Shown here piece after piece: positions 1 through 64,000 of a stretch of DNA of 64,000 nt (its first letter is position 1; each line of letters begins with the position of its first letter). The stretch is from Halorubrum saccharovorum DSM 1137. GTDB lineage: Archaea; Halobacteriota; Halobacteria; Halobacteriales; Haloferacaceae. The translations under genes were made by a program, and so were the position numbers. The DNA is taken from the NCBI RefSeq assembly GCF_000337915.1, contig NZ_AOJE01000006.1:1-64000 (forward strand). Reading direction: 5' to 3'. A model generated the notes under the pieces. It saw only the letters and a list, made by a program, of their open reading frames with translations. It made no database searches and was not told the DNA's origin.

Positions 1-18
1 GATGTGTATAAGAGACAG
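1..18. other. Nextera/Tn5 mosaic-end adapter residue
   Basis: The first 18 bases, GATGTGTATAAGAGACAG, equal the 19-base Tn5 mosaic end used in Nextera libraries minus its first A. This is library adapter left on the contig end, not genomic DNA. It runs in frame into the menD fragment and creates a false GTG start at position 4. Confidence 0.95.
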
Positions 19-723
19 GTTCACGGCCGGGAGACAGAGGCGGACGCCCTCGACGCCGACGACTCCCTCCCCTTCCACGAGGGCGACGCGCTCCGCGCGG
101 TGACCGACGCGCTCCCCGACCCCGCGACGCTGTTCGTCTCCAACTCCATGCCCGTCCGCGACCTCGACCGGTTCGTCGAGCCGACGACCACGAGCGTCAC
201 CGCCCTCGGCAACCGCGGCGTCTCGGGTATCGACGGGATCGTCTCCAGCGCGCTCGGCGCCGGCTCGGCGACGACCGACGACCTCACCCTCGTCGTCGGC
301 GACCTGGCGCTGTACCACGACAGCAACGGCCTGCTCGCGCTCGACCGCTGCGACGTCGACGCGACCGTCGTGCTGATCAACAACGACGGCGGCGGGATCT
401 TTCATAAGCTCCCGATCGAGTCCTTCGAGCCGGAGTTCACGGAGTCGTTCAAGACGCCGCACGGCATCGAGTTCGAGCCGCTGGCCGACCTCCACGGGCT
501 GGCGTACGCTCGGATCGACGCGCGTCCGGGCCCCGGGGAGTCCGCCGCGGGCGCCGTCGCGGACCTCACCGAGGCGTACCGGCGCGCTCGCGAAGCGAAC
601 GGCTCGCACCTGATCGAGGTACGGACGGACGCCGAGTCGAGCCACCGCACCCGCGAGCGCCTGGAAGCGGCGGTCGAGCGCGCGGTGCACGGCGAGGTCG
701 CTGGCGACGGCGGAGACGCGTAG
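19..723 (+). CDS. menD: MenD, C-terminal part (SEPHCHC synthase), 5' truncated
   Basis: These are the last 234 residues of 2-succinyl-5-enolpyruvyl-6-hydroxy-3-cyclohexene-1-carboxylate synthase, the thiamine-diphosphate enzyme that joins isochorismate and 2-oxoglutarate in menaquinone synthesis. Seen here are GNRGVSGIDG near residue 70 and the ThDP/Mg signature, which runs from GDLALYHDSNG to NNDGGGIF. The family is usually near 580-600 residues, so about 60% is missing because the contig begins inside the gene at the sequencing adapter. The stop at 723 is genuine. Menaquinone is the haloarchaeal respiratory quinone, so an intact copy is expected in the full genome. Confidence 0.93.
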   Translation, partial: VHGRETEADALDADDSLPFHEGDALRAVTDALPDPATLFVSNSMPVRDLDRFVEPTTTSVTALGNRGVSGIDGIVSSALGAGSATTDDLTLVVGDLALYHDSNGLLALDRCDVDATVVLINNDGGGIFHKLPIESFEPEFTESFKTPHGIEFEPLADLHGLAYARIDARPGPGESAAGAVADLTEAYRRAREANGSHLIEVRTDAESSHRTRERLEAAVERAVHGEVAGDGGDA

Positions 724-849
724 GAGCCGTCGTTTCGCATCGACCACGGAGAGTCCTCCGGATTCAAAGAGCTGTCCGAGAGCCGCGCGAGACGCGGGGG
801 GCGTCTCTGCCACGGAACCCCTCTGGAGTCGGCCGACGAAGGCGTTCGT

Positions 850-1266
850 TCACTCCAAGAATCTCGACTCGACGTCTCCGGACGGCATCATGCACCGGTC
901 TTTCTTGCCGAACCATCGGTATCGGTGCTCGGCGACGAAGTCGTAGACCCGGTCGCGGATCGAACGCGGGACATACCGGAACGGCGAGAGGATCCGGTAG
1001 AGTCCGCCCAGTCCCGTCGCAATCTGGATGATCGCCGACGACTTCTCGTAGCTCTCTCCGTCCTCGATCAGGACGACCGATTCGAGCTCGTCGGTCGGCA
1101 GGTCGTGTTCGGCCAGCAGCGCCCGGCCGACATCGGATTGGAGGGAGGCAAAGCGGTACTTCCTCTCCGTGTCGCGAGGGATGACGAACTGTACGAACCC
1201 GCTACAGAGATTGCAAACGCCGTCGAAGAGGATGACCGCCTCGTCGTCCGGGATCTCCGTGGGCAT
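850..1266 (-). CDS. DCC-family (DUF393) thiol-disulfide oxidoreductase-like protein
   Basis: A 138-residue protein of the DCC/DUF393 (YuxK-like) family. The diagnostic DGVCNLC motif lies at residues 14-20, followed by the conserved FASLQS and the C-terminal RYRWFGKKD region. The Cys-x-x-Cys pair suggests a thioredoxin-like redox role, but no substrate is established for the family. The ATG at 1266 places the motif at the usual distance from the N-terminus. Next to it, on the other strand, lie remnants of an HTTM-domain gene; HTTM and DCC domains are frequently adjacent or fused, so this may be the survivor of a former two-gene unit. Confidence 0.85.
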   Translation of the reverse strand: MPTEIPDDEAVILFDGVCNLCSGFVQFVIPRDTERKYRFASLQSDVGRALLAEHDLPTDELESVVLIEDGESYEKSSAIIQIATGLGGLYRILSPFRYVPRSIRDRVYDFVAEHRYRWFGKKDRCMMPSGDVESRFLE

Positions 1267-1277
1267 CGCTTGGCTGA

Positions 1278-1626
1278 CGTACGGACCCGTCTCAGTTCAC
1301 CCTTCCGGTCACCGGCACTCCGCGCGCCGTGCTCGCCTCGCTGGTCGTCGGAATGCACCTCGGTGTGGCGGTCACGATACGGGTCGGCCGCTTCCCCATC
1401 GTCGTCGGGTTCCTCACGTTCTTCCAGACACCCGTCTGGGACGCCGTCGAGCGCGTCGTCGCCCCCTCCGGACCGATGCGATCCCGCCGCCCTGAATTCC
1501 GTCGATGTGGACCAGTCGTGGCAGCTGTTCGCGCCCGATCCGACCGATACGGCTCGATGGTTCGTCGCTTTCGGAGCCCTCGAAGACGGGATCGAACGGA
1601 GCGTCCGACGGGACTCGGAGGTCAAG
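1278..1626 (+). pseudogene. Decayed HTTM-domain (gamma-carboxylase-like) membrane protein fragment
   Basis: Two fragments typical of haloarchaeal HTTM-domain proteins occur in different frames. From about 1329, one frame reads as a membrane segment (MHLGVAVTIRVGRFPIV, then TPVWDAVERV). From about 1500 the next frame contains DQSWQLFAPDPTDTARWF and GALEDG, the conserved region after the last helices. The roughly 100 residues normally between them are missing, the frame shifts near 1470-1500, and no N-terminal half is present. I infer a gene broken by deletion and frameshift beside its usual DCC-family neighbour. The identification rests on recalled motifs, not a search. Confidence 0.62.
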
Positions 1627-1646
1627 AGAGATGCTACGAGTCCGAC

Positions 1647-3017
1647 TCAGTACTTCGCGTCCGCGCCGGTCGTCTCGTAGATCCGGTCCATGATCGCGTC
1701 GCGCTCGCCGGTCCAGTTCGCCATCGCGGCGGGGCTGGTCGGGTACGCGTCGTAGTGGTCGAGCAGCTCGTCGGCGAGCGTCTTCGTCTGGTAGAAGTTC
1801 CGGATCGTCCCCCAGTAGCCGAAGCTCTTGACGGCCGCCTTCAGCTTCAGGCCGAACGACATCGAGGTCGACCCCTCGTACAGCGCCTCCGCGAGCTTCT
1901 CGCCCGGCAGCGCCGCGAGCAACCCCATCAGGTCGTCCACGTCGACCGCGGTCGAGAGGACGTTGTACACGTCGAGACCGGCGTACCGGCCGCCGAAGTG
2001 GTCCATGACGCGCGTGTTGTACCGCCAGAGGTTCTCCTCGCTCACGTCGCCGTCGGAGACCGCCTTCACCGCCTGCTCGCCCGCGTACTTGCCCGCGTAC
2101 GCCGCGCCGGCGATGCCGCCGCCGGTGGTCGGGTTGACGTGGCCCGCGGCGTCGCCGACCGCCATGTACCCCGGCGCGACCGCCGAGTCGTACGGGCGGC
2201 GGGTCGGCAGCGCGGCGCCGAGCTTGTCTCTGACCTCGGCACCCTCGAACTCGGAGCGGTTCCGGAGGTCGCGTTTCAGCGCCTCGACGAGCTGCATCGG
2301 CTCCTCGTTCATCTGGAAGCCGAGCCCGACGTTGATCTCCGTGCTCGTCCGCGGGAAGTACCAGAGGTAGCCCGCGGCGCGGTCGGTCGCCTTGAACACT
2401 AAGGCGTCGTCCCACTCGACCGGCTCCGGCACCTCGACGATCTCGCGGTACGCCGAGCAGAACTGCGAGTAGCGCACGTTTGTGTCGAACGTCGTCCCCT
2501 CGAAGTCCGCCTTGTCCTGTAACAGCGACAGCGCGCCGGCGCCGTCGATGACGAGGTCGGCCTCGTAGGTGACCGGGTCGCCATTCCGCTTGGCGCGCAG
2601 CCCCGTGACCCGGCCCCCCTCCGTCTGGGTCACGTCGTTGATCACGGTGTCGTAGTGGAACTCGACGCCCGCGTCCTCGGCGCCCGAGATGATCCGTCGG
2701 CCGTACTCCCAGCGGTCGATGACGGCGAGCTCGCCCGGGACGGGGATCTCCAGCACCGTGTCCTCCTGCGGGATCTCGAAGCGCCCGTGGTCGACGCCCG
2801 TGTTCGTGAACGCCGGCTCCAGCCGGTCTTTGGGGATCGCCTCCGGGAAGGCGTCTGCGCCCTTCAGCGCGTCGCCGCAGGCGATGTGCCCGGCCTCCTC
2901 CGCGTCCTTCCGCTCGACGATGACGACGTCGAGCCCCTCGTTCGCGATCGTCGCGGCCGCGTAACAGCCGGCGGTCCCGGCGCCCGCCACGACGACGTCG
3001 TACTCGTCGATGCTCAT
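1647..3017 (-). CDS. Geranylgeranyl reductase-family FAD oxidoreductase
   Basis: A 456-residue flavoprotein of the digeranylgeranylglycerophospholipid reductase/geranylgeranyl reductase family, which saturates the isoprenoid chains of archaeal ether lipids or related polyprenyl compounds. It has an N-terminal dinucleotide-binding motif AGAGTAGCYAA (residues 11-21), ERK closing the second strand, and the FAD-phosphate motif GDAAGHVNPTTGGGI around residues 290-305. The C-terminal region is helical. Haloarchaea carry several paralogues, so the exact substrate cannot be fixed from sequence. It is transcribed alone and is divergent from the small gene at 3170. Confidence 0.85.
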   Translation of the reverse strand: MSIDEYDVVVAGAGTAGCYAAATIANEGLDVVIVERKDAEEAGHIACGDALKGADAFPEAIPKDRLEPAFTNTGVDHGRFEIPQEDTVLEIPVPGELAVIDRWEYGRRIISGAEDAGVEFHYDTVINDVTQTEGGRVTGLRAKRNGDPVTYEADLVIDGAGALSLLQDKADFEGTTFDTNVRYSQFCSAYREIVEVPEPVEWDDALVFKATDRAAGYLWYFPRTSTEINVGLGFQMNEEPMQLVEALKRDLRNRSEFEGAEVRDKLGAALPTRRPYDSAVAPGYMAVGDAAGHVNPTTGGGIAGAAYAGKYAGEQAVKAVSDGDVSEENLWRYNTRVMDHFGGRYAGLDVYNVLSTAVDVDDLMGLLAALPGEKLAEALYEGSTSMSFGLKLKAAVKSFGYWGTIRNFYQTKTLADELLDHYDAYPTSPAAMANWTGERDAIMDRIYETTGADAKY

Positions 3018-3138
3018 ACCACGTGCGTGGTCGCCCCTGTGGCAAAACTCTTTGTTCCCGTTTCGGTCGCTTTCGGACCGACACTGACGGGCCGGAGCGC
3101 CGAGCGGCGGCGGCGCGTCCGCCCTCGTCCGGGGCCCG

Positions 3139-3145
3139 TTTTATT
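3139..3145 (+). promoter_or_regulatory. TATA box for the 105-residue gene
   Basis: TTTTATT lies 25-31 nt before the ATG at 3170, the spacing expected for a leaderless haloarchaeal transcript. It supports that start rather than the upstream in-frame one at 3023. Confidence 0.6.
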
Positions 3146-3169
3146 TCGAGCGAGCCCGTTCGATCGCGT

Positions 3170-3487
3170 ATGACCGGGCTCGACCACGTCGACACGGACC
3201 GGCTCCGGGATTGGCTCTCGGAGGTTCGCAGGGGGCGGACGACCGCCGCACTGATGCTCGCCGTCGCCTACGACAAGGGGATCGGCCCGGGCGAATTGGC
3301 CGCGTGGTACGGTCGCTCGACCGAGTCGGTCGAGGAGACGATCGCCGCCATCGACTCGCCGGGTCACGTCGCCGAGATCGCCCGGCTCGAAGGCGTCGAC
3401 GTGGAGGCCGTCGACGTCCCGTTCGCCGAGCTGTCGGAGCGCCCCGTGACGGAGGCAGCGAGCGTGATCCGCGACCACGCTGACTGA
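3170..3487 (+). CDS. Small haloarchaeal protein of unknown function
   Basis: A 105-residue acidic protein. I do not recognise a named family. It reads as mostly helical, with a helix-turn-helix-like central stretch (KGIGPGELAAWYGRSTESVEETIAAID, residues 38-64) that resembles a sigma-like or winged recognition unit, so a DNA-binding or adaptor role is possible but unproven. The start was chosen by the TATA box 25-31 nt upstream. The gene is monocistronic; the next gene downstream is convergent. Confidence 0.75.
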   Translation: MTGLDHVDTDRLRDWLSEVRRGRTTAALMLAVAYDKGIGPGELAAWYGRSTESVEETIAAIDSPGHVAEIARLEGVDVEAVDVPFAELSERPVTEAASVIRDHAD

Positions 3488-3620
3488 GCGACCGGAGCGA
3501 CCGAATCGACCGGGTCCGCCTGATCGACCGGAGCAACTGGATCGACCGGATCGGACGACGGCGGCGAGGTCGCCGACGCGAAGCGGGACAGATCCGGGGA
3601 TCGCCGAGCGGACCGCGCCG
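3488..3620. repeat. Degenerate GACCGG-rich short tandem repeat between convergent genes
   Basis: The intergenic strip repeats the word ATCGACCGG(A/G) about five times with spacers of a few bases. It lies between two convergent genes and has no reading frame of interest. It looks like replication-slippage DNA. Confidence 0.5.
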
Positions 3621-3622
3621 CC

Positions 3623-4684
3623 TCAGTCCTCGGTCTCGTAGTGCTCGCCCGCCGCCTCGGGCAGACGGGTCCGGCCGACCAACGCGAGCACCAGGATGAC
3701 GACCACGTACGGGATCGTCTGGACCAGCGTGTCGGGGATCGCGTAGCCGAGCTGCTGTAGCCGGATCTGGACCGCGTCGAGCCCGGCGAACAACACGCCC
3801 GCGCCGAGCGTCCCGATCGGGTTGTAGTTGCCGAACAGGTACGCCACGATGGCGATGAACCCCTTCCCTTGCACCATCGTCTCTCCCGAGCCGATGAACT
3901 GGCCGATCGAGAGCGCGAGCGCGGAGCCGCCGACGCCGGAGAGCACGCCCGACAGCAGGACGCCGGCGTGACGCACCTTCGAGACCGAGACGCCGACGGT
4001 GTCCAACGCCTTCGGGTTCTCGCCGGCCGCCCGGAGGTGTTTCCCGAACGCGGTCCGGTTCAGCGCCCACCAGGAGGCCAGCGTCGCGACGACGACCATG
4101 ACGGCGGAGTACTTCCAGCCGACGCTGGCGCCGAGGTTCGGCGTGTTGACGCCGCCGAAGAACACGGTCGACATGAACGGCGCGAGTCCGAGCGCGATGA
4201 GCCAGACCGCGAGTCCCGCGATGATCTGGTCGGCCTGGAACTCGATGCAGACGATACCGAACACTAACGAAAGCGCCGTCGACGCCGCGATTCCGCCGAG
4301 GAAGCCGACCCAAATAGCGGGCACGCCGAGCACGGCGTTCCCGATCCCGACGACCGAGGAGACGTAGACGGAGACGAACGCCGAGATGATCAACAGCCCC
4401 TCCAGGCCGATGTTGATGACCCCGGACTTCTCGGCGAAGATACCGCCGAGCCCGGCGAGAACGATGGGCGCCGCCAGTCGCGCCGTCGACGCCGCGGTGC
4501 TCGTCGAGAAGACGATCCCCGAGAGGTCGCCCGCCACGGACTCGGGGAACAGCGTCCCGAGCACCAGCAGCGCGCCGAGCACCCCGACGGTGCCCACGAC
4601 GAGCGACCGCACGTAGTCGGACTTGATCAGATCGTCGAGGACCGGAATCGACACGTCCGCGAGCGGGTTACGCATCGGTCTCAC
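3623..4684 (-). CDS. BMP-type ABC transporter permease, subunit 2
   Basis: A 353-residue inner-membrane permease of the branched-chain/ribose-like class (YufQ/NupQ type) that serves nucleoside or related BMP importers. The conserved EKSGVINIGLEG loop lies about 90 residues from the start, followed by some eight hydrophobic segments and the signature QFIGSGETMVQGKGFIA region. Its start overlaps the preceding permease by 17 nt, so the two are translationally coupled. It is the last gene of the four-gene importer unit (8908 down to 3623). Confidence 0.9.
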   Translation of the reverse strand: MRPMRNPLADVSIPVLDDLIKSDYVRSLVVGTVGVLGALLVLGTLFPESVAGDLSGIVFSTSTAASTARLAAPIVLAGLGGIFAEKSGVINIGLEGLLIISAFVSVYVSSVVGIGNAVLGVPAIWVGFLGGIAASTALSLVFGIVCIEFQADQIIAGLAVWLIALGLAPFMSTVFFGGVNTPNLGASVGWKYSAVMVVVATLASWWALNRTAFGKHLRAAGENPKALDTVGVSVSKVRHAGVLLSGVLSGVGGSALALSIGQFIGSGETMVQGKGFIAIVAYLFGNYNPIGTLGAGVLFAGLDAVQIRLQQLGYAIPDTLVQTIPYVVVILVLALVGRTRLPEAAGEHYETED

Positions 4685-6014
4685 CCCCCTCGACGGCGGC
4701 CGCGTCGTCGGCCGGCTCCGCGCCGCCCGAGCCCCCGGCGTCCGGCCCGCTCGGACCTCGCGAGCCGAGGCCGGTGTAGCGGCCGATCATCCGGAAGAAC
4801 TCCGGCATGGCCACGAACAGGATGATCAGGCCGCGCAACACGCCGACGAGTTCCGTCGGCACGTCGGTGCGGAATCCGATCTCCAGGGCGCCGCCCTTCA
4901 GCAGGCCGAAGAGGAACGCCGCCGGCAACACGCCGAGCGGGTTGTTCCCGGCGAGGATGGAAACGGTGATCCCGTCGAACCCGAGCGAGGGGACCGACGC
5001 CATCCACCGCCCCTCGGACATCAGCACCCACACGGCGCCGCCGACGCCGCCGATCGCGCCCGAGAGCGTCATCGCTCTCACGGTCGTGAGCTTCGCGTTC
5101 ACGCCGCCGTATTCGGCGGCGGCCGCCTGCACCCCGCTGGTGCGGAGGTCGTAGCCGAACGACGTGTGCTCGACGAGGTAGTAGAGCCCGGCGATGAACC
5201 CGAACCCGACGAGCAGCGCCACAAGCGCGAAGTCGCTGGACCCCGGGAAGAACCACGGGAGGAACTGGGCGTACTCGGGGACGTATTCGGTGGCGACCAC
5301 CGAGGAGCCCTCGGCGCGGAACACCTCCAACACGAGCACGTACGCGACGTTCGCCGCGATGAAGTTGAGCATGATCGTCGTGATCACCTCGTTGGCGTCG
5401 GTGTAGGCCTTCAGCGCGCCCGGTATCGCGCCCCAGAAGCCGCCGCCGACGGCGCCCGCGAGGATCCCGACGGCGATCAGCGCGACGCCCGCGATCGGTC
5501 CGGCCGGGAGCAGCGGCGCCGCGGCGAGCACGGTCAGCGCGGTCGCGAGCCCCCCGACGACCAGTTGGCCCTGCGTCCCGATGTTGAACAGCCCGGCGCG
5601 GAACGCGACCGCGACGGAGAGCCCGGTGAAGATGAGCAGCGTCGTCTCCGAGAGCGTCAGCGCGAACGAGAGGTTAAACGGCGACCAGTCGGGGTTGAAC
5701 AGCCCCGGTTCGCCGACCGCGAACGGGTAGCCCAGCGCGCCGTTGAACAGGACGAGGTACACCTCGACCGGGTCGTAACAGAAGCCGATCCCGGTGAGCG
5801 GCATCGTCCACGCCGCGGTGGAACACTCGGCGATGCGCCCGGAGACGAGCACGATGACGAAGCCGACGGCGATCGAAAGCAGGATCGCGGCGACGCTTAT
5901 CAGCAGCCGTTCGGCGACCGACCGATCGACGAACGGAGCGATGAGTCGACTCGCGATCTGCGGTATCCGGCCGGCGCCGGTTCCGTCGTCATCCCCGGCG
6001 TCGGAGCGACTCAC
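4668..6014 (-). CDS. BMP-type ABC transporter permease, subunit 1
   Basis: A 448-residue permease (YufP/NupP type), partner of the gene at 3623-4684. It has a longer cytoplasmic N-terminus, the conserved FRAGLFNIGTQGQLVVGG loop, and GFDGITVSILAGNNPLG toward the end. The C-terminal 40 residues are an Asp/Gly/Ala-rich acidic tail. The GTG start at 6014 sits in a GTGA overlap with the stop of the ATPase gene, a clear sign of coupled translation in one operon. Confidence 0.9.
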   Translation of the reverse strand: MSRSDAGDDDGTGAGRIPQIASRLIAPFVDRSVAERLLISVAAILLSIAVGFVIVLVSGRIAECSTAAWTMPLTGIGFCYDPVEVYLVLFNGALGYPFAVGEPGLFNPDWSPFNLSFALTLSETTLLIFTGLSVAVAFRAGLFNIGTQGQLVVGGLATALTVLAAAPLLPAGPIAGVALIAVGILAGAVGGGFWGAIPGALKAYTDANEVITTIMLNFIAANVAYVLVLEVFRAEGSSVVATEYVPEYAQFLPWFFPGSSDFALVALLVGFGFIAGLYYLVEHTSFGYDLRTSGVQAAAAEYGGVNAKLTTVRAMTLSGAIGGVGGAVWVLMSEGRWMASVPSLGFDGITVSILAGNNPLGVLPAAFLFGLLKGGALEIGFRTDVPTELVGVLRGLIILFVAMPEFFRMIGRYTGLGSRGPSGPDAGGSGGAEPADDAAAVEGGETDA

Positions 6015-7606
6015 GCGTCCACCTCCTCATCGCCGGCCTCGCCGAGGTCGGTCCCGGCGTCGTGGACGGCGGCCCCCTCGACGGAGTCGTCGGCGAGCGT
6101 CTCGCCCGCCATCAGCAGGCCGATCTCCTCTTCGGTCACCGTGGCGGGGTCGACGACCCCGGAGAACTCCCCTTCGTGGATCACGGCGAGCCGGTCGGAG
6201 AGCCCCTGAACCTCGTCGAGTTTCGAGGAGACCAGAAGCACCGCCTTCCCCTCCGCCCGCAGTTCGAGCAGGCGGTCGTGGAGGAACTCCGTGGAGCCGA
6301 TGTCGACCCCGCGCGTCGGGTGCATCGCAACGACCAGGTCCGGGTCGCGCTCGAACTCCCGACCGACGATGAACTTCTGCTGGTTCCCGCCGGAGAGCGA
6401 CTCCGCCTCGGCGTCGGCGTCCGGGGGGCGCACGTCGTACTGCTCGATCACGGACTCCGCGTGGTCGCGGGACGCCCGCCAGTCGAGCCGGCCGTCCTCG
6501 GCGAAGGGCGGGTCGTGCTGGCTCCCGAGGATCCCGTTTTCGGTCAGGTCGTACGACATGACCAACCCCCGCTCCTGCCTGTCCTCGGGGATGAAGGCCA
6601 TCCCGCGATCGATGTGCTCGCGGCGGCTCTCGCCGGCCATCGCCTCGCCGAGGTAGGTGATCTCCCCGTCGGTCGGCTCCCGCATCCCGGTGATCGCCTC
6701 GACGAGCTGGGACTGGCCGTTGCCGTCGACGCCGGCGATACCGAACACCTCGCCCGCGCGGAGCTCGAAGGAGATCCCCGAGACCGCCTCGACGCCGCGG
6801 TCGTCGTCGGCGTGGACGTCGGTCACCTCTAGTACCTTGTCGCCCGGCTCCTGCGGCGTCGTCGCCGGCTCCATCAGCACCTCCCGACCGACCATCATCT
6901 CCGCGAGGTCCTCGCGAGTCACGTCCGTGGACGCGACCGTACCGACGTTGACTCCGTCGCGGAGGACCGTGATATCGTCGGCCGCCGACAGCGCCTCGCC
7001 GAGCTTGTGCGAGATGAAGATGATCGTCTTCCCCTGATCGGTCAGCTCCTCGAAGACGTCGTACAGGTCCTCGACCTCCTGCGGGGTGAGCACCGCGGTC
7101 GGCTCGTCCATGATGAGCACGTCGGCACCGCGGTACAGCGCCTTCAGGATCTCGACGCGCTGTTGGACGCCCACCGAGACGTCCTCGATCCGGGCGTCGG
7201 GGTCCACGTCGAAGCCGTAGCGCTCGCTCAGGTCGACGACCGCTTCGCGGGCGGCGGCCTCGTCGACTCGAAGCCCGCCCCACGTCCTCGGCTCGTTGCC
7301 CAAGACGACGTTCTCCCACACCGTCATCGGGTCGACGAGCATGAAGTGCTGGTGAATCATGCCGACGCCCGCGTCGATCGCGTCGCGCGGCGAGTCGAAC
7401 GACTGCGGCTCGCCGTCGAGAAAGACGGTCCCCTCGGTCGGTTCGTAGAGGCCGTACAACACGTTCATCAGCGTGGTCTTACCGGCCCCGTTCTCGCCGA
7501 GCAGTGCGTGGACGCTCCCGCGCTCCACCGCGAGATCCACGTCGTCGTTCGCGACGACCCCGGGGAATCGCTTCGTGATGCCGTCCATGTGGACCGCCGG
7601 GTTCAT
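6011..7606 (-). CDS. BMP-type ABC transporter ATP-binding protein (two ATPase domains)
   Basis: A 531-residue tandem ATPase of the sugar/nucleoside importer class (YufO/NupO/RbsA-like). Domain 1 has Walker A GENGAGKTTL (residues 37-46), signature VSVGVQQRVEIL and Walker B VLIMDEPT. Domain 2 has a degenerate Walker A (GIAGVDGNGQSQLV) and signature LSGGNQQK, as is usual for this family where the second site is weaker. It couples ATP hydrolysis to import through the two downstream permeases. It lies 108 bp after the substrate-binding lipoprotein gene on the same strand. Confidence 0.92.
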   Translation of the reverse strand: MNPAVHMDGITKRFPGVVANDDVDLAVERGSVHALLGENGAGKTTLMNVLYGLYEPTEGTVFLDGEPQSFDSPRDAIDAGVGMIHQHFMLVDPMTVWENVVLGNEPRTWGGLRVDEAAAREAVVDLSERYGFDVDPDARIEDVSVGVQQRVEILKALYRGADVLIMDEPTAVLTPQEVEDLYDVFEELTDQGKTIIFISHKLGEALSAADDITVLRDGVNVGTVASTDVTREDLAEMMVGREVLMEPATTPQEPGDKVLEVTDVHADDDRGVEAVSGISFELRAGEVFGIAGVDGNGQSQLVEAITGMREPTDGEITYLGEAMAGESRREHIDRGMAFIPEDRQERGLVMSYDLTENGILGSQHDPPFAEDGRLDWRASRDHAESVIEQYDVRPPDADAEAESLSGGNQQKFIVGREFERDPDLVVAMHPTRGVDIGSTEFLHDRLLELRAEGKAVLLVSSKLDEVQGLSDRLAVIHEGEFSGVVDPATVTEEEIGLLMAGETLADDSVEGAAVHDAGTDLGEAGDEEVDA

Positions 7607-7714
7607 TCACCCGTAACTCCGTGCCGGAGCCTAAAAGAGCGCGGATTCCGGACTGACGACCTCTGGACTGTCGTTCGTTCGATCAGATCGTCCGAAAAAG
7701 TCGTCTCCTTGCGC

Positions 7715-8908
7715 TCAGTTGCTCGTGGTCTCCGGCACGTCGATGTTCCCGGCGATGATCTCTTCGCGCGCGTCCGCCACCGCGGTCACGATGTCGTCGG
7801 GCACCTGATCGCCGATCTCCTGTCCGTAGACGCACTCGACGCCGTTCGACTCCAGTCCGAGGAAGACCGACTCGCCGCCCTGGTGGTTGTCGTCGATGAC
7901 GTTCGAGATCGACTCGTACACCGCGGTGTCGACGCGTTTCACCATCGACGCAAGGATCACGTCCGCGAACGAGTCCTCGGTGACCGACTGGTCCTGGTCG
8001 ACGCCGAACGCGAACCGGCCCTCGTCCTGTGCCGCCTGGAACACGCCGACACCCGTCGCGCCCGCGGCGTGGTAGACGATGTCGGCACCGCTCTGGTACA
8101 TCGACAGCGCCTGCTCCTGCCCGCCCGAGGGGTCGGCGTAGCTGCCGACGTAGCTCGTGGTGACGTCGACGTCGTCGGACGCGTAGTCGACGCCGGCCTC
8201 GAAGCCGGCCTGGAACCGGCGGATGACCGGGCTGTCGACGCCGCCGATGAACCCGACGTTCGTCGAGTCGGGAGCGGTCGCGCCCGCGCCCGCAGAGAAG
8301 TCGGTCTCGGTCAGGTTCCCGGCGAGCACGCCCATCAGGAACGAGCCCTCGTGCTCGCGGAAGAGGTAGTTCGCGACGTTCGGCTCGTCGACCGCGGTGT
8401 CGACGACCATGAAGTCCTGGTCGGGGAACTGCGGCGCGGTCTCGGTGAGCGCGTCGCCCTGGTTGAACCCGATACAGGAGACTAGGTCGTAGTCCGGATC
8501 CGTCGAGTTCGCGTAGCGCTGCTGGTACTGTCCGAACTCGCCGGTGCCGTCCGGTTCCGACTCGGCGTACTCGATGCCGAACTCCTCTTCGGCGTCGAGG
8601 ATGCCCTGCTTGGCCGCGTCGTTGAACGAGTTGTCACCGAGGCCGCCGTCGGAGTAGACGATGCCGACCGTGGCGGGCACGTCGGAGCCGTCCGAACCGT
8701 CGGAGCCGTCCGAACCGTCGGAGCCGTCCGAACCGTCTGAACCGTCCGAACCGTCCGATCCGTCGGAACCGTTCGACCCGTCCGAGGTGTTACCGTCGGA
8801 GCCGTCGGACCCGTCACCGCTCGGGCCGCCGCTACAGCCGGCGAGGCCAACGAGTCCCGCCGCGCTTGCCGCCTTGAGGAACCGCCGCCGATCGAAGTCG
8901 GATGCCAT
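7715..8908 (-). CDS. BMP-family substrate-binding lipoprotein (nucleoside-type importer)
   Basis: A 397-residue extracytoplasmic binding protein of the basic membrane protein (PnrA/BmpA) family. The ATG at 8908 gives a Tat signal (RRRFLK, residues 7-12) and a lipobox ending at Cys25, so it is exported folded and lipid-anchored. Residues 26 to about 80 are a Ser-Asp-Gly repeat linker. The mature domain begins PATVGIVYSDGGLGDNSFND, typical of BMP proteins. Homologues bind purine nucleosides; a different ligand cannot be excluded. It is the first gene of the importer operon, with a TATA box 26-34 nt upstream. Confidence 0.9.
   Translation of the reverse strand: MASDFDRRRFLKAASAAGLVGLAGCSGGPSGDGSDGSDGNTSDGSNGSDGSDGSDGSDGSDGSDGSDGSDGSDGSDVPATVGIVYSDGGLGDNSFNDAAKQGILDAEEEFGIEYAESEPDGTGEFGQYQQRYANSTDPDYDLVSCIGFNQGDALTETAPQFPDQDFMVVDTAVDEPNVANYLFREHEGSFLMGVLAGNLTETDFSAGAGATAPDSTNVGFIGGVDSPVIRRFQAGFEAGVDYASDDVDVTTSYVGSYADPSGGQEQALSMYQSGADIVYHAAGATGVGVFQAAQDEGRFAFGVDQDQSVTEDSFADVILASMVKRVDTAVYESISNVIDDNHQGGESVFLGLESNGVECVYGQEIGDQVPDDIVTAVADAREEIIAGNIDVPETTSN
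8685..8785 (-). repeat. Tandem repeat encoding the (Ser-Asp-Gly)n linker
   Basis: About 100 bp of 9- and 18-bp units (GGACGGTTC / GGCTCCGAC type) encode the repeated SDG linker between lipid anchor and ligand-binding domain. Its length is expected to vary between strains. Such acidic, flexible tethers are common on haloarchaeal surface lipoproteins. Confidence 0.8.
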
Positions 8909-8933
8909 GTCACCTACAACGGGGCGGGTCCGC

Positions 8934-8942
8934 GGCATAAAT
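8934..8942 (-). promoter_or_regulatory. TATA box of the BMP importer operon
   Basis: On the minus strand the sequence AATTTATGCC lies 26-34 nt before the ATG at 8908, with a short purine stretch GGTGAC next to the start. No other start in the frame has such spacing. The rest of 8943-9090 holds nothing I can identify. Confidence 0.55.
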
Positions 8943-9090
8943 TCGTCGCTCTCTCGGTCCTGTTGTTGCACGTTCGCGTGATACCGCGGGGAAAATTTCC
9001 CCGATCCGCCGCGATCGACCGGGAATCGTGCACATGTTCGTGGTGTATCAGGAACGATCGGGCTGTTTTCGGGGAGCGAACGTCACCCCC

Positions 9091-9220
9091 TCGCCGGTGC
9101 GGACAGCTACCCGCCGGTGCGGACAGCTACCCGCCGGTGCGGACAGCTACTCGCCGGTGCGGACAGCTACCCGCCGGTGCGGACAGCTACTCGCCGCCGC
9201 GGACAGCTACTCGCCGCCGC
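9091..9220. repeat. 20-bp tandem repeat, six full copies, at the 3' end of the phosphohexomutase gene
   Basis: The unit TCGCCGGTGCGGACAGCTAC repeats with exact 20-bp period from 9091 to 9210, then half a unit to 9220. Copies differ at one to three positions (C/T at the first base; GGT or GCC before GCGG). The last full copy contains the stop codon (9207-9209) and terminal codons of the gene on the minus strand, so the array appears to have grown outward from the gene's end. The period is not a multiple of three and the units are contiguous without spacers, so this is not a CRISPR. Confidence 0.95.
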
Positions 9221-10670
9221 CGACGGTGGTCACCGCGTCCTCGACGACCGCCCGGACGCCCGCGATCAGCTCGTCGACCTCGTCGCTTTCGGCGTAAACT
9301 CGCACGTACGGTTCCGTACCGGAGGGTCGAACGAGCGCCCACGAGGCGTCCGGGAACTCCAGCCGCACCCCGTGGTCGGTGTCGACCGTCGCGCCTGGGA
9401 AGGCGTCCGGAAGGGTCGATCCCAATCGCTCCATCACGTCGGGTTTGGCCTCGTCCGGGCAGTCGACGCTGACCTTGCGGTACGGGCGCTCCGTGATCGG
9501 CGCGCGGAGCGCGTCAAGCCCCGACTCGGCGACGAGCCGAGCGATCACGGCCGCCGAAGCGACACCGTCGATCCACTCGCCGAAGCCGACGTGGATGTGC
9601 TTCCACGGCTCGGCGGCGAAGACGACGCGGGTGTCGTCGCCGGGGGCGGCCTCCGCTCGTATCGCCGCGATCCCCTCGTGAAGTGCGCCGAGCCGGACGC
9701 GGTCGGCCCGTCCACCGGCCTCGCGGACGCGCTCGTCGATCCGGCCCGAGGCGTTCGGCGTCGTCACGACCACCGGGTCGGCGGCGTCGCTCTCGCGGGT
9801 GTACCGCTCGGCGAGCAGCGCGAGCACGGTGTCCTCGTGGACCACGTCGCCGTCGGCGTCGACGATCACGATTCGGTCGGAGTCGCCGTCGTGGCCGACG
9901 CCAAAGGCGAACCCCTCGGTGTCGCCGACGTCGCCATCGTCGTCCACACTCGCGCGGCCCGGGCGCTCGACGCCCTCGTTGGCGTCGGCGACGAAGGCCC
10001 GGAGGTCCCGGAGAGTCTCGGGGGTCGGCTTGCTCCCGCGGCCGGGGAAGTGGCCGTCGACGTTCCCGTTGAGCGTGACGACCTCTGCGCCGAGTTCTCG
10101 CAGGACGGTCGGAGTCGCTGGCGCGGACATGCCGTTCCCGCAGTCGACCGCCACTCGCAGGCCGTCGAGGTCGTCTCCGAACCCTTCCGCGTACGCGCGG
10201 ACCGCGTCGAGGTAGCCGCCGAGGGTGTCGACGCGCTCCGACTCGGTCCACTCGTCCCACGCCGCGGGGGGCCCCTCGCCCGCGACGCGCTCTTCGACGG
10301 CGCGCTCCGCCTCGCGATCGAACTCGCTGCCGTCCCGGAACAGCTTGATCCCGTTGTCGGTCGGCGGGTTGTGCGAGGCCGTGAGCATCACGCCGTACCG
10401 TCCCTGCGAGGCGTGCGCGAGCGCCGGCGTCGGCAGGCGTCCGGCGCGGAGCACCCGGACACCGCCGGAGGCGAGCCCCGACTCCATCGCGGCCGCGATC
10501 GCCGGACCCGTCACGCGCCCGTCGCGGGCGAGGACAACCTCGGCGGTCTGTTTCCCCTCGCTAGCCGCTCGTACCTCCGCCGCGACCGCTCGGCCGACGG
10601 CCAGCGCGAGCTCCGGCGTAACGCGGGCCTCGGCGCTGCCGCGGATCCCCGCGGTTCCGAACAAGTCCAT
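9207..10670 (-). CDS. Phosphohexomutase (phosphoglucomutase/phosphomannomutase/GlmM family)
   Basis: A 487-residue alpha-D-phosphohexomutase that moves phosphate between C1 and C6 of a sugar. It has the phosphoserine loop TASHNPPTDN (Ser99), the metal loop GDSDR near residue 255, and the phosphate-binding RPSGTEP near the C-terminus. The third, sugar-binding loop, usually GExSGH, reads EPWKHIH, which changes likely substrate recognition; I recall this variant in haloarchaeal homologues, so it is probably lineage-typical. Glucosamine-, mannose- or glucose-phosphate specificity cannot be decided. The stop lies inside a 20-bp tandem repeat. Confidence 0.88.
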   Translation of the reverse strand: MDLFGTAGIRGSAEARVTPELALAVGRAVAAEVRAASEGKQTAEVVLARDGRVTGPAIAAAMESGLASGGVRVLRAGRLPTPALAHASQGRYGVMLTASHNPPTDNGIKLFRDGSEFDREAERAVEERVAGEGPPAAWDEWTESERVDTLGGYLDAVRAYAEGFGDDLDGLRVAVDCGNGMSAPATPTVLRELGAEVVTLNGNVDGHFPGRGSKPTPETLRDLRAFVADANEGVERPGRASVDDDGDVGDTEGFAFGVGHDGDSDRIVIVDADGDVVHEDTVLALLAERYTRESDAADPVVVTTPNASGRIDERVREAGGRADRVRLGALHEGIAAIRAEAAPGDDTRVVFAAEPWKHIHVGFGEWIDGVASAAVIARLVAESGLDALRAPITERPYRKVSVDCPDEAKPDVMERLGSTLPDAFPGATVDTDHGVRLEFPDASWALVRPSGTEPYVRVYAESDEVDELIAGVRAVVEDAVTTVGGGE

Positions 10671-10786
10671 ACCTCCGGTATCGGCCGGCGTTCGTTAGAA
10701 GTCGTCGGTTGCGGGTCGTCGGCGGACGGCGACGCTCGAACTCACCCCCGCGACGCTTAACAGGGCGGCGGACGCAGGGGTCACCG

Positions 10787-11083
10787 ATGACCGACCGAAC
10801 GCGAGCACACGTGTACGTCTCGGGGCGCGTGCAGGGCGTCTACTACCGCGCGACGACTCGCGACACCGCCCGAGAGAAGGGCGTCGACGGCTGGGTGCGC
10901 AATCTCGACGACGGACGCGTCGAGGCCGTCTTCGAGGGGCCGGAAGCGGCGGTCGAGGAGATGGTCGCGTGGTGCGAGACGGGAAGTAAGGCGGCCGACG
11001 TCGACGACGTGGACGCGACCGACGAGGAACCGGAGGGGCTCGACGGGTTCGAGGTCAGGTGGTCGGATTCCTCCCACGGCTGA
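10787..11083 (+). CDS. acyP: Acylphosphatase
   Basis: A 98-residue acylphosphatase that hydrolyses acyl phosphates such as carbamoyl phosphate or 1,3-bisphosphoglycerate. The active-site segment GRVQGVYYRATTRDTARE (Arg in the phosphate loop) and GWVRNLDDGRVEAVFEG (catalytic Asn) are intact. Bacterial and archaeal members end shortly after the final strand, here FEVRW. The extra C-terminal residues SDSSHG are encoded by the first arm of an IS200/IS605-like hairpin, and the stop codon TGA is in its loop, so the gene's tail was replaced by element-derived sequence. The ATG at 10787 is chosen because the domain begins within seven residues. Confidence 0.9.
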   Translation: MTDRTRAHVYVSGRVQGVYYRATTRDTAREKGVDGWVRNLDDGRVEAVFEGPEAAVEEMVAWCETGSKAADVDDVDATDEEPEGLDGFEVRWSDSSHG

Positions 11084-11100
11084 AGCCGTGGGCTTCCTCC
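11065..11100. mobile_element. IS200/IS605-type terminal hairpin remnant
   Basis: A perfect 8-bp stem with TGAA loop, CCCACGGCTGAAGCCGTGGG (11073-11092), is flanked by GGATTCCT on the left and CTTCCTCC on the right. From memory this is the hairpin and border found at ends of IS200/IS605/IS1341-type elements in haloarchaea. No tnpA or tnpB lies nearby, so it is a solo end or MITE relic. It could also act as a transcription terminator for the acylphosphatase gene. Confidence 0.65.
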
Positions 11101-11124
11101 TCGTTCCTCTGTGAGACGACGAAG

Positions 11125-11598
11125 TCAGTCGTCGTTCGCGACCGCCGCGGCGTTGCCCGGCGAGTCCCGCACGCCGAGTTCCTCCAGCGCGCGTAACACC
11201 ACGATCGCCTCGACCACGTCGCGCTCCTCGGTGTAGGGGTCGTCGACGGCGTCGAGCGCCGCCTCGGCCTCCGATTCGAGCCGCGCCTCCAACTCCGTCT
11301 GGTCCGTCTCGGCCTTCGTCGCGGACAGCAGCGCCTCGTGGTCCTCGCGGAGGTCGAGCGAGACGTGCGCCGCGTTACACCGCGAGAGCGGGTGGGTGTC
11401 CATCTCGACGGCCAGATCGGTCACGAGGTCCCAGTCGTCGGCGCAGAATCGGAGCGTCACCGTTCCGACCACGTCGCGCCACGAGATCGGCCCGCCGTTG
11501 TCCATGAGCCGGAGCGCCCGCGGCGGCACCGCGATCCGGGTGTGGGTGTCGTCGCGGCCGCACAGGCAACAGGGGGTGTTCTTCAGGCCGGCGTACAC
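11125..11598 (-). CDS. Haloarchaeal protein with N-terminal CxxC, unknown function
   Basis: A 157-residue acidic protein that I cannot assign. It begins with a CCLCGRDD zinc-knuckle-like pair and has further Cys in RFCADDW and SRCNAAH, so a metal site is plausible. The rest is helical and Glu/Asp/Ala-rich, ending in a negatively charged tail. The only reasonable start after the upstream gene's stop is GTG at 11598, 46 nt downstream of the HxlR-type regulator with which it may be co-transcribed. An in-frame extension to 11748 would overlap that gene and has a non-haloarchaeal Arg/Ser-rich composition, so I rejected it. Confidence 0.65.
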   Translation of the reverse strand: MYAGLKNTPCCLCGRDDTHTRIAVPPRALRLMDNGGPISWRDVVGTVTLRFCADDWDLVTDLAVEMDTHPLSRCNAAHVSLDLREDHEALLSATKAETDQTELEARLESEAEAALDAVDDPYTEERDVVEAIVVLRALEELGVRDSPGNAAAVANDD

Positions 11599-11644
11599 GC
11601 GAACTTGTACGGGGTGGAGGGCCCTGTGCGTTTCGCCGCGCGGG

Positions 11645-12034
11645 CTACCCGCTGCACTCGGCGAGCCACTCGTGGGCCCACTCGTCGATCTCCTCGAAGA
11701 CGGGCGCCAGCGACTCGCCCTTCGGCGTGAGGCTGTAGTAGGTCGCAACGGGCGAGTCCTCCTCTAACCGGCGGTCGACGAAGCCGGTCTCCTGGAGGTC
11801 GTCGAGCACGCGCGAGAGGGTCCGGGCGTTCGCGTCCGTCTCGCGTTTCAGCTCGTTGAAGCGAGACTCGCCGTTCAACAGCTCGTGGAGGACGACGAGC
11901 CGCCAGCGCGAGCCGATCTGTTCGAGCGAGTCGACGACGGGACACGGCGTGTCGGGGGCAGAGGACGTGTCCGTGCCGGGCTCTGCGTCGGTCGTTTCCG
12001 CCGGTTCCGTCTCGGCGAGCTCCTGCGATGACAT
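11645..12034 (-). CDS. HxlR/DUF24-family winged-helix regulator (likely thiol redox sensor)
   Basis: A 129-residue HxlR (DUF24) transcription factor. After a 28-residue acidic extension comes TPCPVVDSLEQIGSRWRL, which matches the family's conserved Cys-Pro-Val plus 'IG.(K/R)W' start. Cys31 corresponds to the redox-sensing cysteine of Bacillus YodB/CatR. The recognition region is NELKRETDANARTLSRVLDDL and the wing follows at RRLEEDSPVATYYSLT. It is divergent from a DoxX gene followed by a VOC dioxygenase-like gene, the same set controlled by CatR/YodB in Bacillus. I infer repression of that pair relieved by quinones or other electrophiles. Confidence 0.85.
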   Translation of the reverse strand: MSSQELAETEPAETTDAEPGTDTSSAPDTPCPVVDSLEQIGSRWRLVVLHELLNGESRFNELKRETDANARTLSRVLDDLQETGFVDRRLEEDSPVATYYSLTPKGESLAPVFEEIDEWAHEWLAECSG

Positions 12035-12103
12035 CGGGGTTACCTACTTACCCTATTGTCCGGGAAACGATAAATAGGTTACGTCCGTATATGTGGTTAC
12101 ACG
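12035..12103. promoter_or_regulatory. Divergent promoter with near-palindromic GTTACCTA/TAGGTTAC operator
   Basis: This 69-bp region separates the HxlR-type regulator from doxX. GTTACCTA at 12039-12046 and TAGGTTAC at 12075-12082 form an inverted pair with one mismatch, and GGTTAC recurs at 12095-12100. The doxX TATA box is probably GATAAATAGG (12069-12078), 26-35 nt before the ATG, so a bound repressor would cover it. Confidence 0.5.
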
Positions 12104-12553
12104 ATGTTAGCTGAAATCGCAACGATACCGCTTCAATTCGACACCCCCTTCGCGGGCGAACTGTTCCTGCTCGGCCGGATCCTCTTCGGCGTCACGCTCG
12201 CGTTCATGGGGCTGAACCACTTCATGGACGTCGACACCATGGCCGGCTACGCCGAGTTCAAGGGCCTGCCGGCGCCGCGGCTCTCGGTGGTCGCCTCCGG
12301 GCTCGTCTTAGTGCTCGGCGGGCTCGGCGTCGCCGCTGGCGCGTTCCCCGTGCTCGCGGCCGGTGCGCTCGCCGTCTTCCTGCTCGTCTCCGCCGTGACG
12401 ATGCACGACTTCTGGTCGATGGACGACCCAGAGGAGAAGCAGAGCGAGATGACGAGCTTCCTCAAGAACGTCTACGGCGCCGGCGCCGCGCTCGCGCTGC
12501 TGGCGGTCGGCGGCACCGCGTGGCCGTACGCGGTGGGTCTCGGGCTGTTCTAA
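12104..12553 (+). CDS. DoxX-family membrane protein
   Basis: A 149-residue integral membrane protein of the DoxX family with four hydrophobic helices. GRILFGVTLAFMGLNHF near residue 27 and the MHDFW motif near 100 are conserved. DoxX-like CatD of Bacillus is co-transcribed with the catechol dioxygenase CatE and protects against catechol and quinones; the same gene order appears here (DoxX then VOC protein, 96 bp apart, with a divergent HxlR regulator). The start codon sits 26 nt after a TATA-like element. Confidence 0.88.
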   Translation: MLAEIATIPLQFDTPFAGELFLLGRILFGVTLAFMGLNHFMDVDTMAGYAEFKGLPAPRLSVVASGLVLVLGGLGVAAGAFPVLAAGALAVFLLVSAVTMHDFWSMDDPEEKQSEMTSFLKNVYGAGAALALLAVGGTAWPYAVGLGLF

Positions 12554-12649
12554 GCGACGCGTTCGAAGACGACGCGACCCGCGCTCCCGACTCGTTTCCC
12601 CCGATTACCCGTACCACTAACTTTCCCCCCGACAACCGATCGCACGAAC

Positions 12650-13132
12650 ATGACTGACGCCCCGCCCATCACCGGACTGCACCACGTGACGAACATCTGC
12701 ACCGACATGGGCGAGACCGTCGCGTTCTACGAGGACGTTCTCGGCTGGCACACGGTCAAGCGGACCCAGAACTACGACGATCCGGGGACGCCCCACTACT
12801 ACTTCTCGCCCACGCCGCAGGGCGAGCCGGGGACCAACGTCACCTACTTCGAGTACCCGAACTCGCAGGGGGCGCCCGGCCCGGGCGCGGGCCACCACTT
12901 CGCGTTCGGCGTCGAGGACGAGGAGACGCTCCGCGAGTGGCAGGAGCACCTCCGCGAGCAGGACGTGCGCGTCTCCGAGGTGAAGGACCGCACCTACTTC
13001 AAGAGCATCTACTTCAGCGACCCCGACGGGCTCGTCTTCGAACTGGCGACGGCGGGTCCGGGGTTCACCCGCGACGAGGAGGAGCCCGGCAGCGGGGTCA
13101 TCGACCCGTTCGAGGAAGGGTACGAGAACTGA
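12650..13132 (+). CDS. VOC-superfamily ring-cleaving dioxygenase-like protein
   Basis: A 160-residue vicinal-oxygen-chelate protein with two beta-alpha-beta-beta-beta modules. Likely metal ligands are His12 (GLHHVTNI), His83 (GHHFAFGV) and Glu131 (LVFELAT), the 2-His-1-Glu triad of type I extradiol dioxygenases and glyoxalases. At half the length of CatE/MhqO it should work as a homodimer. Position after DoxX and opposite an HxlR regulator suggests removal of catechol or hydroquinone-type compounds; a glyoxalase-like role is the alternative. Confidence 0.82.
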   Translation: MTDAPPITGLHHVTNICTDMGETVAFYEDVLGWHTVKRTQNYDDPGTPHYYFSPTPQGEPGTNVTYFEYPNSQGAPGPGAGHHFAFGVEDEETLREWQEHLREQDVRVSEVKDRTYFKSIYFSDPDGLVFELATAGPGFTRDEEEPGSGVIDPFEEGYEN

Positions 13133-13169
13133 GCGGGGGACGGACCTGAACGGGGGCTGACGAGCCCGG

Positions 13170-13661
13170 TCAGGACTCGATCAGCGCCGCGAACCGATCC
13201 AGCGCCCGCCGGCAGACGGGGGCGTACCACGCCGCGACCAAGGGCACCTCCACGACGACGCGACTGCGCTCGGGGTCGCCGGCGTAGCTGTCGACGCGGT
13301 GTCCGGTCGCCGGGACCCCGGCGACCCGCCAGTCCCAGCGTCGGCCGTTGCACGCGGTCACGCGGAACGGAAGCCACGCGCCGGCGACGCGGACCCGTCC
13401 CCTCGTCCCGCGGATCACGTAGCGGTCGTCACTCTCGACGGCGGCGATCGCCGGCCCCCAGTCGGGCCACTCGCGGGTGTCGCGGAGACGCTCGGCGGCG
13501 ACCGCCGGCGCGGCCCCGACGTCGCGACCCACGGCGAGCGTCGTTCCTTCGCGGACGACCGTCGACGCGGACTCGCTCTCGCCGCGATCGAAACGTCCGG
13601 TCGATTCGCCGCCGCAACCAGGCCGGTAATTCACGATCCGTCGAACGTTCGCGTCGTACAT
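13170..13661 (-). CDS. SRPBCC-like (polyketide cyclase/dehydrase-type) small protein
   Basis: A 163-residue protein whose pattern (early AAERLRDTREWPDWGPAI, then alternating short strands, then a long C-terminal helix CRRALDRFAAL) fits the START/SRPBCC fold that binds hydrophobic ligands. No catalytic residues are assignable. The ATG at 13661 is preferred over the one at 13673 because the TATA-like TTTAAGG (13681-13688) is then 20-27 nt upstream. The gene is convergent with the VOC gene. Confidence 0.6.
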   Translation of the reverse strand: MYDANVRRIVNYRPGCGGESTGRFDRGESESASTVVREGTTLAVGRDVGAAPAVAAERLRDTREWPDWGPAIAAVESDDRYVIRGTRGRVRVAGAWLPFRVTACNGRRWDWRVAGVPATGHRVDSYAGDPERSRVVVEVPLVAAWYAPVCRRALDRFAALIES

Positions 13662-13755
13662 AAGCCAACACATATTAATTCCTTAAATGGTATCAGGTCT
13701 CATTATCTCTTTCCACGAAGGGTTAATACGGAGATCCTCGCTATCCTGCCCCAAG

Positions 13756-13869
13756 ATGGCAAACGATCGCGACACTATGAAAGACGTCTCGCACACGGCA
13801 CCGAACGACACCTCCGCGAAAGCCGTCTGGGAACGAGGCCCCGTCGAGGAAGAAGAGGAAGAGGAGTAA
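13756..13869 (+). CDS. 37-residue acidic peptide ORF
   Basis: A short frame with ATG at 13756 and stop at 13867-13869. The product is hydrophilic, with a central APNDTSAKAVWERG stretch and a C-terminal run of seven glutamates after PV. The TATA-like GGTTAATAC lies about 26-34 nt upstream, compatible with a leaderless transcript, and the composition is more haloarchaeal than random frames in this GC-rich DNA. I do not recognise it; an ATG at 13777 would give a 30-residue version. It may be a real small protein. Confidence 0.45.
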   Translation: MANDRDTMKDVSHTAPNDTSAKAVWERGPVEEEEEEE

Positions 13870-13977
13870 CGGCCGTCAGACCAGATTTTCTCTCCGTTTT
13901 CGCGGCACGCATACCCGCTGGTTCGGCGGTGATCGACGCCCGCGCGATTCCCCTACTGCTCCGGATCTCCGGCGTCG

Positions 13978-14946
13978 CTACCGCTCCGGATCCCCGGCGT
14001 CGCGGTTCACTTCCCCCTCGGCCTCCGTCTCGTTCGTCGCGGCGCCGAACTCATCTCCCTCCGTCGGCGCCCGTCCGAGCATGGCCCGAAGCGACGACCA
14101 CGCCTGGCGTCTGTCTCCGCCCTTCGAGATCGGGATCCCCGCGAACGACGCCGACGGGTGCGTCGTCTCGGGACCGAGGTGGTCCATGTGCGCGGAGACC
14201 CACGTGAACACGGCCGAGAGGCCAGTGAGAACGGCGAACGAGGTCCATGACTCGATCGGTGTGAGGCCCGCCGCTCCCACGACGACGCCGGCGATCACGT
14301 AGACGAAGGCGACGAAGATCAGGAGGACAGTCACCGTCGCCAGCAGGTCGTTGACCGCGGTGACGCGGGCGTTGTAGTCGATCCACTCGGCGTAGCTCCG
14401 GAGGAGCCGTTCGTCGAACTCGGGGTCGCCGTCTCCCGCGCCCTGCGGTCCTTTCCCCTTCCCATCTTCCTCACCGCGTTCGGCGGCGATCACCGCGTCG
14501 ACGGCCTTGAGATCCAGCCCGCCGCGGAGGTCCGACGCGGTGTAGGTGACCGCGGCCAGCCCGGTCGAGGCGAGCAGGAGGAGACCGCCGACCACGGTGA
14601 AGGGGTTCAGGAAGACGGCCAGATCCACCGTCGTCTGGACGACGATCGAGCCGCCGGTGACGACGATCCCGATGAGCAGCAGGTTCGCCTTCAGTATCTC
14701 GATCGCCTTGTTGTCGATCTCGCGGAGCCGCTCGACCTGATAGTCGAACGTGGTGCGGAGCTCCTCGCGGGTCATCGCCGCGACCGCGGGGTCGATCGCG
14801 GCGTCTCCGCCGTTCCCGGCAACCCCGTCCCGGCCCTCAGACACGGCATCTTCGGTCCGCTCGCCCGGGTGACCGGACGCGGCGGCCCCGCCGGCACCGT
14901 CCGGCGCGTCGTCGCGTCCCTCCGAGAGCCCCCGTCGATCGCTCAT
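13978..14946 (-). CDS. Four-helix membrane protein, unknown function
   Basis: A 322-residue protein. Residues 1-50 are Gly/Asp/Ala-rich and disordered. A predicted helix EELRTTFDYQVERLREIDNKA precedes two hydrophobic hairpins (roughly 85-135 and 215-270), separated by an acidic cytoplasmic loop. A short hydrophilic, Glu-rich tail follows. This layout (juxtamembrane helix plus paired hairpins) resembles SLATT-like or other effector-type membrane proteins, but I see no diagnostic motif and give no function. It is divergent from the aspartoacylase-family gene. Confidence 0.72.
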   Translation of the reverse strand: MSDRRGLSEGRDDAPDGAGGAAASGHPGERTEDAVSEGRDGVAGNGGDAAIDPAVAAMTREELRTTFDYQVERLREIDNKAIEILKANLLLIGIVVTGGSIVVQTTVDLAVFLNPFTVVGGLLLLASTGLAAVTYTASDLRGGLDLKAVDAVIAAERGEEDGKGKGPQGAGDGDPEFDERLLRSYAEWIDYNARVTAVNDLLATVTVLLIFVAFVYVIAGVVVGAAGLTPIESWTSFAVLTGLSAVFTWVSAHMDHLGPETTHPSASFAGIPISKGGDRRQAWSSLRAMLGRAPTEGDEFGAATNETEAEGEVNRDAGDPER

Positions 14947-15051
14947 ACGGAGGCCGTTCTCGAAGGGGCGACGTAAGGGTATCGGCGGGGTGCCCGTCGC
15001 TCCGCCACCGGTTCCGGACCACCGCCGGACCGCCGCCGACGGGCCAAGCGG

Positions 15052-15056
15052 TTTTA
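15052..15056 (+). promoter_or_regulatory. TATA box of the aspartoacylase-family gene
   Basis: TTTTA at 15052-15056 lies 24-28 nt before the ATG at 15080 and fixes that start over the upstream in-frame candidate at 14990. Confidence 0.5.
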
Positions 15057-15079
15057 CCGGCCTCGTGCGTCCACGGCGT

Positions 15080-16156
15080 ATGAGCGATCCCAAGTCGGCC
15101 CCGCGATCCGAGCCCGAGCCGTTCCGGTACGACGCCGAGGTCGAGCCGGGAGAGAAGCGACACGTCCGGTACGAGATCGGCGAGACGTACCTCGGCGACC
15201 CGATCGAGATGCCGGTGACGATAATCAACGGCAAGGGCGGCGGACCGACCCTGTTCCTCTCCGCCGGGATCCACGGCGACGAGCTCAACGGGGTCAAAGT
15301 GGTCCAGGAGGTCGCGGACCGCTACTCGCCCGCCGAGATCCACGGCACGCTGGTCTGTCTCCACGTCTGTAACGTCCCCGCCTACGAGGCGCAGCGGCGC
15401 GACACCCCGATCTACGACCAGGACATGAACCGGTCGTTTCCGGGGAAAGAGCGCTCGAACACCACCGAGCGGATGGCGAACCGCATCTACCGGCGGTTCG
15501 TCGCGCAGTGCGACCTCGGACTCGACTTCCACACGTCGACCCGGAATCGGACGACGATCTACCACGCCCGCGCCGACCTCGACGACCCCGGCGTCAGGCG
15601 TCTCGCGCGGGCGTTCGCGACCAACGTGGTGTTGTACGGGACCGGCGACCAGGGATCGCTCCGGTCGACGGCGACCGCGGACGGGATCCCGACGGTCACC
15701 GTCGAGATGGGCCGCGCGCACCGGTTCCAGCCCGTGCTCATCGAGAAGGCGTTGGAGGGGGTCGAGAGCGTCCTCGCCGAGTACGAGCTCACGCCCGGCC
15801 AAGCGGTCCACTGGCCGGGGTGGTACCAGTCGACCGCCGCCGACAGCACGAAGCGCTGGCTCCGCGCCGACACCGGCGGCCTCGTCGAGATGGAGTGGGG
15901 ACCCTACCCGCTCGTCTACGAGGGGGAGACGATCTGTACGATCACGAACCACTTCAAGACGGAGGAGCACGCGGTCGAGGCCCCCTTCGACGGGCTGATC
16001 CTCGGATCGCTTGAGAACCCGGTCGCAGCCCCCGGACACCCCCTCTGTCACATCGTCCGGGTCGAGGGGACGACGCTCGACGAGATCGAACGCGAGATCG
16101 AGATCGGCGAGTTCGACGGGTACCGCTCGCACGGCGACTCGTGGGGCGACGACTGA
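15080..16156 (+). CDS. Succinylglutamate desuccinylase/aspartoacylase-family metallohydrolase
   Basis: A 358-residue zinc carboxypeptidase-like enzyme of the AstE/AspA family that removes an acyl group from an N-acyl amino acid or similar amide. Zinc ligands are His and Glu in GIHGDELNG (near residue 70) and His in LDFHTSTRNR; the conserved RSFPG motif and catalytic VTVEMG are present. The C-terminal third is a beta-rich, lipoyl-like domain (AVEAPFDGLILGS) common in archaeal members. Substrate unknown. It sits 111 bp upstream of the ABC exporter genes on the same strand. Confidence 0.85.
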   Translation: MSDPKSAPRSEPEPFRYDAEVEPGEKRHVRYEIGETYLGDPIEMPVTIINGKGGGPTLFLSAGIHGDELNGVKVVQEVADRYSPAEIHGTLVCLHVCNVPAYEAQRRDTPIYDQDMNRSFPGKERSNTTERMANRIYRRFVAQCDLGLDFHTSTRNRTTIYHARADLDDPGVRRLARAFATNVVLYGTGDQGSLRSTATADGIPTVTVEMGRAHRFQPVLIEKALEGVESVLAEYELTPGQAVHWPGWYQSTAADSTKRWLRADTGGLVEMEWGPYPLVYEGETICTITNHFKTEEHAVEAPFDGLILGSLENPVAAPGHPLCHIVRVEGTTLDEIEREIEIGEFDGYRSHGDSWGDD

Positions 16157-16267
16157 CGGGACCGGAACTCCCGCCTCCGCTCCCGCGACGCCCGCATCGC
16201 TCGCCGCGTTCTCGCGGGTGATAGCCGCGGGCGTGGCTTTAACCCGCCCGACGGCGGACCCGAGCGC

Positions 16268-17359
16268 ATGATCGAAGTGGAGGGGCTGCGGAAGACGTAC
16301 GGGGAGTTCGCCGCCGTCGTCGACAGCACCTTCTCCGTCGAAGAGGGCGAGGTGTTCGGTATCGTCGGCCCGAACGGCGCCGGGAAGACGACGACGCTGA
16401 AGGTGCTCGCCGGGCTCGTCGACCCCACCGCCGGCGAGGTCGAGGTCGCCGGCTTCGCCTCCGACGACCCCGAGATGCGCCGGCAGTTGGGGTTTCTCCC
16501 CGAGGAGTCGCCGCTGTACGAGGAGATGACGCCGCTGTCGTACCTTCGGTTCTTCGCCGACCTGTACGACGTGCCCCGGGAGGCGGCCGACGAGCGGATC
16601 GAGGCCGCGCTCGACCGGCTGGAGCTGGACCACCGCGAGCGCCGGCTCGGCGACATGTCGAAGGGGATGAAACGCAAGGTCGCCATCGCCCGGTCGCTGG
16701 TCAACGACCCGGACGTGCTCGTGTACGACGAGCCGGCCTCCGGGCTCGACCCGGTGACGACGAACTCCGTGCTGGCGTTCACCCGCGAACTGCGCGAGAC
16801 CGGGAAGACCGTCGTGTTCTCCGCGCACAACCTCTATCACGTCGAGTCCGTCTGCGACCGCGTCGCGGTGATGAACGAGGGCCGGATCGTCGCCCGGGGA
16901 AGCGTCGACGGGATCCGCGAGCGACACGGCGAGACGACGTATCACGTGTTCACCGACGTGTCTCCCGCCCGAACCGACGCGCTGGCCGAGACGTTTACCG
17001 ACCGCGACGGCATCGACGACATCGACGATATCGACGACATCGACGCCCTCGACGACATCGACGCCGCGACCGAGGAGGTCGGCGACCGGTTCCGCACCGC
17101 CGTACCGACGATGGACGCGGTCGAGGCGGTCCGCGAGGCCGCCGCCACGGCGGGCGGCGAGGTCGTCGACATCCGGACCCGAGAGCCGAGCCTGGAGGAC
17201 GTGTTCCTCGACATCGTCGGACGACCGATGCCGGGGCGGTACACCGGCGGTGCCGCGGTCGACGCCGTCGAGGCTGACGAGGACGGCGGAGACTCCGATC
17301 CGGCATCGGACGACCGCGACGCGAAGCGGCCGGCCGAGCCGCCGGAGGGGGCCGAGTGA
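16268..17359 (+). CDS. ABC exporter ATP-binding protein (ABC-2/NatA type)
   Basis: A 363-residue ATPase with Walker A GPNGAGKTT (residues 36-44), signature LGDMSKGMKRKVAIA (degenerate from LSGGQ) and Walker B VLVYDEPASG, as in NatA-type exporters. Residues 240-263 hold an Asp-Ile-Asp repeat (DDIDDIDDIDALDDID) followed by the regulatory C-terminal domain, and the last 40 residues are acidic. The stop overlaps the next gene's GTG by 4 nt. With the two permeases downstream it forms an ABC-2 export or membrane-remodelling complex; the substrate is unknown. Confidence 0.9.
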   Translation: MIEVEGLRKTYGEFAAVVDSTFSVEEGEVFGIVGPNGAGKTTTLKVLAGLVDPTAGEVEVAGFASDDPEMRRQLGFLPEESPLYEEMTPLSYLRFFADLYDVPREAADERIEAALDRLELDHRERRLGDMSKGMKRKVAIARSLVNDPDVLVYDEPASGLDPVTTNSVLAFTRELRETGKTVVFSAHNLYHVESVCDRVAVMNEGRIVARGSVDGIRERHGETTYHVFTDVSPARTDALAETFTDRDGIDDIDDIDDIDALDDIDAATEEVGDRFRTAVPTMDAVEAVREAAATAGGEVVDIRTREPSLEDVFLDIVGRPMPGRYTGGAAVDAVEADEDGGDSDPASDDRDAKRPAEPPEGAE

Positions 17360-19335
17360 TCGACCGGCTCCGGCGGATCCTCCGGGTCGCCCGCTGGGAG
17401 ACGGCTCGCGCTGGCGGCGGCGTCGACCGCCGGACCCTGCTCGCGGCGCTCGCGCTCCTGCTCGTCGCCGGCGGCGTCCTCGGCGGGGGACTCGCGGCCG
17501 GGGTCGTCGGGCTCGACGTCGACCGCGACGTGTACCGCGTGGGCGTCGACGGCGACTCCCCGTACGCGGACGCGGTCGAGGGGGCGCCGGCGCTGACGCG
17601 CGTCCCCGTCGAAAGCGCCGCACTCGGCGACACGGCCGACCTCGTCGTGGTCGACGGCGGGCGGAGCGGGACGGTCGAGACCGTCGCCGTCCGCGCCAGC
17701 GACACGCGGAAGGGCGAGGCCGCGGCGGCCGAGTTCCGGGAGGCGGTCGAGGCGCACAACGAGCGGCTGATGGCCGCCGAGGAGAACCGGACCGCTGCGT
17801 TCCCGATCACCGTCACGCTCCAGTACGTCGGCCGAACCAGCGGGCTCGACGACGGGGCGACGCTCGGAGGGGATGACGGCGGCGGTGATTCCGGCACCGG
17901 AGGCGCCGGCGGCGACGGTTCCGGCGACGGAGGCGACGGCGATTCCAGCAGGAGCGACGGCGGATCTGGCGGGAGAGGTGACGGTTCCGGCGAGGGGAGC
18001 GGCGGGGCCACCGGCGGCGACGGCGGACTCTCCGGCGGCGACACCGCTGGCGGCGACGGCGAGAGCGACGCCGGGAACGACGGGTTCGCGGTCCCCTCGG
18101 TCGGCGGTGCGGCGTTCGGCGCCGACACGGTCGGGTCGCCGGGGTCGATCTCGCCGCCCTTCCCGTTCGTCTCGCTCCTCTTAGCGTTCGTCTTCCTCGT
18201 CCCGATGAACTTCCTCATCCAGGCGTACGGCTCGTCGGTGCTCGACGAGCGGACGAACCGGCGCGGCGAGCCCCTGCTCGTCACGCCGCTCTCGCCGGTC
18301 GACATCGTCGCGGGGAAGACGCTGCCGTACGTCGCGGTCGCGGCGCTCGTCACGACGCTCCTCGCGGTCGCCGTCGGCGGGGGGGCGCTGTCGGTTGTCG
18401 CCGTGCTCCCGGTGGCGTTGACCTTCCTCGCGGCGACGTTCGTCGGCGCGATGTTCGCGCGGTCGTTCAAGGAGCTCACGTTCGTCACGGTCGGGGTGAG
18501 CGTGCTCCTCACGACGTACGCGTTCGTGCCGGCGATATTCACGAACGTCACGCCCGTGGCGCTCGTCTCGCCGCTCACGCTGGTCGTCTTCGACCTGCAG
18601 GGCGAGGCGGTGGGGCTCGGCGAGATCCTCTTCTCGACCGTCCCGATGGCGGTGGGCGCCGCGCTCCTGTTCGGGCTCGGGCTCGGCGTCTACCGCGAGG
18701 AGGACATGTTCACCCAGAAGCCGGTCGGACGGAAGTTCCTCGACGCGCTCGCGGTGCGGCTCGCGGCGGTGGGGCGGGGGGCCTCCGACGCCACCCTGCG
18801 AGCACGGCTCCGCGCGCTCGCGCCGGTCGGGTTCCTCACCGCCTGCACGATTCCCTTCGTGTTCGTCGCGGAGCTTTTGGCCGTCGCGCTGCTGTTCGCG
18901 CTACCAGTGACGGTGTCGATCCCCGTCCTCCTCGTGACCATCGCGTTCATCGAGGAGCTCGCGAAGAGCGTCCACCTCTACGCCGGGTTCGAGCGCGGCG
19001 CCTTCGCCCGGACCGATCGGGTCGCCGTCGCGGTCGGGCTCGCCTCCGCGGTCGGCTTCTTCCTCGCGGAGAAAGCCACCGCGGTCGTGCAAGCGGTCGG
19101 GCTGACGGAGCTGTACGTCGGTCGCGCCGCGTTCGGGAGCGTGGCGGGGCTGGAGGGGCTCCCGCCGATCGCGATCGCGGGGCTGTTATTCGCGCCCCTC
19201 CTGCTCCACGGGTTCGCGACGACCGTCGCCGCGGTGGGGGCGAGCCGGAGCCGGACGTACTACGTCGCGACGCTGGCGCTGGCGACGCTGATCCACGCCG
19301 CGTACAACTTCGGGGTGATGCGCGTCTATGCGTAG
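17356..19335 (+). CDS. ABC-2 permease fused to a PrsW-like intramembrane protease domain
   Basis: A 659-residue membrane protein. The N-terminal half is an ABC-2/NatB-type permease: one helix, an extracytoplasmic domain, a 75-residue Gly/Ser/Asp-rich linker (about 173-245), then five or six helices including the conserved LDERTNRRGEPLLVTPLS. The C-terminal 170 residues carry all four PrsW-family motifs: EELAK (533-537), FFLAE (568-572), His618 in LLHGFATT, and HAAYN (647-651). PrsW proteases cleave membrane anti-sigma factors in bacteria; here the fusion suggests substrate processing coupled to export. It overlaps its neighbours by 4 and 8 nt. Confidence 0.85.
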   Translation: MIDRLRRILRVARWETARAGGGVDRRTLLAALALLLVAGGVLGGGLAAGVVGLDVDRDVYRVGVDGDSPYADAVEGAPALTRVPVESAALGDTADLVVVDGGRSGTVETVAVRASDTRKGEAAAAEFREAVEAHNERLMAAEENRTAAFPITVTLQYVGRTSGLDDGATLGGDDGGGDSGTGGAGGDGSGDGGDGDSSRSDGGSGGRGDGSGEGSGGATGGDGGLSGGDTAGGDGESDAGNDGFAVPSVGGAAFGADTVGSPGSISPPFPFVSLLLAFVFLVPMNFLIQAYGSSVLDERTNRRGEPLLVTPLSPVDIVAGKTLPYVAVAALVTTLLAVAVGGGALSVVAVLPVALTFLAATFVGAMFARSFKELTFVTVGVSVLLTTYAFVPAIFTNVTPVALVSPLTLVVFDLQGEAVGLGEILFSTVPMAVGAALLFGLGLGVYREEDMFTQKPVGRKFLDALAVRLAAVGRGASDATLRARLRALAPVGFLTACTIPFVFVAELLAVALLFALPVTVSIPVLLVTIAFIEELAKSVHLYAGFERGAFARTDRVAVAVGLASAVGFFLAEKATAVVQAVGLTELYVGRAAFGSVAGLEGLPPIAIAGLLFAPLLLHGFATTVAAVGASRSRTYYVATLALATLIHAAYNFGVMRVYA

Positions 19336-20383
19336 TCGGGGTGGCCGGCTGACGATCGCCGGCCGGGAGCTGTCGGGGCTGCGCGCGGAGAAGACGATCC
19401 TGCTCGCGATCGGGATCCAGCTGTTCATCGCCGCGTTCTCGTCGTTCCTCGTGGTCGGGCTCGTCTCGATGTACGACCCGGGCTCGCTCGGCGGCGCGGA
19501 GATCGAGGTGGCGGGCGCCGGCGACGCCGTGAGCGACCTCGAACGCGCCGCGAGCGAGGTCGACGGCGCCTCGGTCACGCGCTACGAGGACGCCGCCGCG
19601 GCGCGGCTCGCCTTCGACCGCAACGCCGCCGACGCGGTGGTGGTCGCGAACCGCAACGACGACGGCGGGATCTCGGCCACCGTGACCGCTCCGGACGCCA
19701 CGGTGGAGACCACCGTGATCGTCGTCCAACTGCGCGACCTGCTCCGGACGTACGAGCGACAGGAGCGCGCCGACCGGGCCGCACACCTGAGCGAGTCGCC
19801 GCTCCCCCTCCCGGAGCGCACCGGGACCAGCCCGTACTTCACGTTCACGTACACCGTGTTGATCCCGGTGTTAGTCTTCCTCCCCGTCTTCATCTCGGGG
19901 TCGCTCGTGGTCGACTCGATCACCGAGGAGCTCGACGAGGGGACCTTCGAACTGCTCCGCGTCGCGCCCGTCACGCTCGGCGAGATCGTCGACGGGAAGG
20001 CGCTGGCGGCGGTCGCGATCGCCCCCGGACAGGCGCTGCTGTGGCTCCTGCTCCTCCGCGCGAACGGGACGCCGGTCGCCAACGTCCCCTCGATCCTCGT
20101 CCTGATGACCGCGCTCACCGCCCTCGTCGTCGCGCTCGCGCTCGCCATCTCCGCGCTCGCGCCCGACCGGCGGGCCGCCCAGTTCCTCTACTCGGTCGGG
20201 GTGCTGGTCCTCTTCGGCGGCGCCACGGCGATGGCCGGCGGCCCCGCCAACGCGGTCGCGCGCCTCGCGATCGACAGCGCCGACGCGACGACGACCGCGC
20301 TGGTGGTCGCCTACGTCGGTATCGCCGCGGTCGCGTACGCCGGCGTCCGGGCCCTCGTCGCGGAGAACGGGTTCGAGGGGTAG
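19328..20383 (+). CDS. ABC-2 type permease, second subunit
   Basis: A 351-residue ABC-2 (NatB/CcmB-like) permease. One N-terminal helix (KTILLAIGIQLFIAAFSSFL) precedes an extracytoplasmic region of about 120 residues, then six helices with the conserved DSITEELDEGTFELLRVAP between helices 2 and 3. It overlaps the PrsW-fused permease gene by 8 nt and completes the three-gene exporter. Its partner has the matching motif LDERTNRRGEPLLVTPLS, so the pair likely forms the heterodimeric channel. Confidence 0.88.
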   Translation: MRSRGGRLTIAGRELSGLRAEKTILLAIGIQLFIAAFSSFLVVGLVSMYDPGSLGGAEIEVAGAGDAVSDLERAASEVDGASVTRYEDAAAARLAFDRNAADAVVVANRNDDGGISATVTAPDATVETTVIVVQLRDLLRTYERQERADRAAHLSESPLPLPERTGTSPYFTFTYTVLIPVLVFLPVFISGSLVVDSITEELDEGTFELLRVAPVTLGEIVDGKALAAVAIAPGQALLWLLLLRANGTPVANVPSILVLMTALTALVVALALAISALAPDRRAAQFLYSVGVLVLFGGATAMAGGPANAVARLAIDSADATTTALVVAYVGIAAVAYAGVRALVAENGFEG

Positions 20384-20393
20384 GTGGCGATCG

Positions 20394-20400
20394 TTTATAA
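20394..20400 (+). promoter_or_regulatory. TATA-like element before structured element copy 1
   Basis: TTTATAA starts 22 nt before the first stem of the element. TATA-like hexamers stand at 20-25 nt in the other three copies (22510, 48071, 50291), which argues that the element has its own promoter. Confidence 0.55.
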
Positions 20401-20415
20401 GTGAACGAGGCGGTC

Positions 20416-20679
20416 GGCGCGTGCCTGCGAGCGTCCGAAGGACGCGAGTCAGCACGCGCGAGGGAGTCGGTCACTCGGAGCGAAGCGGAGAGTGACCGAC
20501 GAGGCTGGGGAGGCGTGAGGTGCGGTGCGGTCGCGGTCGGGCGGGACTCAAAGGGGTAGCCGGGAGGACCGCGCAGGCGACGGAAGCACCGCAGGGAGCG
20601 AGTGAAACGAGCGACTGAGGAGCGCAGCGAGCGTGCGCCGCCCTCACGGCTGGGGCTTTGGAGGTGTTCGCCGTCGATC
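20416..20679 (+). ncRNA. Candidate structured ncRNA element, copy 1 (long form)
   Basis: A 264-nt element between convergent genes. Stem P1 is GCGCGTGC/GCACGCGC (20417-20424 with 20452-20459), enclosing hairpin GCGTCC-GAA-GGACGC. Stem P2 is GTCGGTCACTC/GAGTGACCGAC (20466-20476 with 20490-20500). An unpaired G-rich core follows (20501-20523). Stem P3 (20558-20575 with 20634-20651) pairs 15 of 18 positions around a 58-nt purine-rich loop. The 3' border is GGGGCTTTGGAGGTGTTC then GCCGTCGATC. Frames are not conserved between copies, so it is not coding. I recognise no named RNA family. Confidence 0.7.
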
Positions 20680-20764
20680 CGCGAACAGCAGTTTATAAAT
20701 AACCGAGTAATCCGAAACAGATCCTGTTCCACTTAAAAACGACACCCCGACCGCAAAGTACGTC

Positions 20765-21106
20765 TCAGTCGTCGTCGGCCGCCGCACCGTCTCCGGCGCC
20801 CGCCTCGGTCGCCGCGTCGTCCTCGATGCTCGGCGGGTACTTCCCGCGGTCGAGTTGCAGGTCGGACTGCGGTCGCGCCATGCAGGTGAGCGCGTACTCC
20901 TCGGCCTCCTCGTCGGTGAGCCCGCGGGCCGCCGGCTGGGTCACCTCGCCGTCGACGATCTCCGCGGAGCAGGCGAGACACATCCCGACGCGGCAGGAGT
21001 ACTCCTGAGCGATCCCCTCCTCGATGCAGGCGCTGAGGATCGTCTCCGTGTCGGCCACCTCGATCGTCTCGCCGGTGCCGACGAACTCGACGGTGTACTC
21101 GGTCAT
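20765..21106 (-). CDS. [2Fe-2S] plant-type ferredoxin
   Basis: A 113-residue ferredoxin. The cluster ligands are Cys38, Cys43, Cys46 (CRVGMCLAC) and Cys75 (LTCMARP), the CX4CX2C...C pattern of plant-type [2Fe-2S] ferredoxins. The start at 21106 gives the standard N-terminal beta-grasp; upstream in-frame codons are Arg/Pro-rich and non-coding. It lacks the long insertion of the main halophilic ferredoxin, so it is a secondary electron carrier. The tail is acidic Ala/Asp/Gly. Confidence 0.9.
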   Translation of the reverse strand: MTEYTVEFVGTGETIEVADTETILSACIEEGIAQEYSCRVGMCLACSAEIVDGEVTQPAARGLTDEEAEEYALTCMARPQSDLQLDRGKYPPSIEDDAATEAGAGDGAAADDD

Positions 21107-21206
21107 GAAGCGGAGTATCGGCCGACCAGTCAAAAAGGGTTCCCCTCGATCGCGTCGCCGTCGCGGGGACGGAAGGGAGCGAAGCGAACCGAAAACGGCG
21201 CTGTCA

Positions 21207-21213
21207 TTTATAA
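21207..21213 (+). promoter_or_regulatory. TATA box of the vapB-like gene
   Basis: TTTATAA lies 27-33 nt before the ATG at 21240. The following ACTGAAC resembles the bases after the TATA in element copy 1 (GTGAACG), possibly by chance. Confidence 0.5.
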
Positions 21214-21239
21214 CTGAACACATGTGACTGTGTACCGTG

Positions 21240-21452
21240 ATGTCGACGAAAACGATCTCGCTCGACGAGGAGGCCTACGAGCGGCTCAAGGCACACAAGC
21301 GGGAGGGAGAGTCGTTTTCGGACGTGGTCAAGCGGATCGCCGGCGAGCGGTCGTGGACGGAGGTCGCGGGGATTCTCTCCGAAGACGAGGCCGACGAACT
21401 CGAATCGCTCGTTCGAGCAGGACGAGGTCGGTCGCCCGAACGATGCGACTGA
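21240..21452 (+). CDS. vapB: VapB-family (DUF217) antitoxin, apparently without its toxin
   Basis: A 70-residue protein of the haloarchaeal VapB/DUF217 antitoxin family. It has the ribbon TKTISLDEEAYERLKAHK, FSDVVKRIAGERSW and a short toxin-binding tail. A vapC PIN-domain gene is normally immediately downstream; here only 64 bp separate it from the mevalonate-pathway decarboxylase gene and no PIN domain is encoded on either strand nearby. The C-terminus is short and Arg-rich, as if the toxin-wrapping part were partly lost. I read it as a solo or residual antitoxin. Confidence 0.8.
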   Translation: MSTKTISLDEEAYERLKAHKREGESFSDVVKRIAGERSWTEVAGILSEDEADELESLVRAGRGRSPERCD

Positions 21453-21516
21453 CCGACGCTGAGTCCGAGAAGAGACCATCGCAACGACTAATCCCCCGCC
21501 GGACGCTTCCCGAGGT

Positions 21517-22515
21517 ATGACCGAGAAGGCCACCGCGCGAGCCCACCCGATCCAGGGGCTCGTCAAGTACCACGGGATGCGCGACGAGGAACTGCGGCTC
21601 CCGTACCACGACAGCATCAGCCTCTGTACCGCCCCGACCGCGACGACGACCACCGTCGAGTGGCAGCCCGACGCGAGCGAGGACACCTACGTCATCGGCG
21701 GCGAGGCGGTCGACGGGCGCGCCGCCGAGCGCATCGACATGGTCGTCGACCACGTCCGCGAGCTGGCCGGCGTCGACGCCGCGGTCCGGCTGGAGAGCGA
21801 GAACTCCTTCCCGTCGAACATCGGCTTCGGCTCCTCGTCGTCGGGCTTCGCGGCCGCCGCGCTCGCCTTGACGGAGGCCGCCGGCCTCGATATGTCCCTC
21901 CCCGAGGTCTCCACCGTCGCCCGCCGCGGCTCCTCCTCCGCGGCGCGCTCGGTCACGGGCGCCTACTCCCGGCTCGACGCCGGGCTCAACGACGAGGACT
22001 GCCGCTCGTACCGGCTCGACGTGGGCGTGAGCGACGACGGCTTCGACCCCGAGGAGGACCTCCGGATCGTCGCCGCGCACGTCCCCGCCTACAAGGAGAC
22101 GGAGGAGGCCCACCGCGAGGCCGCCGCGAGCCACATGATGCAGGCGCGGACCGCACACGTGCAGGACCAGCTCGTCGAGATGACCGACGCCCTGCGAGAG
22201 GGCGAGTTCGACCGGATCTTCGAGACCGCCGAACACGACTCCCTCTCCTTGACGGCCACCACCATGACCGGCCCCGCGGGCTGGGTGTACTGGCAGCCCG
22301 AGACGATCGCCGTGTTCAACGCCGTCCGCGAACTCCGCGAGGAGGGCGTCCCGGTCTACTTCTCGACGGACACCGGCGCCTCGGTGTACGTGAACACGCT
22401 GGCCGACCACGTCGACGAAGTCGAAAGCCGGATCGCCGAGATCGGCATCGACACCGACGTCTGGGAGGTCGGCGGCCCGGCGCGCGTCCTCGACGAGAGC
22501 GAGGCGCTGTTTTAA
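21517..22515 (+). CDS. mvaD: Phosphomevalonate/diphosphomevalonate decarboxylase (GHMP family)
   Basis: A 332-residue GHMP-superfamily enzyme for the last decarboxylation step of the mevalonate route to isoprenoids. The start AHPIQGLVKYHGMRDE and the phosphate-binding FPSNIGFGSSSSGFAAAA fit the decarboxylases rather than kinases, and the catalytic Asp is in STDTGASVYV. In Haloferax the orthologous family was shown to act on mevalonate 5-phosphate, in a modified pathway with isopentenyl phosphate kinase; I infer the same here. It supplies archaeal lipid and carotenoid precursors. The gene is monocistronic. Confidence 0.9.
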   Translation: MTEKATARAHPIQGLVKYHGMRDEELRLPYHDSISLCTAPTATTTTVEWQPDASEDTYVIGGEAVDGRAAERIDMVVDHVRELAGVDAAVRLESENSFPSNIGFGSSSSGFAAAALALTEAAGLDMSLPEVSTVARRGSSSAARSVTGAYSRLDAGLNDEDCRSYRLDVGVSDDGFDPEEDLRIVAAHVPAYKETEEAHREAAASHMMQARTAHVQDQLVEMTDALREGEFDRIFETAEHDSLSLTATTMTGPAGWVYWQPETIAVFNAVRELREEGVPVYFSTDTGASVYVNTLADHVDEVESRIAEIGIDTDVWEVGGPARVLDESEALF

Positions 22516-22534
22516 TCGAAGGCGGCGGTACGGT

Positions 22535-22806
22535 GGCGCGTGCCGCCGAGCGTCCGAAGGACGCGAAGCGCACGCGCGAGGTCGTCGGGCGGAGCCCGAC
22601 TGCCAGAGGGACCGTTGGTCCCTCGCTGGAGTCGGTCACTCGGAGCGAAGCGGAGAGTGACCGACGAGGCTGGGGAGGCGAGAGGTGCGGTCGCGTTCCC
22701 GCGAGCGGTAGCGAGCGGGAGCACGGAAGTCGCAGCGCCGAGCGAAGCGAGGCGACCGTCTTCCGGCGGTGCGGTCGGTTGGGGCTTTGGAGGTGTTCAC
22801 TGTCAC
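22535..22806 (+). ncRNA. Candidate structured ncRNA element, copy 2 (variant P3)
   Basis: A 272-nt copy in the gap between convergent mvaD and photolyase genes. P1 (GCGCGTGC with GCACGCGC) and its inner hairpin GCGTCC-GAA-GGACGC are identical to copy 1, with a small extra hairpin before P2. The P2 arms GTCGGTCACTC/GAGTGACCGAC and the G-rich core are also identical. The P3 region differs: a CCCGC/GCGGG hairpin, then a long stem GCAC-GGAAG-TCGC pairing with GCGA-CTTCC-GTGC. The 3' border GGGGCTTTGGAGGTGTTC is kept. TTTTAAT at 22510 lies 25 nt upstream, at the very end of mvaD. Confidence 0.65.
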
Positions 22807-22836
22807 GGCAACGGTGCATACTTCACTGACTTCCAG

Positions 22837-24324
22837 TTACTCCTCCGGATCCTCGCCGCGCGCCCGCTTATACATCGCTAACGCCTCCTCCCGCCGCTCC
22901 GAGTGGTCGACGATCGGCTCCGGGTATTCCGGCGCCACGTTCGCGCGCTGGGTCGGCGACAGCTCGTGCCACTCGTGGATCAGGTCGGCGTCGAGCCCCC
23001 GGAGTTCGGGGACGTACTCCGTGATGTACTCGGCCTCTGGGTCGTAGCGCTCCCCCTGCGTCATCGGGTTGAAGATGCGGAAGTAGGGCTGGGCGTCGGT
23101 CCCCGTGGAGGCCGCCCACTGCCACCCGCCGTTGTCGTTGGCGGTGTCGTGGTCCGCGAGGTGCTCCCGGAAGTGGTCGTAGCCGTGGCGCCAGTCGGCG
23201 AGCAGGTCCTTCGTGAGGAAGGAGGCGACGATCATCCGCACGCGGTTGTGCATGAACGCTTCCTCGCGAAGCTGGCGCATCCCGGCGTCGACGATGGGGT
23301 ACCCCGTCTCCCCGCGTGTCCACGCTGTGATCTCGTCGGGGTCGTCGCGCCACTCGATCCCCTCCTCGTACTCCTTGTAGTTCTCGGTGACGACCTCGGG
23401 GTTGTGGTACAACACCTGCGTGTAGAACTCCCGCCACGCGAGCTGTTGTTGGAACTCCTCGACGCTCTCGACGCGCTCCTCGTCGCCCTCGGACTGGGCC
23501 GCCGCCAGCGCGCGCTCGGTCGCCTCGTACGTCTCCCTGATCCCGATCTCACCGTACTTCAGGAAGGCCGAGAGCCGGGAAGTCGCCTCGCGGGCCGGGT
23601 AGTCGCGCTCGGCCTCGTAGGAGAACACCGGCTCGTCGAGGAAGTCGTCGAGGCGCCCTCTGGCCGCCTCGGTGCCGGCGGGACCGACCTCGGCGTCGGG
23701 CGCGTCGAACCCGAGGTCCGCCGGAGACGGGAGGTCACCGACGGCGACGCGGTCGGTCTCGGCGCCGCCGTCTGCGACGGCGCCATCGTCCCCCACCGCC
23801 GCGGTCAGCGCGCCGACGTCGACGAGGTCGCCCGCCGCCGGCGTCGGGGCCGGCGAGTCGGTCTCGCGATCGGTCCACTTCTTCCAGTAGTAGGTGTACA
23901 CCGAGTACGGGTCGCCGGCGTTGGTCCGGATCGAGTCCGGCTCGTGAAGGACCGCGTCGTGGTGCGCCTCGCGCTCGACCCCAGAGTCGTTGAGGGCCTT
24001 GCGAACGCCCGCGTCCCGCTCCCGAGCGAGCCCCGAGTAGTCCCGGTTCCAGACGACGCGGTCGGCGTCGACGGCGTCGGCCAGATCGGGCAGGATGGAC
24101 TCCGGGTCGCCCCGAGCGACGAGGAGGTCGCTGCCGCGGTCGCGGTAGTCGTCCCGGAGCGCCGCGAGCCCGTCGAGCAGGCGGCGGACCCGCACGTCGC
24201 TCGCGTGGTCGAGCACGTCGGGGTCGAAGACGAAGGCGCCGGCGACCTCGCCCCGGTCGGCGGCGGCCGCGAGCCCGACGTTGTCGGCGAGCCTGAGGTC
24301 CCGTCGGTGACAGAACAGCTCCAT
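22837..24324 (-). CDS. phr: Deoxyribodipyrimidine photolyase (class I, cryptochrome/photolyase family)
   Basis: A 495-residue light-dependent repair enzyme for cyclobutane pyrimidine dimers. The N-terminal Rossmann-like antenna domain starts LFCHRRDLRLADN; the FAD domain contains RMIVASFLTKDLLADWRHG and the NGGWQWAASTGTD motif, where Trp and Asn contact FAD and the lesion. A 40-residue acidic, Ala/Asp-rich insertion (about 165-205) links the domains. Haloarchaea depend on such photoreactivation under intense sunlight. The length is normal and the reading frame intact. Confidence 0.93.
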   Translation of the reverse strand: MELFCHRRDLRLADNVGLAAAADRGEVAGAFVFDPDVLDHASDVRVRRLLDGLAALRDDYRDRGSDLLVARGDPESILPDLADAVDADRVVWNRDYSGLARERDAGVRKALNDSGVEREAHHDAVLHEPDSIRTNAGDPYSVYTYYWKKWTDRETDSPAPTPAAGDLVDVGALTAAVGDDGAVADGGAETDRVAVGDLPSPADLGFDAPDAEVGPAGTEAARGRLDDFLDEPVFSYEAERDYPAREATSRLSAFLKYGEIGIRETYEATERALAAAQSEGDEERVESVEEFQQQLAWREFYTQVLYHNPEVVTENYKEYEEGIEWRDDPDEITAWTRGETGYPIVDAGMRQLREEAFMHNRVRMIVASFLTKDLLADWRHGYDHFREHLADHDTANDNGGWQWAASTGTDAQPYFRIFNPMTQGERYDPEAEYITEYVPELRGLDADLIHEWHELSPTQRANVAPEYPEPIVDHSERREEALAMYKRARGEDPEE

Positions 24325-24405
24325 GGGAGCGGCACGGCTGCGAGCACCGTCAAACCACCGGCGGGGTCGCGGGGGCGGCGCTTCCAGTCCGTCGGCGAAT
24401 CCGAT

Positions 24406-24852
24406 TCACAGCTCGGGGCGACCGGGGACGCTCACTCGGTCCAAGAGGAAGTAGCCGACCGTGAGAGCGAGCACCAACAGGGAGATCGAGAGCGCCGCGA
24501 GGACCGTCTCCTCGCCCGAGCCGTAATCCTCCAGCCGGAAGCTGATCGCGCGTCGGGCGACGGCGATGATCGCGGCGCTCACGACGATTCGGAGGACGGG
24601 CTTGCCCCTGGCGTGCGCCACGAGCGTCCGGTGGACCTCGACGATGATGAGCAACAGCAGCACGCTGTCGAGCAGGCCGACCACCTCGACGGGGTCGGTG
24701 AAGTTCCCCGCAACGAGCAATCGGAACAGCGAGACGAACAGATCGAAGACGCCGATGAGAAACAGGAGCAGCAGGAAGTACGCCGCACCGAGGACGAGCC
24801 ATTCCATCGTCCGCGCTGCGGGGTCCGCGGCCTCGTCGAGATCGAACGCCAT
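24406..24852 (-). CDS. PsiE-family membrane protein
   Basis: A 148-residue four-helix protein resembling phosphate-starvation-inducible PsiE. The pattern is a first helix (WLVLGAAYFLLLLFLIGVF), then LDSVLLLLIIVEVHRTL and VVSAAIIAVARRAI, a layout shared by the family. The molecular role is unknown. The ATG at 24852 is used because upstream codons are Arg/Ser-rich and non-coding. Confidence 0.78.
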   Translation of the reverse strand: MAFDLDEAADPAARTMEWLVLGAAYFLLLLFLIGVFDLFVSLFRLLVAGNFTDPVEVVGLLDSVLLLLIIVEVHRTLVAHARGKPVLRIVVSAAIIAVARRAISFRLEDYGSGEETVLAALSISLLVLALTVGYFLLDRVSVPGRPEL

Positions 24853-24941
24853 GCGTGCGCCTCGCGCGGAGGCGGCAAGTCGCTTGTGCCTGCTCGCCGC
24901 CCACCTGCGCTTCCGGCGACCCCGGTTCCACTTGGAGCCGA

Positions 24942-25112
24942 TCAGATCCGCAGCAGACAGGAGACGACCGGAAAGAGGACGAACGACAGTATCAGCAGCC
25001 GGAGGACGTTTCGCTTGCTCAGGAGCCGGCGCCCCCAAATCCGACCCTCGACCGTTTGGAGCGCGTCGACGCCGGCACCGTCGCGCTCGTTCGGTGACTC
25101 GTTCGGACTCAT
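24942..25112 (-). CDS. Small single-pass membrane protein
   Basis: A 56-residue frame starting MSPNESPNERDGAG with one C-terminal hydrophobic segment (LRLLILSFVLFPVVSCLL). Hydrophilic acidic N-terminus and a basic patch before the helix (RRLLSKRN) are the expected topology signals for an inside N-terminus. It lies 89 bp upstream of the psiE-like gene on the same strand and may be co-transcribed. No family recognised. Confidence 0.55.
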   Translation of the reverse strand: MSPNESPNERDGAGVDALQTVEGRIWGRRLLSKRNVLRLLILSFVLFPVVSCLLRI

Positions 25113-25818
25113 CGTGTCTCTCCGGCTCTCGGTCCCCTCCGTCTCTCCGGCTCTCGGCGCTCGTTCCCGATCTCGATTCTGTCGCGATCGTGCCCCGTCT
25201 CCGGCCGCCACGTCGGCTCGGTCGGCGTCGACGACGCGGGACCGAGCCGATCGCGGTCGCGGCACTCACGCGGTCGAAGTGCGGCGTGTCGGTGGGGTTC
25301 GGATGGCTCGTTCGTCATCGTGGTCGGCCCCGATCCGCTCCCGGTGGGGATTAGTAAACGGCCACAATAGCCACCCCCTTAGCCAATCACACCATGTGAG
25401 AGGAAACGAGAGCATTGCGTGACGAAACCGGATGTTTGGCCCGCTAATGAGCCGTTGATGGCGGGGAGAGTGCGGTCCTCATCGGCTCGGAACGGACCGA
25501 ACGGCGATGCGGGTGTCACGAGAACGATCCCGAGACGGGAGCGGATTCGAACCGATAGATCGCGTGAGTAAGAACAGCATACCGCCGAAGGGATCGCAGC
25601 TAACGGTCGATTACGACTCTCCGCCGGTGACGGAGGCGAGCCGTCGAACCGCAATTCGAAGCAGTGAGTATCGGGAGAAATCCGGTAGCATTTGCTCGTT
25701 GTGTATCGGGCGTAACCTGAAGCTCGGCGGTCTCGTTACAGGCTCCAATTTCTTATGGTACATGCTGCTGTGTGTGTTGATGACATCCGGTTGACAGCCG
25801 GTGAGCGAGACACCACAG
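25113..25818. other. Gene-poor 700-bp stretch, lower GC in its second half
   Basis: The first 270 bp are ordinary GC-rich sequence with a 17-bp direct repeat (GTCTCTCCGGCTCTCGG, near 25114 and 25140). From about 25360 to 25800 the GC content drops to near 50-55%, clearly below the flanks, with no convincing gene. One frame of 95 codons exists (25507-25794) but lacks haloarchaeal composition. The drop suggests imported or decayed DNA leading into the DUF7344 gene. Confidence 0.5.
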
Positions 25819-26352
25819 ATGGCAATAACAAACCGTTACGCGGAGCTTCCAGAGACTGAGATCCACGATCTGCTCCGTAACGAACGCAGGCGACAGGTCA
25901 TCAAGCACCTCCAAGACACCGTGGGCGCGACCACGCTGCGCGAGGTCGCGGAGGCCATCGCCGAACACGAGACCGGTGAGTCGCCGCCACCGAAGGGCAT
26001 TCGAAACAGCGTCTACAACTCGCTCCACCAGACGCATCTCCCGAAGCTCGACAGACGCGGGATCGTCGAGTACGACTCCGGTCGGAAGACAATCCGACTC
26101 ACGGAGGACGCCCGCACAGTCGACGTGTACATGGAGGTGGTCACGCCGTACGGGATCACGTGGAGCGAGTACTACAGTATGCTGGGGCTGCTCTCGCTGT
26201 TCGTGATTTTCGCCACGCTCGTCGGCGTTCCGGTGGTCTCGATGGTCGAGCCGCTGCTCTGGGTGAGCCTCTTCCTCCTCGCGTTCGCCGCCTCGCTGGG
26301 ATACCAGCTCTGGTGTGATCGCTGGGTGGTCCTCAACGCGCTCTTCGACTGA
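25819..26352 (+). CDS. DUF7344-type winged-helix protein with two membrane helices
   Basis: A 177-residue (ATG) or 183-residue (GTG at 25801) protein. The N-terminal winged-helix domain of the DUF7344 type reads EIHDLLRNERRRQVIKHL, then TLREVAEAIAEHE and the wing RRGIVEYDSGRKTIRLT. Two C-terminal hydrophobic helices follow (LGLLSLFVIFATLVGVPVV and VSLFLLAFAASLGYQLW), so it is a membrane-tethered regulator or sensor. Such proteins are multi-copy and strain-variable in haloarchaea. Its codon usage is less GC-biased than its neighbours and it follows a lower-GC region, consistent with acquisition. Confidence 0.75.
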   Translation: MAITNRYAELPETEIHDLLRNERRRQVIKHLQDTVGATTLREVAEAIAEHETGESPPPKGIRNSVYNSLHQTHLPKLDRRGIVEYDSGRKTIRLTEDARTVDVYMEVVTPYGITWSEYYSMLGLLSLFVIFATLVGVPVVSMVEPLLWVSLFLLAFAASLGYQLWCDRWVVLNALFD

Positions 26353-26397
26353 CGGTCGGCGGGACCGTCTCGCACCGGCGGCGACTTCCGAGCCGGG

Positions 26398-28830
26398 TCA
26401 CTCGCCCGCGCCCGTCAGCCCCTCCAACAGCCGCACCGCCGGCGCCTTCGCCAGCGGCTCGTTGGCGTTGCCGCAGTGGGGCGACTGGACGCACGCGGGA
26501 CAGCCGCTCCCGCAGTCGCAGGTGTCGATCAGGCGAGCGGTCCGGCTCATCAGCTCCTCGATCCGCTCGTGGCCGCGACGCGTGAGGCCGACGCCGCCGG
26601 GGTGGCCGTCGTAGACGAACACCGCGGGCGCCTCGGTGTGGGGGTGGTACGGCGTCGAGATCCCGCCCACGTCGGCGCGGTCGCAGAGCAGGTGGAACGG
26701 GAACAGCGAGATGATCCCGTGTTCGGCCGCGTGGATCCCGCCGTTGAAGGCGTGCTCGCCGCCGGAAAGGGTTTCTCCGCCGTCGGTCGACGCCTCCGCG
26801 TCGCCTGTTCCCTCCGCGTCGCCTGTTCCCTCCGCGTCCTCGTCCTCCATCCGACCCCCGAGCGCCCGCATCTCCGACTCGATATCGGCCGGAACCGGGA
26901 AGTACAGCGCCTTCGTCCGCAGCGTCGTCTCCGGGAGGTCCAGCGTCGACTCGCCGAGCGACTCGCCGGTCGTGGCGTCCTTCCGGACGAACCCCGTGAT
27001 CCGCTCCGTCACCGTCACGTCCGCGAACCGGACCGGTACGTCCGGGCGGGCCGACAGCTCGCGCTCACCGAGGTCCGCGTTCACGACGATGTCCTTCTCG
27101 GTGAGCGGCCGCGTGTAGTAGTCGGCCCAGGAGGACTGCAGCTCGGCCACGTCGCGGTCGAGGTCGATGTTCGCGACCTCGTACGTTCGGCCCTGCTGGT
27201 GGTAGATCGCGCCGGGGTGCGCGTCTCGGAGCGCGTCGGCGAAGCCGAGCGAGGCGACCGTCTCGTCGCGCGAGACGTCGATCAGGTCGACCTCGCGGTC
27301 CCCGGCGGTCCGCAGGCTCACCGACTGCTGCGGGCTCGACGAGCCGGCGTGCGTCCACCGGGTCCCGTCGGCGACCTCTCGCCTGTTCAGGGTCCCCTCC
27401 TCGGTCAGGTCCGCGACGACGCCGGGGAACGACCCGCCGAAGAACCGCTCGTCGTCCGGCGAGAGCCAGCTCTCGTCGGCCGCGCAGGCGACGTGACCGG
27501 GGAGGATCCGGTCGTTCTCGGGGTCGCAGATCGCGTCCTCCGGCGGCGCCTCGAAGAAGTCGGCCGGGTTGCGCATGAGGTACTGGTCGAGCTGGTCCTC
27601 GCCGCCGACCATCACCACGAGCGCCGGGTCGTCGCCGCGGCCCGCCCGCCCTGCGCGCTGGAACGCCGACATCCGCGTGCCCGGGTAGCCGTCCAAGATT
27701 ACGGCGTCGAGCCCGCCCACGTCGACGCCGAGTTCGAGGGCGCTCGTCGACCAGACCCCCCGGAGGTCGCCGGCGTGGAGGTCGGCCTCGATCTCGCGGC
27801 GCCGGTCGTCGGTCAGCGCGGCCTGATAGGCGCCGACCTTCCCCGCGAGGTCGCGCTCGCCCCGCTCCCGGAGGTCGCTCGCGCTGTCGGTGGCGTACTG
27901 CTCCGCGGTCTGTCTGGCGCGCGTGAACGCCAGCGTCTGCGCGCCCGCCGTGACGAGATCGACGAACAGCCGTTTGCTTTCGGCGTGGCTCGACTTCCGG
28001 CGACCGCTGCCGCGCTCGGCCCAGTCGTCGTCATACTCCGGGGGGTTCCACAGCACCCAGTCGCGCGGCCCTCGCCCCGACGTGTCCTCGTCGACGAGCG
28101 CGATTCCCTCCGGGTCGCGCCCGGTCACGGTCGCGACGTGCTCGACCGGGTTGTTGATCGTCGCCGAACAGCAGACGAACTGCGGGCTCGACCCGAACCG
28201 CTCGCAGGTCCGGGCGAGCCGGCGCAAGGTCAGCGCGACCTGCGAGCCGAACACCCCGCGGTAGCTGTGCACCTCGTCGATCACGACGTACTCCAGCGAC
28301 GAGAAGAACCAGTCCCACAGGCGCCCGGCGTACGGCAACAGCGCGTAGTGGAGCATGTCCGGGTTCGAGAGGAGGACGGTCGGCTCGCGGCCGCGCACCT
28401 CGCGCTTCTCCGATCGCGAGAGCCGGCCCGTGTACGACTCGACGGAGACGCCGCTGCCGAATCCGAGCCCGTGCGCGAGGTCCGACAGCGACTCCTCCTG
28501 GTCCGCGATCAGCGCGTTCTGGGGACCGATATAGAGCGTTCGGCCCCCGTGGTCCATCGCGGCCTCGAAGGCGGGGACGGTGTACGCCAGCGACTTCCCG
28601 CTCGCGGTCTCGGTGGCGAGCACGGCGTCGTCGCCGTCGCGGACCACCTCGATCGCCTCGGCCTGGTGGCGGTAGAGGCGGTCGATCCCCGCTTTCGCGA
28701 GCGCGTCGGCCATCCGGGGCGCGAGGTCGATGTCCCGATAGGCCGGCTCGCGGGCGGGCAGGCGGCGGTGCTCCGCGATCTGTCCCTCGTAGAACGGCCG
28801 GTTCCGCAGCCACTCGATGGCGTCCTCCAC
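26398..28830 (-). CDS. DEAD/DEAH helicase with DUF1998 zinc domain (MrfA-like)
   Basis: An 810-residue superfamily 2 helicase. Motif I is ATETASGKS, motif II DEVH, motif III SAT and motif VI QRAGRAGR. The C-terminal DUF1998 domain has a Cys cluster CDCGSGCPAC...C near residues 770-787. Bacillus MrfA, with this architecture, works in excision repair of mitomycin lesions; a DNA-repair role is inferred here. An in-frame 18-bp duplication encodes a repeated Glu-Gly-Thr-Gly-Asp-Ala stretch (around 26800). Its TATA is not obvious. Confidence 0.9.
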   Translation of the reverse strand: MEDAIEWLRNRPFYEGQIAEHRRLPAREPAYRDIDLAPRMADALAKAGIDRLYRHQAEAIEVVRDGDDAVLATETASGKSLAYTVPAFEAAMDHGGRTLYIGPQNALIADQEESLSDLAHGLGFGSGVSVESYTGRLSRSEKREVRGREPTVLLSNPDMLHYALLPYAGRLWDWFFSSLEYVVIDEVHSYRGVFGSQVALTLRRLARTCERFGSSPQFVCCSATINNPVEHVATVTGRDPEGIALVDEDTSGRGPRDWVLWNPPEYDDDWAERGSGRRKSSHAESKRLFVDLVTAGAQTLAFTRARQTAEQYATDSASDLRERGERDLAGKVGAYQAALTDDRRREIEADLHAGDLRGVWSTSALELGVDVGGLDAVILDGYPGTRMSAFQRAGRAGRGDDPALVVMVGGEDQLDQYLMRNPADFFEAPPEDAICDPENDRILPGHVACAADESWLSPDDERFFGGSFPGVVADLTEEGTLNRREVADGTRWTHAGSSSPQQSVSLRTAGDREVDLIDVSRDETVASLGFADALRDAHPGAIYHQQGRTYEVANIDLDRDVAELQSSWADYYTRPLTEKDIVVNADLGERELSARPDVPVRFADVTVTERITGFVRKDATTGESLGESTLDLPETTLRTKALYFPVPADIESEMRALGGRMEDEDAEGTGDAEGTGDAEASTDGGETLSGGEHAFNGGIHAAEHGIISLFPFHLLCDRADVGGISTPYHPHTEAPAVFVYDGHPGGVGLTRRGHERIEELMSRTARLIDTCDCGSGCPACVQSPHCGNANEPLAKAPAVRLLEGLTGAGE

Positions 28831-28905
28831 GGCTACGGTATCGTGGGGTCCGCGGGGCCTAATCGTTGCGGTCGGTGCCCCCGAAAGCCGCCTCCCGAAC
28901 CGTTC

Positions 28906-29574
28906 TTAGTCGTCGGCGCCGGCGGCCGGCGCGCGGTCGAGCTCGATCGGGACCAGCTCACGGGGAATCGGATCGTCCGGTCCCTCGCGGGCGAGCGGCG
29001 GCCAGCGGACCTCGGTCGCGATCGAGTCGTCGAGGTCGAGCGCCATCCGGATGTCCCCCCTACGCTCGGCGAGTTCGAAGCCGACCGTCCGGTAGACGCT
29101 CCGCGCGACCCGGTTCCCGCTCTCGACGTGGAGTTCGAGCCCCTCGCGCCCGCCGGCGACCGCGTCGGCGATGACGTGTTTACAGAGCTCCGTCCCCACG
29201 CCGCGCCCCTGCATCGAGGGGTGGACGAAGACGGCGAGTTCGGGGCGGGCCGCGTCGGTCGGCGTGTACATCGCGTGGCCGAACAGCTCGCCGTCCCGCT
29301 CGGCGACGACGTTGCTCCCCTCGGCGAGCATCGACTCGATCCAGTCGGCGCGGCGGCTCCGGGTCACCGGCGGGAGCCCCTGCGCGCGGTCGGCGGTCCC
29401 GAACGCCTCGTACATCTCCGCGAGGGCCGCGGCGTCCTCGTCGGCCGCGGGGCGGAGCGTCCACCGGGCCCCCTGCTTGTCAACGAAGCGCGGACAGCGC
29501 GGCGGACAGTGGACCGTCCCCTCGCACTCGCTGCCGTCCCAGCCGTCGCAGGCGGCGGTGGCATCGTGGCTCAT
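28906..29574 (-). CDS. GNAT acetyltransferase with N-terminal four-cysteine segment
   Basis: A 222-residue protein. Residues 9-27 hold Cys9, Cys17, Cys23 and Cys27, spaced like a small zinc site. A GNAT domain follows (residues 37-175): ELAVFVHPSMQGRGVGTELC is the acetyl-CoA-binding Q/R-x-x-G-x-G/A loop and SVYRTVGFEL is the family's C-terminal motif. The last 45 residues are a proline-rich tail. The acceptor (protein N-terminus, small amine, antibiotic) is unknown. It lies 75 bp downstream of the helicase start on the same strand but upstream in transcription. Confidence 0.85.
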   Translation of the reverse strand: MSHDATAACDGWDGSECEGTVHCPPRCPRFVDKQGARWTLRPAADEDAAALAEMYEAFGTADRAQGLPPVTRSRRADWIESMLAEGSNVVAERDGELFGHAMYTPTDAARPELAVFVHPSMQGRGVGTELCKHVIADAVAGGREGLELHVESGNRVARSVYRTVGFELAERRGDIRMALDLDDSIATEVRWPPLAREGPDDPIPRELVPIELDRAPAAGADD

Positions 29575-29658
29575 AGGTAGCTGTCGGTCCCCAACGGAGT
29601 TATATCGTGATAGCTGGTCCCACGGCGTGGGAACGGCGAGGTCGGTCCGAGAGGGCGG

Positions 29659-30879
29659 TCATCCGTGGAGAATCACCGTCACCGCGGTGCCGTCGAAGTC
29701 GCTGTCTTCGACCCGGAACTCGCCGCCGGAGGCGCGGACGATCCACCGGACCAGCCAGAGCCCCAACCCGGTGCTGTGGGTCAGTTGGGTCTCCTCCGAT
29801 CTCGTCAACACCTCGCGTTCGTGGGACGGAAGCCCCGGACCGTCGTCGGCGACGGTGACCGACGCCCGGTCGCCGCTCTCACGGACCGTCACGCGGACGC
29901 GAGGCGACGCCGACTCGTTGTGTTCGACCGCGTTTTCCAGTAAGTTGTCGAGCGCGTACGGAAGGAGTTCGTGGGCCGTGACCTCGACTTCGTCCGGCGT
30001 TCTGACCGTGAGATCGACCGGTCGACGAACGGTTCGGAGGTCGTCGGCTCGTTCCGCAACGAGAGACGAGAGGTCGTACGCCGTCCGGCTCGCCTCCGCC
30101 TCGGGCCCGTCGAGTCGCTCGAGGTGTCTGGCGGCGTCACTCAGATCGACGATGCTCGAGAGCCGTCGTTCCATCGCCTCGACGTGCGGGTCGTCGTCCG
30201 GACGGTCGGCGGCGAGCGCTTCGAGGTGCCCGGTGACGACGTTCACGTCGTTCCGGATGTTGTGTCGCAACACACGGTTGAGCACCGTCAGTCGCTGCTC
30301 GCGTCGCTTTCGCTCTCCGATGTCGGTTGCAACGTACGTCGCGCCGGTGAACTCGCCGTCGCGATCGTGTAACGGCGCCGCCCAGAACCGGATGTCGATC
30401 AACGACCCGTCGCGGTGCGGGTGACGCGCCTCGATACCGGTCAGGCGCTCACCGTCCGCGAGCCGCGAGAGGGACGAGACGAACGCGTCGGACGCGTCCG
30501 ACTCCGAAGAGAGCAACCGATGTCCGAGCGCGTCGGACTCCGACCAACCGAAGAGCCGCTCCGCCCCGTCGTTCCAGAGTTGCACCGTTCCGTCGGGGTC
30601 GACGACGACGATCGCGACGGGCGCGACCTCCACCACCGAGGTGAACCGATCGACGAGGAACCCTATCGCGTCGGTGAGCGCGTCCACGCCCTCGCGCCGC
30701 GTGAGGCGGTCGTTGAGAACGGCGACCAGTTCCGAGACGAGCCCCTCGATCAGCTCGTCGCGGCCGCCGGCCGCGTTCGACTCGTACGCACCCAACAGCT
30801 GTCGTCTGGCAACACCGTGTTCCTCGGTGTCCAGTGCGTCGAAAAGGGCCCCGACGAGTTGCTCCTCGTGTTGCTTCAT
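29659..30879 (-). CDS. PAS-domain sensor histidine kinase (soluble)
   Basis: A 406-residue cytoplasmic histidine kinase. Residues 1-80 form an uncharacterised helical sensor region, 82-190 a PAS domain (VAPVAIVVVDPDGTVQLWN), and His206 in VLRHNIRNDVNV is the haloarchaeal-type phospho-acceptor. The catalytic domain has NLLENAVEHN, DDGPGLP and GLGLWLV. No response regulator is adjacent. A perfect 18-bp DtxR-type palindrome abuts the start codon, so expression is probably metal-regulated. Confidence 0.9.
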   Translation of the reverse strand: MKQHEEQLVGALFDALDTEEHGVARRQLLGAYESNAAGGRDELIEGLVSELVAVLNDRLTRREGVDALTDAIGFLVDRFTSVVEVAPVAIVVVDPDGTVQLWNDGAERLFGWSESDALGHRLLSSESDASDAFVSSLSRLADGERLTGIEARHPHRDGSLIDIRFWAAPLHDRDGEFTGATYVATDIGERKRREQRLTVLNRVLRHNIRNDVNVVTGHLEALAADRPDDDPHVEAMERRLSSIVDLSDAARHLERLDGPEAEASRTAYDLSSLVAERADDLRTVRRPVDLTVRTPDEVEVTAHELLPYALDNLLENAVEHNESASPRVRVTVRESGDRASVTVADDGPGLPSHEREVLTRSEETQLTHSTGLGLWLVRWIVRASGGEFRVEDSDFDGTAVTVILHG

Positions 30880-30896
30880 TTTAGGCCAGCCTAAAA
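30879..30896. promoter_or_regulatory. DtxR/IdeR-type palindromic operator at the histidine kinase start
   Basis: TTTTAGGCCAGCCTAAAA is a perfect palindrome with 8-bp arms and a 2-bp centre. It contains TTAGG-N4-CCTAA, the half-site spacing of DtxR-family iron-dependent repressors. It lies immediately before the kinase's ATG (minus strand) and would cover the 5' end of the transcript. Confidence 0.6.
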
Positions 30897-30956
30897 CACA
30901 GTCGGCTAAATGCGTTCCGCACCGGGCGGCGGGCGACGGACGGCATAGAACGGTCG

Positions 30957-31745
30957 CTACTCCCGAATCAGGACGATCCCGTCGCGGAACACCGAGTGGT
31001 TCGGCACGACGTGCTCCTCGCCGTCGGCCTCGATGCGCGTGACGAACAGGTCGACCTCCTGCACGATGCCGCGCTCGCCGGCGACCCGCACCTCGTCGCC
31101 GATCCCGTACGGCTGCCGGAGCAGGAGGAAGACGCCGGCGGCGGCGCTGGCGACGAGGTCCTTCGTCGCGAGCGCGGCGAACAGCACGACCGCGAGCGCG
31201 AACGCCGCCAACAGGACGATCAGCGCGAGCGTCTGGACGCCGACCTGTCCGAGGGCGACCAGCGTCGCGACGTACACGACGCTGTACTTCACGAGCGGCG
31301 GCAACACGCCGAGCTCGGGGAGCTTGATCCCGCGGAGCCGCTCGGCGACGAGCATCTCCGCCTTGTCGCCGACGACGATCCCGACGATGAGGACGACGGC
31401 GGCGACGAACAGCCGCGGGAGGAACGCGGCGACGCCCGACCAGAACTGCTCGAGGTAGTTGACATCGGCGACGGTCAGGGCGACGATGAGGGCGACGGCG
31501 ACGATGAAGTAGCTCGACAGCTGCGCCAGGATCCGTACCGTCGAGGTGTCGAACTCGCGGGCGGTGCGCTCGAAGGCGGTCCCCTCGATCACCTCCGGGA
31601 CCCCGGCGCGGGTCAGCAGGCGGCGGTTGATCACGCCGACGACGTACGCCGCTACCAGCCCGAACAGCAGCACGAACAGGGCGAGCCAGAACCGGTCCGG
31701 CACCGCGGTGGCGAACTCGGAGAGGCGCGTCGGTACCGCTGACAT
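30957..31745 (-). CDS. MscS-family mechanosensitive channel
   Basis: A 262-residue small-conductance mechanosensitive channel. Four to five helices lead to the pore-lining AALATKDLVASAAAGVFLLL and the beta domain RQPYGIGDEVRVAGERGIVQEV, both MscS hallmarks. The C-terminal soluble cage is short. Its ATG is 5 nt after the DacZ stop, so the two are an operon. Channels of this kind release solutes on osmotic downshock; coupling to c-di-AMP synthesis makes osmotic control the likely theme. Confidence 0.9.
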   Translation of the reverse strand: MSAVPTRLSEFATAVPDRFWLALFVLLFGLVAAYVVGVINRRLLTRAGVPEVIEGTAFERTAREFDTSTVRILAQLSSYFIVAVALIVALTVADVNYLEQFWSGVAAFLPRLFVAAVVLIVGIVVGDKAEMLVAERLRGIKLPELGVLPPLVKYSVVYVATLVALGQVGVQTLALIVLLAAFALAVVLFAALATKDLVASAAAGVFLLLRQPYGIGDEVRVAGERGIVQEVDLFVTRIEADGEEHVVPNHSVFRDGIVLIRE

Positions 31746-31750
31746 GGGGA

Positions 31751-32560
31751 TCAGTACTCCTCCGGATCGATCTCCAAGACGAGTTCTCCCGCCTTAAACG
31801 CCCGCACGAGCCCGTCCGACTCGGAGAGCACGATGGACGTCGAGTTGGTGTCGCGGGTGATCGCGGCGCCGGACATGTGGCGCGCGCCGAGCCCCTTCGG
31901 GATGTCGACGCCCTCCGCGCCGGGTTCGAGATAGCGGTACGCGGAGACGATCTTCCCGGAGTCGGAGACGACGAAGGCGCCGTCCAGCCGCGAGAACTCC
32001 TTGAGCATGACGTTGACGATGGGGTCGCCGACGTGGACGTGCGACTTCTCGAAGGGGTTGTACGACAGCGGGCGGGACTTGTTCATCACCTTCCCCGCGT
32101 CGCCGACGACGAACAGCGCGCCCACCGGCTTCCCCTTCTGCCCCTTCTGCCCGAGTTCGATCGCGACCTCGAACACGTCGCGGATCACGCTCGGTTCAGC
32201 CCGAGAGTTGACGAACAGGTCGTAGATCCCGGTGTGGACCGTGTCGTCGACGGTGACGCGGATCACCGCGTCCGACCCGCCGTCGAAGACGGACGCGATA
32301 CAGACCACCTCGTCGCCCGCCGAGACGAGGTCGGCGTCCATCGCCCCCTCGATGCCGAACCGGATCCGGTCTTTGACGTTGTCGAACGGGAGGGGGAGTT
32401 CGACGAACACCTCGGCGTCGACGTCGTTGTCGGGGGCGACGACGACGACCTCCGTGTCGCCGTCCTCGAACCGATCGTGGAACGAGCTGGTCGGCGAGAA
32501 CAGCAGCACCGCGTCGGCGTCCGCGACAAGATCGGACAGGTGGTCGGTGAGCGAGGCCAT
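31751..32560 (-). CDS. dacZ: DacZ-type diadenylate cyclase
   Basis: A 269-residue archaeal diadenylate cyclase that makes cyclic di-AMP from two ATP. The C-terminal DisA_N domain has the catalytic DGA (193-195) and the G-A-R-H motif (225-228) that holds the adenine and phosphate. The N-terminal half is the archaeal DacZ-specific domain. c-di-AMP is essential in Haloferax, where its level affects osmotic behaviour. The ATG at 32560 is supported by a TATA-like element at 32584-32588 (24-28 nt away). Translation runs directly into mscS. Confidence 0.92.
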   Translation of the reverse strand: MASLTDHLSDLVADADAVLLFSPTSSFHDRFEDGDTEVVVVAPDNDVDAEVFVELPLPFDNVKDRIRFGIEGAMDADLVSAGDEVVCIASVFDGGSDAVIRVTVDDTVHTGIYDLFVNSRAEPSVIRDVFEVAIELGQKGQKGKPVGALFVVGDAGKVMNKSRPLSYNPFEKSHVHVGDPIVNVMLKEFSRLDGAFVVSDSGKIVSAYRYLEPGAEGVDIPKGLGARHMSGAAITRDTNSTSIVLSESDGLVRAFKAGELVLEIDPEEY

Positions 32561-32712
32561 TGGTTCTGGGTCTCTCGGACGACGTATAGTCGTTGCGTCA
32601 GTGTCGTGCGCACGTCTGACACGTTGCGCGCGCCGGAAACGATCGGCTCCCCGCGCTCGGTGGCCCGGCGCCGCGCGACTTTTCCCCCCGTGGCGCCATC
32701 GGTCGGACGCAC

Positions 32713-33855
32713 ATGGCGACCCGCGAGGCCCTCTGGGACTACCGCGACGAGTTCGGCGACGCCTTCGGCCGCACCTACTTCCGGCGGTTCGGCCCCGGAG
32801 TGGTCTCCAGTATCGGGCTCGGGACGTACCTCGGCGACCCAACTCCCGCGGTCGACGAGGCGTACCGCGAGGCGATCGGCCTCGCGCTCCGCTCCGGCGT
32901 GAACCACGTCGACACCGCCGTCAACTACCGGTGCGGGCGCGCCGAGCGCGTCGTGGGCGAGGCGGTCCGGGACTCCCCGATCGACCGCGAAGCGGTCGTG
33001 GTGGCGACGAAGGGCGGGTTCCTCCCGTTCGACGGCGACCGCCCCGACGACCCGGGCGCGTTCGTCCGCGAGCGCTTCGTCGAGCCGGGGATCGTCGCGT
33101 CGGCCGACCTCGCGAACGGGGCGCACGCGATCGATCCCGACTACCTGGAGTGGTCGCTGGACCGATCGCTCGACCGGCTCGGGCTCGGTTCGGTCGACTG
33201 CTACTACGTCCACAACCCGGAGACGCAGCTCGCGACGCGCTCGCGAGCCGCGGTGTACGACCGACTGGAGGCGGCCTTCGAGCTCCTGGAGCGCCGGCGC
33301 GCCGCGGGCGACGTCGGGGCCTATGGCGTCGCGACGTGGGACGCGTTCCGCGTCGCCGAGGGCGACGAGCGATACCTCTCGCTCGCGGAGGTGCTCTCGC
33401 GGGCCGAGGCCGCCGGGGAGGCGGTCGGACCCGACGACGACCACGGGTTCGAGGCGATCCAGCTCCCCTTCAACGTCGCGATGGCGGACGCGTTCACGCG
33501 GCGGAACCAGCGCCCGCCCGAGACCCGGCGGTCGTCCGGTGGCGACGCCGCCGACGACCCCGAGGCGGAACCGGTCTCCGCGCTGGAGTTCGCCCACGAG
33601 GCCGGGCTCTCCGTGGTGACGAGCGCGAGCATCGGACAGGGCGAACTCGCCGCCCAGGGCGCGGTCCCGACCGACGTCGACGCGACGCTCGCAGGCGAGA
33701 CGCCGGCCCAGCGCGCGCTCAACTTCGCGCGGAGCGCGCCGGGCGTCACCTCGTCGCTCGTCGGCGCGAGCGACCTCGACCACCTCCGCGAGAACGTCGC
33801 CGCCGGAACCTTTGACCCCCTCGGCGCGTCGGCGTTCGACGCGGTGTTCGAGTGA
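32713..33855 (+). CDS. Aldo/keto reductase
   Basis: A 380-residue NADPH-type aldo/keto reductase. The tetrad is recognisable: Asp and Tyr in VDTAVNYRCGRAE, Lys in VATKGGF and His in CYYVHNPET. It carries an extended segment after the active site (residues 180-300) with insertions typical of haloarchaeal members. It is divergent from dacZ and overlaps no neighbour; the lipoprotein gene follows 59 bp downstream. The carbonyl substrate cannot be predicted. Confidence 0.88.
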   Translation: MATREALWDYRDEFGDAFGRTYFRRFGPGVVSSIGLGTYLGDPTPAVDEAYREAIGLALRSGVNHVDTAVNYRCGRAERVVGEAVRDSPIDREAVVVATKGGFLPFDGDRPDDPGAFVRERFVEPGIVASADLANGAHAIDPDYLEWSLDRSLDRLGLGSVDCYYVHNPETQLATRSRAAVYDRLEAAFELLERRRAAGDVGAYGVATWDAFRVAEGDERYLSLAEVLSRAEAAGEAVGPDDDHGFEAIQLPFNVAMADAFTRRNQRPPETRRSSGGDAADDPEAEPVSALEFAHEAGLSVVTSASIGQGELAAQGAVPTDVDATLAGETPAQRALNFARSAPGVTSSLVGASDLDHLRENVAAGTFDPLGASAFDAVFE

Positions 33856-33914
33856 GCGGCGGGCGGGACCGGGTCGGCAAAAGACGTTTGTCGGGACCGG
33901 CCCAAGCCGTGCCC

Positions 33915-34613
33915 ATGTCCCCCACGCGGCGAGCCCTCCTCCGGAGCGCGTCGCTCGGCGCGCTCGCGCTCGGCGGCTGTCTCGGTAACGGCGCGACCTC
34001 CGCACCCGGATCGACTCCGGGATCGGCCACGGGCAGAGACGGCGATCCGACCGTGCTGAAGGTTCGGAACCCCGGCGGCGAGGCGGCCCTCTTCGACCTC
34101 GCCGCCGAGAGCGATAGCGACACCGGTCCCGTCTCGCTCTCGCGCGAACTCGTGACGACCGCCGACCGGGCGGCCCAGCTGACGGTCGCTCCGGGCGTCG
34201 CCGACGAGGACCGCTCGCGGGTCCGATCGTTCCTCGACGACACCGATTACGACACCGAGACGGTGTTCGTCTCCCGCGCCGGTATCAGGTCGTGTTACCG
34301 GTACCGGATCCGGTCGGTCTCGTGGGAGCCGGGCCACGTCGAGTACGAGTACTGCCGCGAGCTCCGGCCGCCCGACGCGGCCTGCGAGACCGGCACGCGA
34401 GACGCCGTCGGGCTTCTCTTCCGGCTCCCCGCGGCGCTCGATTCGCCGCTCAGCGGATCGGGGTCGAGCGGGCGTTCGCCCTGCCGAGCCGTCGAGACGG
34501 AGTACGACCGGATCGACGCGAACGCGACCGTGCCGGGGAATGACACGGCTCTGGGAGGGTCGGAACCCGCCGGAGCGGGCGCCGACGAGGACGCCGGAGG
34601 TGACGGCTCGTGA
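33915..34613 (+). CDS. Tat-exported lipoprotein of unknown function (1)
   Basis: A 232-residue secreted protein. The start at 33915 gives a Tat signal (TRRALLRSASLGALAL) and a lipobox ending in Cys (GGC) at residue 24. The mature part contains two Cys pairs (SCYRYR, EYCREL, AACETG, SPCRAV), suggesting disulfides, and an acidic, Gly/Ala-rich end. No family recognised. A GTGA overlap couples it to the following lipoprotein gene. Confidence 0.78.
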   Translation: MSPTRRALLRSASLGALALGGCLGNGATSAPGSTPGSATGRDGDPTVLKVRNPGGEAALFDLAAESDSDTGPVSLSRELVTTADRAAQLTVAPGVADEDRSRVRSFLDDTDYDTETVFVSRAGIRSCYRYRIRSVSWEPGHVEYEYCRELRPPDAACETGTRDAVGLLFRLPAALDSPLSGSGSSGRSPCRAVETEYDRIDANATVPGNDTALGGSEPAGAGADEDAGGDGS

Positions 34614-35959
34614 CGCGCCGCCTCACCCGCCGCGGCGCGCTGGCGGCCGCCGGAACGCTCGCGCTCGGCGGCTGTCTCGACGGCGGCCGCGGCCGCGACC
34701 GGGGGTTCTGGGACGACCCGCCGTCCCTCGACACGAGCAGGGTGTCGGGGGCGATCGAGACGCCCGTTCCCGACCGCCCGCGGCTCGTCCCCGTGTCGAT
34801 CGGGGGCGAGGTCTCGGCGTCGTTCGCCGATCGCGTCGACCGCCTGCTCGCACCGATCCCCGAGCCGCTGACGGCGACAGCGCTCCCAAACGGCGCGATC
34901 CGCGAGCAGATCACGGAGAGTCGAGACGCCGCCCGCGAGGCGCTCCCGGCGTCCGGTGAGTCGGCCACGCCGCTCCGGCGGGCGGAGCGGTTCGCGACCG
35001 CGCGCGGCCACGCCGCGACCGCGGTGGGCACGTGGGCCGGCGTGACGACCGAGGGCGACCCGCGAGCGGTGACCGAGAGCGTGGGGACCGTCCGGAATCG
35101 GGCGGGTTCGACGCTGGACACGCTTCCCGGGGGCGCGTCGACTCCTCTCGCCGGGGCGGCCGTGTACGGCCCGATCGAGCGCTGGCTCGACACCGCGCTG
35201 CGCCGGGACCTCGTCGGCGGATCCGCGGGCGTCGACGAGAGCGCGAACCCGCTGCGGGCCGGGGAGACGGTGGGAGAGGTCGAGCGAGTGCGGTCCCACG
35301 TCGAGGTCGGTCGGCACCTCCGTGACCGGTACGAGGGCTCGCTCGCCGAGCCGGAGGCGGTCGCCGCGCCGCTTCGCGAGGCGGCCGAGCGGGTCGGCGC
35401 CGAGGTCGGCGAGCGACTCAGAGAGCTCCACGGGGGCGACACCGAGCGACTCAGGCAGAACCCCGGGACGGACGCGTTCCTCGGCGACCGACCGATCCCG
35501 CGCGACGCGCCGAGCGTCTCGCTCCTGTCGCGCGCGAGCTACCGGACGTTCGAGGACCTCTGGTTCGATCCGGTCCCGATCGACGACTGGACCCCCGACC
35601 ACCCGGCGACGGCGCTCACCCGAACGGCGCTCGCCCGTGTCCGGTTGCGCGCGCTCGACGCCCTCGCCGCGCGCATCGAGGACGGTGAGACGCTGTTCCC
35701 GGCCGACGCCGCCGCGGTCGAGGAGGGCCGTGACGGCGCGATCCGGTCGGTGGACGCCCTCGTGACGAGCGAGAACCCGCTGGAACGGTGGCTCGGAGCG
35801 CAGTTCCGGACGCTGTTCGCCGAACGGGACGCCGCGCTCGCGGAGAGCGATCCCGACCCCCGAGCGGTCGCCCGAGCGGTCGCCACGTACCGATGGGTCG
35901 AGCTGGTCGGCGACGAGACGAGTCCCGTGACAGCGGCGGTGACTGACGCTATCGGATAG
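34610..35959 (+). CDS. Tat-exported lipoprotein of unknown function (2)
   Basis: A 449-residue protein with a Tat signal (RRLTRRGALAAAGTLALGGC, lipobox Cys22). The mature region is predicted to be mainly helical and Ala/Arg/Glu-rich, without motifs I recognise. It starts at GTG within the stop of the preceding lipoprotein, so both are made from one transcript and probably act together at the cell surface. No enzyme or binding-protein signature is visible. Confidence 0.78.
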   Translation: MTRRLTRRGALAAAGTLALGGCLDGGRGRDRGFWDDPPSLDTSRVSGAIETPVPDRPRLVPVSIGGEVSASFADRVDRLLAPIPEPLTATALPNGAIREQITESRDAAREALPASGESATPLRRAERFATARGHAATAVGTWAGVTTEGDPRAVTESVGTVRNRAGSTLDTLPGGASTPLAGAAVYGPIERWLDTALRRDLVGGSAGVDESANPLRAGETVGEVERVRSHVEVGRHLRDRYEGSLAEPEAVAAPLREAAERVGAEVGERLRELHGGDTERLRQNPGTDAFLGDRPIPRDAPSVSLLSRASYRTFEDLWFDPVPIDDWTPDHPATALTRTALARVRLRALDALAARIEDGETLFPADAAAVEEGRDGAIRSVDALVTSENPLERWLGAQFRTLFAERDAALAESDPDPRAVARAVATYRWVELVGDETSPVTAAVTDAIG

Positions 35960-36060
35960 ACGAACGAGCCGCGGGAGCGGGCGCGGGAAGCGAAGGGAGG
36001 AACAAAGGCGGGGGCGCGGTGACACCGCTCTCAGCCGCGGTTCGATGAGACGGGGAACGG

Positions 36061-36231
36061 TTAGCGCAGCTCCTTGAACTCGGCCTCGCACTCGGGACAG
36101 ACGCGCACGGAGAACACCTCGTCCGGGTCGTTCTGCTTTTTCAGCACCTTCTCGCAGTCGGCGCAGTTCAGCCGCTCGTAGGTGTCCTTGAACAGGTCGC
36201 CGTCGCGAAGCCCCTTCCGCGTCGATTTCAT
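36061..36231 (-). CDS. HVO_0758-type zinc finger protein
   Basis: A 56-residue zinc-ribbon protein. Two CxxC pairs (NCADCEK and RVCPECE) bind one zinc. The sequence MKSTRKGLRDGDLFKD...ECEAEFKELR matches the small haloarchaeal zinc-finger family named after HVO_0758. TATA-like TATAAAAAC lies 25-33 nt upstream (36256-36264). Such proteins are thought to bind nucleic acid or a protein partner, but this member's partner is unknown. Confidence 0.82.
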   Translation of the reverse strand: MKSTRKGLRDGDLFKDTYERLNCADCEKVLKKQNDPDEVFSVRVCPECEAEFKELR

Positions 36232-36255
36232 GCCTCGAAGTTGATCGCGTGACTG

Positions 36256-36264
36256 TATAAAAAC
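36256..36264 (-). promoter_or_regulatory. TATA box of the HVO_0758-type zinc finger gene
   Basis: On the minus strand GTTTTTATA stands 25-33 nt before the ATG at 36231, giving a leaderless transcript. Confidence 0.6.
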
Positions 36265-36331
36265 CCCGTACGACGCCGGTCGGACGCGTCGCTTTCGCAA
36301 CCCTTGTCTCCCGCCGCCGTCAACGCCGCCT

Positions 36332-37516
36332 GTGTCACGGAGCCGGCTGTTCGGATCGCTGTGTGCGATCATCTTCCTCGTCAACTTCGCGCGGGTCGTG
36401 TTCGCGCCGCTGGTGGGCGAGTTCATCGGCGAGTTCGCGATCGGCGAGGGAACGGCGGGGCTCATCGTCACGCTCGCGTGGCTGGGCTCGGCGGCCCCGC
36501 GGCTCCCCGCGGGGTGGGCGCTCACGCGCTTCTCCCGGCAGTTCGTGATCCTCGTCTCCGGGGTGATGCTGACGCTCGGCGCGCTCGGCGTCGCGCTCGC
36601 GCCGGGCGTGCCGACGCTGATGCTCGCCACGTTCGCGATCGGCCTGGCGTCCGGCGTCTACTTCGTCGCCGCCAACCCCTTCATCGCGGAGCTGTTCCCG
36701 ACCCGCGTCGGGCGCGTCATGGGCGTCCACGGGATGGCGAGCCAACTCGCCGCCGTCGCCGCCGCGCCGGTCGTCACGGTCGCGCTCTGGTACGACTGGC
36801 GGCTCGCCTTCTACGGGCTCGCGCTCGCCGCCGCCGCGTCGACGGTCGTCTTCGTCGCCTTCGCCCGCCGGACGGACCTCCCGGACGCCGGCGCGAGCGA
36901 CACCGACTTCGTCGCCGGCGCGCTCTCGGAGTGGAAGCTGATCTTCGCCGGGGTCGTGTTGATGGGGCTCACGAGCTTCGTCTGGCAGGGCCTGTTCAAC
37001 TTCTACGAGCTGTACATGATCGATAAGGGACTCCCCGACGCGACCGCGCGGAACCTGCTGACGGTGATCTTCGCCGCCGGCGTCCCGGCGTTTCTCATCT
37101 CCGGCGACCTCGCCGACCGACTCCCGCACGTCCCGTACCTGCTCGGGATCGTGTCGACGTTCCTCGTCGGGGTCGTCCTCGTGGTCGTCTCCTCGGGACT
37201 GGCCGCGGTCGTCGCCGCCAGCGTCGTCGTGGGGTTCGCGATCCACATGCTGTTCCCCGCGGGCGACACCTACCTCCTCGCCTCGCTGCCGGACGAGTCG
37301 CGGGCGTCGGCGTACGCCGTCTTCTCCGCCGGGATGATGACGACGCAGGCGGCCGGCTCGTGGGTCGTCGGCGAGGCGATCGAGGCCGGTGCCGGCTACG
37401 ACGCGGTGTTCCTCTCGCTCGCCGGTGGGCTCGCGCTCGTCGTCGTCGCGTACGCGGTGCTGGAGCACGTCGGGCGGGTCCCCGGTGGCGCCGCGGGCTC
37501 GGAGCCGGCGCGGTGA
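36332..37516 (+). CDS. MFS transporter
   Basis: A 394-residue major facilitator with twelve predicted helices. The conserved loop-2 region reads WLGSAAPRLPAGWALTRFSRQFV and the second half repeats it at AFLISGDLADRLPHVPY. GTG at 36332 is the start. The N-terminal half resembles nitrate/nitrite-porter-like and OFA-like groups, but no substrate residues can be read. It is monocistronic and divergent from the small zinc-finger gene. Confidence 0.85.
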   Translation: MSRSRLFGSLCAIIFLVNFARVVFAPLVGEFIGEFAIGEGTAGLIVTLAWLGSAAPRLPAGWALTRFSRQFVILVSGVMLTLGALGVALAPGVPTLMLATFAIGLASGVYFVAANPFIAELFPTRVGRVMGVHGMASQLAAVAAAPVVTVALWYDWRLAFYGLALAAAASTVVFVAFARRTDLPDAGASDTDFVAGALSEWKLIFAGVVLMGLTSFVWQGLFNFYELYMIDKGLPDATARNLLTVIFAAGVPAFLISGDLADRLPHVPYLLGIVSTFLVGVVLVVVSSGLAAVVAASVVVGFAIHMLFPAGDTYLLASLPDESRASAYAVFSAGMMTTQAAGSWVVGEAIEAGAGYDAVFLSLAGGLALVVVAYAVLEHVGRVPGGAAGSEPAR

Positions 37517-37606
37517 GCGGGGTCGGTCGTCCGCTCTGACGCCGGGACCGGCACGGGAGCACGGGTATCGCATCTGTTTAGGGCCTCGCGCCCGTGTGAC
37601 TGGTAG

Positions 37607-38800
37607 ATGGAGTACGTACAAGAGCGCGTGACCACGCTGCACGCGTTGACCGACCACCGGCCGGAGGCCCCCACCGGACGGGCGGCGGTCGTCGTACCGA
37701 TGACGGAGCGCGAGTACGGGACGCTCGCGGCCGACCGGGTCCTGACGGCGCTGGAGTCGGTCGATCCGGCGCGGGTCGTCGTCCCCCTCCGGGCCCCGGC
37801 CGAGCGCGTCGGGCCCTTCGCCGACTGGCTCGACGGGTTCGACGTGAACGTGGAGCCCCTGTGGTGCGGCGGTCCGCGGCTCACGGAACTGCTCGCGGCC
37901 CGGGGGCTCGACGGCGAGCGCGGAAAGGGCCGGGACGTGTGGCTCGGACTCGGCCGCGCCTTGGAGGAGGAGTTCGTCGTCGTCCACGACGCCGACACGA
38001 AGACGTACTCGCCCGCGTTCGTCACCCGACTGCTGTTCCCGCTCGCGCACGGTCACGAGTTCTCGAAGGGGTACTACGCCCGAGTCGAGGACGGATCGCT
38101 GTACGGGCGGCTGTTCCGACTGTTCTTCCGACCGCTGGTCCGCGCGCTCGCCGACGCGACCGAGCGACGCGAAGCCGGGATTCTGGAGTACCTCGACGCG
38201 TTCCGCTACGCGCTCGCCGGGGAGTTCGCGGCGACGACCGACCTCGTCTCGCGGCTCCGGATCCAGCGCGGCTGGGGGTTAGAGGTCGGGACGCTCGGCG
38301 AGACGTTCACGCACGCCGGCTTCGCGGGGAGCGCGCAGGTCGACCTGGGGCGGTACGAGCACGAACACCGCTCCGTCGACGGACCGACCGGGCTCGCCGA
38401 CATGAGCCGAGCGGTCGGCGAGGCGACACTCCGCGCGATCGAAAACGCCGGCGTCGGGGTCGAGTACGACGCGCTCGCAGACCGCTACCGCGAGGCGGCC
38501 GACGGGCTGATCCGCGGCTACGAGACGGACGCCGCGTTCAACGGCCTCGATTACGACCGCGCGGCCGAGCGCGAGCAGGTCGAGACGTACGTCGACGCCC
38601 TCGGCGAGCCCGGGCCGGACACCCGCCTGCCGGCGTGGCGCGACGCCCCCGTCACGACCGCGGAAGTCGCCGACGCGGCGCGGGCCGACATCGCGGCGGT
38701 TCGGGAGGGCGGTTCGGGGAGACCGAGCCGGAAGCCGCGAGAGGCCGATCGGCCGCGGCCCGCGGACCCGGGCGTCGACGCCGCGCCCGGGGAGGACTGA
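37607..38800 (+). CDS. GT81-type glycosyltransferase (glucosyl-3-phosphoglycerate synthase-like)
   Basis: A 397-residue GT-A enzyme. The DXD motif is D128-A-D130 in VVVHDADTKTYSP, followed by FSKGYYARV and GWGLEVGTLGE, the sequence order of glucosyl- or mannosyl-3-phosphoglycerate synthases. These make the precursor of glucosylglycerate or mannosylglycerate, compatible solutes. The last 45 residues are Pro/Arg/Asp-rich. It is followed 2 nt later by an unknown acidic gene, so they form a pair. No matching phosphatase gene is nearby. Confidence 0.82.
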   Translation: MEYVQERVTTLHALTDHRPEAPTGRAAVVVPMTEREYGTLAADRVLTALESVDPARVVVPLRAPAERVGPFADWLDGFDVNVEPLWCGGPRLTELLAARGLDGERGKGRDVWLGLGRALEEEFVVVHDADTKTYSPAFVTRLLFPLAHGHEFSKGYYARVEDGSLYGRLFRLFFRPLVRALADATERREAGILEYLDAFRYALAGEFAATTDLVSRLRIQRGWGLEVGTLGETFTHAGFAGSAQVDLGRYEHEHRSVDGPTGLADMSRAVGEATLRAIENAGVGVEYDALADRYREAADGLIRGYETDAAFNGLDYDRAAEREQVETYVDALGEPGPDTRLPAWRDAPVTTAEVADAARADIAAVREGGSGRPSRKPREADRPRPADPGVDAAPGED

Positions 38801-38802
38801 CG

Positions 38803-39393
38803 ATGGGAGACGGACCCGCGGGCTCCGAGGACGACGCCCCCAGCGTCGCCGCCCGCGACGACCTCGCCGGCGTCGTCGACCTGTTCGAGTGGCTCACCCG
38901 CGAGGAGCTGTCGCGAGCGCTCTCGGAGCTCGCCTTCAAACAGCGCGCCGAGGTCGACGACGAGGCCATCGCAGCCGGCATCGACGTCGCGGTCGCGGAG
39001 TACGCGCTCGTCCCCGCGCCGCCCGCGGCGCTCTCGGAGGCGGGGGGAAGCGGTGACCGAGGCGCGGCCCTCGCCGACCTCACCGCCGCCGCTGACCGCG
39101 ACGCCGAGAGCGGCGCGGTCGCGCTCGCGGTCGGCCCGGCGGCGTTCCCTTCGCTGCCGCCGGACGCGGAGGACCTCCCGCACATCCTCGACGTGCCCGA
39201 GCGCGGCGTGGACCGCGAGACCCTCTCGGAAGCTGTCTTGGGGCGACTGTCCGAGGACGCGGTGGCCGCGATCGGGGCGGGCGACGCAGATCGGCTCGAA
39301 GTCCTCGCCGACGTGACCTACGACATCGAGGCCTGGGCGCCCGTCGACGCCGGAGACATACGCGAGCGGATCGTGGACGAACTGGACGGATAG
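38803..39393 (+). CDS. Haloarchaeal protein of unknown function, paired with the GT81 gene
   Basis: A 196-residue acidic protein starting 2 nt after the glycosyltransferase stop. It has an ordered N-terminal helical region (VDLFEWLTREELSRALSELA) and a C-terminal segment ending in the helix RERIVDELDG. Glu/Asp/Ala make up much of it. I cannot name a family with certainty. The coupling suggests a regulatory or accessory role with the glycosyltransferase. Confidence 0.72.
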   Translation: MGDGPAGSEDDAPSVAARDDLAGVVDLFEWLTREELSRALSELAFKQRAEVDDEAIAAGIDVAVAEYALVPAPPAALSEAGGSGDRGAALADLTAAADRDAESGAVALAVGPAAFPSLPPDAEDLPHILDVPERGVDRETLSEAVLGRLSEDAVAAIGAGDADRLEVLADVTYDIEAWAPVDAGDIRERIVDELDG

Positions 39394-39453
39394 GCGCCCC
39401 CGCGTGGACGGCTCCGATCCCGACGGCGCTCACTCGACGATGTCCACGATCTC

Positions 39454-40251
39454 TCACTCGGCGATGTCCACGATCTCTCCCTCGATCATCCGCGCGAGGA
39501 CGACCCGTGACACGTCCGCTCGCTCGTGGACGACTCGGGCGATCTCCCGTGCGACCTTCTCGTCGGCGTCGTCGTCGACGGCGTTCACGAGGGGGACAGC
39601 GGTCGCGCCGTTCGGGATCCCTTTCAAACCGCCCTGCTCGTGCGCGAGGACGCGACCGATCAGTTCGGCCGTGATCTCGTCGCCGACCGCGGCGTCAGCG
39701 ATCGCCGCGACCCGCTCGGGGCGGTGGGCCGTTTCCGCCGTCAGCGGCTCCCCGACCGCGCCGACGCTCGCCACCGGAACCACGGTGTCCGCGCTCGCGG
39801 GGATCTGCGGCTCGCGCTCGTTCGGTGCCTTGATCAGCCGCGTTCGGGCGCCGTCGGCCTTCACGAGGACCGGTCCGTCGTGCGCGCTCCCGATCTCGTC
39901 GACGATCGCGGGATCGTACCCGCGATACCGGTCGTCGCGCTCGCGCTCCGGGACCAGTCCGAGCGGGAACGAATCGGCGCCTCCCGCCGGTTCGGCGTCG
40001 CTCATCGACTCGGCGCCTCCCGCCGGCTCGTCCCCTCCGCTCGCCGCGGCTTCGTTGAGCGCGGCCACGGGATCCTCGGTGACGCGAACCGCGGCGACCT
40101 CGCGGTCGAAGATGGGGATCCGGACCGTCGCGGTGAGCACGGCCCGGTCGAGTCGGCCGGCGAGCGCGTAGAGGGTGGTCTTCTTCCCGCCGGCGCCGAC
40201 GAGGCAGGTCGTCCCCGCGGCCGCGCCGAGGGCGTCGACGACTTCGTTCAT
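39454..40251 (-). CDS. yqeC: YqeC-like molybdenum-hydroxylase maturation protein
   Basis: A 265-residue P-loop protein of the YqeC family, linked to selenium-dependent molybdenum hydroxylase maturation and other Mo-cofactor enzymes. The P-loop is VGAGGKKTTL (residues 18-27). Other family features are VLVKADGARTRLIKAPNE and IGRVLAHEQGGLKGIP. It is divergent from the aldehyde ferredoxin oxidoreductase-like gene, a pterin-metal enzyme, which supports a shared cofactor theme. An insertion at residues 73-95 holds an imperfect repeat (Ala-Gly-Gly-rich). Confidence 0.8.
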   Translation of the reverse strand: MNEVVDALGAAAGTTCLVGAGGKKTTLYALAGRLDRAVLTATVRIPIFDREVAAVRVTEDPVAALNEAAASGGDEPAGGAESMSDAEPAGGADSFPLGLVPERERDDRYRGYDPAIVDEIGSAHDGPVLVKADGARTRLIKAPNEREPQIPASADTVVPVASVGAVGEPLTAETAHRPERVAAIADAAVGDEITAELIGRVLAHEQGGLKGIPNGATAVPLVNAVDDDADEKVAREIARVVHERADVSRVVLARMIEGEIVDIAE

Positions 40252-40372
40252 GTTCGAACCCGTGGTCGGCCGGGGGCGAAAGCCCGTCGGTCGGGGTGTC
40301 GGGTTCGATCGGGGTGAGGCCGCCTGCCTCCAGCGTGTGGTTTAATCACGCTCGCCGGCGAGGTGTCTCACG

Positions 40373-42238
40373 ATGACCGTTCCCGACCGGATGCTCCGCG
40401 TCGACCTCTCAGCGGAGCGCGTACGCAGTGATCCGGTCCCCGAGGAGTGGCTCGCGCGTTACGTCGGCGGAAAAGGGCTCGGCGCGCGGTACCTCTACGA
40501 GATGGAACCGGGCGTCGACCCGGCCTCGCCGGCGAACCGACTCGCGTTCGTCGTCGGTCCCCTCACCGGTTACCTCCCCGGCGAGCCCCGCTACGCGGCG
40601 GTGACGAAGTCCCCGCTCACCGGCGCGTTCCTCGACTCCTACGGCGGCGGGTCGTTCGCGGCCCGGCTGGCCGGCTCGCTCGGCGACCACCTCGGCGTCG
40701 TGATCGAGGGCGCGGCCGACGAGCCGGTCGTGCTCTCGCTCAGCGGCGGCGAGGCGACGATCGAGCCCGCGAGCGACCTCCGGGGGCTCGACGCGGCCGA
40801 GACCGACGCCCGGTTCCCGGACGCCGCCGTCGCCTGCGTCGGTCCGGCTGGCGAGGCGGGGGTCCGGTACGCGACGATCGCCTCCGACGGCGGCGATCAC
40901 CACGCTGGCCGAGGCGGCGCGGGCGCGGTGATGGGCTCGAAGGGGCTCAAAGCGGTGGTCGCCCGCGATCGGTCGCCGGAGGTCCCGGCCGCGCTCAGGG
41001 CGCTCCGCGAGCGAAGCGAGGAGGCGTTCGCCGACAGCGGCGCCGGGCGGTGGCTCGCCGCGGGCGACACCCTCGAAACGGTCGAGTTCGGCCACGAGAC
41101 CGGTGTGCTGCCGACTCGCGGCTGGCAGGCCCGCGAATTCGACGGCGCGCAGGGGCTCGGCGTCGAGCGCGCGAGAGAGCGCGCGGCCGGCCGCGAGCGC
41201 CCCGACGCTCCGGTTCCGGGAGGGTTCCGAGTGCCGGCCGGCGACGAAACCGAGTCACACGACGACGGCGGTTCAGACACGACCGTCCCGCGCGGCGGGA
41301 CGCCGATCGCGCTCGGCTCGGGACTCGGGATCGACGACTTCGACGCGGTGGCGACTCTCGGCGGCGTCTGTGACCGACTCGGGATCGACGTGATATCCGC
41401 CGGCAACGCGGTCGCGTGGGCGGTCCGCGCGAGCGACGCGGGACTGATCGACCCTGCCGACCACGGCGTCGACGGCGGGCTCTCATTCGGCGACGAGGCG
41501 GCCGCCCGAGAGTTGATCGAGGAGATCGCGGCGCGCTCGACCCCCCTCGGCGACGCGCTCGCAGACGGGGTGGCGGACGCCGCGAAGCGGTTCGGCGGGA
41601 CGGGTATGGTGCCGACCGTGAAGGGGATGGAACTCGCCTCGTACGACCCGCGCGGCGCGGCGACGATGGCGCTGGCGTTCGCGACCGGCGACCGCGGCGG
41701 CTGTCACCGACGCGCGCGACCCGTCGAGACCGAGGCCGTGGCCGATCCGGGGTGGAGCCCCGCCGAGCGCGCCGCCACCGTCGCCGACGAGCAGGACCGG
41801 CGGGCCGCGCTGTGGTGTCTCGTCGGCGACGACTTCCTCGCCGAGAGCTTCGGGCCGGCGGCGGCCGCCGAGTGGTTCGCCGCCCTCGGCGACGAGCGTG
41901 ACCCCGCGGACCTCCGGCTCCTCGGCGAGCGCGTGTGGACGCTCACGCGCCTGTTCAACCTCCGGGAGGGGTTCGAGCGCCGCGACGACGGGCTCCCGGA
42001 GGCGCTGACGCGGGGGACCGGTGAGGGGAGCGAAACGGATGAAGGAGGCGACGACGGCCTCGATCCCGACGCGTTCGAGGGCCTCCTCGATCGGTACTAC
42101 GCGTACCGCGGCTGGGACCGAGAGGGACGGCCGACGGCTCAGTTGCTCGACCGACTCGGGCTCGCCGACCTCCCCGACTCGGCGACGCCGGTCGGAACGG
42201 CGGGAGCGGTTCCGCGCGTCAACGGCGGTGGTGACTGA
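40373..42238 (+). CDS. Aldehyde ferredoxin oxidoreductase-family protein lacking three Fe-S cysteines
   Basis: A 621-residue member of the AOR family (tungsten or molybdenum bis-pterin enzymes). Recognisable are GGKGLGARYL near residue 33, GAFLDSYGGGSFAARL near 85, GRGGAGAVMGSKGLKAV near 180 and MELASYDPRGAATMAL near 420. The region that should contain CxxCxxxC, ligating the [4Fe-4S] cluster, reads RAAGRERPDAPVPGGFRVPA without cysteine and continues into a low-complexity acidic linker. Only one candidate fourth ligand remains (ALWCLVGDDF). The protein could be a pterin-only paralogue or inactive. It is divergent from yqeC. Confidence 0.83.
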   Translation: MTVPDRMLRVDLSAERVRSDPVPEEWLARYVGGKGLGARYLYEMEPGVDPASPANRLAFVVGPLTGYLPGEPRYAAVTKSPLTGAFLDSYGGGSFAARLAGSLGDHLGVVIEGAADEPVVLSLSGGEATIEPASDLRGLDAAETDARFPDAAVACVGPAGEAGVRYATIASDGGDHHAGRGGAGAVMGSKGLKAVVARDRSPEVPAALRALRERSEEAFADSGAGRWLAAGDTLETVEFGHETGVLPTRGWQAREFDGAQGLGVERARERAAGRERPDAPVPGGFRVPAGDETESHDDGGSDTTVPRGGTPIALGSGLGIDDFDAVATLGGVCDRLGIDVISAGNAVAWAVRASDAGLIDPADHGVDGGLSFGDEAAARELIEEIAARSTPLGDALADGVADAAKRFGGTGMVPTVKGMELASYDPRGAATMALAFATGDRGGCHRRARPVETEAVADPGWSPAERAATVADEQDRRAALWCLVGDDFLAESFGPAAAAEWFAALGDERDPADLRLLGERVWTLTRLFNLREGFERRDDGLPEALTRGTGEGSETDEGGDDGLDPDAFEGLLDRYYAYRGWDREGRPTAQLLDRLGLADLPDSATPVGTAGAVPRVNGGGD

Positions 42239-42270
42239 ACGACGGCGGCGACTGAACTCCGACGACCGAC

Positions 42271-43473
42271 CTACGGCGCCGCCTGCTTCGTCGAGACCAG
42301 TTCGATCACGTCGCGGTGGGAGAGTTCGTGGTCGGCGCCGACCTGTCGGTTGCTCCGGCAGTCGGTGCCGTGGAGGAGCCCCTCGCCGATGTCCGAGTGG
42401 ATGTGGAACGCGAAGTCCTCGGTGGTCGAGCCCCCGGGGAGGATGAAGCAGTCGCGGAAGACGCCCTTCTCGTCTTTGCTGCCGTTCGCGGAGCCGGGGA
42501 AGACGGCGATACACCCGAGCACGTCGAAGACGGCGGCTTCGAGCGCGCCCTGGACACCGGTCCCCTCGTACTCGGCGACGAACTCGCCGATCTGATCGAG
42601 GCCCGCCTCCTGATCGCCGGAGACGTCGCCGACGACCTCGAAGTCGCTCTCGCCGGGCGTGTAGTCGACGACGCCGGCGTCGTCGGCGTTCTTCAGCGCC
42701 TTCTCCGCGTGGGCGCTCGCGGGGACGAAGGAGAGGTGGTCGTAATCGGGGTCGCTCGTGATCTCCTCCCAGTTCGCCTGCGCCTCGGGGGTGTCCATCT
42801 TGTTGGCGGCGACGACCATCGGCTTCGTGCGCTTCCGGATCTCGCGGGCGAGGTCCGCCTTGTCCGCGTCGTCCCACGTCTCCGGGTCGAGTTCGAGGCC
42901 CTCCGCCAGGATCACCTGCTTCATCCGGTCCTTGTCGATTCCGAACGCGGACATCTGCTCGGCGAGCTCCCGTTCTATCGCGGCGTCCGCGCCGTGGTAG
43001 CGCGTCTCGAACTTTTCGAGCCCCTTCTCTAACACGTCGAGGTACCACGCGTCGAGCTCCTCCTCTAGGAAGTCGATGTCCTCGCGCGGGTCGTGGCCCT
43101 CGGTCGCCTCGCCCTCGATGTCGGTCTTGCCCGAGAAGTCGACGACGTGGATCAGCACGTCGGTCTCGTTGAGGTCGGTGAGGAACTGGTTGCCGAGCCC
43201 GCGCCCCTCGTGGGCACCGGGGACGAGGCCGGCGACGTCGACGAGCTTGACCGGGACGAAACGGGTGCCCTCGCGGCAGACGCCGACGTTCGGCGTGCAG
43301 CTCTCGTCGAACTCGGGGGCGGCGCAGTCGACGCGGACGTACGCCTCGCCGACGGTCGGGTCGATCGTGGTGAACGGGTACGCGCCCTCGGGCACGTCGT
43401 TCATGGTCGCGGCGTTGAAAAACGTCGACTTCCCCACTGAGGGCTTGCCGACGAGGCCGATCCGGTAACTCAT
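42271..43473 (-). CDS. ychF: YchF/OLA1-type ATPase
   Basis: A 400-residue translation-associated P-loop ATPase of the Obg-related YchF family. G1 is GKPSVGKSTFFNA (9-21), G3 DVAGLVPGAHEGRGLG and the G4 position reads ANKMD. Archaeal homologues bind ribosomes and respond to stress. A C-terminal TGS domain follows (residues 330-395, DCFILPGGSTTEDFA). The ATG at 43473 begins MSYRIGLVGK; the upstream in-frame ATGs add only MDRAVMP. Confidence 0.92.
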   Translation of the reverse strand: MSYRIGLVGKPSVGKSTFFNAATMNDVPEGAYPFTTIDPTVGEAYVRVDCAAPEFDESCTPNVGVCREGTRFVPVKLVDVAGLVPGAHEGRGLGNQFLTDLNETDVLIHVVDFSGKTDIEGEATEGHDPREDIDFLEEELDAWYLDVLEKGLEKFETRYHGADAAIERELAEQMSAFGIDKDRMKQVILAEGLELDPETWDDADKADLAREIRKRTKPMVVAANKMDTPEAQANWEEITSDPDYDHLSFVPASAHAEKALKNADDAGVVDYTPGESDFEVVGDVSGDQEAGLDQIGEFVAEYEGTGVQGALEAAVFDVLGCIAVFPGSANGSKDEKGVFRDCFILPGGSTTEDFAFHIHSDIGEGLLHGTDCRSNRQVGADHELSHRDVIELVSTKQAAP

Positions 43474-43583
43474 TGGCATCACTGCGCGATCCACGGTAAA
43501 AAGCGATGCGAGACGCGCCGTGACGTGGGGAGCGGTGACGCGGGGCGGGCTGTCAGCGGCTGAGGGGAGGTAACCGAGTCCGG

Positions 43584-43841
43584 TCAGGCGTCGCCGTCCG
43601 ACTGCCCCGGCTCCCCGAGCGCCTCGATCGGGAGCACGTTCTGGAGCGCGGCGAAGGCGTCCTCGGCGCTCTCGAACCGCTCTTGGTCGATGTCAGCAAC
43701 GAGGTCGCCGAGGTCGGCGTCGCCGTCGGCGAACAGCACGGTCGTGCCGGTACAGGACTCGACGAGGTTCTCGCGGGCGACCGGGTAAGCGTAGTCTCGG
43801 AATTCGTCTTCGACGCGCGAGAGGTGAACTTCGGATGTCAT
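43584..43841 (-). CDS. DUF5789-type small haloarchaeal protein
   Basis: An 85-residue acidic protein of the DUF5789 type: FRDYAYPVARENLVESC at the start, then VLFADGDADLGDLVADI and the C-terminal ALQNVLPIEALGEP. The function is unknown; homologues occur once or more in most haloarchaea. The minus-strand TATA-like TTTAAG is about 27-32 nt upstream of the start, near 43868-43873. Confidence 0.78.
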   Translation of the reverse strand: MTSEVHLSRVEDEFRDYAYPVARENLVESCTGTTVLFADGDADLGDLVADIDQERFESAEDAFAALQNVLPIEALGEPGQSDGDA

Positions 43842-43968
43842 GAGTGGATATCGGCGTGCGAGGGCTTAAACACGCGCCTCGACGGAAGTTCCCCGGTTCC
43901 GGCCGCGAGAGAACCGGCAAAGCGCGCAAAGAGTTATGTACGGGCGGTTCCGTGATATGTGTGAACGT

Positions 43969-44517
43969 ATGACCCTATACGATCGGATCCTCGTCCCGAC
44001 CGACGGTTCCGCGGAGGGAAAGCGGGCGGTCGCGCACGCCCTCGACCTCGCGTCGGTCCACGGCGCGGACGTGCACGCGCTGTACGTGGTCGACACGGCG
44101 AGCTACGCGGGGATGCCGATGGAGAGCTCGTGGGAGGGGGTCGGAGACCTCCTGCGAGACGACGCGAAGGAGGCGGTCGCGGAGGTCGAGTCGCTCGCCG
44201 CCGAGACCGAACTCGGCGTCGAGACGGCGGTCGCGGAGGGCTCTCCGAGCAAGGAGATCATCCGGTACGCCGAGGGCAACGACTGCGACCTGATCGTGAT
44301 GGGGACGCACGGACGGGGGGGGATCGACCGGCTCCTCCTCGGGAGCGTCGCCGAAAAGGTGGTTCGCGGGTCGAGCGTCCCCGTCTTGACGGTGCGGCTG
44401 GACGGCGACGTTCCGGGAGACGCCGCCGTCGAAAGCGAGGCGCCGGCAGAAAGCGAAGTCTCGGCCGAAAGCGAGGCGCCGGTCGACGGCGAGCCGGAAG
44501 CGACCGGACGGAGCTAG
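43969..44517 (+). CDS. Universal stress protein (UspA family)
   Basis: A 182-residue ATP-binding universal stress protein. The start MTLYDRILVPTDGS and the nucleotide motif GTHGRGGIDRLLLGSVAEKVV (G-x2-G-x9-G-S) are intact. The final 40 residues are an acidic tail with imperfect SESEAP/AESE repeats. The ATG at 43969 is preferred over the upstream GTG/ATG at 43936 because the beta strand begins there. Monocistronic. Confidence 0.9.
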   Translation: MTLYDRILVPTDGSAEGKRAVAHALDLASVHGADVHALYVVDTASYAGMPMESSWEGVGDLLRDDAKEAVAEVESLAAETELGVETAVAEGSPSKEIIRYAEGNDCDLIVMGTHGRGGIDRLLLGSVAEKVVRGSSVPVLTVRLDGDVPGDAAVESEAPAESEVSAESEAPVDGEPEATGRS

Positions 44518-44565
44518 CCTGCGGCCGCCGGCTCCGCGGTCTGTCGCGAGCGAGACGAGCGACGC

Positions 44566-45567
44566 TCAGTCGCCGGCGTCGCGCAGGTGCTCGCAGTCGC
44601 CGGCGTGGACCCGACGCGTCCCGTCGTCCGTCTCGATCACGAGCGCGCCTGGTGGCTCCACGTCGACCGCGGTGCCAGTCACCGGGCCGTTCGGGGTGTC
44701 CACCCGGACGCGTCGGCCGAGGGTGCTCGCGCGTTCGCGCCACGCCGGGAGGATCCGGTCCATGCGGTCCGAGGTCCCCGCGAGCGCCGCGAAGCGTTCG
44801 AGGAGGGTCGCGGCGAACCGACGCCTGTCGACGGGCTCCCCGAGCACCTCTTGCAGGGAGGTCGCGTCGGCGGGAAGCGCCCCGGGGTCGATGTTGGCGT
44901 TGACGCCGATCCCCGCGACCAGCCACGACACCCGGTCGGCCTCGCCCTCCATCTCCGTGAGGATCCCCGCGACCTTGCGACCGCCGCGACCGCCGGAGGC
45001 GCCGGGCGCGTCGCCATCGGCGTCGCCGTCGGTTTCGCCGCCGAGCCCGCCCACGAGCACGTCGTTCGGCCACTTGATGTGAGCGTCGACGCCCGCCTCC
45101 CGGCAGGCGTCGGCGGTCGCGACCGCGGCGGCGAGGGTGAAAAGCGGCGCACGAGCCGGCGGTACGTCGGGCCGGATCGCGAGCGAGAGCCAGACGCCGC
45201 CGCTCGGGGCGACCCACTCGCGGTCGAGACGCCCTCGCCCGCCGGTCTGCTCGTCGGCGACGACCGCGATCCCGTCGGCCCCCTCGGCCGCCAGCTCGCG
45301 GGCTCGCTCGTTCGTCGACGCGATTCGGTCGTGGTACTCGATCTCGTAGGGAGCGCCGAGCCCGAACTCGAGGCCGGCGGCGGAGTAGCCGGGGTCGTCG
45401 GGCGCGGCGTATCCCTCCGAGGTCGACTCGACCGCGAACCCCTCCTCGCGGAGCGACTCGACCGCCTTCCAGACCGCCGCCCGCGACACGCCGAGGTCGT
45501 CGGCGAGCGCGGGGCCGGAGACGGGGCCGTCGACGAGGGCGTCGAGCAGCGCGCGACGCGTGTCCAT
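44566..45567 (-). CDS. birA: Biotin-protein ligase with N-terminal winged helix (BirA)
   Basis: A 333-residue biotin-[acetyl-CoA-carboxylase] ligase that charges biotin carrier proteins of acyl-CoA carboxylases. Residues 1-55 are an HTH domain (SGPALADDLGVSRAAVWKAVESL), so it may also repress biotin genes. The catalytic core has the biotinoyl-adenylate motif TGGRGRLDR and KWPNDVLVGG, with a Gly/Asp-rich insertion (about 185-215). The C-terminal SH3-like domain includes GTAVDVEPPGALVIET. The start at 45567 gives MDTRRALLDAL. Confidence 0.92.
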   Translation of the reverse strand: MDTRRALLDALVDGPVSGPALADDLGVSRAAVWKAVESLREEGFAVESTSEGYAAPDDPGYSAAGLEFGLGAPYEIEYHDRIASTNERARELAAEGADGIAVVADEQTGGRGRLDREWVAPSGGVWLSLAIRPDVPPARAPLFTLAAAVATADACREAGVDAHIKWPNDVLVGGLGGETDGDADGDAPGASGGRGGRKVAGILTEMEGEADRVSWLVAGIGVNANIDPGALPADATSLQEVLGEPVDRRRFAATLLERFAALAGTSDRMDRILPAWRERASTLGRRVRVDTPNGPVTGTAVDVEPPGALVIETDDGTRRVHAGDCEHLRDAGD

Positions 45568-45798
45568 ATCGACGCGGTCGGCGCGAACGCGCAAAGCCGT
45601 TCCGGGTCCGGATGCGGGTCGGAGGCACGCAGTCCTATCAGTGCCGGGCCCGAAGGCGGAGTCGAACGTCCGGAGACACCGGGTTTCCGGTGAAACGGCG
45701 AGTGGTAGCAAGCCGCACGAAATCCGACTGACCGGCGATCGAGGGGTGTACGTCGCCCTCGGCGCAAGACACAAGGTCTCACGGGCGAACGCTCGGGT

Positions 45799-46374
45799 AT
45801 GCAACCCTCCAAGGAGCGGGAGGCGTCCGACGGCGACCCGATGGACGACCTCGACGACCTCCTCGACGACGACCTCGCCGACGGCGATGGCGGCTCCGAC
45901 TCGGCCGCGGGCACCGATTCGGACGCCGGGAGCGTCGGCGGACCGGGAAGTGCCACTGGAGGCTCCGGGAGCGGCGGCCGCGTCGGGATGGACGGCCGCT
46001 GGTTCTCGGCGAAGGCCTTCGCGCTCGCGCTCTTCACGGTCGGTGCCGGGGTGTTCGTCGGCGGCCTGATCCCGCTCATCGGCGGGACGATCGGGACCGC
46101 GGGCGGCGTGTTCCTCGCCGCGTTCCTGCTCGGCCTCGCCGTCTCGACCCGCCGGTACGTCGAGACGGGGATCGCCGGGGCCGCGGCGGGCGCGACGAGT
46201 GCGGTGACCAGCGTCCTCGGCGTCGGCTTCCTCCCGATCGGGCTCGACTACCTCTCGCAGTGGGGACTGCCGCTCGTCGCTGTCGGCGGCGGCGCGGGGC
46301 TCGCGTTAGCGCTGCTCGGTCACTACTTCGGGCGGGACCTCCGGACGGGGCTGACCGAGGACATCGGCGGATAA
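45799..46374 (+). CDS. Small membrane protein with acidic N-terminus
   Basis: A 191-residue protein. Residues 1-65 are Asp/Ser/Gly-rich and disordered; then come about four closely packed hydrophobic segments (LFTVGAGVFVGGLIPLIGG onwards) rich in Gly and Ala. This resembles haloarchaeal DUF-type membrane proteins of unknown role. The start ATG at 45799 is the first in frame. The 231-bp gap upstream to birA holds nothing I recognise. Confidence 0.72.
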   Translation: MQPSKEREASDGDPMDDLDDLLDDDLADGDGGSDSAAGTDSDAGSVGGPGSATGGSGSGGRVGMDGRWFSAKAFALALFTVGAGVFVGGLIPLIGGTIGTAGGVFLAAFLLGLAVSTRRYVETGIAGAAAGATSAVTSVLGVGFLPIGLDYLSQWGLPLVAVGGGAGLALALLGHYFGRDLRTGLTEDIGG

Positions 46375-46403
46375 GGCGAATCAGGCGGAGCGAAACGGTC
46401 GGG

Positions 46404-47345
46404 TCAGCGCGCTCGCAGCGCGTCTTCGACGCCGACGTAGGCCGCGATCTCGTGGCGTTCGAGGACGAGGAAGCCGGCGAGGATCGCGACGAAGCCGACC
46501 ATCGCCTCCGCGTCGATCAGGCTGCCGAGCAGGACCCAGCTCCCGACCGCGGCGACGACCGGTTCCGCGTAGCCGACGAGGTGGAGCTGGGCCGGCCCGA
46601 CCTCGTCGAGCAGCGCGAAGTAGATCAGGAACGCGACGACGCCCGACAGCAGGGTGAGGTACGACAGCGACGCGACCGACGTGGCGTTCCAGACGATCGC
46701 CGCGGGCGACTCCCCGAGCACGGCGGCCCCGACGAACAGCATCCCGGCGCCGGAGACCATCGCCCACCCCTGCAGCGCGGCGATCGGGAGGTCGGTACGG
46801 AGCGGGCGGAGCAGCACCGCGCCGAGCGAGAAGGCGACCGCGCCGGCGAACGCGAGCCCGACGCCGAACAGGGCGGCGCTACCGAGCCCCGCCTCCATCG
46901 GGTCGGCGATCACGATCACGCCGAGGATCCCGAGCGCGAACCCGCCGATCTCGAAGGGGCCGAGCCGCTCGTTGGGGAGGAGCAGGGCCGCGAACGTGGC
47001 GGTCAACACCGGTGCGAGGCTCACGACCACGGCGGCGACGGCGCCCGTGATGTGGAGTTCGGCGACGTACAACAGGCCGTGGTACGCGGCGATCACGAAG
47101 GCGCCGGCGACGGCGACGCCGAGCCACTCGTCGCGGCCTCGGGGGACCGTCCTGCCGGACATGACCGCGGCGAGGCCCAGCACGACGGCGCCGGCGATCG
47201 CGTAGCGCACGCCGGCAAACAGCAGCGGCGGGAAGTAGTGCAGCCCGGCCTCGATGGCGACGAAGGAGGTACCCCACAGGGTCGCGAGGAGGACGAACGC
47301 GGCGACGATCGATTCGGGAGTGGAAATGAGGGACCGCAGATTCAT
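46404..47345 (-). CDS. EamA/DMT-family transporter
   Basis: A 313-residue drug/metabolite transporter with ten helices in two EamA repeats (starting near WGTSFVAIEAGLHYFPPLLFAGVRYA and again near FGVGLAFAGAVAFSLGAVLL). It probably exports amino acids or metabolites. It is divergent from an Lrp/AsnC-type regulator, a classic arrangement for an amino-acid efflux pump controlled by its neighbour. The start region is preceded by an AT-rich 183-bp promoter gap. Confidence 0.88.
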   Translation of the reverse strand: MNLRSLISTPESIVAAFVLLATLWGTSFVAIEAGLHYFPPLLFAGVRYAIAGAVVLGLAAVMSGRTVPRGRDEWLGVAVAGAFVIAAYHGLLYVAELHITGAVAAVVVSLAPVLTATFAALLLPNERLGPFEIGGFALGILGVIVIADPMEAGLGSAALFGVGLAFAGAVAFSLGAVLLRPLRTDLPIAALQGWAMVSGAGMLFVGAAVLGESPAAIVWNATSVASLSYLTLLSGVVAFLIYFALLDEVGPAQLHLVGYAEPVVAAVGSWVLLGSLIDAEAMVGFVAILAGFLVLERHEIAAYVGVEDALRAR

Positions 47346-47528
47346 TGGTTATCTATTCGAAGTTGACAGAGATAGTTAAACTATTCTCTCGATCAAGCGT
47401 TGATCTGGGATGAACAATCAGACATACGAATCTGATGCGATTCGGTCCCCGAAATGAGCGCTAATTTTGTATTGGGATTCAACTATATCGGTCGAAATAT
47501 ATAACAGACCATCACGCGAACGGGGGGT
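47346..47528. promoter_or_regulatory. AT-rich divergent promoter, DMT transporter / Lrp-type regulator
   Basis: This 183-bp gap is markedly AT-rich. AATATATAAC (47496-47505) is 24-33 nt before the regulator's ATG at 47529. On the minus strand AGTTTAACT (47376-47384) is 31-39 nt before the transporter start. AT-rich repeats around ATAGTTAAACTAT (47374-47386, palindromic) are a plausible regulator site. Confidence 0.55.
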
Positions 47529-48011
47529 ATGGACGAGCGCGACGTGCGGCTGTTGAAGGCGATCTCGGATCTGGGCACCGGGAGCCCCGAGCGGCTCCAC
47601 GAAGAGACCGACATTCCGGTGTCGACGATCCACTACCGGCTGAACAACCTCCGAGAGGACGGGGTGATCGAGAACGACCTGTACGACCTCGACCACGAGG
47701 CGCTCGGGCTCGGCGTCACGGTGATCGTCGAGGTGCTCGCGGACTACGAGGGCCCCTACGAGGAGTTCGCGGACGAACTGCTCGCGGTCGAGGGCGTGAC
47801 GGAGGCGTTCTTCACGATGGGCGAGACCGACTTCGTCGTCCTCGCGCGGCTCTCCTCGTCGGATACCGTCGAGCGCCTGATCAGCGACTTCGAGGCGATC
47901 CCCGAGGTCGAGCGTACGAACTCGACGTTCACGATCGCCACCCTGCGCGACGAGCCGCGTGCGCCGGCGACGTACGACCTCGACACGCTGATCGAGGAGC
48001 TGACGGACTGA
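47529..48011 (+). CDS. Lrp/AsnC-family transcriptional regulator
   Basis: A 160-residue regulator. The HTH is TGSPERLHEETDIPVSTIHYRLNNL (residues 18-42) and the RAM effector domain runs through VEGVTEAFFTMGETDFVVLARL. Such proteins sense amino acids and control transport or metabolism. The start at 47529 gives the typical MDERDVRLLKAI. It is divergent from an EamA transporter, which is probably its target. Confidence 0.9.
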   Translation: MDERDVRLLKAISDLGTGSPERLHEETDIPVSTIHYRLNNLREDGVIENDLYDLDHEALGLGVTVIVEVLADYEGPYEEFADELLAVEGVTEAFFTMGETDFVVLARLSSSDTVERLISDFEAIPEVERTNSTFTIATLRDEPRAPATYDLDTLIEELTD

Positions 48012-48090
48012 GGAACCGGTCTCGCCTAGGCAACGGCAGTGGTTTTAAACGGAATGGATCGCGACGATCGCTTATAAACAGATATGCGGT

Positions 48091-48264
48091 GGCGCGCGCC
48101 TCCGAGCGGCCGCCACCGGCGGCCGCGAAGGAGCGCCGCGCGAGGGACGCCGCGAGTGAGGTGGGCGACCGAAGGGAGCCCCGAGCGAGCGGCGAGGTTG
48201 GGGAGGTGTGAGGTGCTGTGCGCCCGCCTCCCGGCTGGGGCTCTGGAGGCGTTCGCCGTCGATC
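48091..48264 (+). ncRNA. Candidate structured ncRNA element, copy 3 (short form)
   Basis: A 174-nt copy between the convergent Lrp-type and gatE genes. P1 is shortened, with an inner 9-bp hairpin GCGGCCGCC-ACC-GGCGGCCGC. P2 keeps its pairing with different bases (GCCGC with GCGGC). The core GAGGTTGGGGAGGTGTGAGG is kept. The P3 arms and the purine loop are missing, so the core runs almost directly into GGCTGGGGCTCTGGAGG and GTTCGCCGTCGATC. CTTATAAA begins 20 nt upstream (48071). Confidence 0.6.
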
Positions 48265-48306
48265 TCTAGTCCGTCGTTTATGAACAGGCGCTCTACACAC
48301 CGGGAT

Positions 48307-50190
48307 CTACGTCCGCTTGCCGATCTCCTCGCGCAGCATGTCGGAGACGACTTCGCCGTCGGCCTTCCCGCGGAGCGCCCCCATCGCCTCGCCCATCAGC
48401 CCGGAGAACGCGCCCATCCCTTCCGCCTCGATCTGGTCCGCGTTGCGCTCGACGACCTCCACCACGGCCTCCCGAACCTCGTCCTCGCTCACGCCCGACA
48501 GCCCCGCCTCCTCGACCGCCTCGGACGCCGACAGCGACGGGTCCTCCGCGAGCGTCGTCAGCACTTCGGGGACGCCCTCCTTCGCGAGGTCGCCGTCCTC
48601 GACGAGGTCAAAGAGCGCGAGGAAGTGGTCGTCGGTGAGGTTCTCGACGGGCGCCCCCTCTCGGCGGATCTCCGTCGTCGTCGACTCCAGCGTCGACGCG
48701 GCGAAGGTGGGGTCGACGCCGCGCTCGACCGCGGTCTCGAACAGCGGGAACCGCTGGCCGAACGCGACCTGCTCGGCGAGGCCGGCGTCGAGCCCGAACT
48801 CGTCGGCGTACCGCTCGGCCTTCTCGTCGAGCAGTTCCGGCCGCTCCACGTCGGACGGGTCGGGCTCGACCGGCGGCACGTCCGTCTCCGGGTACATCCG
48901 CGCCGCGCCCGGCAAGGGGCGGAGATACCGCGTCGTCCCGTCGTCGTTCGCGCCGCGGGTCTCCTCGGGGACGCCCTCGATCGCGGTCTCCGCGCGCTCG
49001 GCGGCGGCCTCGATCGCAAGGTCGGCGGTCTCGGGATCGGCGGCGACGATGGCGACCGCGTCGTCTTCGCCGGCTCCGACCGCGTCGCGGAGGGCGTCGA
49101 CCTCCGCCTCGGTCACGCCGTACGCCGGCAGCTCGTCGGTGTGGAAGATGCCGCCCGCGCCGTGGCGCTTCGCGTGGTCCGAGAGCTCGGTGCCGAGCCG
49201 GCGGTCGGGCTGGATCTCGCGGCCGACGAGCCCGTCGAAGCCGAAGAGAGGGACCGCCGTCACCTTCCCGCCCGAGTCGAGCGCGCCGCGAATGACCCCC
49301 GACTCGGTGTCGGCGAAGGTGTCGGTCACGTCGCGCACGTCGCCGACGCTCGCGTCGCGCTCGACGAGTTCGTCGCGGATGTCGAGGAGCTCGGCCTGCC
49401 GCCCGACCTCGCCGCGGACGATGTCCTCGATCCCCTGGAGGTCCTGGACGCCCTTCACCTCGACGCGGGCGCCGTCGGCGATGGAGACGTTCACGTCCTG
49501 CCGGATCGTGCCGAGCCCGCGCTTGACCGCGCCGGTCGAGCGGAGCAGCATCCCGATGCGCCCGGCGGCCTCGCGAGCGCCCTCGGGGCTCCGAATGTCC
49601 GGACCCGTCCCGATCTCGACGAGCGGGACGCCGAGCCGGTCGAGCGAGTAGACGACGCCCTCCTCGGTCTCCTCGACGCGCTTGGCCGACTCCTCTTCGA
49701 GCATGAGGTCCGCGATCGACACGCGCCCCTCGCTCGTCTCGATCTCGCCCGCCTGCCCCAGCAGGATCGAACGCTGGAAGCCGGAGGTGTTCGAGCCGTC
49801 GATGACGAGCTTCCGCATGACGTGCGCCTGATCGACGACGGAGATGTCGAGCAGGTCCGCGATCTGGAGCGCCACGGAGAGGGCCTCGCTATCGACCCGG
49901 CGGGGCGGCTCGTCGTCCTCCTCGACGAGGCAGGTGGTGTCGTACGCGAGGTAGGTGAACTCGCGGTCGACGCGGCTCTCCTCCATGGCGGCGTCGTCGA
50001 GCTCGCCGAGTTCGCTCTTCGTCGGGTGGAGGCGACGGGTGATCTCCCGGTCGGCCTCGTCCGGGTCGCGCTCGACGGTCGGGGAGTCGCAGAACAGTTT
50101 CGTCGCCGTGTCGAGCTGCTGGTGGATCTCCAGCCCGGCGACGAGCCCCAGCTCCTCGTAGTCGTACTCGGGGGTCGCGTCCGTACTCAT
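48307..50190 (-). CDS. gatE: Glutamyl-tRNA(Gln) amidotransferase subunit E
   Basis: A 627-residue GatE, the tRNA-binding kinase and amidotransferase subunit that with GatD converts Glu-tRNA(Gln) to Gln-tRNA(Gln) in archaea lacking GlnRS. The start YDYEELGLVAGLEIHQQLDT and the LGTIRQDVNVSI motif are diagnostic; the AspRS-like insertion (around 270-400) and the tail domain with EDPSLSASEAVEEAGL are present. GatD is elsewhere. Element copies 3 and 4 flank the gene. Confidence 0.93.
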   Translation of the reverse strand: MSTDATPEYDYEELGLVAGLEIHQQLDTATKLFCDSPTVERDPDEADREITRRLHPTKSELGELDDAAMEESRVDREFTYLAYDTTCLVEEDDEPPRRVDSEALSVALQIADLLDISVVDQAHVMRKLVIDGSNTSGFQRSILLGQAGEIETSEGRVSIADLMLEEESAKRVEETEEGVVYSLDRLGVPLVEIGTGPDIRSPEGAREAAGRIGMLLRSTGAVKRGLGTIRQDVNVSIADGARVEVKGVQDLQGIEDIVRGEVGRQAELLDIRDELVERDASVGDVRDVTDTFADTESGVIRGALDSGGKVTAVPLFGFDGLVGREIQPDRRLGTELSDHAKRHGAGGIFHTDELPAYGVTEAEVDALRDAVGAGEDDAVAIVAADPETADLAIEAAAERAETAIEGVPEETRGANDDGTTRYLRPLPGAARMYPETDVPPVEPDPSDVERPELLDEKAERYADEFGLDAGLAEQVAFGQRFPLFETAVERGVDPTFAASTLESTTTEIRREGAPVENLTDDHFLALFDLVEDGDLAKEGVPEVLTTLAEDPSLSASEAVEEAGLSGVSEDEVREAVVEVVERNADQIEAEGMGAFSGLMGEAMGALRGKADGEVVSDMLREEIGKRT

Positions 50191-50290
50191 TACGCCTCAC
50201 TCCGGCGGCGCGTGACTAAAAGGGTGGCAGTTCGCGTGGGCGACGATCGGCCGGTCGAGCGAGCGGCCGCGATCGACGCCGGCGACGTGA

Positions 50291-50297
50291 TTTATAA
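50291..50297 (+). promoter_or_regulatory. TATA-like element before structured element copy 4
   Basis: TTTATAA stands 21 nt before stem P1 of copy 4, matching copy 1's 22 nt. The following bases AAC GAGG are shared with copy 1. Confidence 0.55.
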
Positions 50298-50311
50298 ATA
50301 AACGAGGCGAT

Positions 50312-50567
50312 GGCGCGTGCCGCCGAGCGCCCGCAGGGCGCGAGGAGCACGCGCGAGGGACGCGGTGAGCGCTCGGAGAGCGCGAGCCGCGAGGCTGGGG
50401 AGGCGTGAGGTGCTGTGCGGTCGCGGTTGGGTGGGACTCAAAGGGGCAGTCGCCGAGGGGCACGCAGGGGACGTAAGCACCGCAAGGAGCGAGTGGAACG
50501 AGCGACTGAGGAGCGCAGCGAGCGTGCCCCTCGGCGACTGGGGCTTTGGAGGTGTCCGCCGCCGATC
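50312..50567 (+). ncRNA. Candidate structured ncRNA element, copy 4 (long form)
   Basis: A 256-nt copy between gatE and tRNA-Leu. P1 arms equal copy 1; the inner hairpin is GCGCCC-GCA-GGGCGC, differing from copy 1 in both arms. P2 is CGCGG plus GCGCTC pairing with GAGCGC plus CCGCG, again with wholly different bases. P3 is a perfect 19-bp stem (50447-50465 with 50522-50540). Its 56-nt loop matches copy 1 at 52 of 55 aligned bases counted into the arm. The 3' border GGGGCTTTGGAGGTGTCC is conserved. Confidence 0.72.
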
Positions 50568-50680
50568 TGCAGTCAAACGCAAAGTCGTCACTCCTCACGT
50601 AGCGGCCGAAAGGAATTGTGCGTGGGTGCTGTCGTAGAGACAACACCGTGCATCGGTGTGGCGGGTGTTCCGCCGAGCGA
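50568..50680. other. Gap between element copy 4 and tRNA-Leu
   Basis: 113 bp with no gene. It holds a short inverted repeat (ACACCG...CGGTGT near 50644-50659) just past the tRNA's 3' end, which may be a terminator or processing hairpin. Confidence 0.4.
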
Positions 50681-50765
50681 TGCGTGGGACCGGATTTGAA
50701 CCGGCGGACCTCTACAGGACAGCGCCCTCAACGCTGCGCCGTTGGCCTGGCTTGGCTACCCACGC
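50681..50765 (-). tRNA. tRNA-Leu(GAG)
   Basis: Reads on the minus strand from 50765. Acceptor arms are GCGTGGG and CCCACGC with discriminator A at 50681, and CCA is not encoded. The anticodon stem CAGCG/CGCTG encloses loop TTGAGGG, anticodon GAG, which decodes CUC and CUU leucine codons. A long variable arm (class II) and the T arm with TTCAAAT complete the cloverleaf. No intron is seen. A TATA-like TTTTAATTA lies upstream (50798-50806). Confidence 0.95.
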
Positions 50766-50796
50766 TCGCGGTGTTCTGTCGCGTCTCCACGTACCC

Positions 50797-50811
50797 TTCC
50801 CCTAATTAAAA
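50797..50811. promoter_or_regulatory. Bidirectional AT-rich promoter, tRNA-Leu and DUF420 gene
   Basis: CCTAATTAAAAGCCC provides TTAAAA 23-28 nt before the GTG at 50833 on the plus strand and TTTTAATTA about 33-45 nt before the tRNA on the minus strand. It supports the GTG start of the membrane-protein gene. Confidence 0.5.
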
Positions 50812-50832
50812 GCCCTTCCATTCGGCCGGACC

Positions 50833-51501
50833 GTGACGGAGGTTGCCACCGATCGAGAGGACGCACGCGACGAGCCACCCGCCGGGACCGAGTCGTCGAA
50901 ACCGGCACGCGTTTGGGGGTGGCGTCCCAGCGATCGCAACATGTCCGAGTGGGCCCGCGAGAACGTCCCGACGCTGACCGCCCTCCTGTCCGCCGCCGCG
51001 CTCGCGCTCGTGTTCGGCGCCGTCGGCGGCGCGATCCCGAGTAGCGTGCTTCCGCGCGCGAGCGACGCCGTCCTCGAAACGCTCCCGCACCTCAACGCCG
51101 TGATATCGACGACCGCGATCGCCACCATCCTGCTCGGCTGGCGGGCGATCTCCCGCGGGAACGTCCGCCGCCACAAGGCGTTCATGCTCTCGTCGTTCGG
51201 ACTGTTCGTCGCGTTCCTCGGCGGCTACCTCTACCGGCTGATCCTCGTGGGGACCGCCGAGTTCCCCGGCCCGGAGATCGTGTACACGTACGTTTATCTC
51301 CCGTTCCTCGCGATACACATCCTGCTCGCGATCGCCTGCGTCCCGTTCGTCTTCTACGCGCTACTGCTCGCCGCCACCCGACCGTACGAGGATCTGTACC
51401 ACACCCGGCACGCGCAGGTCGGCTCCGTCGCCGCGGTGCTCTGGCTGATCTCCTTCACGATGGGGATCGGCGTCTACCTCATGTTACATCACGCCTTCTG
51501 A
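50833..51501 (+). CDS. DUF420-family membrane protein
   Basis: A 222-residue membrane protein with about five helices. The sequence HKAFMLSSFGLFVAFLGGYLYRL and the conserved YLPFLAIHILLAIACVPFVFYAL and HTRHAQVG motifs fit DUF420, related to membrane proteins near cytochrome oxidase assembly genes. GTG at 50833 is supported by the AT-rich box upstream; starting at ATG 50941 would remove only a hydrophilic lead. It precedes the halocyanin gene on the opposite strand, so a respiratory link is suggestive only. Confidence 0.82.
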   Translation: MTEVATDREDARDEPPAGTESSKPARVWGWRPSDRNMSEWARENVPTLTALLSAAALALVFGAVGGAIPSSVLPRASDAVLETLPHLNAVISTTAIATILLGWRAISRGNVRRHKAFMLSSFGLFVAFLGGYLYRLILVGTAEFPGPEIVYTYVYLPFLAIHILLAIACVPFVFYALLLAATRPYEDLYHTRHAQVGSVAAVLWLISFTMGIGVYLMLHHAF

Positions 51502-51555
51502 GAGAAGCGGCCATGAACCGACGCAAAGGGCCGGAATCGGGCGGGTGCCGGCGCC

Positions 51556-52260
51556 CTACTCCTCGTTCGCCATCTTGTGAGCGGCGTAGAACAGCGGTAC
51601 GAGCAGCGCCCCGGCGAAGCCGAAGCCGAGCGCGAGCGCGCCGATGTCGCCGGCGGTGAGATCGCGACCGCCGGATCCGCCGTCGGTGGTGTTGCCGCCG
51701 TCGGTCGTGTTGCCGCCGTCGGTCGTGTTGCCGCCGTCGGTCGTGTTACCGCTTCCACCGTCGCCCCCGTCACCGCCGGGCGTCACGAGGTCGTCGTCGA
51801 CCGATCCGACCGCGACCGCGCCCTTCATCCCGACCGCCTCGTGGGGGACACAGAGGTAATTGAACGTGTCGCCGTCGGACGCGTCGTCGAAGGTGTACTC
51901 GAAGGTGGCTCCCTCCTCGCTGACCGTCTCGCCGCTGTCGAACGTCCCGTCCTCGGCGACGACGTTGTGCGCGCCGCCCTGTCCGGTCCACTCCCAGACG
52001 ACCGTCGTCCCGGGATCGATCAGGATCGCCGCCGGCCCGAACTTGAGGCCGTCGACCGCGCCGACGTCGACCGTGACCTCGTCCTGCCCGGTGTAATCGT
52101 GGGTGCCGTCGTAGTTGTCGACGTCGTCCAGCCAGCCGTCGTACTGAGCCGCCGCTCCGCCGGAACCGGCGGCGAGGCCCGTTGCGACGGCGGCCCCCGC
52201 GGCGCCGGCCCTGAACAGTCCGCGGCGACTCATCGTTGTCTCGTCGGCGTCGGATGTCAT
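51556..52260 (-). CDS. Halocyanin (membrane-anchored blue copper protein)
   Basis: A 234-residue type 1 copper protein that carries electrons at the cell surface. A Tat signal (SRRGLFRAGAAGAAV) is followed by the copper domain with ligands His98 (GGAHNVV), Cys137, His140 (YLCVPHEAVGM) and Met145. Residues 168-198 are a linker of four NTTDGG repeats, and a C-terminal helix (ALALGFGFAGALLVPLFYAA) anchors it, so it needs no lipid. Upstream TATTTAAATT (52284-52293) is 24-33 nt from the ATG. Confidence 0.92.
   Translation of the reverse strand: MTSDADETTMSRRGLFRAGAAGAAVATGLAAGSGGAAAQYDGWLDDVDNYDGTHDYTGQDEVTVDVGAVDGLKFGPAAILIDPGTTVVWEWTGQGGAHNVVAEDGTFDSGETVSEEGATFEYTFDDASDGDTFNYLCVPHEAVGMKGAVAVGSVDDDLVTPGGDGGDGGSGNTTDGGNTTDGGNTTDGGNTTDGGSGGRDLTAGDIGALALGFGFAGALLVPLFYAAHKMANEE
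51675..51755 (-). repeat. 18-bp tandem repeat encoding four NTTDGG units in the halocyanin linker
   Basis: Four consecutive 18-bp units encode Asn-Thr-Thr-Asp-Gly-Gly. Each Asn-Thr-Thr is an N-glycosylation sequon (residues 172, 178, 184, 190). Copy number is likely to vary between strains. Confidence 0.85.
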
Positions 52261-52283
52261 ACGCGTACCTCCCGTCGTGGGCG

Positions 52284-52293
52284 TATTTAAATT
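52284..52293 (-). promoter_or_regulatory. TATA box of the halocyanin gene
   Basis: AATTTAAATA on the minus strand, 24-33 nt before the ATG at 52260, gives a leaderless transcript. Confidence 0.65.
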
Positions 52294-52369
52294 CCCGATT
52301 CCACCGCCGCGCCGTGAAAGGGCATCGGCAGCGGACAGAATGCGGTCGGAACGCTGGACGGAGGCTCGA

Positions 52370-53869
52370 TCAGTCGTCGGCCGCGGTCGCGCCGGGCGCG
52401 GTCCCCTCGATGTCGCGGTCCGCCTCTTCGCCCTCCACGTCGAACGGGTACTCACCGGTGACACACCCCAGACAGAGGTCCGCGCGGCTCTCGCCGAGCG
52501 CGTCGGCGACGGCGTCGATCGAGAGGTACGACAGCGAGTCCGCGCCCACCTCCTCCCGGATCTCCTCGGTGGAGGCGTCGGCGGCGATCAGCTCCTCGCG
52601 GGTCGCCATGTCGATCCCGAAGTAGCAGGGCGCGACGATCGCCGGCGCGCCGATCCGGAGGTGGACCTCCTCGGCGCCCGCCTCGCGGACCAGTTCGACG
52701 AGCTGCGTCGAGGTGGTCCCCCGGACGATCGAGTCGTCGATGATGGTAACCGACTTGCCCTCGACGGTGGACCGAATCGGGTTGAGCTTCAGCCGGACCG
52801 CGCGCTCCCGCTCGTCCTGGGTCGGCATGATGAACGTCCGACCGACGTAGCGGTTCTTCATCAGCCCCTCGGCGAACTCGATCCCCCCTTCGCCCTCGGG
52901 GCGGGGGTCCCCGTCCGCGGTCGTCTCGCCGGCGGCGTCGGCGTAGCCGGAGGCGAACGCCCGCCCCGAGTCCGGGACGGGCATCACCACGTCCGACTCG
53001 ACGCCGGACTCCTCCCAGAGCTTCCGGCCGAGCTTCCGACGTACCTCGTACACGAGGCTCTCGTCGATCACGGAGTCGGGACGGGCGAAGTAGACGTGTT
53101 CGAAGAAGCAGTGGGCGGACGACTCGCGTTCGACGAGCTGATACGTGTCGTACCCGCTCCCGTCGGGGTCCAAGACGACCAGTTCGCCGGGGCGCACGTC
53201 GCGGATCAGCTCCCCGTCGAGCGTGTCGATGGCGGCGGACTCGCTGGCGAGCACGTAGCCGCCGTCGATCTTTCCGAGACACAGCGGGCGGTTCCCGAGG
53301 GGGTCGCGCACGCCGAGGACCGTGTCGTCGTGGGTGATCGCCAGCGAGTAGGAGCCGTGGATCCGGTTCATCGTGTGTTTGACCGCCCGGACGAGGTCCT
53401 CTTCGAGGAGGTTGCGCGCGAGGTCGTGGGCGATCACCTCGGTGTCGCCGTCGGAGGTGAACGCGTGGCCGGCCTCCGCGAGCTCCGCCCGGACCTCGTC
53501 GGCGTTGACGAGGTTCCCGTTGTGCGAGAGCCCGAGCGACCCGGACTTAAAGGAGACCGAGAAGGGCTGCGCGCAGCTCTTGTCGAGGCTGCCGGCGGTC
53601 GGGTACCGGACGTGGCCGATGCCGGTGCCGCCCGACAGCGACTCCAGGTCGCCCTCGTCGAACGCGTCGCCGACGAGCCCGCGCTCGACGTGGCTGTGCT
53701 GTTGGAAGCCGTCGTGCGTGACGATCCCCGCGGACTCCTGTCCCCGGTGTTGGAGCGCGTACAGCGCGTAGTACAGCGGTCGCGCGGCCTCGCGGTCGGC
53801 GAGCGAGACGCCGACGACGCCGCACTTCTCTCGCGGCTCGTCAGCGGTGTTGTCCCCACCGGCTTGCAT
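52370..53869 (-). CDS. purF: Amidophosphoribosyltransferase
   Basis: A 499-residue PurF, first step of purine synthesis: glutamine plus PRPP gives phosphoribosylamine. The ATG at 53869 leaves a 15-residue propeptide before Cys16 (KCGVVGVSL), the nucleophile after cleavage. The glutaminase domain includes YALQHRGQESAGI and LSHNGNLVNA; the phosphoribosyltransferase domain has the PRPP loop DDSIVRGTTS. The segment with four Cys near the C-terminus (CYFGID, CLGCVTGEYP) matches the Fe-S type. A 26-residue insertion (about 330-350) is acidic. Confidence 0.95.
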   Translation of the reverse strand: MQAGGDNTADEPREKCGVVGVSLADREAARPLYYALYALQHRGQESAGIVTHDGFQQHSHVERGLVGDAFDEGDLESLSGGTGIGHVRYPTAGSLDKSCAQPFSVSFKSGSLGLSHNGNLVNADEVRAELAEAGHAFTSDGDTEVIAHDLARNLLEEDLVRAVKHTMNRIHGSYSLAITHDDTVLGVRDPLGNRPLCLGKIDGGYVLASESAAIDTLDGELIRDVRPGELVVLDPDGSGYDTYQLVERESSAHCFFEHVYFARPDSVIDESLVYEVRRKLGRKLWEESGVESDVVMPVPDSGRAFASGYADAAGETTADGDPRPEGEGGIEFAEGLMKNRYVGRTFIMPTQDERERAVRLKLNPIRSTVEGKSVTIIDDSIVRGTTSTQLVELVREAGAEEVHLRIGAPAIVAPCYFGIDMATREELIAADASTEEIREEVGADSLSYLSIDAVADALGESRADLCLGCVTGEYPFDVEGEEADRDIEGTAPGATAADD

Positions 53870-53892
53870 ATACACGTCGGTGGGACGTGAGT

Positions 53893-53901
53893 CGATAAAA
53901 A
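53893..53901 (-). promoter_or_regulatory. TATA box of purF
   Basis: TTTTTATCG on the minus strand lies 24-32 nt before the ATG at 53869 and supports that start over the in-frame GTG/ATG further upstream. Confidence 0.65.
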
Positions 53902-54016
53902 CCCTCGTGTTCGTGGTGCAATCATCCGTGTAACCTACAGAAGTATGCACAGGAGTGGATCAAAGACGCTGATTCCCCGACGCGACAGCGATCGCATCCC
54001 TCCCGCGGCGACCCTC

Positions 54017-54400
54017 TCAGTCTTCGTCGACGTACTCGTCCAACCGCTCGAAGTACGCCTCGCGCGGCACCTGGTAGGCGGCCCGGTAGTCCACGTCGCC
54101 TGCGGCGAACCGCTCCGCCGCGTCGACGGCGGCGGCCGCGCCGGTCTCGCGGCTCTCGTACGTCTCCGAGATCGCCTCGATCTCGGGCTCCAAGAAGAGG
54201 ACGACGTGCCACTCCTCGGTGGCGTACTGGCCCGACCCGGGCCGGGCGTTGCGCGCGCCGTTCGTCAGGTAGATCGTCGGGAGACACTCGGACGGGAGGT
54301 CGTCGCCGCCGAACACGTCCGGGCGGTACACGAGGATCGCCCGGCCGCTCGGCTCCTCGTTCCACACCCGCCAGCCGTCCGGCAGCGCCTCGAAGCTCAT
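54017..54400 (-). CDS. DUF5820-type haloarchaeal protein
   Basis: A 127-residue acidic protein: MSFEALPDGWRVWNEEPSGR, then LVYRPDVFGGDDLPSEC and YATEEWHVVLFLEPEIE. This matches the uncharacterised DUF5820 family by recall. It lies 88 bp downstream of the NFACT gene on the same strand, so the two may be co-transcribed. No function is known. Confidence 0.7.
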   Translation of the reverse strand: MSFEALPDGWRVWNEEPSGRAILVYRPDVFGGDDLPSECLPTIYLTNGARNARPGSGQYATEEWHVVLFLEPEIEAISETYESRETGAAAAVDAAERFAAGDVDYRAAYQVPREAYFERLDEYVDED

Positions 54401-54488
54401 GGGCGGAGTCGGGGGCGAGGGCTTGAAAGGGTCGCGCTCCGGGCGGGAGAGGTGGCCGGCCGGCTCCCCCGGCGACCGGGAGACCACC

Positions 54489-56690
54489 TCAGTCCACGAT
54501 GTCGGAGCCGCCCGCCGGCAGGAACTCCTGTATCTGGTCGGCGCTCGCCACCTTCCGCACGAACGAGGTGTCCTTGAACCGGCCTTTCAGCTCGCGGTAC
54601 GCCATCATCGCGGCGTCGTTCTGCGCGTACATCCCCGGCTCCAGCGTGACGCTCGTCGCCGCGCGGTCGACGATGGCCGAGGGCGGGCCGCCGATGGCGC
54701 GCGTGACGGGCTCGCACTGGACGCCGACGGCGACCCGGCAGGGCACGTCCTCGAAGTAGGTGCGGTCGCCGCGGATCACGAAGCTCCCCTTCTCGATGTA
54801 CTCGCCGCTCTCCGGCGTCTTCGACACCTGATCCGGCTCGACCATGTACGCGTCGCCCGCGCCGCGCCCGTCCTTCCAGTCCGACGAGTAGGAGACCGCG
54901 AACTGCGCGGCCTCACGCAGGGTCTCCTCCGAGAAGTCGACCGGGTCCGCCGACTCGGAGGGCCCCGCGGCCTTCAACAGCGTCACCGGTCCCCCGTGCG
55001 CCTGCGTGTGGAAGAACCGGTCGTGTTTGCCCATGTACTTTTTCACAAGCTCCTCGTTCTGGTCGGCGTTGCGCCCGCCGATGACGAGGTACCCCGTCGA
55101 GGTCCGGAACCAGCGGAACCGCTCGAACCAGTCGTCGGGGCTCCGGATCGGGATCGAGGAGCGCGAGAGCCAGTCGGTCTCGTACTCCTCCTCGCCCTCG
55201 TCCCCCTCGCCGCCGCCGGCGTCGCTTCCGCCCTCTTCGTCGTCGGCCGCCTCCTTCGCCTTCCACTCGGCCTTCCGCTCTTTGACCGCCTCAAGATCTT
55301 GCCGGGTCGACTCGATGGCCTCCATCGCGCCCTCCTTCTTGCCCTCGATCCGCTTGGCCTCCTGATAGAGGCGGTCGGCGTTGACCTCCACGCCCGCGCT
55401 CGCGTCGAGTTCGACGCGGGTGTCGTCCTCACCGAGTTCGACCGTCACCGTCCCCTCGCCGCCGTCGACGTCGACGACGGCCTCCGCCGCGGGGATCCCC
55501 CGCTCGGCGCCGGCGTCGAGGGTCTCCGCGATCTCGTCCCAGGGCACGTCGTTCTCGCGGGCCTCCTGCACCGTCGAGAGCACCTCGTCGACGAGGTCGT
55601 ACTCGGCGTACAGCAGCTCCGCGCGCTCGCGCTCCGCCTCCGCCTGCTCCTCGAACCCCTCGATCGCCCCCTTCTGCTGTTCGATGATCCGCTCCTGTTT
55701 GGCGATCTCCTCCTCGAAGTCGGGCCGCGAGGCGCTCGCGTCCGTCGGCGCCTCCCCCGCGTCGGACTCCTCGTGTTCCAGCCGGTAGAAGTACTCGTCG
55801 ACGGCGGCGTTGAAGGAGTCGAAGCCGACGCTCGGAAGCCCCTCGTGCTCCGAGAGCGGGAAGGGCGTGACGTCGACGACGCGGGGGTCGCGGTCGTCGG
55901 CCTCGTCGTCCTCGCCGCCGTCTCCGTCCCCCTCGTCGAGTTCCTCCTCGTACACCCGCGGGTCGACGTCGCCCGAGCGGAGCCGCTCGCCGATGCGTTC
56001 GAGCGCCTCGTGAAGCGCACGGAGCTGGTCGTCGGTGGCCTCTTCGATGGGCGTCTCCTTCTCGACGCTGGCCCGGGTGCACACCTCCTCGGCGTAGAGC
56101 CCGCCGAGGTTGAGCTGCGTGGCGAGGGTCCGCACCACGTCGCTGTCGGACTCGCGCATGTGGCGTTTGAACCCGCCGAGGCTCACGTCGAGGGGGTTGA
56201 GCCGCGAGGCCGGATACTCGTACTGCGATCCGGGCGCGACCGTCCGGGACTTGAGCCGGACGGTCTGAAGCGCGCCCACGACCTCGCCGGTCTCGTCGAG
56301 CGCGGCGACGTTCCCCTGCCCGAACAGCTCGGCGACGAGCGTCGTGTTCTGGTCCTCGCGCTCGAACTCGAAGGTGAGGATGCGGTCGAACTCGTACTGC
56401 TCGACGCCCGCGAAGTCGGCGCCGGACATGCGATTGCGCAGCATCTTCGCGAAGTTCGGCGGCCGACCGGGGGCGTCCGAGACGTTGTCGGGATCCGCGA
56501 CGTGAGCACGTTTGATATCGCCCACCTCGATCATCAGTTCGACCCGGCCGCGGTCGAAGTCGCGGAGCTTCAGCCGGAGCAGGTCGTCGTCGTAGAGGTA
56601 CGCCTTGTCGACCTTCGCGCCCTCGTACCGATTGAGCTCGGTGACGAGCGCGCCGAGGTCGATGCTCGACAGCTCCCGCTTCTGGTCCAT
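54489..56690 (-). CDS. rqcH: NFACT-family ribosome-rescue protein (Rqc2/RqcH homologue)
   Basis: A 733-residue NFACT protein that in bacteria and eukaryotes binds stalled large ribosomal subunits and directs C-terminal tailing of the trapped chain; the archaeal member probably has the same role. The N-terminal NFACT-N domain starts KRELSSIDLGALVTELN; two long coiled coils (about 300-380 and 425-470) and the NFACT-R domain follow, with WFERFRWFRTSTGYLVIGGR and KYMGKHDRFFHTQAHG. Two acidic linkers interrupt the coils. Elp3 lies directly upstream on the same strand. Confidence 0.92.
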   Translation of the reverse strand: MDQKRELSSIDLGALVTELNRYEGAKVDKAYLYDDDLLRLKLRDFDRGRVELMIEVGDIKRAHVADPDNVSDAPGRPPNFAKMLRNRMSGADFAGVEQYEFDRILTFEFEREDQNTTLVAELFGQGNVAALDETGEVVGALQTVRLKSRTVAPGSQYEYPASRLNPLDVSLGGFKRHMRESDSDVVRTLATQLNLGGLYAEEVCTRASVEKETPIEEATDDQLRALHEALERIGERLRSGDVDPRVYEEELDEGDGDGGEDDEADDRDPRVVDVTPFPLSEHEGLPSVGFDSFNAAVDEYFYRLEHEESDAGEAPTDASASRPDFEEEIAKQERIIEQQKGAIEGFEEQAEAERERAELLYAEYDLVDEVLSTVQEARENDVPWDEIAETLDAGAERGIPAAEAVVDVDGGEGTVTVELGEDDTRVELDASAGVEVNADRLYQEAKRIEGKKEGAMEAIESTRQDLEAVKERKAEWKAKEAADDEEGGSDAGGGEGDEGEEEYETDWLSRSSIPIRSPDDWFERFRWFRTSTGYLVIGGRNADQNEELVKKYMGKHDRFFHTQAHGGPVTLLKAAGPSESADPVDFSEETLREAAQFAVSYSSDWKDGRGAGDAYMVEPDQVSKTPESGEYIEKGSFVIRGDRTYFEDVPCRVAVGVQCEPVTRAIGGPPSAIVDRAATSVTLEPGMYAQNDAAMMAYRELKGRFKDTSFVRKVASADQIQEFLPAGGSDIVD

Positions 56691-56768
56691 ACACCAAGGA
56701 GACAGCCGGCCCGGAAAAAGACGTGTCGTTGTGAGGACGGACGGTCGAGGGGTCGACCCTCGGGGCGC

Positions 56769-58490
56769 CTACAGCCGCTTCGAGACGTACGGCCCGTCCT
56801 GGTGGTAGCCGAGCTTGGTCCGGTAGTACTCGCGGGCGCCGATCCCGGAGATGATCGCCATCTTGCGGTAGCCGGCGTCGCGGGCCAGCTCCTCGGCGCG
56901 TTGGAGGAGCCGCTTGCCGTACCCCTGGTGCTGCCAGTCGCCGTCGCCGCCGATGGCGACTTCGCTGCCGTACACGTGGAGTTCGCGGATCAAGGCGGCG
57001 TCTTCGAGTTCGCGGCGAATCGCGTCGCCCTCGGTGCCCGGCGCGCCGGGCTGGTCGGGCGCGAAGGAGGGGAACCGGAGGCGACAGAAGCCGACGAGCA
57101 GGTCGCGGACGGGGTCCTCGAAGGAGATGAAGTGTTCCGTCCCGCCGCCGGCCTCGTAGGTCATCACGTCGAGTTCGACGTCGTCCGGGTCCGGGTCGGC
57201 GTCGTTGTGGCCGACCTCGCGGGCGCGGATGTCGCGCTGGACGATCCCCTTCTGTTCGGCCCGCCGGTCGGCGAGCTGTCGGAGGTTCGACTTCCAGACG
57301 CCGCCCTCGATGAAGTCGGCCGGAATGTCGCGCTGGACGCGCTGGAGCCGCGTGTACTTGGGGATGTGGTCCATCGCCTCGGCGACCACGTCGGCCGCCT
57401 CCTCGTTCGAGAGGGGCTCGAAGTCGTCGCGGCGCCACCGGTCGTATATCCGGGTCCCCTCGACGACGAGGGTCGGGTAGATCTTGAGGTAGTCCGGCCG
57501 CCAGTCGGGGTTCTCGAACAGCTGCCGGAAGTCCTCGATACACATCTCGCGGGTCATCCCCGGCTGGCCCGGCATCATGTGGAAGCCGACCTTGAACGCG
57601 GCGTCGCGGAGCCGGCGGTTGGCGTTCCGGGAGGCCTCGTTGCCGTGCCCGCGGTGCATCTCGCGGTTGATCCGCTCGTAGGTGGTCTGGACGCCGACCT
57701 CCACCTTGGTGCCGCCCAGATCGAGCATGCGGTCGATCTGCTCGGGGTCACACCAGTCGGGCTTCGTCTCGAACGTCGTCCCGATGTTGCGGATCTCGTT
57801 GGTCTCGTTCTCCGCGATCACGTCCTCGAGGTACTCGAACTCCGTCTCCTCGGGAGCGGGCGCGAACGACTCGCCCTCGGCCGGTTCGGGCTCCTTGTCC
57901 AGGTCGTAGTCGTTCATCGCCTGGAGCGCGCGCTTCACGAACCACTCCTGGTAGTCGTGCGAGCGCGCGGTCATCGTCCCGCCCATCAGGATGAGCTCCA
58001 CCTTGTCGACGGGATGGCCGATCTTCCGGAGCTGTTCGAGCCGGAGGGTGACCTGCCCGTACGGGTCGTAGTCGTTCTGCTCGCCGCGGGCCGCGGCGGG
58101 CTCGTGGCCCGTGTACGACTGCGCCGAGGAGAACTCGGAAGCCGGCCCGCCGGGGCAGTAGAGGCACTTCCCGTGCGGGCACAGCTTCGGCGAGGTCATG
58201 ATCGCGACCGGCGAGACGCCGGAAGCGGTCCGAATCGGCTTCCGCTGCACGACCTCGATCACGTCGTCGCGAGCCTCCGTGGGCGCGTGGTCCAGAATCT
58301 CGGTGTTCTTCGGGACCTTCGGGGAGCCGAACTCCGAGCAGGCGTCGAGCTTGGCGGACTCCAGGTCGTCGCGGTCGATCTCGCCCGCGAGAATCCGATC
58401 GACGAGATGTTCGCAGGTCCGGACGAACGCCTCGGGCTGGTCTTCTCCCTCGCTTCCGGCGTCCGCGTCACTCGCCGCGTCGGTACTCAT
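56769..58490 (-). CDS. elp3: Elp3: tRNA U34 carboxymethyl radical SAM/acetyltransferase
   Basis: A 573-residue archaeal Elp3 that adds a carboxymethyl group to wobble uridine. The radical SAM cysteines are Cys104, Cys109 and Cys112 (CPHGKCLYCPGG). The C-terminal GNAT domain (about 410-573) contains YGKRLLQRAEELARDAGYRK and ends at YHQDGPYVSKRL. Archaea have Elp3 alone without the other Elongator subunits. It lies 78 bp upstream of the NFACT gene on the same strand, so both may be one translation-quality unit. Confidence 0.94.
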   Translation of the reverse strand: MSTDAASDADAGSEGEDQPEAFVRTCEHLVDRILAGEIDRDDLESAKLDACSEFGSPKVPKNTEILDHAPTEARDDVIEVVQRKPIRTASGVSPVAIMTSPKLCPHGKCLYCPGGPASEFSSAQSYTGHEPAAARGEQNDYDPYGQVTLRLEQLRKIGHPVDKVELILMGGTMTARSHDYQEWFVKRALQAMNDYDLDKEPEPAEGESFAPAPEETEFEYLEDVIAENETNEIRNIGTTFETKPDWCDPEQIDRMLDLGGTKVEVGVQTTYERINREMHRGHGNEASRNANRRLRDAAFKVGFHMMPGQPGMTREMCIEDFRQLFENPDWRPDYLKIYPTLVVEGTRIYDRWRRDDFEPLSNEEAADVVAEAMDHIPKYTRLQRVQRDIPADFIEGGVWKSNLRQLADRRAEQKGIVQRDIRAREVGHNDADPDPDDVELDVMTYEAGGGTEHFISFEDPVRDLLVGFCRLRFPSFAPDQPGAPGTEGDAIRRELEDAALIRELHVYGSEVAIGGDGDWQHQGYGKRLLQRAEELARDAGYRKMAIISGIGAREYYRTKLGYHQDGPYVSKRL

Positions 58491-58570
58491 TACCCTTCGA
58501 TCGGCGGGTTTCGGAGTTAAGCGTGTCGCACCCGTGTCCCGCGGAGACCGTCGAACCGTACACCCAAGAG

Positions 58571-58577
58571 TATATTA
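58571..58577 (+). promoter_or_regulatory. TATA box of thiC
   Basis: TATATTA lies 25-31 nt before the ATG at 58602. The leaderless arrangement leaves no room for a TPP riboswitch. Confidence 0.6.
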
Positions 58578-58601
58578 GCTAGTGATATAACTGAGTAATC
58601 A

Positions 58602-60050
58602 ATGGCGCCGACACAGATCCAGCGGGCCCGAGACGGCGAGGTCACGCCCGCGATGGAGCGCGTGGCAGAGCGCGAGAACCGCGATCCCGAGTTCGTCCGT
58701 CGGCAGATCGCCGACGGGCAGGCGGTGATCCCGAACAACCACGCCCACGACTCGCTCGACCCGATGATCATCGGGAGGGAGTTCTCGACGAAGGTCAACG
58801 CCAACATCGGCAACAGCGAATCGACCAGCGACCTCGACGCGGAGCTCCGGAAGCTCCACGCCGCCGTCCACTACGGCGCAGACACCGTCATGGACCTCTC
58901 GACGGGGGAGCGCTTGGACGAGACCCGCGAGGCGAACGTCGCGTACTCGCCGGTCCCCGTCGGCACGGTTCCCATATACGAGGCGGTGAAGCGAGCGGAC
59001 GACCCGTCCGCGATCACTCACGAACTGCTGCTCGACGTGATCGAGAAGCAGGCCGAACAGGGGGTCGACTACATGACGATCCACGCGGGCGTGCTGCTGG
59101 AGCACCTGCCGCTGACCGACGGTCGCACGACCGGAATCGTCTCGCGCGGCGGCTCGATCCTAGCCCAGTGGATCGAGGAGAACGGGATGCAGAACCCGCT
59201 GTACGCGAAGTTCGAGGAGATCTGCGAGATTCTCGCGGCACACGACGTGACGGTCTCGCTCGGTGACGGCCTCCGCCCCGGTTGCCTCGCCGACGCGAGC
59301 GACGAGGCGCAGTTCGCCGAACTCGACACCCTCGGCGAGCTGACTCGCGTCGCGTGGGATCACGGCGTGCAGGTGATGGTGGAAGGCCCCGGCCACGTCC
59401 CGATGGACGAGATCGCCGACAATGTCGACCGGCAGCAGGAGGTGTGCGACGGCGCGCCGTTCTACGTGCTCGGTCCCCTCGTGACGGACATCGCCCCGGG
59501 ATACGACCACATCACGAGCGCGATCGGTGCAACCGAGGCGGCGCGTGCGGGGGCGGCGATGCTCTGCTACGTCACCCCGAAAGAGCACCTCGGCCTCCCC
59601 GACGCGGAGGACGTGCGAGACGGGCTCGCGGCGTATCGGATCGCGGCCCACGCCGCCGACGTCGCCAACGGGCTTCCGGGCGCGCGCGACTGGGACGACG
59701 CCCTCTCGGAGGCGCGCTACGAGTTCGACTGGGCCCGGCAGTTCGACCTCGCGCTCGATCCCGACCGCGCGCGGTCCTCCCACGATCAGACGCTCCCCGG
59801 AGATAACTACAAGGAGGCCCGGTTCTGCTCGATGTGCGGCGCGGAGTTCTGCTCGATGCGCATCGATCAGGACGCCCGGGACGCGGACGGCGAGATGGCC
59901 GCCATCGACGGCGAGACCGACCTTGACGCGTCCGCCGCCGCGGCGGTGAACGTCCCGCCGGTTGGGTCGCACGACACCGACCGCGTACCGGACGAGATCG
60001 AGATCGACGGGGTCACGTTCACACCGGAAACGGGGCACGCCGACGACTGA
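58602..60050 (+). CDS. thiC: Phosphomethylpyrimidine synthase
   Basis: A 482-residue ThiC, the non-classical radical SAM enzyme converting aminoimidazole ribotide into the thiamine pyrimidine. The C-terminal cluster motif CSMCGAEFC (CX2CX4C) is present, along with [11 protein letters not shown] and [10 protein letters not shown] typical of the family. The last 40 residues are acidic. AIR comes from purine synthesis, whose first gene purF lies 5 kb away. No other thi gene is in the window. Confidence 0.95.
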
Positions 60051-60138
60051 TTCGCAATCGGCCGTCGCTCCGGAACGTCCCTCGCCGTCGTCGACCGGAT
60101 CCGCCCGTTTTAGGTCGACCGGCCCGTACCGCGGGAGC

Positions 60139-61656
60139 GTGCTACGAAAGGACCTCCTTCGCGTCTCCCGGGCCGGCGGTGGGTACCGCCCGCGCTTCGC
60201 GACCCGCGATCACCGCCCGCTCGCGGCGCGGGTGCTCGGGGCCTTCGAGTCCCACGTCGGGGAGCGGCGCGGCGACCTCGACGACGCGCTGGCGGATCTG
60301 GAGGCCGACGCCGCCGACGCCGGCGGCGACTTCAAACTGGTTCGGGGGCTCGCCGCGCTCGTGGAGCGCGAGTGCGCCTTCGAGACGCGCGCTCCGGTTC
60401 CCCCGCGCCGCGTCCGACGGGCCGCGTTCGAGGCCGCGGAGGCCGTGGGCGTCGCGAGCGAGGCCGAGCGCGAGGCCGCGGTCGACCGCGCCGCCGACGC
60501 GCTCGGGATCGACCCCGGCGACGTGGAGGCGTCGCTGTACGCCGACCGCGACGTCAACGAGGTCCTCGTCGACGCCGACGTGCGGTGGGACCCGAACTCG
60601 CTCCTCGAACAGTACGACCTCTCGCTGGCCCAGACCGCCCTCTTCGACGCCACCGAGGTCCGAGTGCGGTCGAACGACCCGAAGCGGCTCGTCTCCGCCG
60701 TGAAGCGACTGCGCCTGATGTACGAACTGGAGAAGACCCCCCAGGGCCGCGAACTGGTGGTCACCGGCCCCGACGCGCTCTTCTCGCGCACCCGGCGCTA
60801 CGGGACGGCCTTCGCTCGGCTGCTCCGGACCGTCGCGGAGTCGGCGGAGTGGGAGCTCTCGGCGACGATCGACGACCGCGGGCGCGAGCGCACCATGCGT
60901 CTCTCCGACGGCGACGTGACGGTGCCGGGCGTCGAGCCGGTCGCCGAGCCCGACTTCGACAGCGGGGTCGAGGCCGACTTCGCCGGGCGGTTCCGCGGGC
61001 TTGACCTCGACTGGACCCTCGTCCGCGAGCCGGAGCCCCTCGAAACCGGAACCCGGGTGATGATCCCCGACTTCGCGTTCGACTACGACCACGCCGACTT
61101 CCGGCTGTTCTTCGAGGTGATGGGCTTCTGGACCCCAGAGTACGTCGAGAAGAAGCTCTCCCAGCTCGCCGACGTGGAGGACGTGGACCTGCTGGTCGCC
61201 GTCGACGAGAGCCTCGGCGTCGGCGAGGAGATCGCCGCGCGCGACCACCGCGTCGTCACCTACTCCGGGACCGTCCGCGTGAAAGAGATCGTCGACGTGC
61301 TCCGCGAGTACGAGGCCGAGTTCGTCGCCGACGCCGCCGCCGACCTCCCCGAAACCCTCTCGCCCGACGCCGACGCGATCGGGCTCGACGACCTCGCCGA
61401 CGCGCACGGCGTGAGCGTCGAGGCGATCGAGGACAAGTCGTTCCCCGACCACGAGCGGATCGGTCGGACCCTCGTGCGGCCCGCGGTTCTGGCGGCGGCG
61501 GGCGAAGAGTTGGAAGCCGGGATGTCGCTCTCGGCGGCCGAGTCGGTCCTGGACGAGCGCGGGATCGACGACGCGAGCGCCGCCCTCTCGCGGCTCGGCT
61601 ATCGGGTGGAGTGGGAGGGGCTCGGCGGGGGGACGGTGCGGGAGAAAGGGGAGTAG
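60139..61656 (+). CDS. DUF790/Bax1-like nuclease, XPB partner
   Basis: A 505-residue protein of the DUF790 (Bax1) family, a structure-specific nuclease that partners the XPB helicase in archaeal repair. It begins MLRKDLLRVSRAGGGYRPRF; the nuclease core region reads IPDFAFDYDHADFRLFFEVMGFWTPEY with the acidic residues of a PD-(D/E)xK-like site. GTG at 60139 gives the right N-terminus. XPB is usually beside it; here the neighbours are thiC and a PUA-like gene, so its partner must be elsewhere. Confidence 0.82.
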   Translation: MLRKDLLRVSRAGGGYRPRFATRDHRPLAARVLGAFESHVGERRGDLDDALADLEADAADAGGDFKLVRGLAALVERECAFETRAPVPPRRVRRAAFEAAEAVGVASEAEREAAVDRAADALGIDPGDVEASLYADRDVNEVLVDADVRWDPNSLLEQYDLSLAQTALFDATEVRVRSNDPKRLVSAVKRLRLMYELEKTPQGRELVVTGPDALFSRTRRYGTAFARLLRTVAESAEWELSATIDDRGRERTMRLSDGDVTVPGVEPVAEPDFDSGVEADFAGRFRGLDLDWTLVREPEPLETGTRVMIPDFAFDYDHADFRLFFEVMGFWTPEYVEKKLSQLADVEDVDLLVAVDESLGVGEEIAARDHRVVTYSGTVRVKEIVDVLREYEAEFVADAAADLPETLSPDADAIGLDDLADAHGVSVEAIEDKSFPDHERIGRTLVRPAVLAAAGEELEAGMSLSAAESVLDERGIDDASAALSRLGYRVEWEGLGGGTVREKGE

Positions 61657-61675
61657 CCGGCGGTGGACTCGCAGC

Positions 61676-62206
61676 CTACTCCACGACCGGCAGGTCCGCC
61701 CGACTCCCCTTCGGCACCACCGACCGGAGTTCGTCGTAGAGGTAGAGCCCCACGCCGATCGGCGCCCGCTCACCGGCGACCTCGTGGGCCGCGATCAGGT
61801 ACCCCCAGTCGCCGTCCCACTCGGGGAGGTCCTGGTCGTCGCCGGCGACGAAGGCTGCGGCCTGCTCGGGGTCGAGTTCGATGACGTTCTTCGTCGCGAG
61901 ACCCCCGAACCGGGTGGCCGCCCGGGTCGTCGGCTTCCAGTGCTCCTGACGGGTCCGGAGGAAGGTCATCCCGATCGCCTCCACCCGGCTCGGGTCGGTC
62001 GCCTCGCCGTTGAAGATCCAGACCTTCCCCGCGCCCTTCTCCCAGAAGCTGTACCCCTCGAACACCCCTCTCTCGATCCCGAACCGCTCGGCCCACCAGT
62101 CGAGCACTTCCCGTCTGCTCGCGCGCCCCTCGACCTCGCGGTCGGCGGGGGTCTCCGGGAGCCGGTCGAAGCGCTGGCCGTCGTTGGTGGGGGCGTCGTC
62201 GCTCAT
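61676..62206 (-). CDS. PUA-like RNA-binding protein paired with the m5C methyltransferase
   Basis: A 176-residue protein whose C-terminal half (FNGEATDPSRVEAIGMTFLRTRQ, then GLATKNVIELDPEQ and VGLYLYDELRSVVPKG) resembles the RNA-binding tail of NOL1/NOP2/Fmu methyltransferases, expressed here as a separate chain. Its ATG overlaps the methyltransferase stop in ATGA. It probably supplies substrate recognition to that enzyme. Confidence in the family is moderate. Confidence 0.75.
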   Translation of the reverse strand: MSDDAPTNDGQRFDRLPETPADREVEGRASRREVLDWWAERFGIERGVFEGYSFWEKGAGKVWIFNGEATDPSRVEAIGMTFLRTRQEHWKPTTRAATRFGGLATKNVIELDPEQAAAFVAGDDQDLPEWDGDWGYLIAAHEVAGERAPIGVGLYLYDELRSVVPKGSRADLPVVE

Positions 62207-63153
62207 GCGCTCGCCTCCTCGCCGCCGCTGGCAGCGTTGGGGTCGTCACCGCCCACGCGCAGCTTCGCGCAGAAGAACCCGCCCGTGTCGTTGTGGTGGG
62301 GATAGACGCGGTGCGCGCGCGTCACCGACTCGTCGTAGGTCTCGTCCTCCCACTCCGTGACGCCGGGAACCGTGTCGAGCGGGAGGTCGAGCTCGACGAT
62401 CTCGCAGTCCTCCTCGCCGAGGACGTGGTCAAGCACCGCCTCGTTCTCCTCGGGCGCGAACGTGCAGGTGGAGTAGACGACGGTCCCGCCGGGGCGGGTC
62501 GCCTGCACGGCGCGCGCCAAGATCCCCTTCTGGATCCCGGCGACCGCGTGGACGTGATCGAGGGTCCACTGGTCGACCACGTCCGGGTTCTTGCGGCAGG
62601 TTCCCTCACACGAGCAGGGGGCGTCGACGAGGGCGCGGTCGAACTCGTCGAACGCGAGCGGCTTCGTCGAGAAGTTGCGCGCGTCCTGGTTGGTGACGAT
62701 CGCGTTCGTGATCCCGAGTCGCTCGGCGTTGTGCCGGAGCGCGGAGAGCCGCCCGAGGTTGTTGTCGTTGGCGACGACGGTTCCCTCGTCGTCCATCGCG
62801 TCCGCGATCTGGGTGGTCTTGCTGCCGGGCGCCGCGCAGGCGTCCCAGACGCGGTCGCCCGGCCGCGGATCGAGCGCGAGCCCCGGCAGGACGGAGACCT
62901 CCTCCTGGCCGTGGGTCCAGCCGTGGACGTACGGCCAGTTGCCGCCGGGGTTGCCGTCCGGGAGCCGGAAGAGCCCGTCGTGCCAGTCGACGGGCTCGTA
63001 GGCGACTCCCTCCTCGTCGAACGCCTCGCGGACGCGGGCCGGCGAGGCCGCCATCTCGTTCACGCGGACGACCGACGGGAGGGGCCGGTCGCAGGCTGCC
63101 CGAAACGCGTCGGCATCGTCGACGAGGGCCTCGTAGCGGTCGAGGGGATTCAT
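62203..63153 (-). CDS. RsmB/NOP2-family RNA (cytosine-5) methyltransferase
   Basis: A 316-residue SAM-dependent methyltransferase acting on rRNA or tRNA cytosine. Motif I is ACAAPGSKTTQIAD, the catalytic cysteines are in DAPCSCEGT (motif IV) and STCTFAPEENE (motif VI). The start at 63153 gives MNPLDRYEALVDD; the region upstream is Arg/Ser-rich. The C-terminal RNA-binding domain is provided by the coupled downstream gene. Divergent from the PAC2 gene. Confidence 0.9.
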   Translation of the reverse strand: MNPLDRYEALVDDADAFRAACDRPLPSVVRVNEMAASPARVREAFDEEGVAYEPVDWHDGLFRLPDGNPGGNWPYVHGWTHGQEEVSVLPGLALDPRPGDRVWDACAAPGSKTTQIADAMDDEGTVVANDNNLGRLSALRHNAERLGITNAIVTNQDARNFSTKPLAFDEFDRALVDAPCSCEGTCRKNPDVVDQWTLDHVHAVAGIQKGILARAVQATRPGGTVVYSTCTFAPEENEAVLDHVLGEEDCEIVELDLPLDTVPGVTEWEDETYDESVTRAHRVYPHHNDTGGFFCAKLRVGGDDPNAASGGEEASA

Positions 63154-63237
63154 GACCGCCCTTGCGCGCCGGACGGTTAGTCGGTTTCGGGACAGGGCGA
63201 TCGGATCGCCCCGGGTGGCCGCCACTTCGCGCCCCAC

Positions 63238-63244
63238 CTTTAGG
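63238..63244 (+). promoter_or_regulatory. TATA-like element of the PAC2 gene
   Basis: CTTTAGG lies 25-31 nt before the ATG at 63269, consistent with a leaderless transcript. Confidence 0.5.
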
Positions 63245-63268
63245 TCGGCGGCGGGAGTACGAGAGCGC

Positions 63269-64000
63269 ATGGCACGCATCTCCGTGCTCGACGACGAGGT
63301 GTCGCTGGACGAGCCGACGCTGGTCGAGGGGTTCCCCGGCGTCGGCCTCGTCGGCAAGATCGCGACGGACCACCTGATCGAGGCCCACGACATGGTCCAC
63401 TACGCGAACGTGCACTGCGACGGGCTCCCGCGGGTGGCCGTCTACCACGAGTCGGACCCCTCGCTGACGTCGCCGGTGCGGCTGTACGCCGACGCCGAAC
63501 GCGACCTCGTCGCGCTCCGCAGCGACGTCCCGGTGAATCCCGGCGCCGCGACCGAGGTCGCCGGCTGTCTCGACACCTGGTTCGAGGACACCGGCGCGTT
63601 CCCCGTGTTCCTCTCCGGGCTCGGCCGCGAGAAGGACGAGACGCCGCCCGACCTGTACGGCGTCGCGACCGGGAACGGCGGCGACGCGCTCTCTCGCGCC
63701 GAGGTCGAGGACCCGCCGGAGTCGGGACTCGTCTCCGGGCCGACCGGCGCGATGCTCGCGGAGTCGCTGGAGCGCGGTCGCGACGCGGTCGGGCTCATCG
63801 TCGAGTCGGACCCGCAGTTCCCCGACCCCGAGGCGGCTCGGGTCCTCATCCTCGACGGCATCGATCCGATCGCCGGAACGGAGACGCCCACCGAGGGGCT
63901 CGTCGATCAGGCGACCGAGATCAAGAACGCGAAGCAGGCGTTCGCGAAGCGGATGCAGGAGGCGACCGAGGAGAGCTCGCAGGCGGAGCCGCTGAAGATG
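63269..64000 (+). CDS. PAC2-family protein (proteasome assembly chaperone-like), 3' truncated by window end
   Basis: At least 244 residues with no stop before the window ends. The PAC2 signature VEGFPGVGLVGKIATDHLIE is at residues 19-38, and VLILDGIDPIAGTETPT near 200. Archaeal PAC2 homologues resemble eukaryotic proteasome-assembly chaperones; an assembly or ligand-binding role is inferred. The sequence in hand already includes the Lys/Glu-rich C-terminal helix (FAKRMQEATEESSQ), so only a few residues are likely missing. Confidence 0.85.
   Translation, partial: MARISVLDDEVSLDEPTLVEGFPGVGLVGKIATDHLIEAHDMVHYANVHCDGLPRVAVYHESDPSLTSPVRLYADAERDLVALRSDVPVNPGAATEVAGCLDTWFEDTGAFPVFLSGLGREKDETPPDLYGVATGNGGDALSRAEVEDPPESGLVSGPTGAMLAESLERGRDAVGLIVESDPQFPDPEAARVLILDGIDPIAGTETPTEGLVDQATEIKNAKQAFAKRMQEATEESSQAEPLKM

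Follow-up and report, generated by a model that had tools for sequence, protein, structure and literature searches.

The published repeats closest to the element described here are the palindrome-associated transposable elements (PATE) and small mobile repeats (SMR-A, including HqIRS42, HqIRS43 and HqIRS55) of Haloquadratum walsbyi, which like it are short, non-coding, high-copy and hairpin-rich haloarchaeal repeats without target duplications; SMR-A is about 110 bp long, reaches up to 54 copies and has a mobilization described as enigmatic (PMC3119063). The REP and BIME sequences of bacteria are likewise high-copy extragenic palindromes, often lying between convergent genes and in alternating orientation, and their known partners include proteins (PMC2817692, PMC3733652). 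Complex conserved folds whose function is not evident from gene context are also found in OLE, GOLLD and ROOL, large bacterial RNAs whose structures were determined on the RNA itself (PMC12286853). Kink-turns and their relatives resemble our element in setting tandem sheared G.A pairs between short helices.

The element departs from each of these systems. Compared with PATE and SMR-A, from which it is set apart by description and not by sequence, it showed no link to IS605-type transposases in our searches, occupies fixed sites across a genus and carries an ornate covarying fold. It measures roughly 120–260 nt rather than the 20–40 of REP and BIME, its compensatory fold is class-wide, and an element-rich genome contains no Y1 (RAYT-type) transposase; membership of REP/BIME was rejected on its length beyond a 20–40 bp palindrome and on that missing Y1 gene. 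Unlike OLE, GOLLD and ROOL it is dispersed in tens to hundreds of copies per genome and is described here from DNA sequence, and its ladder of G.A pairs lacks the 3-nt bulge that a kink-turn places beside the tandem G.A, showing repeated symmetric steps instead. We lean, by a small measure, towards reading it as an undescribed family selected for a single-stranded form, probably RNA, with the hairpin from which the analysis started being the 3′ domain of one copy.

Architecture of the element

The window, a stretch of 64,000 nt from the 3.42-Mb genome of a Halorubrum species (class Halobacteria), contains four copies that are parts of one family (Table 1). The starting hairpin (P3 of copy 4) is the 3′ domain of an intergenic element of about 260 nt, in which an AT box, hairpins P1 and P2, motif J, a G-rich spacer, P4, GGG opposite GGG, P3 and a tail follow one another from 5′ to 3′. 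P1 is of the type GGCGCG..GCACGCGC, P2 differs in nearly every copy, motif J reads GAGGCTGGGGAGGCGTGAGG, and the tail ends in GGTGTTCACCGTCGATC, often followed by 57-bp repeats containing TTTATAA. Despite the four element copies, only two P3 domains in the window, those of copies 1 and 4, exceed the threshold of our covariance model.

Several further repeats were seen alongside. The 57-bp tail repeats, of the form CTGGGGCTTTGGAGGTGTTCACCGTCGATC-N12-TTTATAAGCGAGCGG, stand after many copies as 1–4 tandem units (window 50540-50700; loci L206-L235 at site 4). Two recurrent hairpin modules, CGCCGGC..GCCGGCTGCCAGAG..CGCTGGA and CCCGCGAG..CGGAAGTCGCAGC..CTTCCG, which resemble nested mobile hairpins, occur at varied points of copies (L004, L007, L009, L049, L103 and others). 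A single P3 loop (L102, + strand) holds an unrelated AT-rich insert of about 100 nt. Elsewhere in the window, tandem 20-bp repeats CCGCCGGTGCGGACAGCTAC at 9090-9229 adjoin a 9-bp coding-type repeat at 8662-8803.

Table 1. Coordinates of the element copies and of the parts of copy 4 in the window
Feature	Position	Strand	Basis or remark
Copy 1, whole element	20394-20680	+	AT box 20394-20400; R1 domain 20544-20664; P3 arms 20558-20575 and 20634-20651
Copy 2, extra hairpin modules, no typical P3 ladder	22531-22808	+	Begins directly after the mvaD stop (mvaD 21517-22515)
Copy 3, short element, no P3 ladder	48072-48267	+	Between Lrp/AsnC-type regulator gene and gatE (convergent)
Copy 4, AT box TTTATAAA	50291-50298	+	Just outside conserved 5′ edge; AT content, TTATA counts
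Copy 4, P1 hairpin, GGCGCGUGCC ... GCACGCGC, CGAG/CGAG internal loop	50312-50354	+	Sequence, copy comparison
Copy 4, P2 hairpin, exchanged as a whole from copy to copy	50362-50390	+	Arm-pair comparison
Copy 4, motif J, conserved, G-rich, GAGGCTGGGGAGGCGTGAGG	50391-50410	+	Genome-wide counts
Copy 4, P4-P3-ladder domain	50434-50552	+	Covariance model R1, 120.9 bits
Copy 4, P4 5′ strand CUCAAAG	50437-50443	+	Pairs with CUUUGgAG
Copy 4, P3 stem 5′ arm	50447-50465	+	Pairing, covariation
Copy 4, P3 'loop' (GA ladder), purine-rich hairpin in which 2-bp steps alternate with tandem G.A pairs	50466-50521	+	Ladder counts, RNAalifold, pair counts
Copy 4, P3 stem 3′ arm	50522-50540	+	Pairing, covariation
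Copy 4, P4 3′ strand CUUUGgAG	50544-50551	+	GGG opposite GGG between P4 and P3

Covariation of the stems

An earlier note on this DNA, which compared dispersed paralogues (copies 1 and 4), had described a perfect 19-bp P3 stem in copy 4 and, in copy 1, arms of different sequence that still pair at 15 of 18 positions. Reading back the sequence bore out both descriptions: CAGTCGCCGAGGGGCACGC pairs with GCGTGCCCCTCGGCGACTG along its full length (19 of 19 positions), enclosing a loop of 56 nt, and the copy 1 arms differ from these and pair at 15 of 18. Against dinucleotide shuffles, the + strand of copy 4 folds with z = -4.1 and that of copy 1 with z = -3.7.

When the arms were cut at fixed anchors, each blind to the other, the 88 distinct pairs of P3 arms were paired at 88.5% of positions, compared with 70.4% when arms were re-dealt among copies (sd 1.0; maximum of 1000 re-deals, 74.4%). 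The same procedure gave 78.8% against 55.3% for P2 (140 copies, 81 distinct arm pairs), and P1 yielded no covariation signal in a crude register (0.744 versus 0.726 shuffled). Among 155 copies, the P4 pair that adjoins AAG/CUU is A-T in 127, G-C in 22, G-T in 3, A-C in 2 and A-A in 1, and one P4 pair is swapped, C-G versus G-C, between Halorubrum and other genera.

Alignments across copies gave the same picture. From 31 sequences aligned with MAFFT (alignment A2), RNAalifold derived a structure of 31 pairs, of which 23 show changes on both sides; 98.0% of cells pair (82.9% after shuffling), and the covariation score is 0.461, compared with 0.172 shuffled and at most 0.064 when partners were slid. 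The earlier note had asked for homologues with covarying P3 arms, and these were found in strength: 72 class-wide sequences gave 96.3% paired cells against 69.9% with arms shuffled and a covariation score of 0.637 (controls: 0.175 with shuffled arms, no more than 0.072 with slid partners), although this alignment leans towards the structure because it was fitted to the covariance model, a fault from which A2 is free. Two-sided compensatory changes exceed both the shuffled and the slid controls, as in a conserved structured nucleic acid.

The P3 loop is a ladder of tandem G.A mismatches

The loop between the P3 arms had been described as nearly invariant, matching at 52 of 55 bases between copies 1 and 4. 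The 52 identical bases stand, with 56, the length of the copy 4 loop, as the denominator; near-invariance did not survive a wider set of copies. The loop is itself a hairpin of short helices, which near its tip reads NN-GA-NN-GA-NN-loop, so that 5′-GA-3′/5′-GA-3′ mismatches alternate with 2-bp steps. Of 85 distinct loops, 73 contain at least two such units, compared with 2 of 1700 sequences shuffled by dinucleotide. Changes in the steps are compensated (GC/GC, AC/GU, GU/AC, AG/CU, GG/CC), while at the mismatch positions G and A stand at 95–100% in the columns checked. Selection on an RNA structure, the claim drawn from the two window copies, was thus upheld in that the arms of homologues covary and amended in that the loop is a structured hairpin with covariation of its own, the fixed parts being the G.A mismatches and a few motifs. 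Apical loops are predominantly GAA or GGA triloops with some GNYA tetraloops, and GNRA is not the usual type. A pseudo-symmetry of the loop around 3-nt RCA segments resembles a bulge-helix-bulge; cleavage by EndA was nevertheless set aside as a candidate, as bases on the facing strand are unpaired too.

Strand polarity and the folding molecule

Tandem G.A is a feature of one strand, since its complement is C.T. Well-paired P1-P3 arms contain 88 G.A to 21 C.T and 56 G-U to 32 A-C; in the ladder the latter ratio is 21 to 4, and class-wide, with a constant U-G pair set aside, it is 60 to 21 (P = 1.7e-5, binomial test that ignores relatedness). A function of double-stranded DNA, or a symmetric mutation process, would predict G-U and A-C in a 1:1 ratio. 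The excess of G-U therefore marks the single + strand as the folding strand and, judged from the substitutions, a single-stranded fold is under selection.

Which molecule folds is less clear-cut. The G-U excess fits RNA; it agrees less well with single-stranded DNA, although there too G-T is tolerated better than A-C. For RNA the excess is, however, only moderate. Loops of the GNA and GNYA type are uncommon in RNA but frequent in stable DNA hairpins, a point for DNA, and most loops here are GNA triloops or GNYA tetraloops. On balance we hold RNA to be about twice as likely as single-stranded DNA, and put the chance that RNA is the acting molecule at even or slightly better. The RNA part of the earlier claim is thus favoured by the one-strand excess of G-U over A-C, with single-stranded DNA a rival of appreciable, though lower, probability.

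Distribution and copy number

Motif J was searched with up to two mismatches, with the reversed pattern as control. The host genome contains 55–57 copies and no reversed match, and all sampled Halorubrum genomes are positive, with 13–194 copies each and again no match to the reversed pattern in the genus. Beyond Halorubrum the motif is patchy: the total comes to 69 positive genomes among 391 haloarchaeal ones, and a few genera have high counts; named genera that carry it are Haloparvum, Halorussus, Halosimplex, Halobellus and Halobaculum.

The P4-P3-ladder domain is far more widespread. Searching 292 haloarchaeal genomes of 77 genera with a covariance model of it (R1; cut-off E <= 1e-4) gave matches in 218 genomes, spread over 61 genera; another 124 genomes, drawn from other classes of the same phylum, gave none. 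Sixteen genomes searched more fully hold between 4 and 86 R1 copies, 86 being the maximum outside Halorubrum. Specificity looks good, the best match in 400 kb of a few-copy genome (58.7% G+C) having E = 0.07. In other genera P3 sequences read GGGTGGGACTGAAAGGGGC[P3]GGGGCTTTC, some with P1- and J-like parts upstream. P3 domains there often form divergent pairs with a spacer of about 26–35 nt, often containing GACCAGCC-like motifs (L266-L295, e.g. L273, L277, L278, L280, L290, L294 and L295). A consensus probe found the domain on 34 haloarchaeal plasmids, where the matched stretch is almost always unannotated, and found no match in 50,697 phage records; a phage origin was rejected on this result.

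Gene context and the AT box

The window neighbours are ordinary: genes for an ABC transporter permease, a 2Fe-2S ferredoxin, mvaD, a photolyase, an Lrp/AsnC-type regulator and gatE. Contexts were counted on fetched loci, a mostly Halorubrum and non-random sample in which genes were called by a simple codon-based finder. In the host genome, 19 of the 34 copies with both neighbours called sit between convergent genes (Fisher P = 2.9e-5 against the local baseline), and in Halorubrum the upstream gene runs in the sense of the element in 86 of 120 cases (P = 2e-6). These biases, together with the start of the element directly after a stop codon at sites 1-3, are what a structured terminator or mRNA 3′-end element acting mainly between convergent genes would produce. 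Outside Halorubrum, however, convergent contexts make up only 4 of 37 and elements look randomly oriented to their neighbours; copy 4 lies upstream of the divergent gatE and adjoins a convergent tRNA gene; and the hairpin is followed by no U-tract, only by UUU (in CUUUGG or CUUUC), on which ground an intrinsic terminator was rejected. We consider a 3′-end role improbable as the explanation of the family. A cis-regulatory leader or riboswitch was likewise rejected, the contexts being mixed and, in Halorubrum, mostly downstream of genes.

Just outside the element, AT content rises to a peak of 0.66–0.69 at positions -20 to -16 of P1, over a baseline of about 0.36 (129 copies), and TTATA occurs at -26 to -14 in 48 places, compared with 14 elsewhere in 100 nt. 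At site 2, lineages with the element end mvaD in TTTTAA, so that the AT box overlaps the mvaD stop codon, and element-free lineages mostly end it in TTCTGA (window 22509-22525; L178-L205). The AT box may be a TATA box or may reflect an insertion preference, and its fixed distance is no more than suggestive of a noncoding RNA gene. Two points tell against the RNA reading here: as a TATA box it would place the predicted start awkwardly, about 8–10 nt inside P1, and the P3-only copies of other genera have no TATA box obvious by eye.

Retention, turnover and exchange of hairpins

Within Halorubrum the element stays in place. At the copy 4 site, between gatE and the tRNA-Leu gene, essentially every readable locus has an element on the same strand. 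At sites 1, 2 and 3 an element is nearly always there too in relatives that share the flanking genes, although a few look decayed or lost; loci with an intervening gene at sites 1-3 have no element. Beside the tRNA-Leu gene, TTGTGCGTGGGTGCTGTCGTAGAGACAACACCGTGCATCG (window 50614-50655) is strongly conserved in all Halorubrum loci read. In other genera the gatE site carries an element of opposite orientation in one genus and none in most. A class-wide conserved position at tRNA-Leu/gatE was rejected accordingly, and this loss of position between genera is a point against our preferred reading. Genus-level retention and between-genus turnover thus describe a family that is stable in place within a genus and mobile in the longer term, with hairpins exchanged.

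The hairpins themselves are replaced while the site is kept. The copy 4 site has 24 distinct P2 hairpins among 25 species, and identical hairpins recur at different sites. Of 169 oriented P3 loops, 4 are inverted with their stem arms intact (L215, L219, L223 and L162), as recombination between inverted arms would produce, and in those copies the GA ladder therefore lies on the other strand. Because hairpins are replaced and loops now and then inverted as the family evolves, covariation has sources other than point-by-point compensation. The wholesale cassette replacement, the inversions and the shared hairpins could even suggest that the complementarity of the stems comes from mutation itself, through quasi-palindrome correction, template switching or gene conversion between copies, with no function needed. 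Such correction would erase mismatches, yet those of the tandem G.A type hardly vary across the class while adjacent pairs covary, and the excess of G-U over A-C, about 3 to 1 on one strand only, is unlike a symmetric DNA mechanism. We therefore regard a purely mutational origin as very unlikely and keep to selection on a single-stranded fold.

Known families and mobile elements

At the gathering cut-off the window matches no Rfam 15 family, copy 4 stays without a match even when E-values up to 5 are allowed, and 20 P3 loci taken from other genera matched nothing but a tRNA. No account of the element was found in the open-licence literature searched. The family appears undescribed, a novelty that rests mostly on the lack of a match in Rfam or in open-licence papers.

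The main competitor of a selected RNA, which we rate as possible at clearly less than an even chance, is a non-autonomous mobile DNA element whose single-stranded hairpins would be the signal for an enzyme of single-stranded DNA transposition, as in PATEs, SMRs and REPs, any role for the host being nil or secondary. Much of the behaviour of the family agrees with it: copy numbers very uneven within one genus, random orientation to genes and divergent pairs in other genera, nested hairpin modules and 57-bp tandem tails, an AT-rich site directly outside the 5′ edge, DNA-like loops, copies on plasmids and turnover of sites between genera. Of the features of a MITE, single copies lack clear terminal repeats, and divergent pairs end in GAAAGCCCC/GGGGCTTTC.

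The transposases usually associated with such elements, however, do not track it. Genome G058, with 86 P3 copies, has no match to Y1 (PF01797) or OrfB_IS605 (PF01385), families that are present in some Halorubrum genomes. Nor does P3 form the ends of such transposons: probing with the P3 domain placed R1 beside Y1 genes in 1 weak case among 21 loci and beside TnpB genes in 4 among 30, roughly what chance would give, and an assignment to IS200/IS605 ends was rejected. At the window sites, relatives showed no clean empty sites and no target duplications, and elements hold their positions throughout the genus. Had a structured RNA been copied and spread through reverse transcription, RNA-level polarity, tail duplications and loop inversions would be explained; the reverse transcriptase family PF00078 is absent from all 12 element-rich genomes, a retroelement driven by such an enzyme was rejected, and we give retroelement-like spread almost no weight.

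A proposed mechanism

In the reading that we prefer, an undescribed family selected as a single strand, that strand folds into a rod consisting of P4 (CUCAAAG/CUUUGgAG), GGG opposite GGG, a long P3 of almost free sequence and a tip, in which 2-bp steps alternate with fixed tandem sheared G.A mismatches below a small closing loop, usually GNA. In Halorubrum the P1 and P2 hairpins and motif J, constant and rich in G, usually stand before the rod. We take the molecule that folds to be, most likely, a predicted RNA of the + strand. P3 and P4 would then act as a scaffold, and the purine ladder and G-rich motifs would be read by a putative partner, probably a protein. Copies would once have been dispersed and are then kept in place within the genus while exchanging hairpins. 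Of this picture, the fold, its strand polarity, the copy numbers, the distribution and the retention at four sites are results of the analysis, and the transcript, its partner, the function and the mode of dispersal are proposals.

A more specific version of this proposal is tentative, and we would not bet on it at even chances: that the family is a class-wide haloarchaeal noncoding RNA with tens to hundreds of dispersed, individually transcribed copies, in which the GA-ladder tip makes a protein-binding rod in a cytoplasm of molar salt, giving an undescribed high-copy archaeal ribonucleoprotein.

What the family means for haloarchaeal genomes can be stated more broadly. A repeat with a strongly covarying fold is present in most sampled haloarchaeal genera, with up to 194 copies per genome in Halorubrum, and it accounts for large variable intergenic regions in the haloarchaeal genomes that carry it. 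If the folding molecule is RNA, the family would be among the most numerous structured RNA families per archaeal genome, and its natural variants would be ready for study; if the family is a mobile DNA element, it would have spread or persisted without the transposases usually invoked. Either way, the GA ladder is a natural test of non-canonical helices at high salt.
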